32,821 bases of DNA from contig CAKZLY010000029.1 of NCBI GenBank assembly GCA_937127445.1, positions 1 to 32,821 on the forward strand, written 5' to 3'. Made by a program: the position numbers and the translations under genes. The stretch comes from Eximiradius sp. (GTDB lineage: Bacteria; Bacteroidota; Ignavibacteria; Kapaibacteriales; UBA2268). Each line of letters starts with the position of its first letter. The first letter of the stretch is position 1. Positions 1 to 32,821 of the stretch are shown here, piece by piece. The notes under the pieces are model-generated. The model did not search any database, had not been told where the DNA came from, and saw only the letters and a program-made list of their open reading frames with translations.

Positions 1-1333
1 CGCCTTGGTCAGTTAAGGTTACAGCTTTGTTGACAGTAACATTTTCGGAATAAGTGGTGTTATCTTGGAGTTGTATTGTTTCGCCAGCAGTAGTCGTTCC
101 AGCATCAATTGCTTTTTGAATAGTTTCGAAAGCAATATTGTCAGTTGTATTCAGCACGCTTGCGTTGGGGCAAGTGATGTCGGCTGAATATTGTCCACCT
201 TTGATTGATTGGAGCGTAACATTCATTGGCACGCCATTAGCGTCGGGAATTAATCCATTTATGCTGTAAATGTGTGATGCCCCAACAGGACCGATGCGGA
301 ATTTTTCGGTATTTGTTACTCTGTTATTAAATCTTAATGTTAATATGACTGTATTATCTCCAGCAGTATGGGAAACACCTGTAATAACAACTTTCGTAGA
401 AGCATCACCACCACTTGATGGAGCATAAACAGCAAAAGAGGATGTTGTTAAATTGCCTGTTCCATCATTGTTAGCATACACAGCTTGATCGAAAGTAAGA
501 GTAATATTGTAGAAGCCATAGTTAGGCGAAGATTGTTCAGTTAAACTTGGAGCGTCGCCAGCTAAGAATTTAGGAGGCATAGAAGTAGAAATAGTAAATG
601 TTTGAGTAACGTCCGTTGAAGTAACAGAACCAGCATAAGCACGAAGCTGAACTCGATAGTTGCCCGAACCGACTGCAATTGGCAGATAGACTTCCCAAGA
701 AGTAAGATTGCCAACATCTATATCGTTGTATTCAGAAAGAGTATTCCAACTTGAACCATGATAGTATTGAATATCAAGCTCATAGCCAGAAGCACCGGAG
801 ACGGAGTTCCAGTTAATTTGTGCAGTGTTATTGTTATCATCAACGATAACACTTGTGATAGTAGGAGCGGAAATTATAGCAGTAGTAGTAAACGAGCGAG
901 GGTTGTTGGTGCCGCTATTAGTACTAAATTGATAATTCCCGTGAGTTCCATTATATTCATATATACGGACATAGTATGTAGTACCAGCGGTTAAGCCACT
1001 TAAACTAATAGTCCTTCTTGAACCAGTAGTAAAGCCGATAACATAGTCGTTACTTGTACCAAGTTGAACACTATTGGACCAGCTACCACTTGTGGAACTA
1101 TAGTTTTGCGATGAATAGCTGGTAATAGTCTCCCAGCTGTTATCGGTACTGATAACAACAAGACGGCCAACACCATTACCGTTAATCCAGGAGGCATTAG
1201 CGGTAGTGGTAGTAATACTTGAAAAGGCGACATAGCGCGCTTGCACCGAAGGAGCAGTTTGGGCAAAAGAGCCATCGACTGCTAAAAGCAGAAGTGCAAA
1301 AGCCGCTATAAAGCACGTTAGAAAACGTTTCAT
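1..1333 (-). CDS. Secreted multidomain protein, N-terminal part (fibronectin type III-like domains, start of beta-helix); runs off the left edge
   Basis: The minus-strand reading frame is open from an ATG at 1333 to the window edge, giving at least 444 residues; the C-terminus lies outside. Residues 1-24 form a classical signal peptide (MKRFLTCF, a leucine-rich core, then GSFA before Q). Next come a fibronectin type III-like module (about 30-145, with TYYVRIYEYNG), a second one (about 148-245, INWNSVSGASGYEL) and a third Ig-like segment starting near MPPKFLAGD. The last visible residues (ETIQKAIDAG, then SENVTVNKAVTL) are typical of the start of a right-handed parallel beta-helix. GGAG sits seven bases before the ATG. 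The residue make-up, rich in Ser, Thr, Asn and Gly, fits a large exported surface protein. Such proteins in this phylum often carry a type IX secretion signal at the C-terminus, which cannot be seen here. Exact function is unknown. Confidence 0.85.
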   Translation of the reverse strand, partial: MKRFLTCFIAAFALLLLAVDGSFAQTAPSVQARYVAFSSITTTTANASWINGNGVGRLVVISTDNSWETITSYSSQNYSSTSGSWSNSVQLGTSNDYVIGFTTGSRRTISLSGLTAGTTYYVRIYEYNGTHGNYQFSTNSGTNNPRSFTTTAIISAPTITSVIVDDNNNTAQINWNSVSGASGYELDIQYYHGSSWNTLSEYNDIDVGNLTSWEVYLPIAVGSGNYRVQLRAYAGSVTSTDVTQTFTISTSMPPKFLAGDAPSLTEQSSPNYGFYNITLTFDQAVYANNDGTGNLTTSSFAVYAPSSGGDASTKVVITGVSHTAGDNTVILTLRFNNRVTNTEKFRIGPVGASHIYSINGLIPDANGVPMNVTLQSIKGGQYSADITCPNASVLNTTDNIAFETIQKAIDAGTTTAGETIQLQDNTTYSENVTVNKAVTLTDQG

Positions 1334-1779
1334 AACGTTTCTCCTAAAATTGTGAATAAAACAAATTTATAACTGAACGATAAGAATCTCTTCAAACGAA
1401 GGATAATTCCTTTGTAAAATGAAAAGAATTTTATGAGAATAAAACAGTGAGTAATTTTATAAGAATATGAGTAAACAAAAATCAAAAAAAACCTCGTATA
1501 GTTTAACAATAGTAATTACACGATAATTCTAAAATAATATTTTAAAAATATCCCAGCAATAACCTCAAACCCCAATAATTAAAAAGTATAAGCAAAAAAT
1601 CAAGAATAAAAAACTATGCCAAAAAGAACAAAAATGAATAAAAATTAATTTTATTTTAATAAATTTAATTCCCTTTAACTTTGACTAAAACAAAGAACAA
1701 AATGTATCATAACATATAGTGTAAATTAAAAAAATAAAGTTAAAAAACAAATAAACAAGAAAAAAAAATCACCAAAAAA
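1334..1779. other. Gene-free AT-rich spacer, 446 bases
   Basis: No reading frame with coding character, no tRNA-like fold and no strong GC hairpin was seen on either strand. The stretch is dominated by A and T runs. The only recognisable element is the candidate promoter near its left end. The adjoining HPt gene ends at 1780 without an obvious intrinsic terminator. Confidence 0.6.
1362..1396 (-). promoter_or_regulatory. Candidate Bacteroidetes-type promoter for the secreted protein
   Basis: Reading the minus strand, TTTG (1396-1393) is followed after 23 bases by TAAATTTG (1369-1362), an exact match to the Bacteroidetes -7 consensus TAnnTTTG. The start codon lies 28 bases downstream of the -7 box. 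The spacer is a few bases longer than in the tRNA promoters of this window, so the upstream box is uncertain. Confidence 0.4.
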
Positions 1780-2091
1780 TTACTGAACGATACCTTTTTC
1801 AACTAAAAAGTTTCGCATCTCGACAAAAATATTGCGAATAGGTTCTTTTAGGGTACGGGCTTTGTCCCAATTACCTTCTTTAGCATAGCCCATCAGTTCG
1901 ATACCAAGATTGGCAATATCGTCGAGCCCGAACTGGAAGCACGACCCCTTGAGTGTATGGGCAAGGCGGTAGAGTTCTTGTGAGTTTTTTTCGTCGATAA
2001 ATTTTGAATATTGCTCGTCGATATCGGCGATCCAGGTATCGACAAATTCAGGGAGAAGTTCAAGAATAAAAGGATCATCTGGTAGTTTCAT
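1780..2091 (-). CDS. Orphan histidine phosphotransfer (HPt) domain protein
   Basis: This 103-residue protein is a single HPt four-helix domain. The phospho-accepting histidine is His45 in HTLKGS, followed by the usual FGLDDIANLGIELM helix. HPt proteins relay phosphate between a hybrid histidine kinase receiver domain and a second response regulator in the cytoplasm. No kinase or response regulator is nearby, so partners must be encoded elsewhere. The ATG at 2091 is preceded by GAGG at eight bases' spacing. The gene lies only 27 bases behind the 3' end of the RNase P RNA on the same strand, which leaves no obvious room for its own promoter. The family assignment is firm from the His motif and the length; the pathway is unknown. 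Confidence 0.88.
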   Translation of the reverse strand: MKLPDDPFILELLPEFVDTWIADIDEQYSKFIDEKNSQELYRLAHTLKGSCFQFGLDDIANLGIELMGYAKEGNWDKARTLKEPIRNIFVEMRNFLVEKGIVQ

Positions 2092-2118
2092 AAATCAACC
2101 TCATAAATAATAATAAAA

Positions 2119-2533
<415 letters not shown>

Positions 2534-2689
2534 AAGTAGTTTGACGAATAAATTAATTTCCAATTTTACTAAAATAAAAAATAGAAGATAAAATGTAAAA
2601 AATATGTACAAAAAAAATGCAGTGTATAATTTTTATCACACTATACGTTCAAAGAAAAATGAATTATCGTAAATAGCAAAATAATAAAA

Positions 2690-2717
2690 AAGAGGTTGTC
2701 CGGATGGACAACCTCTT
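2690..2717 (-). terminator. Intrinsic terminator after the acyl-CoA dehydrogenase gene
   Basis: A perfect 12-base stem (AAGAGGTTGTCC with its complement) closes a four-base loop. On the minus strand it is followed by a run of six T and further T-rich sequence. It lies about 20 bases beyond the stop codon of the gene ending at 2739. Confidence 0.9.
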
Positions 2718-2738
2718 GAACGTAGAAAGATGTATATC

Positions 2739-3881
2739 TCAGATAACACCATTTCGTTTGATAACATCGCGAGCGATAACTAATTTTTGGACTTCGGTGG
2801 TACCTTCGAAAATGCGATTGATGCGGGAATCGCGGTAGAAGCGTTCGACAGGGAGTTCGCGAGAGTAGCCCATACCGCCGTGAATTTGCATAGCGTAATC
2901 GACACATTTATCGAGAGCTTCACTGGCAACTAATTTAACCATAGCAGATTGGCGTGAAAGCATAGTACCTTTGTCATAGAGAGTAGCGGTACGATAAACA
3001 AGTGATTCGACTTGATAGATAAGAGTAGCCATTTCGGCAATCATAAATTGAACAGCCTGGAAGTTAGCGATAGGTTCACCGAATTGTTTTCTTTCTTTAG
3101 CATAGCGGACAGACATTTCGAGCAATTCTTTGCAAGCACCGAGACAAGCGGCACCAAGCCCCAGACGGCCGGCATCAAGGGTTTTCATAGCGATAAGGAA
3201 GCCTCGTCCTTCGTCGCCAATCATATTTTCGTGAGGGACGCGAACGTTATCGAAAGTAAGGGTAGAAGTTTTACTACCGCGAATACCCATTTTCTTTTCG
3301 GGAGCACCAGCAGAGAAGCCGGGCATGTCTTTTTCGACAACGAAAGCGGTGATACCGCGATTAGTGCGAGCGAATACAGAGAAAACATCAGCAAAAGGCC
3401 CGTTTGTAATCCACATTTTCTCGCCGTTAAGTATCCAATGGTCGCCGTCGCGTTCGGCGCGAGTGCTAACATCGAAAGCATCGGAACCAGCTTTGGATTC
3501 GGTAAGAGCGAAGGCAGCAATTTTCTCACCTTGAGCGCAAGGGACAACGTATTTTTGTTTGAGTTCTTCGCTGCCACCGATATACATAGCATTTGTACCG
3601 ATGGAGACGTGAGCGCCAATCATAGTAGCGGTGGAAAGGCAGGCACGCCCAATTTCTTCTTGAATGATGCAGTAGCCCATTTCGCCGAAACCGCTACCGC
3701 CGTATTCAATTGGGAATGGAGCGCCAAGAAGTCCGAGTTCGGCAATTTTTCTAATAATTTCTTCTGGGATTGCTTCTTCTTCGTCAATTTTAGCAGCAAT
3801 AGGCTTAAGTTCGTTTGTAGCAAAATCGCGAACCATATCGCGAAGCATTTTCTGTTCTTCTGTAAAAACTAATTCAAACAT
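2739..3881 (-). CDS. Acyl-CoA dehydrogenase
   Basis: This 380-residue protein is full length for the short/medium-chain acyl-CoA dehydrogenase family, flavoenzymes that oxidise acyl-CoA to trans-2-enoyl-CoA and pass electrons to electron-transfer flavoprotein. Seen in order: the helical N-terminal domain, family signature 1 (ALTESKAGSD, residues 125-134), the FAD-contacting MWITNG beta-domain strand, and the C-terminal QIHGGMGY and RDSRINRIFEGTTEVQ segments. Glu359 in FEGT is at the usual catalytic-base position of short/medium-chain enzymes. AGGA lies seven bases before the ATG. The gene follows the SDR gene by 44 bases on the same strand and ends at a strong terminator, so the two probably form one operon. 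Chain length or branched-chain specificity (a BCD- or ACADS-like substrate) cannot be told from the sequence. Confidence 0.95.
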   Translation of the reverse strand: MFELVFTEEQKMLRDMVRDFATNELKPIAAKIDEEEAIPEEIIRKIAELGLLGAPFPIEYGGSGFGEMGYCIIQEEIGRACLSTATMIGAHVSIGTNAMYIGGSEELKQKYVVPCAQGEKIAAFALTESKAGSDAFDVSTRAERDGDHWILNGEKMWITNGPFADVFSVFARTNRGITAFVVEKDMPGFSAGAPEKKMGIRGSKTSTLTFDNVRVPHENMIGDEGRGFLIAMKTLDAGRLGLGAACLGACKELLEMSVRYAKERKQFGEPIANFQAVQFMIAEMATLIYQVESLVYRTATLYDKGTMLSRQSAMVKLVASEALDKCVDYAMQIHGGMGYSRELPVERFYRDSRINRIFEGTTEVQKLVIARDVIKRNGVI

Positions 3882-3925
3882 AGAATTCCTTCAATTATTA
3901 ATAAATAAAGAACAATATCATAGAA

Positions 3926-4738
3926 TTAGGTAGTTTCGATAAAGTTAAGAATATTTTCACCGCCATCGACACCGATAGTTTGCCCTGTGATCCAGTAAAA
4001 TTTTTCGTCAATCAGAAGGGAAATAGCTTGGGCAACATCTTCGGGGACAGTATTGCGGTTAAATGGATTATGCTGCTTAGCGTGTTGGAGCATTTTAGCA
4101 AAGCCGGGGATTTTTTGAGCAGCAGGTGTATCAGTAAGCCCAGCGAGAATTGCATTGGCAGTAATTTTATAAGGAGCAAGTTCGACGGCAATTTGACGGA
4201 CATAAGCTTCGAGAGCTGCTTTGGCAGCGGAAACAGCACCATAGTTAGCCATAGCACGTTGAGAGCCGATACTTGTGAGCCCGAAGATACGGGAATTTTC
4301 GGCAAGGAGCTTAGCTTTGAATAAATCTTGTGTCCAATAGACTAGGCTATTAGCCATAACATCCATAGTCATTTCGATTTGGCGTTTGTTAAGCATTTCG
4401 CTGGAATTCCCCGAAAAGAACGGACCAATTGCACCGAACGCGAGGGAGTGGATTAAAACACGAAGGACGTGGTTAGGGTTGTTTTCTTTGTCTTGCTTTA
4501 TAGCCTCGATAACCTCTTTTCGTTTAGCATCATCAGCGGCATTTACATTAAAAAATTTAGCTTTGATGTTTAGGTGTTCGAGACTGCGACGAAATTCTTC
4601 TGCTTTTTCTTTGTTAGAGCCCGTATCGAGATGAACACCATAGATGTTGTAACCGATTCGAGCAAGTTCGATAGCGCAAGCGCGACCGAAACCACTCGAA
4701 ACACCTAATATAATTGCATATAATTCTCTGTCGACCAT
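3926..4738 (-). CDS. SDR-family oxidoreductase resembling enoyl-[acyl-carrier-protein] reductase (FabI/FabL type)
   Basis: The 270-residue product has a Rossmann-type NAD(P)-binding start (GVSSGFG, residues 12-18). The Tyr166-x6-Lys173 spacing is typical of enoyl-ACP reductases rather than the Tyr-x3-Lys of ordinary SDRs. IHSLAFG (96-102) resembles the FabI segment VHSIAFA, and ITGQTIGVDGG near the end is the common SDR C-terminus. Enoyl-ACP reductases complete each round of fatty-acid elongation. The next gene is an acyl-CoA dehydrogenase, so a role in acyl-chain reduction or oxidation fits. A longer frame begins with TTG at 4765, but the ATG at 4738 is preceded by GGAG at six bases and starts at the usual distance from the glycine motif, so it was preferred. 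Whether it is the cell's main enoyl reductase or a divergent relative is uncertain. Confidence 0.8.
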   Translation of the reverse strand: MVDRELYAIILGVSSGFGRACAIELARIGYNIYGVHLDTGSNKEKAEEFRRSLEHLNIKAKFFNVNAADDAKRKEVIEAIKQDKENNPNHVLRVLIHSLAFGAIGPFFSGNSSEMLNKRQIEMTMDVMANSLVYWTQDLFKAKLLAENSRIFGLTSIGSQRAMANYGAVSAAKAALEAYVRQIAVELAPYKITANAILAGLTDTPAAQKIPGFAKMLQHAKQHNPFNRNTVPEDVAQAISLLIDEKFYWITGQTIGVDGGENILNFIETT

Positions 4739-4858
4739 TTTCTTCTCCAAAAAATAAATTGCCAATTTAAATTATTTAGAAATATAAAATTACGAAATTT
4801 TTAGATAAAAAAAACAAAATGAGCTGATTATAGAATTCTCAGTAAAGATGAAAATTTG

Positions 4859-4866
4859 TACTTTTG
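4859..4866 (+). promoter_or_regulatory. Candidate -7 box upstream of the BFN/UVR gene
   Basis: TACTTTTG is an exact match to TAnnTTTG and lies 72 bases before the ATG at 4939. Twenty bases upstream there is TTC rather than TTG, so the -33 element is only partly matched. Confidence 0.4.
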
Positions 4867-4938
4867 TAAGTTGAATAACAATAATTATGAAATAATTGTG
4901 TCAATTTAAAAAAAGAAGAAAGATAGATAAGGATAAAA

Positions 4939-5553
4939 ATGGAAAAAGTTCAATTAGTAGTATTGGGATTGTCTGCCTCGCCGGCTGCGAGCAATGCATA
5001 CGCCTTGATATTAAAGGAAGTTGATGGGGAGCGTCGTTTACCAATCATCATTGGAGCATTCGAAGCACAAGCAATAGCGCTGGAAATGGAAGGAGTAACG
5101 CCGCCACGACCGATGACGCATGATTTAATTAAGAATATTCTAGATCAATTAGGTGCTACTTTGACAGAAGTAATAATTTCGGATATTATCGAGGGAACTT
5201 TTTATGCGAAGCTTGTATTTGAAGATTTAGGGATAGAGATAGATTCGCGTCCAAGCGATGCAATTGCGATAGCGGTTCGGATGGGATGCCCAATATATGT
5301 GAATGCAGAAGTATTGCAAGAGACGGGAGTGAGCCCTCAAGGCGAAGAAAAAGAAGAGGTTGCAGATGAAGATTATGATGAATTTGAAATGCTAAAGAAA
5401 TCTGAGAAGATGCAGCAAACCCAACAGCCGCAACAACCAAAAAGCCGTATTGATATATTGCAAGAGCAATTAGAGAAAGCAATAAAAGATGAAGATTACG
5501 AGACAGCTGCAAAAATACGAGATGAATTAAAAAAAATGTTAGAAAGCTCATAA
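4939..5553 (+). CDS. Bifunctional nuclease (BFN, DUF151) domain protein with C-terminal UVR motif
   Basis: Residues 1 to about 135 form the BFN/DUF151 domain: LVVLGLSASPAASNAYALIL, LPIIIGAFEAQAIALEMEG, PRPMTHDL, and SRPSDAIAIAVRMGCPIYV. After a Gln- and acid-rich linker (about 136-165) comes a UVR motif (LEKAIKDEDYETAAKIRDEL), the helical hairpin UvrB and UvrC use to contact each other. Plant and bacterial members of the BFN family have been reported to have RNase and DNase activity, and the UVR motif suggests protein contact in a nucleic-acid context. The length of 204 residues is normal for the BFN-UVR form common in this phylum. There is no good Shine-Dalgarno beyond an AAGGA-like stretch. 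It stands alone on the plus strand, divergent from the SDR gene. The physiological substrate is unknown. Confidence 0.9.
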   Translation: MEKVQLVVLGLSASPAASNAYALILKEVDGERRLPIIIGAFEAQAIALEMEGVTPPRPMTHDLIKNILDQLGATLTEVIISDIIEGTFYAKLVFEDLGIEIDSRPSDAIAIAVRMGCPIYVNAEVLQETGVSPQGEEKEEVADEDYDEFEMLKKSEKMQQTQQPQQPKSRIDILQEQLEKAIKDEDYETAAKIRDELKKMLESS

Positions 5554-5559
5554 AATTAT

Positions 5560-5590
5560 TTGTTTATTATAAGAAGAATATTTAATTTTG
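5560..5590 (+). promoter_or_regulatory. Bacteroidetes-type promoter of tRNA-Met
   Basis: TTG (5560-5562), a 20-base spacer, then TAATTTTG (5583-5590), an exact TAnnTTTG match. The mature tRNA begins 15 bases later. The arrangement is the same in sequence and spacing as the promoter of tRNA-His in this window. Confidence 0.72.
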
Positions 5591-5604
5591 TAGTCTAAAT
5601 TTGA

Positions 5605-5678
5605 GCCGGGGTAGCTCAGGTGGTTAGAGCAACGGAATCATAATCCGTGTGTCGGGGGTTCAAATCCCTCTCCCGGTA
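5605..5678 (+). tRNA. tRNA-Met (anticodon CAT), elongator type
   Basis: The 74-base gene folds into a full cloverleaf: acceptor GCCGGGG with TCCCGGT (G1-U72 and G7-U66 wobbles), D stem GCTC/GAGC, anticodon stem ACGGA/TCCGT with loop ATCATAA, variable loop GTGTC, T stem GGGGG/CCCTC around TTCAAAT, and discriminator A73. The anticodon is CAT at 5639-5641. The anticodon stem lacks the three G-C pairs of initiator tRNA, so it is not the initiator. A lysidine-modified Ile2 identity cannot be fully excluded, but the G1-U72 pair and T-arm resemble bacterial elongator tRNA-Met. The 3' CCA is not encoded (CAA follows). Confidence 0.93.
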
Positions 5679-5684
5679 CAAGAG

Positions 5685-5713
5685 AAAGAGGCCAACGAAA
5701 GGTCTCTTTTTTT
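5685..5713 (+). terminator. Intrinsic terminator behind tRNA-Met
   Basis: AAAGAGGCC (5685-5693) pairs with GGTCTCTTT (5701-5709) across a seven-base loop and is followed directly by more T. It begins seven bases after the tRNA end. Confidence 0.85.
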
Positions 5714-5762
5714 ATATACATTGAGTTGATTTTTTTATTTTTTTTCTGTTGCATACTTTTAG

Positions 5763-5770
5763 TAACTTTG
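5763..5770 (+). promoter_or_regulatory. Candidate -7 box for the DUF5916 gene
   Basis: TAACTTTG matches TAnnTTTG exactly and lies 47 bases before the chosen GTG start. No TTG is present at the usual 20-base spacing, so the promoter is tentative. Its position downstream of the TTG at 5749 argues against that codon as the start. Confidence 0.35.
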
Positions 5771-5817
5771 ATGTTACATTAAACGTTATAGAACTTATTA
5801 ACAAATTAAGAGGCATT

Positions 5818-8406
5818 GTGCGATTATTATTGATAATACTAAGTTTGACATTAACAGTAGAATTTGTATTCCCGGCGGAAAAAGTGGCGATTGCCAGAAA
5901 AAGAGTAGGGGAAATTCATATAGATGGTAAGTTAGTGGAAGAGGATTGGCGCGAAGCAATGCCAATTTCCGATTTTACAACCAAGGATCCGGTGGAGGGT
6001 GGTGCTCCGAGCGAGAGAGTAGAGGTGAGATTTCTCTACGATGAGAGTTATTTATATATCGGGGCAAGAATGGAGCGAAAAAATCCCGAAAAGATACAGG
6101 CGTATGTTTCCCGAAGAGATAATATGAGCAATTCTGAGAGAATAATAATAATATTAGATACATATAATAATAAGCAAACAGCTGTAAGCTTTGCTGTAAC
6201 TGCAACAGGAGTAAGAGCAGATTACTACCACGGAACAGACAACGAGGGCGACCGAGATTATAATTTCAATCCAGTGTGGGAGGCTCGGACGAATATAGAT
6301 AGTCTTGGCTGGACTGCGGAATATGCAATACCGTTTAGTCAGCTAAGGTTTCCTGATATCGATACTCTCGTTTTTGGCTTGAACATAAATCAATACACAC
6401 CGACGACACAAGAAGACATCTATTGGGTAATGATACCGAAAAATGAATCAGGTTGGGCTTCACGTTTTGGGAAGCTTGTAGGGATTGAAGGTATTCGTAG
6501 AACACGGAGGATTGAAATATTACCATATATAAGCACAACATTAGAGAGAAACCCGTATATATCGAGCAACCATCCATATATTAACGAGTGGGATTGGAAA
6601 AAATCGGTTGGTGTTGATTTAAAAATGGGGTTTGGACCAAATTTAACGCTTGATGCGACGATAAATCCAGATTTTGGGCAGGTGGAAGCAGACCCATCGG
6701 TAGTAAATTTAACAGAATTTGAGATTTATTACGATGAAAAGAGACCATTTTTTATTGAAGGAGATAAATTATTTAAAAATACAAATGTTGAATATTATTA
6801 TTCCAGGCGGATAGGAGCACCACCCACATATAAACTTTATTCACAATATTCATATAATCCACTATTTTCTACGATACTTGGGGCGACAAAAATCACCGGA
6901 CGTTCGTCTGATGGATGGTCTTTTGCTGCACTTACGGCATTCGTCGACAAAGAATATGCAAAAGATTATGATACATTATTGCAAAAGAAGTTGCAAACGG
7001 TTGTTTCTCCTTATTCATTATATAGCGTAGTGCGATGTCAAAAAGAGTTGGACGGTTCGGGGTCGTTTTTTGGATCTATTCTGACAGCAGTGAACCGTCA
7101 AAATAATGAGAAACAACTGCACCAATACTATAATGATGCTGCGTATTCTGGTGGAACAGACTGGAATATATATTTATTCGATAAAACTTATTCATTTTAT
7201 GGTAATATCGGATTTTCGGCAATAAATGGCACGAAAGAAAGAATAACTTTTATACAAAAGAGTATAACACAAAACTTTCAAAGACCTGATGCAAAACATT
7301 TATCAGTAGATACTAATGCACGCTGGCTTATGGGGTTACTGGGAAGAGTAGGATTTAAGAAAATAGCGGGTAAGCACTGGATTTGGACTGCTGAGTACTA
7401 CACAGAAACTCCCGGATTGAATTTCAACGATTTTGGTAAATTACAGCATGCAGATGAACATAAATTCTATTATGGAATAACATATCGAGAAAACAAGCCA
7501 GGTAATTATTTATATTCGTATTATTTGAATGCATATTCAAGCTACATAATGAATTGGGATTATGAAAAAATACAACATACTATTGGAATGTCTTATGGAG
7601 TTACTTTTTTGAATAAATATTCTGTTTCAGGCGGATTCTACTATCTACCACATTATTATAGTGATACGAAAACGCGAGGCGGAATGATGGTGGGGCTTGC
7701 ACCATCATATAATTTTTACAGTAGTTTTAGTAGCGATTGGTCCCAACCAATGCAGTTTAGTGTTAATTACAACTATTCCTGGGCACTTGATAATACGAAC
7801 TATTCAAGTATTGAAACAGCTTTGTATCATAATTTTGATAGGAGTAAAATAAGTTTTGGAATTTCTTATGCGAACGAAACTGATCCCAAAATATACTTAG
7901 GTTCTCGTGCGAATAATAATCCAACGACTTATTATAAACGCTATATTTTTGGTGAAATCAAACAAAACACATTATCAACATCATTGAGATTTAATTATGC
8001 TATTTCCCCAGATTTCACATTAGAATCATATTTTGCACCATATTTTACGAATGGGAAATATCTATCGTTCGGAGAAGTTCAGAATAGAAAAAATTATACA
8101 TTAAAAGTATATGGGAAATATCCTGGAACAACGATAGAAGATAATAAGAATTATTATATTATTTCTGACGGCGAAGAAACATTTAATCTTTCGAAGCAGG
8201 ATTTCTTTTTTCAATCATTTCGTTCGAGCATAGTTATAAGATGGGAATTCTTACCTGGCTCTCAGTTTTATTTAGTCTGGCAGGTAAATGATGCAAAATA
8301 CGATAAATATAGGGAAATAAATCTGAACGATTTTTCTGATTTATTAGGAAGAAAATCTCTTCATTCTTTTATGATGAAAATTTCATATTGGTTTGCAAGA
8401 GTTTAA
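5818..8406 (+). CDS. DUF5916 outer-membrane beta-barrel protein with N-terminal CBM9-like domain
   Basis: The 862-residue product starts with a signal peptide (RLLLIILSLTLTVEFVFPA). A domain resembling carbohydrate-binding family 9 follows (about 30-215: GEIHIDGKLVEEDW, VRFLYDESYLYIGARM, and the WEARTNIDSLGWTAEYAIPF strand pair). The rest (about 250-862) is rich in alternating aromatic and polar strands, matching the DUF5916 family of predicted outer-membrane barrels (DATINPDFGQVEADPSVVNL, YYDEKRPFFIEG). The substrate is not known; binding of a saccharide or other ligand at the surface is inferred from the family. The frame opens earlier at a TTG (5749), but GTG at 5818 has AGAGG four bases upstream and places the signal peptide at the N-terminus, so it was chosen. 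It is a single gene between tRNA-Met and serS. Confidence 0.88.
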   Translation: MRLLLIILSLTLTVEFVFPAEKVAIARKRVGEIHIDGKLVEEDWREAMPISDFTTKDPVEGGAPSERVEVRFLYDESYLYIGARMERKNPEKIQAYVSRRDNMSNSERIIIILDTYNNKQTAVSFAVTATGVRADYYHGTDNEGDRDYNFNPVWEARTNIDSLGWTAEYAIPFSQLRFPDIDTLVFGLNINQYTPTTQEDIYWVMIPKNESGWASRFGKLVGIEGIRRTRRIEILPYISTTLERNPYISSNHPYINEWDWKKSVGVDLKMGFGPNLTLDATINPDFGQVEADPSVVNLTEFEIYYDEKRPFFIEGDKLFKNTNVEYYYSRRIGAPPTYKLYSQYSYNPLFSTILGATKITGRSSDGWSFAALTAFVDKEYAKDYDTLLQKKLQTVVSPYSLYSVVRCQKELDGSGSFFGSILTAVNRQNNEKQLHQYYNDAAYSGGTDWNIYLFDKTYSFYGNIGFSAINGTKERITFIQKSITQNFQRPDAKHLSVDTNARWLMGLLGRVGFKKIAGKHWIWTAEYYTETPGLNFNDFGKLQHADEHKFYYGITYRENKPGNYLYSYYLNAYSSYIMNWDYEKIQHTIGMSYGVTFLNKYSVSGGFYYLPHYYSDTKTRGGMMVGLAPSYNFYSSFSSDWSQPMQFSVNYNYSWALDNTNYSSIETALYHNFDRSKISFGISYANETDPKIYLGSRANNNPTTYYKRYIFGEIKQNTLSTSLRFNYAISPDFTLESYFAPYFTNGKYLSFGEVQNRKNYTLKVYGKYPGTTIEDNKNYYIISDGEETFNLSKQDFFFQSFRSSIVIRWEFLPGSQFYLVWQVNDAKYDKYREINLNDFSDLLGRKSLHSFMMKISYWFARV

Positions 8407-8437
8407 TAAAAAAACAATCAAGTAAGAAAAAATTATA

Positions 8438-8445
8438 TAATTTTG
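8438..8445 (+). promoter_or_regulatory. Candidate -7 box for serS
   Basis: TAATTTTG, identical to the -7 boxes of both tRNA genes here, lies 30 bases before the serS ATG. There is no TTG at the expected -33 spacing. Confidence 0.38.
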
Positions 8446-8475
8446 TATTAAGTGTTTAACAAAAATTAGAAAAAA

Positions 8476-9738
8476 ATGTTAGATTTAAAATTTGTTCGCG
8501 ATAATATTGAGCTTGTTCGGCAAAATATTATTAATAAAAATGAGAGTGCAGATGTTACAGAAATTCCACGACTTGATGAAAAAAGACGTTCAACTATTCA
8601 AGAAGTCGAGAGGCTGAAAAATTTACGGAATGTCGTATCCAAAGAAATAGCGGAATTAAAAAAGCAAAAGCAACCTGCCGACGATAAAATAGAGGAAATG
8701 AGAGTAGTATCTGATAAGATAAAAGAACTTGATGATGAGCTTCGTAACATAGAAGAAGCGATACAGCAAGTTCTTATAAGAATACCAAATATGGTGCACG
8801 AGAGCGTCCCAATTGGTAGGAGTGCAGAGGAGAATAAAGTTGTTCGTTCGTGGGGAGAACTTAAACCGCAAAAAATCAAGAAAGACCATTTGCAGATAGC
8901 AAAGGAACTGGGCATTATAGATTTTGAGCGTGGTGCGAAGGTAACGGGTGGTGGATTTGCTTTTTACGTTGGGAAAGGTGCAAAATTAGAACGAGCACTG
9001 ATTAATTTTATGATTAATTATCACATTGAGCATCACGGTTATACGGAACTTATGCCACCATTTGTTGTAAATCGCAATTCAATGTTTGGTACGGGGCAGC
9101 TTCCAAAAATGGCAGAGGATATGTATCACGACGCAACTGACGATATTTTTTTAATACCGACAGCAGAAGTACCAATAACAAATTATCATAATAATGAAAT
9201 TTTGCGTGGAGAAGATTTACCAATAAAATACGCTGGATATTCACCTTGTTTTCGTCGAGAGGCAGGGAGCTACGGTAAGGAAACACGTGGATTTTTGCGA
9301 GTGCACCAATTCAATAAAGTAGAGATGGTAAATTTCACGAAGCCGGAAGACTCGTACGAGAGATTAGAAGGATTGGTTGGTGAAGCAGAAGCAATATTGA
9401 AAGCATTAGGTCTCCCCTATCGAGTTATTTTGTTGTGTTCGGGCGATACAAGTTTTTCAAGTGCCAAAACGTATGATTTGGAAGCGTGGGCATCGGGCGA
9501 AGAAAAATGGCTGGAAGTATCGAGTTGTTCTAATTTCGAAGACTTTCAAGCTCGGAGAGCACAAATTCGTTTCAAGAGAACGCCTGACGCAAAACCTGAA
9601 TTTGTGCATACATTGAATGGAAGCGGTCTGGCAACATCGCGAATAATGGTAGCAATACTGGAAAATTATTTGCAAGAGGACGGACATGTAATTGTTCCAG
9701 AGGTATTACGACCGTTCTGTGGTTTTGATGCTATTTAA
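8476..9738 (+). CDS. serS: Seryl-tRNA synthetase
   Basis: The 420-residue protein is a complete class II aminoacyl-tRNA synthetase that charges tRNA-Ser and tRNA-Sec with serine. It opens with the typical [10 protein letters not shown] and a long antiparallel coiled-coil arm (about 27-105) that holds the long variable arm of tRNA-Ser. The catalytic core follows: TAEVPITN, motif 2 around FRREAG (about residue 258) with [19 protein letters not shown], and motif 3 with NGSGLATSR (about 382). The ATG has no clear Shine-Dalgarno, only an A-rich leader. It is followed 13 bases later by tgt, so the two are probably co-transcribed. Confidence 0.98.
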
Positions 9739-9751
9739 TTAATAAAGAGAT

Positions 9752-10876
9752 ATGAATTTTTTCGAATTGATAAGAACCGACGTTGAGACCAAAGCTCGCG
9801 TCGGTATTTTGCATACAGACCACGGCGATATCCCAACGCCAATATTTATGCCCGTTGGAACACAGGGCACTGTTAAAGCTTTGGAGCAGAGGAATTTAAT
9901 AGAACTGAATGCCCAAATAATTCTTGGTAACACATACCACCTTTATTTGCGTCCTGGGATGGAGGTAATGAAACATTTTGGTGGGCTGCACCAATTTATT
10001 CGCTGGAATAGAGCAATACTCACCGATAGTGGAGGCTATCAAGTATTTTCTTTACAGGATTTAAGGAGAATTTCGGACGAAGGAGTAGAATTTCGCTCGC
10101 ATATAGATGGTTCGCGGCATTTTTTTTCTGCAAAGAAGGTGGTTGAAATTCAAAAGACATTAGGTTCTGACATAATGATGGTGCTCGATGAATGCGTCCC
10201 TTACGGAGCAGACGAGCAGTATACAAGACGTTCGATGGAATTATCATATCGCTGGGCGGTGGGAAGCCGCGAACACTTTAAAAGTATACCGCAAATATGG
10301 GAACATAGGCAATTCCAGTTTGCAATTTGCCAGGGAGGAATGTTCCCAAATTTGAGAAAAGAATATGCTGAGAGAGTAATTCAGTATGATTTCGATGGTT
10401 TTTCAATTGGCGGATTGTCTGTTGGCGAACCGACTGAATTGATGTACGAGCTAACAGATTTAACAACGGATATACTACCAGCAACAAAACCGCGTTATCT
10501 GATGGGAGTTGGTACACCTGAGAACATACTTGAAGCAATTGAACGTGGGGTAGATATGTTTGATTGTGTTCTCCCAACACGAAACGCAAGGAATGGACAA
10601 CTTTTCACAACACAAGGTAAAATTAATATTAGAAACCAGCAATATAAATATTCTAACGAACCAATAGACTCGGCTTTCGCCGACGATGAAAATTACACCC
10701 TTGGTTATTTGCGGCATTTATTCATTGCAAAAGAAATTTTGGGATTAATTTTAGCAACGCGACAGAATATTCGATTCTATTTATGGTTAGTGCGGACTGC
10801 TCGCGAAAAAATACTTACTGGAGAATTTCGTCAATGGAAAAAGGAATTTTTAAGTAGTTATTTAGAAAAAAAATAA
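9752..10876 (+). CDS. tgt: tRNA-guanine transglycosylase lacking the zinc-binding residues
   Basis: The 374-residue enzyme exchanges guanine-34 in GUN anticodons for the queuine precursor preQ1. Visible landmarks are TPIFMPVGTQGTVKAL, ILGNTYHLYLRPG, TDSGGYQVFSL (Asp92, base-recognition aspartate), GGLSVGEPTELMYE and MFDCVLPTRNARNG, where Asp271 aligns with the nucleophile. The zinc site normally formed by C-x-C-x2-C and a downstream His is absent: no Cys occurs after Cys272, and the family's HN near YLWLV is replaced by RQN. From memory, Bacteroidetes enzymes also lack the cysteines, so this looks lineage-typical rather than decay, but loss of the His as well is notable. The gene follows serS by 13 bases. 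Confidence 0.95.
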   Translation: MNFFELIRTDVETKARVGILHTDHGDIPTPIFMPVGTQGTVKALEQRNLIELNAQIILGNTYHLYLRPGMEVMKHFGGLHQFIRWNRAILTDSGGYQVFSLQDLRRISDEGVEFRSHIDGSRHFFSAKKVVEIQKTLGSDIMMVLDECVPYGADEQYTRRSMELSYRWAVGSREHFKSIPQIWEHRQFQFAICQGGMFPNLRKEYAERVIQYDFDGFSIGGLSVGEPTELMYELTDLTTDILPATKPRYLMGVGTPENILEAIERGVDMFDCVLPTRNARNGQLFTTQGKINIRNQQYKYSNEPIDSAFADDENYTLGYLRHLFIAKEILGLILATRQNIRFYLWLVRTAREKILTGEFRQWKKEFLSSYLEKK

Positions 10877-10929
10877 TTATATTACATTTTTAAAAAGTAA
10901 TTATTCACTATTCAAATTAAGGCTGAAGT

Positions 10930-11247
10930 ATGTTAGAATTGGCAAATTTGCTAATGTTTGCACCTCCGCCGGGTGGTCAACAAGGTGGAGCAGGAAGCTT
11001 CCTTCCAACAATTATATTTTTTGTATTTATGATTTTAATAATGTATTTCTTTATGATACGTCCACAGACAAAGCGTCAGAAAGAGCATCAAAATATGCTC
11101 GCAAATCTGAAAAAGGGCGATAAAGTTGTTACATCTGCAGGAATACATGGCACAATAACCGAAATAGATGATAAAACAATAGTATTGCAAATTGCTGAAA
11201 ATACTAAAATTAAAATAGAAAAACACGCAATTACAGCCAAACTGTAA
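10930..11247 (+). CDS. yajC: Preprotein translocase accessory subunit YajC
   Basis: The 105-residue protein has the usual layout: a short periplasmic start with a Gly/Pro-rich stretch (APPPGGQQGGAG), one membrane helix (about 24-42), the signature MIRPQTKRQKEHQNMLANLKKGDKVVTSAGIHGTI, and a small cytoplasmic beta domain. YajC associates with SecDF and the SecYEG channel in the inner membrane. secD and secF are not adjacent. AAGG lies upstream of the ATG. The gene lies 53 bases after tgt; tgt and yajC are also neighbours in many other bacteria. A strong hairpin follows it. Confidence 0.95.
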   Translation: MLELANLLMFAPPPGGQQGGAGSFLPTIIFFVFMILIMYFFMIRPQTKRQKEHQNMLANLKKGDKVVTSAGIHGTITEIDDKTIVLQIAENTKIKIEKHAITAKL

Positions 11248-11266
11248 TTATTAATAATTAATATTT

Positions 11267-11304
11267 AAATCTTTCATCATAGAGGATGAAAGATTTATTT
11301 TTTT
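11267..11304 (+). terminator. Terminator-like hairpin between yajC and ribBA (possible attenuator)
   Basis: AAATCTTTCATC (11267-11278) and GATGAAAGATTT (11285-11296) form a perfect 12-base stem with a six-base loop, followed by A and a run of seven T. The ribBA ATG is only about 16 bases past the T run, so transcripts of ribBA must either read through or start within or before the hairpin. It is AU-rich and may be a leaky terminator. Confidence 0.75.
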
Positions 11305-11319
11305 ATCTATATAAAAAAT

Positions 11320-12531
11320 ATGGAATACAAAATTAATACAATCGAAGAAGCATTAGAGGACCTCGCAAACGGCAGAATGGTAATCGTTGCCGACGACGAG
11401 GACCGAGAAAACGAGGGCGACCTTGTTGCAGCAGCAGAGCTATGCACTCCCGAAACTGTTACTTTTATGTCCAATTATGGACGTGGGCTAATTTGCGTTT
11501 CTATTACAGAAGAGCGAGCAGCCGAATTAGAGCTGGATGTAATGGTTAGAGATAACTCAGCAATACATTCGACAAAATTCACTGTATCGGTGGATTATGC
11601 TCACGGCACAACAACGGGAATATCATCTTTCGATAGGGCGGCAACAATTAGAGCGTTGGCAGACACACGGACAAAGCCGCAGGATTTGTTGCGCCCCGGG
11701 CATATTTTCCCATTAATTGCAGTAAAGGAAGGAGTGTTGCGACGTGCAGGACACACAGAGGCATCTGTTGATTTGATGAGGTTGGCAGGATTAAAACCGT
11801 GCGGAGTTATCTGCGAGATTATTAACGATGATGGGACAATGGCAAGAATGCCTCAACTGATGGAATTTGCTAAGAAGCATAATTTAAAAATAATTACTGT
11901 GAAAGATTTGATTGCTTATCGGTTAAAAAGCGAAAGTTTAGTTCATTGCGTTGCGAAGGCATATCTGCCAACTGAATACGGTGAATTTGAGATGTATGCC
12001 TTCGAAAATGTTTATGACAGAAAAGAGCACGTTGCATTGGTAAAAGGTAGCTGGGAACCTGATGAACCCGTATTGGTGCGAGTGCATTCTGAGTGCTTAA
12101 CGGGCGATGTTTTTGGTTCTCTACGTTGTGATTGTGGTCCGCAATTGCATTACTCAATGAAACTTATAGAAAGTGTGGGAAAAGGAGTTGTGCTTTATAT
12201 GAGGCAAGAAGGAAGAAATATAGGATTGGTGAATAAAATACGTGCTTATGCATTACAGGAAATGGGATTTGATACCGAAGAAGCCAATTTGCAACTTGGA
12301 TTTCCACCAGATGCAAGAGATTATGGCATAGGCGCTCAAATATTACGCAATTTAGGTGTTACAAAAATGAAGCTTATTACAAACAATCCTAAAAAGCGCG
12401 TTGGATTAGAGAGCTACGGGATTGAGGTTGCTGAATTAGTTCCAATTGAAATCGAACCGAATGATCTTAACTACAGTTATCTAAAAACTAAAAAAGAAAA
12501 AATGGGACATATTCTACATAAGATTAGATAA
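11320..12531 (+). CDS. ribBA: Bifunctional 3,4-dihydroxy-2-butanone-4-phosphate synthase / GTP cyclohydrolase II
   Basis: The 403-residue protein catalyses both entry reactions of riboflavin synthesis. The N-terminal half (about 1-200) is RibB: the acidic loop [18 protein letters not shown], and [18 protein letters not shown] with catalytic acidic and His residues. The C-terminal half (about 205-403) is Rib[19 protein letters not shown] with the three zinc cysteines (about 258, 269, 271), RQEGRNIGL, and [12 protein letters not shown]. Both halves look intact. There is no Shine-Dalgarno (leader ATATAAAAAAT). The other rib genes are not in the window. No FMN riboswitch is present: the upstream space is 72 bases and is filled by an AU-rich hairpin. 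greA follows 34 bases later. Confidence 0.97.
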
Positions 12532-12565
12532 AAAGAGAATAAGTTAATTTATTAAAGGTGATAAA

Positions 12566-13039
12566 ATGTCAGACATTATTTATTTGACAAAGGAAAGGAT
12601 GCAAGAAATCGAAGAAGAACTTCGCTACTTGCAAATCCATAAACGAAAGGAAATAGCCGAGAAGATTGCCGAAGCACGTTCTCACGGCGATTTATCGGAG
12701 AACTCTGACTATGATGCAGCCAAAGATGAGCAAGCGCTGTTAGAGTTACGCATAGCAAAATTAAGCCAGATACTTGCTAAAGCTCAGGTGATTAAAGCAG
12801 AGGAATTCCCAGACGATAAAGTTTATATTCTCTCTAATGTTACGATGAAAAATCTTTCAAACGGTGCAACTGTTACTTACAAGCTTGTGAGTGCAGAAGA
12901 AGCTGACTTTGAGCAAAACAAGATTGCGGTTAACTCACCGCTGGGCAAAGCTATGATGGGCAAAAAAGTTGGTGATATAGTAGAAGTAAAAGTGCCGGCT
13001 GGGGTTAATCGTTTCGAAATATTATCAATATCAAAATAA
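12566..13039 (+). CDS. greA: Transcription elongation factor GreA
   Basis: The 157-residue protein is full length. Residues 1-75 form the coiled-coil finger that enters the RNA polymerase secondary channel; GDLSENSDYDAAKDEQ (about 41-56) at its tip carries the acidic residues that stimulate cleavage of backtracked RNA. The C-terminal globular domain has NGATVTYKLV and the conserved SPLGKAMMGKKVGDIVEVKVPAG. GreA and GreB are alike in size; the tip sequence favours GreA. AGGTG precedes the ATG. It closes the rightward gene block and ends at a strong terminator. Confidence 0.96.
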   Translation: MSDIIYLTKERMQEIEEELRYLQIHKRKEIAEKIAEARSHGDLSENSDYDAAKDEQALLELRIAKLSQILAKAQVIKAEEFPDDKVYILSNVTMKNLSNGATVTYKLVSAEEADFEQNKIAVNSPLGKAMMGKKVGDIVEVKVPAGVNRFEILSISK

Positions 13040-13057
13040 TTGATTTACGATTTTAAA

Positions 13058-13089
13058 AAAGGGGCTGCCTTTTTCGAGACAGCCTCTTT
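13058..13089. terminator. Bidirectional intrinsic terminator between convergent greA and the M16 genes
   Basis: AAAGGGGCTG (13058-13067) pairs with CAGCCTCTTT (13080-13089), ten base pairs with one G-U. T runs follow on the plus strand and, read in reverse, on the minus strand as well, so it can serve both converging units. Confidence 0.88.
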
Positions 13090-13103
13090 TTCTTTTTACA
13101 GCG

Positions 13104-13131
13104 AATTAATTAATTAATTAATTAATTAATT
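13104..13131. repeat. Tetranucleotide microsatellite (AATT)7 over a stop codon
   Basis: Twenty-eight bases consist of seven perfect copies of AATT. The tract is its own reverse complement and supplies the TAA stop of the leftward M16 gene. Copy-number change would not alter the protein because the first copy already contains the stop. Confidence 0.95.
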
Positions 13132-15195
13132 GCTTGGTTTAAATAGTTTATCATCGAAAGGAACATTAAGTTCATAATTATAATCATTTATCATAGTAAT
13201 TATAGACGATATATTTTCGACACGAGCAGGAAATTTTACACCATTTATAGATGACCAATTTGAAAATTTTACAGTTAAAGGTGTAGGACCTTGGGGACCT
13301 TGCTCAACAGTTTCATATTTATTAACTAAATATGTATTTTCATCGAAATAAAATGTAGATTGAATATTATTTGGCGAAGTAACAACAGCAATAATTTCAC
13401 CGTTTTTCCTGCCTTTGATTTCAACTTTGTATCCCATATCAAGAAGTTTGCAGGTAGCAAAAGGAGTTGCTTCAAAAATCAATTGTTCGAGCATCACTCC
13501 TTCGAGTTTGGAAGTTTCGCCAAAAGCATTTACGTAACCTTCATTTCCATCAATCCAAATTTCCTGCTGCATCATCTGCATATCAAGTTTCATATACATT
13601 TTGTTAGGTGATTTTATATATTGAGTGATTTCACCGTCGATGATCTGCCCGCCTAAATTAATTTTAGACTTAGCAATTTTTTTGATTGATTGAACATTCT
13701 CAATTGCATCACCACCAAGTGCGCGGCGATGGCGTCCCATAAGTTCTTTAGAAGATAAGGATACTTCATCGAGCTTTGCATTTGGTCCAGAAAGTGGCTC
13801 TAAATCAACATTATAGTCGAAAACAGTGCCGAATTTTTCGAGCAAAGGACGAATCGAAGGATCGCCAACTACAATAATTCTTGATTTTTGAGGGTTTAAA
13901 TACTGATGAGCAACATATTTAATATTGTTAGGAGTAATATCTTCAATAATTTTTGTGTAATTTCTATATTGATCAAGAGAAATACCCATAAAATCAGCTT
14001 CTTGAATGAGAGAAGCAATAAAATCGGAATTTTCAAAAGAAAGCTTATATTGTCCGATAACAAAGCGTTTCATTCTGTTGAGTTCATCATTGGTTGGGCT
14101 ATCTTCTGCAAGTGAGCTAATCTGCTCGAAAATCACATTGAGTGAAGAATCTGTTTTTTCGCTGTTGACATCAGCACCACAAGCAAAGCGGTTGACATAT
14201 TTGGAAGTAGTCAGGTAACCCCAGGGAGTATAAGTAAAGGAATATTTTTCGCGTAAAGTGCGGAAAAGCCGACCACCGAAGCCAGAACCGATAATTTTTG
14301 AAGCCATATCGAGAGTAATATAATCATTGTGTTTATACGGCACTGCAAGATTGGTAACAATCAGAGTAGTTTGTTCGGAGGCGGGACGCTGAATAAAATA
14401 AACACCCAAAGGTTGAGGTTTTGGCTCAGGGATGTTTATTTTAGGAGCATTGCCTTGCTTCCAATCGGAAAAAGCTTTTTCGAGTTCAGGTATAATTTCT
14501 TTGGCGGAGACATCACCAATAACAGCCAGAGTCGCATTATTAGGGATGAAATAAGTGTTGTAGTAATTCTGAACTTCAATGACGCTAATTTTTTGAAGAG
14601 AGTTTTCATTTGCTTTGAGAGCATAAGGGTGAGCATCGCCGTAGATAACTTTGCGGGCAAGAGTTTGCCCTATTTGCTCTGGCTGAGATTTTTCGTATTG
14701 CAAGCCTGCAATCATTTGTTCGGTAAGCTTTTCTAATTCATCTTTTGGGAAGGTAGGTTTAACCACAACATTTTTGAAGACATCAAGAATAGTTTTGTTG
14801 TGTTTTTTCAAGCCCGAAGCAGAAACAATAATAGCATCGCCATTAGCACGAGCAGAAATAGAAGCGCCTATTCCATCAATTGTTTTAGCAATATCAAGGG
14901 CTTTCATTTTGCCGGCACCTTTTGTGAGCAAACCAGCAGTTAATTCAGCAGTACCGGGAAGATTGCCATCCATAGAGGTACCACCAGGAATGAGCAAACG
15001 GAAAGCAACAGTTGGTTGCTCTTTATCCTCGATAACAAACACACGAAGACCGTTTTTAAGTTTATGAGTTGTATGATTCGGAAACTGAAACTCTTTTTCT
15101 GGAAGAGGTTCCGGACGAACACTTCTATCTATTTGAGCATTTAGATTGGTCATAACAACACTAAATAATATTAAAAATCCAAATATTTTTTTCAT
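13126..15195 (-). CDS. M16-family protein without the zinc motif (non-catalytic partner), with extra C-terminal domain
   Basis: The 689-residue product has a signal peptide (MKKIFGFLILFSVVMTNLNA before Q). Two M16 halves follow (about 35-480), with the substrate-side GGRLFRTLREKYSFTY segment in the second half. The zinc motif HxxEH is replaced: aligned to the upstream neighbour's HLFEH, the positions read Glu84, Ala87 and Gly88 (GTAELTAG), so no hydrolysis is expected. After about residue 505 there is a further 185-residue domain (QYIKSPNKMYMKLDM, FYFDENTYLVNKYE, INGVKFPARV) reminiscent of LolA/DUF4292-like lipoprotein-binding folds; this is an impression, not a firm call. M16B enzymes often work as active/inactive heterodimers. 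AGGAG lies before the ATG, and the gene starts 14 bases after the active subunit gene. Confidence 0.88.
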   Translation of the reverse strand: MKKIFGFLILFSVVMTNLNAQIDRSVRPEPLPEKEFQFPNHTTHKLKNGLRVFVIEDKEQPTVAFRLLIPGGTSMDGNLPGTAELTAGLLTKGAGKMKALDIAKTIDGIGASISARANGDAIIVSASGLKKHNKTILDVFKNVVVKPTFPKDELEKLTEQMIAGLQYEKSQPEQIGQTLARKVIYGDAHPYALKANENSLQKISVIEVQNYYNTYFIPNNATLAVIGDVSAKEIIPELEKAFSDWKQGNAPKINIPEPKPQPLGVYFIQRPASEQTTLIVTNLAVPYKHNDYITLDMASKIIGSGFGGRLFRTLREKYSFTYTPWGYLTTSKYVNRFACGADVNSEKTDSSLNVIFEQISSLAEDSPTNDELNRMKRFVIGQYKLSFENSDFIASLIQEADFMGISLDQYRNYTKIIEDITPNNIKYVAHQYLNPQKSRIIVVGDPSIRPLLEKFGTVFDYNVDLEPLSGPNAKLDEVSLSSKELMGRHRRALGGDAIENVQSIKKIAKSKINLGGQIIDGEITQYIKSPNKMYMKLDMQMMQQEIWIDGNEGYVNAFGETSKLEGVMLEQLIFEATPFATCKLLDMGYKVEIKGRKNGEIIAVVTSPNNIQSTFYFDENTYLVNKYETVEQGPQGPTPLTVKFSNWSSINGVKFPARVENISSIITMINDYNYELNVPFDDKLFKPSN

Positions 15196-15209
15196 TTCTC
15201 ATCTCCTAA

Positions 15210-16550
15210 TTAACTCGATTTTTTGGGTATATATTGAAGAACAACACGATTTTGAGTTCCCAAATAAAGTTTAGCAACACGCTGAACATCTTCTTTCTTG
15301 ACAGAAAGGAACTTTTTCAACTCATCATTGATAAGAGATGGATCGTTGTAGTAGCTATTGTAGCGAGCAAGTGTTTGTGCTTTTTCCATAACATCTTTTT
15401 TGCTAAAGATAAATTCAGATTCTTTAATATTTTTCGCTTTTGTAAGTTCTTCATCGGTAATACCTTTTTCGATGATTTTGTTTATTTCTTTAAAGATAAG
15501 TTTTTCAATATCATCGATTTTTTTATTAGGTGCGGCAATTGCATAAAAAGCAGCCATTCCGGATTTTTCGAGAGCAAATGGGAAAGCACCAGCTTGTGCG
15601 GCAAGCCTTTCTTTATCGACAATAGTTTGATACAGGCGGGAACTTTCGCCAGCCGAAAGGATATCGAGCAAGATTGTCATCGGATAATAGTCTGCATCTC
15701 CGATAGCAGGAGCACGAAAACCGATAAAAATAGCTGGGAGTTGAGCTTTCTCATCGTCAATTTTTTTGCGAACTTCACCTTTCATTGTTTCAATGCGAAA
15801 ATCATTACGTTGAGGTTGTGGAGCTTTCGGCAGAGCACCAAAATATTCTTTGACAAATTTGCGAGCTTCATCAATATCAATATCACCGGCGATGACTAAT
15901 GTTGCATTATTGGGCCGATAGAAGTTATTATAAAAATTGCGAAAATCTTCAATTGAAGCACGACGAAGATGTTCTTCTGAACCCAAAGTTGTCCATTGAT
16001 AGGAGCTGCCGGGGAAAAGTGCGTCACAAATTTCATCAAGAAGAGTGCCATAAGGTTGGTTGTTTCGACGCATTTTAAGTTCTTCGATAACAACACCGCG
16101 TTGAGTTTCGACGCCAACAGGTTCAAGCAGCAGCCCGCGCATACGCTCGGATTCAATCCATAGAGCAAGTTTTATTTCGTTTGAGGGGAGCCGCAGATAA
16201 TAAACAGTTTCGTCGAATGAAGTATGTGCGTTGAGGTCCCCACCGGCTTCCTGAACGTATTTATCAATAGAAGCGCGAGGAATATTGGTTGTAGCTTCGA
16301 ACATCAGGTGTTCGAAAAGGTGAGCGTAGCCTGTTTTATTAGGGTCTTCGTCACGAGAGCCGACGCGGTAATGAACGATAGTTGCCACAACCGGAGCAGA
16401 ACGGTCAATATGATAAATCACCTGCAAACCATTTTCGAGAGTGTCTTTAGTGAACTGGATTGGTTTCATATCACACATTGAGTTCTGCCCTCCAACAACT
16501 AAGAAAAGTGTAAAAAGCGGAAGAATTTTCCTTAATAATCCGTTTTTCAT
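15210..16550 (-). CDS. M16-family zinc metallopeptidase, catalytic subunit, exported
   Basis: The 446-residue product carries the inverted zinc motif His77-x2-Glu80-His81 (HLFEH) and the downstream glutamate region GVVIEELKMRRNNQPYG. The partner-like second half has SSRLYQTIVDKERLA. A signal peptide (MKNGLLRKILPLFTLFLVV) suggests a periplasmic location. M16 enzymes enclose and degrade small unfolded peptides. The frame opens earlier at 16586, but the ATG at 16550 has GGAAG four bases before it and starts the signal peptide with Lys and Arg, so it was preferred. It forms an operon with the non-catalytic M16 gene downstream. Processing of signal peptides or imported peptides is a plausible role but not shown. 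Confidence 0.93.
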   Translation of the reverse strand: MKNGLLRKILPLFTLFLVVGGQNSMCDMKPIQFTKDTLENGLQVIYHIDRSAPVVATIVHYRVGSRDEDPNKTGYAHLFEHLMFEATTNIPRASIDKYVQEAGGDLNAHTSFDETVYYLRLPSNEIKLALWIESERMRGLLLEPVGVETQRGVVIEELKMRRNNQPYGTLLDEICDALFPGSSYQWTTLGSEEHLRRASIEDFRNFYNNFYRPNNATLVIAGDIDIDEARKFVKEYFGALPKAPQPQRNDFRIETMKGEVRKKIDDEKAQLPAIFIGFRAPAIGDADYYPMTILLDILSAGESSRLYQTIVDKERLAAQAGAFPFALEKSGMAAFYAIAAPNKKIDDIEKLIFKEINKIIEKGITDEELTKAKNIKESEFIFSKKDVMEKAQTLARYNSYYNDPSLINDELKKFLSVKKEDVQRVAKLYLGTQNRVVLQYIPKKSS

Positions 16551-16625
16551 AAAACTTCCGAAAAAAATTAACATAAAGACATACAAGATACGTAAATTCA
16601 GCTAAAAAAGTTGCTATAATATAAA

Positions 16626-16656
16626 AAAAGAAATCGTGATTTTGACGATTTCTTTT
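16626..16656 (-). terminator. Intrinsic terminator behind tRNA-His
   Basis: AAAAGAAATCG and CGATTTCTTTT (11 base pairs) close a nine-base loop. On the minus strand the T run extends by several bases. It lies six bases beyond the tRNA 3' end and separates the tRNA from the M16 operon. Confidence 0.85.
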
Positions 16657-16662
16657 AATTAT

Positions 16663-16739
16663 TGGGGCGATCTACGGGATTTGAACCCGTGACACCCAGA
16701 GCCACAATCTGGTGCTCTACCGACTGAGCTAAGACCGCC
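16663..16739 (-). tRNA. tRNA-His (anticodon GTG)
   Basis: The cloverleaf is complete: acceptor GCGGTCT with AGATCGC, D stem GCTC/GAGC, anticodon stem CCAGA/TCTGG with loop TTGTGGC, and T stem ACGGG/CCCGT around TTCAAAT. An extra G at position -1 faces C73, the identity hallmark of tRNA-His. The 3' CCA is encoded in the gene, unlike in the tRNA-Met of this window. Confidence 0.97.
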
Positions 16740-16751
16740 ATCTTAGAATTA

Positions 16752-16782
16752 CAAAATTAATGTGATTTTTTGAATTGTGCAA
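16752..16782 (-). promoter_or_regulatory. Bacteroidetes-type promoter of tRNA-His
   Basis: On the minus strand TTG (16782-16780), a 20-base spacer, then TAATTTTG (16759-16752), 12 bases before the tRNA. The -33 box touches the stop codon of msrBA. Sequence and spacing equal those of the tRNA-Met promoter. Confidence 0.72.
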
Positions 16783-17634
16783 CTAAAATTTCTTAACTCG
16801 AAAATGACAATATGGTTTGTTACCGCTTTTGTTGTAATAATCTTGATGTTTTTCTTCGGCTTCATAAAATGGAGATGTGGGGACAACCTGGGTAACTACA
16901 TTTAGCCCTTTTTCTTTGAGAATATTAATTAATTTCTCAGTAATTTGCTTTTGTTCCTGGTTCAAGTAGAAAACGGCAGAACGATATTGTTCGCCAACAT
17001 CAGGACCCTGGCGATTCAGTTGAGTAGGGTCGTGTATTTCAAAGAATAATTTGCATAATTCTTCAAAGTTTGTTTTTTCGGGGTCGAAGATAATTTCAAT
17101 TGCTTCGGCGTGTCCAGTTGTATTGGAACATACTTCCTGGTAAGTTGGATTTACGGTTTTGCCACCAGTGTAACCAACGCGAGTGCGAAGAACGCCGGGA
17201 GCAGTTTTGAAATAATACTCGACACCCCAGAAGCAACCGGCGGCAAATATAGCTTTTTGGGTTCTGGTAACATTTTCGAAAGGGACAAAGTCCAGAGAAA
17301 TAGAATTAACGCAATGACGGACATTTTTGGAAGTAAGCTGCTCACCAATGAAGACGTGTCCAAGGTGAGCCCCACAATTGGAACATAGAATTTCTGTACG
17401 AACTCCATCAGCATCGGTCTGGCGTTGAATTGCACCTGAGATTTCGTCATCGAATGAAGGCCAACCGCAATGCGAAGCAAATTTATCAGTAGAGCAATAC
17501 AAAGCAGTGCCGCATTGTTTGCAAAGATAAGTGCCTTTTTCAAAGAAATTATTATATTTTCCAGAAAATGGGTATTCAGTTCCTTTGTACAAAATAATTC
17601 TTTGTTCATCTGGTGTTAAATGAGTTGTATTCAT
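16783..17634 (-). CDS. msrBA: Fused methionine sulfoxide reductase, MsrB domain followed by MsrA domain
   Basis: The 283-residue protein repairs both stereoisomers of methionine sulfoxide. MsrB comes first (about 5-120): zinc cysteines C38-x2-C41 and C84-x2-C87, HCGWPSF, and catalytic Cys108 in RHCVNSISLDF, which reduces the R form. MsrA follows (about 126-283): catalytic Cys134 in GCFWGVE for the S form, then GYTGG and HDPTQLNRQGPDVGEQYRS. The order B-A is the reverse of the A-B order in Neisseria PilB and streptococcal MsrAB. The frame opens further up at 17700, adding 22 hydrophobic residues with SFA; the n-region has Glu and no basic residue, so it is a poor signal peptide. The ATG at 17634 has GGAG at nine bases and was preferred; an exported form remains possible. 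Confidence 0.94.
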   Translation of the reverse strand: MNTTHLTPDEQRIILYKGTEYPFSGKYNNFFEKGTYLCKQCGTALYCSTDKFASHCGWPSFDDEISGAIQRQTDADGVRTEILCSNCGAHLGHVFIGEQLTSKNVRHCVNSISLDFVPFENVTRTQKAIFAAGCFWGVEYYFKTAPGVLRTRVGYTGGKTVNPTYQEVCSNTTGHAEAIEIIFDPEKTNFEELCKLFFEIHDPTQLNRQGPDVGEQYRSAVFYLNQEQKQITEKLINILKEKGLNVVTQVVPTSPFYEAEEKHQDYYNKSGNKPYCHFRVKKF

Positions 17635-17831
17635 TATTTGTTTCTCCGCAAAAGAATTAATCAATAATATTTTAATTAATATAATAAATAATTCTAACAT
17701 TACTAAATCTCAAAACTTAAACAAGAATAAGTAACGTAACTAATATTTTGTAATTGTTTAAATGCATCTATTAATTAAATATGTTGATAATTATTTAAGT
17801 CAAGAATATTTAATTTCTCGATAAAAAAATG

Positions 17832-17839
17832 TAATTTTG
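17832..17839 (+). promoter_or_regulatory. Candidate -7 box for smc
   Basis: TAATTTTG, the same box as in the tRNA promoters, lies 36 bases before the smc ATG at 17876. TTT rather than TTG is found 20 bases upstream. The box overlaps the alternative TTG start at 17837, which argues against that codon. Confidence 0.42.
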
Positions 17840-17875
17840 AAGTTTGATTACTTGGAAAGTGAATTAACATCAAAT

Positions 17876-20800
17876 ATGTATTTAAGTAAATTAGAAATAG
17901 TTGGATTTAAATCGTTTGCACAAAAGACACAGCTCAAATTTAATGGCGGAATTTCTGCAATTGTAGGACCGAACGGCTGTGGGAAATCAAATATTGTTGA
18001 TGCTATTCGCTGGGTGTTAGGAGAGCAAAAAACGTCAGTTCTGCGGTCTGATGTTATGGAGAATGTGATTTTCAACGGGACAAAGAATCGCAAGCCGTTA
18101 AGTATGGCGGAAGTTTCATTAACACTTGAAAATACAAAAGGTATATTGCCAAGTGAATATAGTGAAGTTACAGTTACACGACGTTTGTTTCGCAATGGAG
18201 AAAGCGAGTATCTAATCAATAAAAGTAAATGTAGGCTAAAAGACATAATAGAACTATTTATGGATACCGGACTTGGGGCAGATTCGTATTCGGTGATTGA
18301 GCTGAAAATGGTCGAAGCAATTTTGAGCGGTCGCCCCGACGAAAGGCGTGCTTTGTTCGAAGAGGCTGCGGGAATCAAAAAATACAAGCAACGCAGGAAA
18401 GAAGCTGCAAAAAAATTAGAAACAGTGGTCGAAGACATTACTCGTATTCAAGATATTTTGGAAGAAGTTAGGAAAAATGTATCATCTTTGGCACGGCAGG
18501 CTCAAAAAACCAAACGATATAACAATTTAATGTCCGAATATAAAAGTCTCGATAGTTCTATCTTATTGTTCAATTATTCTCTTTTCAATAATAAAGTCGA
18601 AACGTACAAAAATGAACTGATTGAACTGAACAAACAGAAAATCAAAATGGAGTTCGATCTTGGTGAAACCGAAGAATTTCTTCGAAAACTAAAAGAGCGT
18701 TATGCAATAACAGAAGAACAATATAATTTAGTTATCGTAAAAGAAGCAAATCTTCAGGATAAAATCGCAAATTTTGAAAAAGAACTCGCAGTATCGAACG
18801 AGAAACTGAATAATTTAAGCACTTCGAAAGAAAAAATTATTGCTGAAATTGAAAACGCAAAGCAAAGCATACAATCATTGAAAAATGAGGTGCAGGAAAA
18901 CGAAACGCTAATCATCTCAAAAAATAAAATAATTGAAGAACTTGAAGAAAAATTATCGATTAGCAAAGAGAATAGAGAAAACTATTTCAGCGAACTGAGA
19001 CAATTAAAAGAAGAAAGCGATTACTCAAACGAAAAAATCCTTATTTTGCAGAATACTATAAATAGTTTGAAAAATCAGCAAAATCGAAATCTTGATAGAA
19101 AGAAAATGCTTGAGCGAAAGGTTCAGGGTAATTTTGAAGAAGCATCGAGACTGGGAAAACAAATCGAAGAAATTGAGAGAGAACTGTTGAACGCTGATGA
19201 AATGCACAATAAGCTGGAGACCGAATTAACAGACGCGGAAAATTTGCTATCACAAGAAAAAGAAAGGCAAATGGTTCTTCAAAATAGCATTGACAGCGTA
19301 AAACACAAGTTGAACGATAGAAAAAATGCTCTTTCCGCAAGAAAAAACACACTTGATTATTTGAAATCAATTGTTGATACAAATCAAACAGCACAGTTTC
19401 TTATCACTTCAACGGGTTGGAGCAATTCAGAGGACAAAAATCAACTTGCTGAACTTGTGGCAACAGACGATGAGTATATAACACCATTAGTTTCTATATT
19501 GAACTATATTGGTGATTATTTTGTAGTTGAGGGCGTTGATGAGGCAACCAAAGCAATTAATTTGCTGAAAGAAACGAAAAAAGGTCAAGCGTCATTTATA
19601 ACAAAAGAGATAATTACAGGCAATAATGTAGAAATTAGTGATACTGTGGAAGGAAGGTCAGTTTATGAAGTTATCCGTGCTGAAACGAAAATCATTGAGT
19701 TTCTAAAAAATATTCTTGGGAATTGCTTGATTGCTGAAACAGATGAAATTGCACTAAAATTGGTCAAGGAAAGTATCTGTGACTGCTGCGCTTCGAAAAC
19801 TGGATTGTTTGTTCACAAATCAGGTTATATTTTTGGTGGATCGGAACAAAAGAATAAGCAAAGTAAGATTGGTAGAAAAGAAAAAATTGAGAAAACACAA
19901 GAAGAGATAGACAAAATTTCGAAGGAAATCGAATTACTAAATGAAGAGCTAAGAAACTTAAATGAGGAACTGTCATTGATTGATTTGCCATCGCTTACTT
20001 CAAATGTAAAACAAGCAGAAACAAGATTGAAGAATTTTGAACAAAAAATATCGCAAACAAAGCTTCAAAAACAAGCATTAGAACAAAGCTTAGCTATAGT
20101 TAATCAAAGCAACTCACAAATTGAACAAGAACTTGAAGAACTTGAAGCCGAAATTATTACTATGCAAAGCCAGATTGACAATGCGATGGACGCACTCTCA
20201 AAAGAAAAAGAAGAATATAATGCGATTCAATCAAATTTAGCGAAAGTTGAAATAAAAGTAAAGAATTACGACAGTGAAATACGTTCGATTGAAATTGAAC
20301 TAACAAAATTACATTCTGAACGAAGTTCTTGTGAAAACGACATAAAAAGAATATCTAACAACATTAAATCTTTTGAAAACAAAATCAAAGAAAAAGAAGA
20401 TGAATTGCTGAATGGGGACAAAATTGCCATCGAATTGAAAGAGAAAATTGAAAAAATTTCGGGTGAACTTGTTCAGTTGCGAGAAGAATACGAACAACTG
20501 GTGGACAGAAATCATAAATTGGTAACAGAAAAGAACTCAATTAATGAGCAAATCAATCAATATTCAGAAGCGATAAATGCTTTGAGACTTCAATATGATA
20601 AATTGAAGGAACAAATACATCAAACGGACATAAAGATAAGTGAAATTAATGTGCAGGTAAATTCAATCAAAGATAGATTAAGTGAAGATTTTAGAATAAG
20701 TTGTGATGAAGCTCTGCCACCAATACCCGAAGATTTTGATATAAATATTGCAAAAGAAAAGGTAGTCGAACTAAAAAACAAGCTTGCATCATTAGGAAAT

Positions 20801-21403
20801 GTTAATTTTCTGGCTCTGGAAGAATACGAGAAGGAATCAGAAAGATTGAATTTCTACGAAAATCAGATAAATGATTTGCTTAATTCCGAAAAAACGCTCA
20901 AAGAAACAATTGCAGAGATAAATCAAGCTGCGGAAAAGAATTTTTCAGAAACATTTAATAAAATACACGAGAATTTCAAAAGATTATTCAAAACTCTATT
21001 CGGTGAGGAAGGAGAATCTGAACTAAAAATAGACGAAGGAAAATTGTTAGAAACTGATATTGAGATTATTGCGAAACCACCGAACAAACGCCCTATAACC
21101 ATAGAGCAGCTTTCGCAAGGAGAAAAAACTTTAACAGCGATAGCATTGCTTTTTGCTATCTATCTGGTAAAGCCATCGCCTTTTTGTATATTAGACGAGG
21201 TGGATGCTCCACTTGATGATGCGAACGTAGATAAATTTTTAAATTTAATAAAAGAATTTAGTAATAATACTCAATTTATAATTGTAACTCATAATAAAAA
21301 GACTATGTCGGCAGCAAATACATTATATGGGATAACGATGCAAGAAGTAGGAGTGTCGAAGACTGTATCTGTATCTCTTGAAAAAGTGGAAAACTTGCTA
21401 TAA
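17876..21403 (+). CDS. smc: Chromosome segregation ATPase SMC
   Basis: The 1175-residue protein has the complete SMC layout: N-terminal ATPase half starting MYLSKLEIVGFKSFA with Walker A GPNGCGKSN (about 31-39), a long coiled coil (about 165-510), the hinge (about 520-660, from LVATDDEYITPLVSILNYIG to GYIFGGSEQ), the returning coiled coil (to about 1010), and the C-terminal half with signature LSQGEKTLTAIALLFAI (about 1079) and Walker B FCILDEVDAPLDD (about 1103). It compacts and helps to segregate the chromosome with ScpA and ScpB, which are not here. The ABC signature is LSQGE rather than LSGGE, which I recall as common in this phylum. The ATG at 17876 was chosen because the longer TTG frame overlaps the -7 box; no Shine-Dalgarno is at good spacing. 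Confidence 0.97.
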   Translation: MYLSKLEIVGFKSFAQKTQLKFNGGISAIVGPNGCGKSNIVDAIRWVLGEQKTSVLRSDVMENVIFNGTKNRKPLSMAEVSLTLENTKGILPSEYSEVTVTRRLFRNGESEYLINKSKCRLKDIIELFMDTGLGADSYSVIELKMVEAILSGRPDERRALFEEAAGIKKYKQRRKEAAKKLETVVEDITRIQDILEEVRKNVSSLARQAQKTKRYNNLMSEYKSLDSSILLFNYSLFNNKVETYKNELIELNKQKIKMEFDLGETEEFLRKLKERYAITEEQYNLVIVKEANLQDKIANFEKELAVSNEKLNNLSTSKEKIIAEIENAKQSIQSLKNEVQENETLIISKNKIIEELEEKLSISKENRENYFSELRQLKEESDYSNEKILILQNTINSLKNQQNRNLDRKKMLERKVQGNFEEASRLGKQIEEIERELLNADEMHNKLETELTDAENLLSQEKERQMVLQNSIDSVKHKLNDRKNALSARKNTLDYLKSIVDTNQTAQFLITSTGWSNSEDKNQLAELVATDDEYITPLVSILNYIGDYFVVEGVDEATKAINLLKETKKGQASFITKEIITGNNVEISDTVEGRSVYEVIRAETKIIEFLKNILGNCLIAETDEIALKLVKESICDCCASKTGLFVHKSGYIFGGSEQKNKQSKIGRKEKIEKTQEEIDKISKEIELLNEELRNLNEELSLIDLPSLTSNVKQAETRLKNFEQKISQTKLQKQALEQSLAIVNQSNSQIEQELEELEAEIITMQSQIDNAMDALSKEKEEYNAIQSNLAKVEIKVKNYDSEIRSIEIELTKLHSERSSCENDIKRISNNIKSFENKIKEKEDELLNGDKIAIELKEKIEKISGELVQLREEYEQLVDRNHKLVTEKNSINEQINQYSEAINALRLQYDKLKEQIHQTDIKISEINVQVNSIKDRLSEDFRISCDEALPPIPEDFDINIAKEKVVELKNKLASLGNVNFLALEEYEKESERLNFYENQINDLLNSEKTLKETIAEINQAAEKNFSETFNKIHENFKRLFKTLFGEEGESELKIDEGKLLETDIEIIAKPPNKRPITIEQLSQGEKTLTAIALLFAIYLVKPSPFCILDEVDAPLDDANVDKFLNLIKEFSNNTQFIIVTHNKKTMSAANTLYGITMQEVGVSKTVSVSLEKVENLL

Positions 21404-21483
21404 ATAAAATTTGGAAAAAAAATAAAAAGTCTGTAAATTGCAAATTCATATTTTGTAAAAATTATAAGATTTTGAGGATAAAA

Positions 21484-21792
21484 ATGTTGGTAGCGTTAGT
21501 AGAAATAGCCGGTCAACAATACGAAGTAACTGAAAAAGCTCAGCTTGTAGTACCTCATTTGCAGGGCGAAGTTGGAGAAACTGTTGAGTTCGATAAAATT
21601 CTGCTGAAGAACAAAGATGGCAATATCGAAGTTGGTTCTCCATATGTAGAAGGCAGGGTGAAAGCTACAATAATGGAACACGCCAAAGGCAAAAAAGTTT
21701 TGGTATTTCACAAAAAACGTCGCAAAGGATATCGTAAGCTGAATGGATTTCGCCCAATGTTTACTAAAATTGAAGTAAATAGCATCAATTAA
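21484..21792 (+). CDS. rplU: 50S ribosomal protein L21
   Basis: The 102-residue product matches L21 end to end: [24 protein letters not shown]-like beta strands around [13 protein letters not shown], and the C-terminal [24 protein letters not shown] that contacts 23S rRNA. The ATG at 21484 has GAGG six bases upstream; the longer TTG frame at 21472 would overlap this site and was rejected. It precedes rpmA by 29 bases in the usual rplU-rpmA pair. Position 80 bases after smc suggests possible read-through. Confidence 0.98.
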
Positions 21793-21821
21793 GGAAAGAA
21801 TTAATTTTAATAGAGGTAATT

Positions 21822-22079
21822 ATGGCTCATAAAAAAGGTGGTGGCTCATCGAAGAACGGACGCGATTCAAATCCACAGTATCGCGGTGTAAAAGTTTTCG
21901 GTGGTCAAAAAGTTATTGCAGGCAATATTATTGTTCGCCAATGTGGAACTAAATACCATCCAGGGAAAAACGTAGGACTTGGAAAAGATTATACAATTTT
22001 CTCATTGATTGATGGTATTGTTAAATTTGAGAATAAAGACAAAACAAGAAAGAAAGTTTCTGTTTATCCAATTAATTAA
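21822..22079 (+). CDS. rpmA: 50S ribosomal protein L27
   Basis: The 85-residue product begins directly with [17 protein letters not shown], the flexible tail that reaches the peptidyl transferase centre, with no cleavable N-terminal extension of the Firmicutes kind. [27 protein letters not shown] is the family core. AGAGG precedes the ATG. The operon ends at a strong terminator 20 bases after the stop. Confidence 0.98.
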
Positions 22080-22097
22080 TTCACTCTCTACTTGCAA

Positions 22098-22126
22098 AAA
22101 AGCCCGGCTAAATTAGTCGGGCTTTT
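22098..22126. terminator. Bidirectional terminator between rpmA and the SOD gene
   Basis: AAAAGCCCGGCT and AGTCGGGCTTTT pair over 12 positions (one G-U) around a five-base loop. T-rich tails lie on both sides, so it can end both the rightward rplU-rpmA and the leftward SOD transcripts. Confidence 0.93.
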
Positions 22127-22146
22127 ATTTTTATTATTGCGACTAA

Positions 22147-22857
22147 TTAAAAATTCTTTTCGAAGATTGATTGAACGAATTCCCAGTTTATAACGTTGAA
22201 GAAGTTCTCCACATATTCGTTGCGACGGTTCTGATATTTCAAGTAGTAAGCGTGTTCCCAAACATCGAGACCAAGAATAGGAAGTCCATTTACCTCTGCT
22301 ACATCCATAAGCGGATTATCCTGATTTGGAGTTGAGGTTACAACAAGTTTCCCGTCTTGAATAATTAACCAAGCCCAACCAGAACCGAACCTTCCCATAG
22401 CTGCTTTCGAAAATTCTGCTTTGAAGTTATCGAAAGAGCCGAAATCTTTGTTGATTTGCTCCAAAAGTTTTCCAGATGCAGTTTTTGAAGAATTTCCGGA
22501 AAGAAGTTTCCAAAAGAAAGCGTGATTCCAGTGACCACCACCGTTATTGCGAACAGCAACGGGGTATTTCGAAACATTAGCAAGAAGTTCATCAAGACTT
22601 AATTTTTCCATTTCAGTTCCGGCAATAGCATTGTTCAGATTTGTTACGTATGCTTGATGGTGCTTGGTGTGGTGAATTTCCATAGTACGAGAGTCGATAT
22701 AAGGTTCTAATGCATCATAAGAATAACCAAGTTCGGGAAGAAGATATTTCCCGGCGTCGTCTTTTGAAAAATTAAGATTAAGCTTTTCTGAGAAAGAAGC
22801 GAATGAAGAGTTCGATAACATAATAACACCCATTAAAATTAATTTTACATACTTCAC
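22147..22857 (-). CDS. Exported Mn/Fe superoxide dismutase
   Basis: The 236-residue protein is a Mn/Fe-family superoxide dismutase with an added N-terminal signal peptide ([19 protein letters not shown], cleavage after residue 20). Metal ligands are visible: His62 in MEIHHTKHH, the His in [11 protein letters not shown], and Asp and His in [16 protein letters not shown] and NQDNPLM favour the manganese or cambialistic type over strict iron SOD. Most family members are cytoplasmic; the leader suggests periplasmic or surface protection from superoxide. The start is GTG at 22857 with AGGAG nine bases upstream. It is a single gene, divergent from sucD. Confidence 0.95.
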
Positions 22858-23052
22858 AATTAGTTTCTCCTAATTTCAATGTTAGAGACGCTTAATTTTT
22901 AATAAAATTTTATTATATTAAAAATTTTTTTTAGTTACATTTTATTAAAAAATGGGGAATTTTAATTTGCTATATTCACAATAATTTTTTATCATATACT
23001 TTATACTACTGTTTTAAGATTAGATGTTAAATAAAAAATCATAGAGGGTAAA

Positions 23053-24006
23053 ATGAGTATTCTTGTTGACAAAAAGACAAAATTAATAGTTCAGGGAATA
23101 ACTGGTTCGGAAGGCACATATCACACATCTCAAATGATTGAGTACGGGACTCAGGTAGTTGCAGGAGTAACTCCAGGAAAGGGAGGAACAATGTTTGGAG
23201 GCAAAGGCGAGATAAAATTTGATTACGAGATTCCGGTTTACAACACAGTTAAAGAAGCAGTTGAAGCAACTGGTGCAAATGCAAGTGTGATATTTGTTCC
23301 GCCAGTTGCCGCAGCAGATGCTATTCTTGAAGCAATTGATGCAAAAATACCGCTAATTGTATGCATTACTGAGGGAATTCCTGTTCGTGATATGATAAAA
23401 GTTAAGGCAGCTCTTGAAAATTCTTCATCTCGATTGATTGGGCCAAATTGTCCTGGAATAATAACTCCGGGAGAAACAAAAATAGGTATTATGCCGGGCT
23501 ATATTCACAAGAAAGGAAAAGTAGGTGTTGTTTCTCGAAGTGGTACCTTGACTTACGAGGCGGTTAATCAGCTAAGTGAACTGAAAATAGGACAATCAAC
23601 CTGTATTGGAGTTGGTGGCGACCCAATAATTGGCACACAATTTATTGATGTATTAGAACTTTTCAACAGCGACAATAAAACTGAAGCAATTGTAATGATT
23701 GGTGAAATTGGCGGAAATGCAGAGGAAATGGCAGCCGAATACATAAAGAAAAATGTTAAAAAACCAGTAATTGGATTTATTGCGGGACGCACTGCTCCTC
23801 CGGGACGACGTATGGGACACGCTGGTGCTATTATTTCTGGTGGGAAAGGAACGGCTGAAGAAAAAATTGCTGCTATGAAAGATGCAGGTATTATTGTGGT
23901 CGATTCCCCAGCAGACATTGGGATTACTGTTAAGAAAGTTCTTGATGGTATTTCTATTAAAAAGAAAATTGCTGCAAAAAGAAAGAGTAAGATAGCAGCA
24001 AAATAG
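23053..24006 (+). CDS. sucD: Succinyl-CoA synthetase (ADP/GDP-forming), alpha subunit
   Basis: The 317-residue subunit binds CoA through an N-terminal Rossmann domain ([20 protein letters not shown], ending about residue 125) and carries the phosphorylated His in [10 protein letters not shown] (about 255). [15 protein letters not shown] and [15 protein letters not shown] are family signatures. It forms succinyl-CoA or succinate plus ATP in the citric acid cycle, together with SucC, which is not nearby. A Lys/Ala-rich tail of about 20 residues ([15 protein letters not shown]) extends the usual C-terminus. GAGGG precedes the ATG. A terminator follows. Confidence 0.97.
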
Positions 24007-24038
24007 TTTGTTATTGAGCATTATTATTTATAAAAAAC

Positions 24039-24078
24039 AAAATCTTCTCACTTAAATAGAATTGTGAGAAGATTTTTT
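24039..24078 (+). terminator. Intrinsic terminator after sucD
   Basis: AAAATCTTCTCAC and GTGAGAAGATTTT form a perfect 13-base stem around a 12-base loop, followed by further T. It isolates sucD from the grpE operon. Confidence 0.9.
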
Positions 24079-24144
24079 ATGTAAAAATATCTTTTTCATT
24101 TATATAATGGATTAAAATTTAATGATGTGTATCCTTAGAAGAGC

Positions 24145-24152
24145 AAATTTTG
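24145..24152 (+). promoter_or_regulatory. Possible -7 box for the grpE-hslO-lon operon
   Basis: AAATTTTG matches TAnnTTTG at seven of the eight positions. ATG stands where TTG is expected 20 bases upstream. No CIRCE-type inverted repeat was seen in the 165 bases before grpE. Confidence 0.25.
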
Positions 24153-24243
24153 TAAGATTATTACAAATAGATTAATAAAAGGTAAATCAAACTAATTCGT
24201 CTTAATGTTTTTGGAGTTGTTGAAAAGTTCGAACGGAGGAAAA

Positions 24244-24939
24244 ATGGAAGGGAAAAGTTCGAAAAAGCCTTTGCGTCAGGCACTGGACACAGAAAAAGAT
24301 TTGTTGAACACTTATAAAAAACAGGAGGAACAAAAAGTGAAAAAAATGGGAGAAGAAGCCAAGATAATGGAAGAAAGTCAAAACGAGCAGAACATTGAGA
24401 ATCAAAATGAAAAAAGTCAATCAGAAGATAGTAACAAAAACATTATTGAAGAGCTATCCAATATAGCACTTGATAAAATTTCAGAAATTGAGGAATTAAA
24501 AACAGAGAGAGACTATCTAAAAGACCAGTTGGTAAGGAAAGTCGCCGAAATTGAAAACCAAAGGAAAAGACACCTGAAAGAAAAACAAGAGCTTATAGAT
24601 TTTGCAAACGAGCAACTACTTGGGAAAATGATAGAACTGCTTGATTACTTCGAACAAGCAGTTGATGCATCGAACAAAACGACAGATATTGAAGCATTAC
24701 GCACAGGACTGGAAATGTTATACCAGAAAGCAATAAAATTATTCGAAGAGCAAGGTGTAAAGAAAATGGACGATGCAACTGGCAAGCCATTCGATGTTAA
24801 TTATCACGATGCAATTCTGGCAATGAACTCCGATAAAGAAGAGGGTACTGTCTTGCAAGTGGCACAACCCGGATATATGTATAAGGACAAGGTGCTACGT
24901 CACGCAAGAGTGATCACTTCAAGCAGACAATCTAACTAA
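24244..24939 (+). CDS. grpE: Nucleotide exchange factor GrpE
   Basis: The frame gives 231 residues from the ATG at 24244. After a charged, low-complexity N-terminus (to about 80) there is a long coiled-coil helix (IEELKTERDYLKDQLVRKVAEIENQRKRH) and the C-terminal head with GVKKMDDATGKPFDVNYHDAI and VLRHARVI, the DnaK-facing part. GrpE releases ADP from DnaK. Two starts look usable: ATG 24244 behind GGAGG at short spacing (four bases), and an in-frame GTG at 24337 behind AGGAGG at eight bases, which gives 200 residues, closer to the family's usual length. dnaK and dnaJ are absent here. hslO follows after 13 bases. Confidence 0.92.
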   Translation: MEGKSSKKPLRQALDTEKDLLNTYKKQEEQKVKKMGEEAKIMEESQNEQNIENQNEKSQSEDSNKNIIEELSNIALDKISEIEELKTERDYLKDQLVRKVAEIENQRKRHLKEKQELIDFANEQLLGKMIELLDYFEQAVDASNKTTDIEALRTGLEMLYQKAIKLFEEQGVKKMDDATGKPFDVNYHDAILAMNSDKEEGTVLQVAQPGYMYKDKVLRHARVITSSRQSN

Positions 24940-24952
24940 TAGGTGAAATCGG

Positions 24953-25861
24953 ATGAGTTTACAGAGCATAAAGGAAAGTTTTGCAAAACGAGATAGAGTA
25001 GTACGCGTTCTATCAAAGGACGGGTATTTTAGGGGGGTAGCAATCAAAAATACTAGTATGGCTATTGATGCACAAGCAAGGCACAATTTAGAAGCGATAC
25101 CGGCTTTCTTTCTGGCTAAGACATTAGCAGCTTCAACCTTGCTTTCGGCATTTCTTAAAGGTGAGGAACGAGTAAGCATAGAAATAGACGGTTCGAATTA
25201 TATTAAAAAGATATATTCAGAGTCTATTCAAGTTGGTGAGACGCGTGGATTTATTCGAGTGGATAATAAATATGACAGTAGCAAATTACACTCTATAGAC
25301 GATGTGATAGGAAAAGGTAAAATAAAGGTGTCGAGAATTTTATACAACAAGACCGAACCAATCATAGGTATTACAGAATTAGCACAAGGCGATATTTCAA
25401 CTGATTTAGCATATTATTTCAGCCAATCAGAGCAAATACCATCGGCAGTTCTGTTGGATGCTTCAATAGACGACAACGGGAAAATACTACAATCGGGCGG
25501 ACTAATTATTCAAGCGATGCCACAAGCACCTTTAAAGGAAATAGTAAGAATTACAGAGCAACTTTATGAGCTACCACCAATTTCTCAACTTTTAGCCGAT
25601 GGACACACTATCGAGGGAATTATTCGTCAAGCAACTAATTTTGAGTTCGAAATAGTCAAGCACTCACCAGTTGATTTTTATTGTCGATGTTCGAAGGAGG
25701 GATTTCTCAGTCATCTGGTGGCACTTGGTGCTGACGAAATTCGCAATATGCAAAAGGAAGGGCATACTGAACTGGTATGCCAGTATTGTAGCGAAAAATA
25801 TATTATTGATGATAATGATTTTGCGAGAATATTAATGGAAATTCAGGCAAAAAATAATTAG
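24953..25861 (+). CDS. hslO: Redox-regulated chaperone Hsp33
   Basis: The 302-residue protein has the Hsp33 fold. The C-terminal redox switch is intact: Cys244-x-Cys246 and Cys276-x2-Cys279 bind zinc when reduced, and form disulfides on oxidation that turn on holdase activity. Other signatures are QAGGLIIQ-like QSGGLIIQAMPQAP and the LADGHTIE linker region. It acts in the cytoplasm on proteins unfolding under oxidative stress. It lies between grpE and lon with gaps of 13 and 11 bases, so the three are almost certainly one transcript. The ATG has AGGTG upstream. Confidence 0.97.
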   Translation: MSLQSIKESFAKRDRVVRVLSKDGYFRGVAIKNTSMAIDAQARHNLEAIPAFFLAKTLAASTLLSAFLKGEERVSIEIDGSNYIKKIYSESIQVGETRGFIRVDNKYDSSKLHSIDDVIGKGKIKVSRILYNKTEPIIGITELAQGDISTDLAYYFSQSEQIPSAVLLDASIDDNGKILQSGGLIIQAMPQAPLKEIVRITEQLYELPPISQLLADGHTIEGIIRQATNFEFEIVKHSPVDFYCRCSKEGFLSHLVALGADEIRNMQKEGHTELVCQYCSEKYIIDDNDFARILMEIQAKNN

Positions 25862-25872
25862 GAGTAATCGAT

Positions 25873-28296
25873 ATGGCAAAAAGGAACAAAAAAAGCGAAT
25901 CTACGGAAGAAGCAAGTCTGCCGAAAAAACTACCAATATTACCATTAAGAGATATCATCATTTATCCAAATATGATTTACCCTGTTCTAATCGGCAGGGA
26001 AACTTCGATGAAGGCAGTCAATTACGCATTGGAAAATGAAAAACTAATATTTGTTGTTATACAAAAAGTTCCTGAACAGGACGACCCAACAATCAACGAT
26101 TTGTATGAGCACGGAATTGTTGCTAAAATTTTACAAGTATTGCGCCTTCCTAATAATTTGTATAAGGTGCTTCTGGAAGGACTATATCAGGCAAAAATTG
26201 CAAAAAAAACACGGAAGAAAGAATTTTTAGAAGCAGAAATTGAAAGTGTAAACATACATTACCAGGAAGACAACTCGGAATTGGCAGCGCTTGTTCGATA
26301 TTTATCGGAATCTTTCAAACAATATGTGAACAAGTCAAAAAATTTGCCCTCGGATTTAATTTTAGCATTCGATACAATTGAGGACCCGCTGTATAAATTG
26401 TATTACGCAGCAGCAAACATAAAATCCAAACTACAAGAAAAACAAAAGATATTAGAAGAAACCGATATTAGGCAGAAATTTTTTCTTCTCAATTCGCTTT
26501 TGAGCAATGAGCTTGAATTGCTAAAACTTGAAGAAGAAATAACCAATAAAGTTCACTCTGTAATACAAAAGAATCAGAAAAAATATTATATTCAAGAGCA
26601 AATCCGTACTTTACAACAAGAACTCGAAGAAGACGAAGGATTGCCGCACGAACTACTCGAGATAAAAGAGAAAATAGAAAAAGCAAATCTTCCCAAACAT
26701 GCATATAATAAGGCATTAGAGGAACTCGATAAACTAAAAAAAACACCGACTATGTCCCCAGAATATTCTGTAAATCGAACTTATCTCGATTTGCTTTTAT
26801 CGCTACCCTGGAATGAAAAAACACAGGACAATATAAGTATTGAACACGTAAAAAAAGTGTTGGATGAGGACCATTACGATTTGGAGCGACCAAAAGAAAG
26901 AATACTCGAATATATTGCAATATTGAATTTCACAGGAGCATTGCGTCGCCAGATATTGTGTTTTGTAGGTCCGCCGGGGGTTGGGAAAACCTCGTTAGCA
27001 AAGTCAATTGCTCGTGCTTTGGGACGCAAATTTGTGCGATTTTCGCTGGGTGGAGTTCGCGACGAAGCCGAAATACGCGGTCACAGGAGAACATATGTTG
27101 GTGCATTACCTGGAAAAATTATTCAGTCGATGAAAAAGGCAGGCACAATTAATCCCGTTATTTTGCTTGATGAAATAGACAAAATGTCTATGGATTTTCG
27201 TGGCGACCCATCAGCTGCATTGCTCGAAGTGCTCGATCCCGAACAAAATGCAAATTTCAACGACCATTATTTAGAAGTCGATTATGATTTATCGAACGTT
27301 CTATTTATTACAACTGCGAACGTTAAATACGATATACCAACTCCATTACTTGATAGAATGGAGATAATTGAGCTTAACAGTTATTTAGAAACAGACAAGT
27401 TGCAAATAGCTAAAAGACACATTATTTCAAAATTAATCAATGAATTTGGTCTGGATAAATTAAAAATAAGTTTTATAGACGAAGCTATTTTAAAAATCAT
27501 TCGTCAATATACGAGGGAGGCAGGAGTTCGCAATTTAGAACGCGAGATAGCATCAGTGTTACGAAAACTGGCAAAAGAAATTGTATCGAGTGTTGCAAAT
27601 TATTCAAATGAAGTCAAAGAATGGGTGCCAATACAAGAAAATAAAGAAATATTGAAAAAATTGTCAGGTAAAAAATATAGAGTAACACCTGATACAATTG
27701 AAAAATTCCTGAAAGCACCAATATATAAAGAAAAATCTGATGAATTGAACGACAAAGTTGGAGTAGTAACGGGTCTTGCTTGGACAAGTGTAGGAGGAGA
27801 TGTAATGCCGGTGGAAGTTACAATTATGCCCTCGACATCAGAAAAAATCACGTTGACTGGTAAGTTAGGCGAAGTAATGAAAGAATCGGCTGTTGCAGCA
27901 CTTTCGTTTATCCGTTCAAACTATAAAGCGTTGGGATTGAATGAGAATTTCTATAAGAAAAAGGAAATTCATATTCACGTACCAGAAGGTGCTATACCCA
28001 AAGATGGGCCATCGGCAGGCATAACAATTGCAATGTCTATAATATCTGCTGTTAGTGGCAAGCCTGCAAACGGGAAAGTAGCAATGACCGGAGAAATCAC
28101 TTTGCGTGGAAATATTTTGCCAATCGGTGGATTGAAAGAGAAACTGTTAGCTGCGAAGCGATTTGGAATTACAAAAGTTATTATTCCAGATGAAAACTGG
28201 CGAGAAATACAGGATTTTCCTGAAGAAATCACTAGTTCACTGGAAATAATTCCAGTCAAAACATTATGGGATGCACTTCCAGTTGTTTTTAATTAA
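25873..28296 (+). CDS. lon: ATP-dependent protease Lon (LonA)
   Basis: The 807-residue protein is full-length LonA: N-terminal substrate domain (about 15-215, LPILPLRDIIIYPNMIYPV), coiled-coil linker, AAA+ module with Walker A GPPGVGKTS (from residue 366) and Walker B VILLDEIDK (about 429), and C-terminal protease domain with the Ser714-Lys757 dyad (PKDGPSAG and GGLKEK). It degrades damaged and short-lived regulatory proteins. GGAG lies eight bases before the ATG. It is the last gene of the grpE-hslO-lon unit and ends at a bidirectional terminator. Confidence 0.98.
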   Translation: MAKRNKKSESTEEASLPKKLPILPLRDIIIYPNMIYPVLIGRETSMKAVNYALENEKLIFVVIQKVPEQDDPTINDLYEHGIVAKILQVLRLPNNLYKVLLEGLYQAKIAKKTRKKEFLEAEIESVNIHYQEDNSELAALVRYLSESFKQYVNKSKNLPSDLILAFDTIEDPLYKLYYAAANIKSKLQEKQKILEETDIRQKFFLLNSLLSNELELLKLEEEITNKVHSVIQKNQKKYYIQEQIRTLQQELEEDEGLPHELLEIKEKIEKANLPKHAYNKALEELDKLKKTPTMSPEYSVNRTYLDLLLSLPWNEKTQDNISIEHVKKVLDEDHYDLERPKERILEYIAILNFTGALRRQILCFVGPPGVGKTSLAKSIARALGRKFVRFSLGGVRDEAEIRGHRRTYVGALPGKIIQSMKKAGTINPVILLDEIDKMSMDFRGDPSAALLEVLDPEQNANFNDHYLEVDYDLSNVLFITTANVKYDIPTPLLDRMEIIELNSYLETDKLQIAKRHIISKLINEFGLDKLKISFIDEAILKIIRQYTREAGVRNLEREIASVLRKLAKEIVSSVANYSNEVKEWVPIQENKEILKKLSGKKYRVTPDTIEKFLKAPIYKEKSDELNDKVGVVTGLAWTSVGGDVMPVEVTIMPSTSEKITLTGKLGEVMKESAVAALSFIRSNYKALGLNENFYKKKEIHIHVPEGAIPKDGPSAGITIAMSIISAVSGKPANGKVAMTGEITLRGNILPIGGLKEKLLAAKRFGITKVIIPDENWREIQDFPEEITSSLEIIPVKTLWDALPVVFN

Positions 28297-28324
28297 ATGG
28301 CGATAACTTTTTAAAATATTTATC

Positions 28325-28354
28325 AAAAGGCTGGTAAATGAACCAGCCTTTTTT
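28325..28354. terminator. Bidirectional terminator between lon and the vanZ-like gene
   Basis: AAAAGGCTGGT and ACCAGCCTTTT form a perfect 11-base stem around a six-base loop, with T runs on both strands. It sits between the convergent lon and nnr-vanZ units. Confidence 0.92.
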
Positions 28355-28361
28355 AGATAAT

Positions 28362-28751
28362 TTAGTTAACGTATTTATAAATTAAGTTAGATGTTTTATC
28401 AATAAAGTAGTAAAAAAATAAAGAAAGTGAAATACCCGCGATATCTGCAATCAAATCATAAAGCGAAGCATCACGTCCAGGGACGAAGCTTTGGTGAAAT
28501 TCATCCGAAATAGCAAATAAGGTTGCAAAGACAAAAGTAATCAAAAGAACTCTGCGTTTATTGAAATTAAAATTACTAACTAGAAAAAACATTAAAAGAA
28601 GTGAATACAATAAGAAAGCCCCAAAATGAAGCAATTTGTCTAAGTTAAATATTCCAAAATCCGGAAACTCGATTTGTGGTTGATGGGAAGCGATAAAGAT
28701 AGCTACTGAAGCAAGCAATATAGGCAAAGTAGTAATAATCTTAAATTTCAT
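28362..28751 (-). CDS. VanZ-like family membrane protein
   Basis: The 129-residue protein has four predicted membrane helices (about 4-21, 40-58, 68-83, 98-118). The conserved VanZ-family motifs are DKLLHFGAF before helix 2 and SDEFHQSFVPGRDASLYDLIADIAG before helix 4, with acidic and His residues in typical positions. VanZ itself raises teicoplanin resistance in enterococci, but the wider family has no settled function and its presence is no sign of resistance. The ATG overlaps the last 11 bases of nnr, which implies translational coupling. Confidence 0.9.
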   Translation of the reverse strand: MKFKIITTLPILLASVAIFIASHQPQIEFPDFGIFNLDKLLHFGAFLLYSLLLMFFLVSNFNFNKRRVLLITFVFATLFAISDEFHQSFVPGRDASLYDLIADIAGISLSLFFYYFIDKTSNLIYKYVN

Positions 28752-30267
28752 TTCGAACTTCCCTAATTGCTTTGCCTAAAAAATTGATAACTTCGGAAGC
28801 AGTTAAGCTTTCAGTCGCGTACTGGCTGACGTATAAATCAGCGGAAAGCCCGTGAATAAAAGCACCAATTGCCCCTGCAATAGATAAATTATCGCACCTG
28901 GCAGCAAAGGCTGCAATAATACCGGTAAGTGCATCACCTGTTCCACCGCTGGCAAGTCCACAATTGCCGCTTGTAGAATAGTAGAGAATAGTTCCATCGC
29001 TCACAAGAGTTGTACTACCTTTTAGCAACAAGTTGGTTTCGTGTTTCTGACAAAATTCTTTTATTAATGAATATTTATTATGCAAAATTTCTGCTTTATT
29101 CGCACCAAGAATTCGTGAAAATTCACCTAAATGAGGAGTTAATATTACATTTTTACCTAATTTATTGAATTTAGGGACAATTCGAAGAGCATCTGCATCA
29201 AGAATAATTTTTGAATTCAAATTTAGCAAGAGTTTTTCGACAACTTTCATAGTATCATCAGAAGCACCCAACCCTGGACCAATAGCAACGACATCAAAAC
29301 GAGATAATTCTTCGATTAAATAAGAAGTGTTATCCTTGCAATAGGCAATGAAGCCATCTTTATCCGCAATAAGAGGATTATGTATTATTTCTGGTTTAAG
29401 TTGAGGGTGAAAGCAAGTTGAAAATAAATGAACCAATCCAGCACCTGCCACAACAGCAGCATTCGATGCAATAGCCGCGGCTCCAGGATAATGATGCGAC
29501 CCAGCAACAAGCGCAATTCTGCCACAATCGTATTTATTAGCATCATTTGGGATATTTTTAAGTAGGTGAAAATCTTTTGGTTCAATTTCCCATTCATCGA
29601 TTAAGTTTTGTACTAAATTACTATCGAAACCTAAATACGCAACGTGAATTTTTCCAAATATTGAGCTTAAATTCTTATCGAGCATAGCTCGTTTTTTACA
29701 AAACATTGTAATAGTTGCATCAGCACGAAAAACATCGGGATGATAACTGCCGGAAGTCGAATTTAATCCAGTAGGAACATCAATAGCAATTTTGTGTGCT
29801 TTGGACAGATTTGCTTTTTTTAGTATAGGCACAACCGGTCCGCGAAGATGCTCTCCCCCACCGACACCGATTAATGCATCAATAATTAATTCAAAATCAA
29901 AATTAACGTTGTTGATTTGCTCCTCATCTGTAAAATGTTCTATAATAATATTTTTTCGATTATTTTTTGCAAATTCAAAATTTAATTTTGTTTCTTCGGA
30001 CATTTTGGATAGATCGCCAATAACGTAAATTGTGATTGGGAAAAATTCAGAGAGTAATCTTGCAAGAGCAAATCCATCACCACCGTTATTACCAACACCA
30101 CAAAGCACAAGGCAATTTTTGAAGTGAAGACCGAATCGTTCTTTTATTATGTCGAAACAAGAACGAGCAGCATTTTCCATCATCAAAGCACCCGAGCTCA
30201 GACACAAATCAACCATAACGGCTTTATCTATCAATTTTGACTTTTCAGCAGATGCAACAGGCTTCAT
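28741..30267 (-). CDS. nnr: Bifunctional NAD(P)H-hydrate epimerase / dehydratase
   Basis: The 508-residue fusion repairs hydrated NADH and NADPH. The N-terminal NnrE domain (about 1-215) has CGVGNNGGDGFALARLL (about 56-72) and IDVPTGLNS, and epimerises the two hydrate forms. The C-terminal NnrD domain (about 225-508) is a ribokinase-like dehydratase with AGSHHYPGAAAIASNAAVVAGAGLV-type start, LTPHLGEFSRI, LLKGSTTLV, and GGTGDALTGIIAAF (about 441-454) around the nucleotide site. The fused form is typical for bacteria. AGG lies eight bases before the ATG. It leads a two-gene operon with the vanZ-like gene. Confidence 0.96.
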   Translation of the reverse strand: MKPVASAEKSKLIDKAVMVDLCLSSGALMMENAARSCFDIIKERFGLHFKNCLVLCGVGNNGGDGFALARLLSEFFPITIYVIGDLSKMSEETKLNFEFAKNNRKNIIIEHFTDEEQINNVNFDFELIIDALIGVGGGEHLRGPVVPILKKANLSKAHKIAIDVPTGLNSTSGSYHPDVFRADATITMFCKKRAMLDKNLSSIFGKIHVAYLGFDSNLVQNLIDEWEIEPKDFHLLKNIPNDANKYDCGRIALVAGSHHYPGAAAIASNAAVVAGAGLVHLFSTCFHPQLKPEIIHNPLIADKDGFIAYCKDNTSYLIEELSRFDVVAIGPGLGASDDTMKVVEKLLLNLNSKIILDADALRIVPKFNKLGKNVILTPHLGEFSRILGANKAEILHNKYSLIKEFCQKHETNLLLKGSTTLVSDGTILYYSTSGNCGLASGGTGDALTGIIAAFAARCDNLSIAGAIGAFIHGLSADLYVSQYATESLTASEVINFLGKAIREVRNEI

Positions 30268-30385
30268 AAAACAAACCTATAAATTATGTTAGAATGATGC
30301 TAAAATAATGAATATATATCAAATTTTGATAAAAATATATTAGTTTTCATTGTGAAAAATCAAAGAGAAATATAATACTAAATAA

Positions 30386-30416
30386 TTGAAAATAATACAT
30401 ATTGGCATAATATTTG
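30386..30416 (+). promoter_or_regulatory. Candidate promoter of the coiled-coil/barrel and TPR-LRR gene pair
   Basis: TTG (30386-30388), 20 bases, then AATATTTG (30409-30416), seven of eight matching TAnnTTTG. The spacing equals that of both tRNA promoters. The ATG of the first gene follows 42 bases later; the longer frame starting at 30414 would overlap the -7 box. Confidence 0.5.
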
Positions 30417-30458
30417 TGTTTGATAGAAATAAATAACAATCATAATTATGGAGAAACA

Positions 30459-31625
30459 ATGAGAACAGTATTTTTTGTATTTATATTTATTCTAACTTTC
30501 AAGATTTACGCAGCAGAGCCAATAGTTGAGCTATCACCTTTGCCAGGCAACAACGAGCTTGAACTATATGAAGAAAGCGATGGGTTGTTTGCTCTGAAAA
30601 TTCTTGAATATTACAGAATAGCAGTTCTATATGAAGCGCAACTTCGTTTAATTGGTTTGCAGCCAGTCAATCCAACATCAATCCCAACGCTTGATGAACT
30701 TACCGATGCTGACATAAGAACTTTGCGTCGTTATTATAACCAGGCAGATGGGTTACGTAGGCAGGTGCTGGAAGCCCCCGATGCACCATACCATAAGAAA
30801 ATAGTTGAGCTAAGAGAGAAAGTCGAGAAAATGAACAATGATAATTTCATATTACAAGAGCAACTACATCGTCAGAATTTAGAGTTACTTTCGGCGAATT
30901 TCTACAGAAGCCGTTACCGCGAAATGATTACTCAAATTGACAGTTTACGAAACGAGATTGACAAGATGTTCTTCGATTGTCGTCAGCAAGCGTGGGAACA
31001 GTCGGAACGAATTCGTCAAGCATACGACAATTGGAAAAATAGTGCGTCGATTCTATCAATTGCATTGACGGGCAATTATTTAGATTATAATGATGAACGA
31101 ATCGATGCGAATATTTCTCCGGGGATTGCGTTGGTATTTAATCCCAGTCCGATTTTTGGAATGGGGAAAATCCTTGATATTTGGACCGAATATACATATC
31201 AGCTTCTTGAAGCAGAAAAAATTTATCAAAATAGACCCATAAATATGGAATATAAAACTGATTATATATCAACTGGAATAAATTTAAATATACCGCTTTC
31301 TGATGTAATGAAAATAGAAAATTTTTATTTAGGACTGAAAGGAGGTTATGGATTTTTCTGGGGTTCTGCTCGCTTGCCAAATACAGAATTGCCATCGAAA
31401 AAATGGCAGGGGCAAACAATAAGGATGGAGCTTATGGCAACAAATTTCAGCCGTTTTCATTTTCCGATAGGGTTTTTCGCTGCGTTTAATTTCAATCATT
31501 ATTCAAAGGATTTGGTATTTCCTGCGTTTGGCGGAGAAATAAATCTTGGGCGTCCGTGGACTACAAATTTCCAGCTTGGAGTACGTTTTGCATTATGGCA
31601 AACAGTTTCGACCACCATATATTAA
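30459..31625 (+). CDS. Predicted exported protein with coiled coil and C-terminal outer-membrane barrel-like domain, function unknown
   Basis: I do not recognise a named family. The 388-residue product begins with a signal peptide (RTVFFVFIFILTFKIYAA before EP). A helical region follows (about 40-205), with a probable coiled coil (KIVELREKVEKMNNDNFILQ and on to QIDSLRNEIDKM). From about 210 it changes to alternating strands with aromatic girdles (SIALTGNYLDYND, GIALVFNPSP, NFYLGLKGGYGFFWG, FPIGFFAAFNFNH, FQLGVRFALW) and ends in Tyr, as outer-membrane barrels often do. The barrel would have about eight strands. GGAGA lies six bases before the ATG at 30459. The TPR-LRR gene follows nine bases after the stop, so the two are likely co-expressed. 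The residue pattern supports envelope location only. Confidence 0.8.
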   Translation: MRTVFFVFIFILTFKIYAAEPIVELSPLPGNNELELYEESDGLFALKILEYYRIAVLYEAQLRLIGLQPVNPTSIPTLDELTDADIRTLRRYYNQADGLRRQVLEAPDAPYHKKIVELREKVEKMNNDNFILQEQLHRQNLELLSANFYRSRYREMITQIDSLRNEIDKMFFDCRQQAWEQSERIRQAYDNWKNSASILSIALTGNYLDYNDERIDANISPGIALVFNPSPIFGMGKILDIWTEYTYQLLEAEKIYQNRPINMEYKTDYISTGINLNIPLSDVMKIENFYLGLKGGYGFFWGSARLPNTELPSKKWQGQTIRMELMATNFSRFHFPIGFFAAFNFNHYSKDLVFPAFGGEINLGRPWTTNFQLGVRFALWQTVSTTIY

Positions 31626-31634
31626 GGTGTGAAA

Positions 31635-32645
31635 ATGAAAAAGTATATTTTATTAATTATGGCTTTATGTTTGATTTCATTTTCAAATGATAATCAAAGG
31701 ATAAAGAGCTTAGAAACAAAATCAAAAAGATACATTGAACAAGGGAACTACAAAAAAGCGATCTCGACACTTGAAGAAGCCAATCGGATGAAATTCGCAA
31801 GCCAACAGTCGGCAAATTCGGCAAGCAATAGCAATGTTTCGCGAGCATCGCGATTTGTAAAGCTTGCACAAAGTTATATAAACAATGGAGACTTCGGCAA
31901 AGCCTTTGAAAATTTAGAGAAGGCAGGTAAATTAATTGGGAAAAATCGAAGCTGGGAAGCGCAATATTGGTCTGCTTCCATAGACGAGGTATACGGAAAT
32001 ATCTACAAAAAGATAAATATCACAGACAAAGCAAGGGAATATTTGAATTCAGCGCTTAGTAAATTTCAAAAACTAATTGCTATGCCCGGTGGTAGTCAGG
32101 ATGCAGTAAAGATATTAATTGCAAATCTGGAAAATGAGATAAATGGGTTACCTTTGATTACCAATAATTCAGTCGTTCTCAACTTTGACAATCAGAAATT
32201 ACGAGATTTACCGGCAAATTTACCGCAGAACGTTGAAAACATAAGTATTTCATCGAATAGATTGAGAAATTTCCCGCAAGGGATTACAAATTTCAAGCAG
32301 CTCAAAGTATTAAATTTGTCAAATAATTCAATAAGTGAAGTGAAATTTGATTTTGGGAATACACCGCAGCTTCGTTGGTTAGATTTATCTAATAATAAAA
32401 TAAAATCACTTGATGAAACTATTGGCAAGGCAAGCAATCTCGAATATTTAGATTTGTCCGACAATAAGCTCAAAACAATACCTATGAGCATAACCAACTT
32501 GAAACGCTTAAAAGTATTGAATTTGAAGAACAACAGATTACCTTTTTCGAGCATAAAAACAATTTTACAATCGCTTCCGAACACTAATGTATTGCACGAT
32601 GAGTATCTACAAAAAGGTGAGGAAAGCGAGTATAAAGGTAGTTAG
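31635..32645 (+). CDS. Exported TPR and leucine-rich-repeat protein
   Basis: The 336-residue product starts with a hydrophobic leader (KKYILLIMALCLISFS). TPR-like helical pairs come next (about 24-175: RYIEQGNYKKAISTLEEANR, SYINNGDFGKAFENLEKAGK, and AREYLNSALSKFQKL). Five leucine-rich repeats of 23 residues follow in register, each with the LxxLxLSxN core, preceded by a partial one (VVLNFDNQKLRDLP). The repeats resemble the ROCO/Shoc2-like bacterial type. Both repeat kinds are protein-binding scaffolds, so a binding role is inferred; no catalytic domain is seen. A GTG at 31629 is an alternative start two codons earlier; ATG 31635 has AAGG at better spacing. It lies directly behind the barrel-like gene. 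Confidence 0.85.
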   Translation: MKKYILLIMALCLISFSNDNQRIKSLETKSKRYIEQGNYKKAISTLEEANRMKFASQQSANSASNSNVSRASRFVKLAQSYINNGDFGKAFENLEKAGKLIGKNRSWEAQYWSASIDEVYGNIYKKINITDKAREYLNSALSKFQKLIAMPGGSQDAVKILIANLENEINGLPLITNNSVVLNFDNQKLRDLPANLPQNVENISISSNRLRNFPQGITNFKQLKVLNLSNNSISEVKFDFGNTPQLRWLDLSNNKIKSLDETIGKASNLEYLDLSDNKLKTIPMSITNLKRLKVLNLKNNRLPFSSIKTILQSLPNTNVLHDEYLQKGEESEYKGS

Positions 32646-32769
32646 ATTTATGATTTTTGACTGGGAAAAACGAGTCTCTTACTATTTTAATTTAATGAGA
32701 AAATAAATATTTTATCGCAGTCCTATTGAATTATTTTTTACAACAACAAAAAATGTGGAAAACTTTTTC

Positions 32770-32798
32770 TTGCATTTATCTTTTTTTTTTTACTTTTA
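32770..32798 (+). promoter_or_regulatory. Candidate strong promoter near the right edge (probably for an rRNA operon)
   Basis: TTG (32770-32772) and TACTTTTA (32791-32798, seven of eight matching TAnnTTTG) are 18 bases apart, separated by a T-rich spacer. It lies immediately before a boxA-like sequence. Confidence 0.42.
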
Positions 32799-32802
32799 TC
32801 CC

Positions 32803-32814
32803 AGTTCTTTGACA
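32803..32814 (+). promoter_or_regulatory. boxA-like antitermination element, likely rRNA operon leader
   Basis: AGTTCTTTGACA matches the boxA core of bacterial rRNA leaders (general form GYTCTTTRA, followed by CA) that binds NusB and S10. Similar GTTCTTTGACA sequences stand ahead of 16S genes in this phylum, as I recall. The rRNA gene itself would be outside the window. Confidence 0.5.
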
Positions 32815-32821
32815 ACATATT

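What the first reader, a model, noticed from the sequence alone, without database searches (positions are those of the whole stretch)
30386..32645. Unrecognised envelope pair: coiled-coil/barrel protein plus TPR-LRR scaffold
Two exported proteins nine bases apart share one candidate promoter. The first joins a periplasmic coiled coil to a small barrel-like domain, a layout reminiscent of peptidoglycan-to-outer-membrane linkers; the second has TPRs followed by five exact 23-residue leucine-rich repeats. I know no described system with this combination, which makes it the best candidate here for something new.
Basis: partly seen in the sequence, partly recalled or inferred. Interest (0 to 1): 0.5.

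Follow-up and report, generated by a model that had tools for sequence, protein, structure and literature searches.

The report
Outer-membrane barrel with TPR-LRR partner
Two neighbouring genes, conserved side by side across a little-studied group of bacteria, encode a likely outer-membrane barrel with a long internal stalk and an exported repeat protein that may dock onto it; together they look like an undescribed cell-envelope assembly whose job is still unknown.

Summary
Gene A (30459-31625) encodes an exported 388-residue protein: helical N-domain, long coil-like helix, predicted 8-stranded outer-membrane barrel (AlphaFold pLDDT 81.9; Z 16.7 to OmpW). Gene B, nine bases downstream, encodes an exported TPR protein with five leucine-rich repeats 23 residues apart. 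Pairing goes far beyond one strain: of 41 A-like loci in 39 of 123 genomes of the order (Kapabacteria relatives), 38 have B directly downstream; the next most frequent neighbour recurs in 6 of 38. All 36 untruncated A proteins with the N-domain have B; three coil-barrel proteins without it lack B. B's TPR module also occurs near or in barrel-like proteins: before a different barrel-like gene in family f7 (8 of 8 loci) and in one chain with a barrel-like domain in 11 genomes, though also in proteins with no barrel in sight. I infer an outer-membrane-anchored periplasmic adaptor: A as anchor and stalk, B as docked recognition unit. Complex formation, localisation and ligand are untested. A peptidoglycan linker is not supported: no known peptidoglycan-binding domain was found, and the genome has 20 OmpA-domain matches. 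A reaches no Pfam or NCBIfam cut-off.

The parts
30459..31625 (+). Gene A: exported 388-aa protein; signal peptide about 1-18, N-terminal helical domain about 19-104, coil-like helix 109-193, 8-stranded outer-membrane-type barrel about 196-381
   Evidence: ORF; AF2 model pLDDT 81.9, pTM 0.48; Foldseek and VIA matches to OmpA, OmpW, NspA; no Pfam or NCBIfam match over cut-off
30513..30770 (+). Part of A (residues 19-104): conserved mature N-terminus plus helical N-domain; present in all 36 untruncated A proteins that have B, not recognised in 3 of 3 coil-barrel proteins without B
31044..31601 (+). Part of A (residues 196-381): predicted 8-stranded barrel
31635..32645 (+). Gene B: exported 336-aa TPR-LRR protein
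   Evidence: ORF; Pfam LRR_8 9e-21, TPR_2 1.2e-8; AF2 model pLDDT 84.3, pTM 0.50; LRR Z 22.5 to a Leptospira LRR protein
31839..32105 (+). Part of B: TPR signature module (seven invariant positions R, K, L, Y, W, E, A over 18 rows), found also in TPR-coil-LRR, TPR-barrel and other proteins of relatives
32232..32540 (+). Part of B: five LRR motifs at exact 23-residue spacing (residues 200, 223, 246, 269, 292)
30386..30413 (+). Candidate promoter, not better than chance

Best explanation
A and B are the two halves of an outer-membrane-anchored periplasmic adaptor. SHOWN by computation: A combines a conserved helical N-domain, a coil-like helix of variable length and a predicted 8-stranded barrel of outer-membrane type; B has a signal-peptide-like start, TPRs and LRRs; the genes are kept as an A-then-B pair; the same TPR module is in part of its other occurrences tied to barrel-like proteins, in cis or in trans. 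INFERRED: A inserts its barrel in the outer membrane with both ends in the periplasm; its stalk holds the N-domain away from the membrane; B docks on A, most simply through its TPR groove on the conserved acidic, proline-containing mature N-terminus and N-domain of A; B's LRR face then captures another periplasmic or membrane protein and holds it at the outer membrane. The ligand is not known.
For: Pair: B directly downstream of A in 38 of 41 A-like loci in 39 genomes; order A then B in all 38; gap 24 nt or less in 19 of 20 measured, 204 in one; other neighbours not conserved (best 6 of 38). Reciprocal: 41 of 123 genomes have B at E <= 1e-40, of which 38 have A beside it. N-domain and B go together: 36 of 36 untruncated N-domain proteins have B, 0 of 3 without it do. 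The coil is a variable spacer: about 16 residues in L082/L083, which keep N-domain, barrel and B. Fold. TPR module tied to barrels: in f7 a TPR-LRR gene lies directly before a different barrel-like gene in 8 of 8; one-chain TPR plus barrel-like proteins in 11 genomes; TPR homology between B and six of these fusions 99.8% probability. Conservation in A: mature N-terminus 0.45 (211 of 496 pairs measurable), N-domain 0.31, barrel 0.24, coil 0.17 mean pairwise identity over 32 sequences.
Against: No A-B contact was tested; no complex was predicted (two single-chain jobs only). The TPR module is not confined to barrels: of 31 distinct TPR-module proteins looked at outside the pair and the f7 TPR-LRR genes, 11 have a barrel-like domain in the chain, 1 is cut off by the contig end, 10 lie next to a TPR-barrel gene, and 9 show no barrel in the chain and none that I noticed beside it. 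The fusions' barrels show no sequence relation to A's; their barrel nature rests on residue alternation in the 6 tested (z 1.9 to 3.3; A's barrel 2.6; coil, TPR and LRR controls -1.1 to -2.5) and on an aromatic last residue in all 11. The f7 barrel-like protein has no match in the own genome and alternation z of 1.8 and 2.9 in the two tested. In f7, LRR and TPR occur without A's N-domain. Distance correlations gave no support for TPR-to-N-domain contact (r 0.45, against 0.74 for N-domain to LRR and 0.69 for TPR to barrel; phylogeny not removed). 19 of the 54 f1 genomes shown have no A match, so A looks dispensable.
Confidence: 0.45

Rival explanations
1. A is a general outer-membrane-to-cell-wall tether, with B helping to grip peptidoglycan.
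For: Stalk plus barrel layout resembles OmpM (outline and abstract; passages) and SlpA (outline and abstract); one copy in the own genome.
Against: No OmpA or SLH domain found in A; 20 OmpA-domain matches in the own genome and matches in 45 of 45 genomes searched; spacer of 16 to 93 residues in A proteins with B; 8 strands predicted instead of a large barrel.
Confidence: 0.15
2. A and B work in outer-membrane protein assembly or secretion: B as a TPR chaperone or adaptor that delivers clients, A as its docking site.
For: TPR proteins work at barrels in known machines (recalled, e.g. BamD); weak NCBIfam matches of B to PilW 5.1e-5 and BepA 0.026, both far below cut-off.
Against: No neighbour cluster recurs in more than 6 of 38 loci (neighbours were clustered, not all annotated); patchy distribution, 39 of 123 genomes of the order, does not suit a core machine.
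Confidence: 0.15
3. A and B are merely co-transcribed and act separately; B's LRR may even act at the cell surface as a binding protein.
For: LRR closest in fold to Leptospira LRR proteins; the TPR module also occurs in proteins without an evident barrel.
Against: Pair kept in 38 loci while flanks change; N-domain and B present or absent together; one-chain TPR-barrel proteins.
Confidence: 0.18

Closest known systems
OmpA / OmpW / NspA type 8-stranded outer-membrane barrels
   Same: Barrel fold: Z 16.7 to OmpW over 162 residues, rmsd 2.7; Z 15.6 to OmpA; Z 15.5 to NspA
   Different: A carries a helical N-domain and coil before the barrel; no OmpA peptidoglycan-binding domain was found in it
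OmpM (Veillonella) and SlpA (Deinococcus) stalked porins
   Same: N-terminal domain, periplasmic coil, C-terminal barrel
   Different: Those use SLH domains and trimeric barrels (OmpM: section headings and passages; SlpA: homotrimers of 30-stranded barrels, abstract); OmpM is reported absent from the Gracilicutes, the group that includes Bacteroidetes (passages); no TPR-LRR partner was seen in the parts I read
CpoB (YbgF) of the Tol-Pal system
   Same: Envelope-coordinating protein (abstract); coiled coil with TPR (recalled), as in the f7 form
   Different: No LRR (recalled); here partnered with a barrel protein
PgaA, BcsC, AlgK/AlgE type TPR-barrel exporters of exopolysaccharide
   Same: TPR domain with an outer-membrane barrel (search listing and starts of abstracts)
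   Different: Those have large pores (recalled); A is predicted with 8 strands
Leptospira LRR proteins of known structure
   Same: LRR fold of B, Z 22.5, rmsd 1.7 over 143 residues
   Different: B has an exported TPR module and a conserved barrel-gene partner

Membership tests
OmpA family (barrel plus peptidoglycan-binding domain) | 8-stranded outer-membrane barrel | tested here: met
   AF2 model and structural matches; predicted only
OmpA family (barrel plus peptidoglycan-binding domain) | OmpA domain PF00691 | tested here: not met
   No such Pfam match in A at E 1 or in any of the 20 aligned members at E 0.01
OmpM/SlpA stalked porins | SLH domain at the N-terminus | tested here: not met
   No SLH match in Pfam
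OmpM/SlpA stalked porins | Trimeric coiled coil and large barrel | tested here: inconclusive
   Barrel predicted with 8 long strands; oligomeric state not testable here
CpoB | Coiled coil plus TPR in one exported protein | tested here: not met
   The window's B has TPR plus LRR, no coil between them in the model; the f7 form does have one
CpoB | Gene in a tol-pal locus | tested here: inconclusive
   None of the ten upstream proteins scanned is Tol or Pal; the contig ends after B; neighbours of the other loci were clustered, not annotated
TPR-barrel exopolysaccharide exporters | Large export barrel | tested here: not met
   8 long strands in the model; predicted only
TPR-barrel exopolysaccharide exporters | Polysaccharide synthesis genes alongside | tested here: inconclusive
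   None among the ten upstream proteins scanned; no neighbour cluster beyond 6 of 38 loci, clusters not all annotated
Leucine-rich repeat proteins | Tandem LRRs of regular length | tested here: met
   LRR_8 9e-21; five motifs 23 apart
TPR proteins | TPR motif over cut-off | tested here: met
   TPR_2 34.8 bits, cut-off 27

The most novel reading that the evidence does not exclude
The order of Kapabacteria relatives has an undescribed modular envelope system: an exported TPR module that is repeatedly hung on an outer-membrane barrel, either in one chain (TPR-linker-barrel) or as two genes, with the coil on the barrel side (f1/f9, with a dedicated N-domain) or on the TPR-LRR side (f7). The LRR form is a periplasmic receptor that positions partner proteins at the outer membrane.
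Probability: 0.25. Interest if true: 0.65.

Novelty: new variant of a known kind. Interest (0 to 1): 0.46.

Why it matters
Little was found in print on how these bacteria build their envelope: a search for Kapabacteria with outer membrane gave 4 papers, none with either term in title or abstract. A barrel-stalk protein with a constant TPR-LRR partner would add a two-protein adaptor to the known stalked barrels. The natural rearrangements (coil on the barrel protein or on the TPR-LRR protein, and one-chain versions) give a direct, testable prediction that TPR and barrel proteins work together.

Tried and rejected
Rejected: a strain-specific oddity (38 loci with the pair). Rejected: a chance open frame (A homologues down to 22% identity keep the layout). 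Not supported: a special promoter. Not supported: sequence kinship of A's N-domain with the TPR module (hhalign probability 1.4) or of A with the one-chain TPR-barrel proteins (0.4). Phylum-wide search with A (395 genomes sampled, at most 4 candidates scored in each) gave 11 genomes: 7 of f1, 2 of f9, and two short coil matches (E 6.7e-6 and 8.9e-4) that I take as chance. PDB sequence search with A's profile gave 11 matches, all at E 0.22 or worse and mostly in the coil region. Weak Pfam matches in A1 members (YPEB_N in 3 of 20, best 0.0025; DUF1978 in 1 of 20) were not followed. The structure list for B is filled by LRR proteins, so its TPR half was barely tested. Distance correlations (32 sequences after dropping 4 near-duplicates) are confounded by phylogeny and not used as proof. 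The f7 barrel-like protein matches no Pfam family and NCBIfam PopA only below cut-off (1.5e-5). B of L006 is incomplete at a contig end but counted as present.

Full report
What is there. The window is the whole of contig C29 of a 2.45-Mb, 99% complete genome. Gene A (30459-31625) and gene B (31635-32645) lie 9 bases apart on the + strand, after a divergent NAD(P)H-hydrate dehydratase gene. A has one copy in the genome. A reaches no Pfam or NCBIfam cut-off; among the 20 aligned members only YPEB_N (3 of 20) and DUF1978 (1 of 20) appear at E 0.01.

Anatomy of A. An AlphaFold model on a 20-row alignment (pLDDT 81.9, pTM 0.48) shows helices 31-39, 41-64 and 86-104, one long helix 109-193, then eight long and three short strands between 197 and 381. 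Residues 195-381 match 8-stranded outer-membrane barrels: OmpW Z 16.7 (rmsd 2.7, 162 aligned), OmpA Z 15.6, NspA Z 15.5 (Foldseek best 2.6e-6 to OmpA). The last residue is aromatic in 24 of 41 A-like proteins, and one of the last three in 29 of 41. With eight strands and a signal peptide, both ends should be in the periplasm (inference).

Anatomy of B. The model (pLDDT 84.3, pTM 0.50) has a helical N-half and an LRR C-half. LRR motifs sit at residues 200, 223, 246, 269 and 292; the closest solved LRR domains are Leptospira proteins (Z 22.5, rmsd 1.7 over 143 residues). The window genus has an additional N-terminal stretch (about residues 20-60), missing from most other rows. A lipobox-like motif was seen in 1 of 38 B proteins (L101), so B is most likely soluble.

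Pairing. With A's profile, 39 of 123 genomes of the order match: 35 of family f1 and 4 of f9, at 41 loci. B lies directly downstream in 38. The three exceptions are L079 (G012) and the extra copies L080 (G452) and L081 (G022); the last two genomes also hold a proper pair (L082, L083). With B's profile at E <= 1e-40, 41 of 123 genomes match: the same 38, and three of family f7. Among all genes around the 38 pairs, the next most frequent cluster occurs in 6 loci (flanks differ in length and some contigs end early). The pair keeps together while its surroundings change. It is not universal: 19 of the 54 f1 genomes shown have no A match.

Which part of A goes with B. Aligning 39 A-like proteins (2 truncated ones dropped) gives an N-domain of 73-92 residues, a spacer of 16-93 and a barrel of 178-201 in the 36 that have B. 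The three without B lack the recognisable N-domain (full translations; profile matches start at position 97 or later) but have coil and barrel. L082 and L083 have almost no coil but keep N-domain (weak profile match, positions 45-74 and 47-74), barrel and B. So the coil is an adjustable spacer and the N-domain is the part that travels with B; with only three exceptions this is suggestive, not proof. The mature N-terminus and N-domain are also the best conserved parts of A (0.45 and 0.31 mean pairwise identity, against 0.24 for the barrel and 0.17 for the coil; 32 sequences).

The TPR module elsewhere. An alignment of only the TPR part (18 rows; seven invariant positions) matches 53 of 123 genomes of the order at E <= 1e-8 and 20 of 395 sampled phylum-wide (at most 13 candidates scored in each). 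In f7, a TPR-LRR gene lies directly before a different barrel-like gene in 8 of 8 genomes that have the latter, of 10 searched; in one (L118) only the LRR part is on the contig stretch. The order is thus TPR-LRR first, barrel second, the reverse of A-B. In the three read in full the coil is in the TPR-LRR protein. In 11 genomes (3 of f1, 8 of f7) the TPR module is in one chain with a linker or coil and a C-terminal domain that ends in an aromatic residue; 6 of the 11 were tested for barrel-like alternation, on a hydrophobicity scale of my own making with Tyr and Trp raised (z 1.9 to 3.3, A's barrel 2.6, three non-barrel controls negative). The TPR parts are homologous (99.8%); the barrels are not detectably related. 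Against the rule: of 31 distinct TPR-module proteins looked at have no barrel in the chain and none that I noticed beside them (L170, two in L171, L173, L176, L177, L185, L186, L187). Two f1 genomes with one-chain proteins (G015, G023) lack the A-B pair, while G020 has both, so one does not simply replace the other. Outside the order the module is found with a Ppx/GppA-like domain (L176, Pfam 0.0015, below cut-off; L177 by eye).

How it most likely works. The constant A-B pairing and the recurrent, though not exclusive, link between this TPR module and barrels are the main arguments that B works at A. I propose that A anchors and B recognises: the barrel sits in the outer membrane, the stalk sets the distance, the N-domain is the docking site, and the LRR face binds a further protein. 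Steps from docking onwards are inference. A general cell-wall tether is less likely, since no known peptidoglycan-binding domain was found in A and the genome has 20 OmpA-domain matches. An export pore for polysaccharide is unlikely with eight strands.

Known or new. Stalked barrels (OmpM: outline, abstract and passages; SlpA: outline, abstract and the opening of the text), the TPR protein CpoB (outline and abstract) and TPR-barrel exporters (search listing) are the nearest kinds. Searches for LRR with TPR, periplasm and Bacteroidetes/Bacteroidota, and for Kapabacteria with LRR or outer membrane, listed no paper that by title and start of abstract describes such a pair (0; 0; 15 of 24 listed; 4). 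I call it a new variant of a known kind: barrel, coil, TPR and LRR are all known, the combination and its conserved partnership are not, as far as these searches reach.

Noticed in passing
window 24205-28296 +: grpE, hsp33 and lon follow each other on one strand: a compact protein-quality-control run.
   Followed up: no
L167, L168, L169, L172, L174, L175, L178, L180-L183: One-chain proteins: TPR signature module, linker or coil, C-terminal barrel-like domain ending in an aromatic residue; in f7 and L172 next to a second TPR-module gene.
   Followed up: partly
L176:1987-3381 and L177:3181-4629: The same TPR module with a Ppx/GppA-like domain in other families of the phylum.
   Followed up: partly
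L170:3240-4151, L171:194-1459, L173:2894-3565, L185, L186, L187: TPR-module proteins without a barrel in the chain and with no barrel neighbour noticed; most end in or near a coil.
   Followed up: no
L079, L080, L081: Coil-plus-barrel relatives of A without its N-domain and without a TPR-LRR neighbour.
   Followed up: partly
L082:1322-2212 and L083:2992-3882: A proteins that have lost nearly the whole coil but keep N-domain, barrel and the B gene.
   Followed up: yes
own genome G000 and relatives: 20 OmpA-domain (PF00691) matches and 8 LRR matches (B included) in a 2.45-Mb genome; up to 60 OmpA-domain and 48 LRR matches in relatives.
   Followed up: no
L167:2296-3534 and equivalents in f7: TPR module plus coil plus an unknown C-terminal domain ending in a conserved 'EGAYFC' region, directly before the one-chain TPR-barrel gene.
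   Followed up: no
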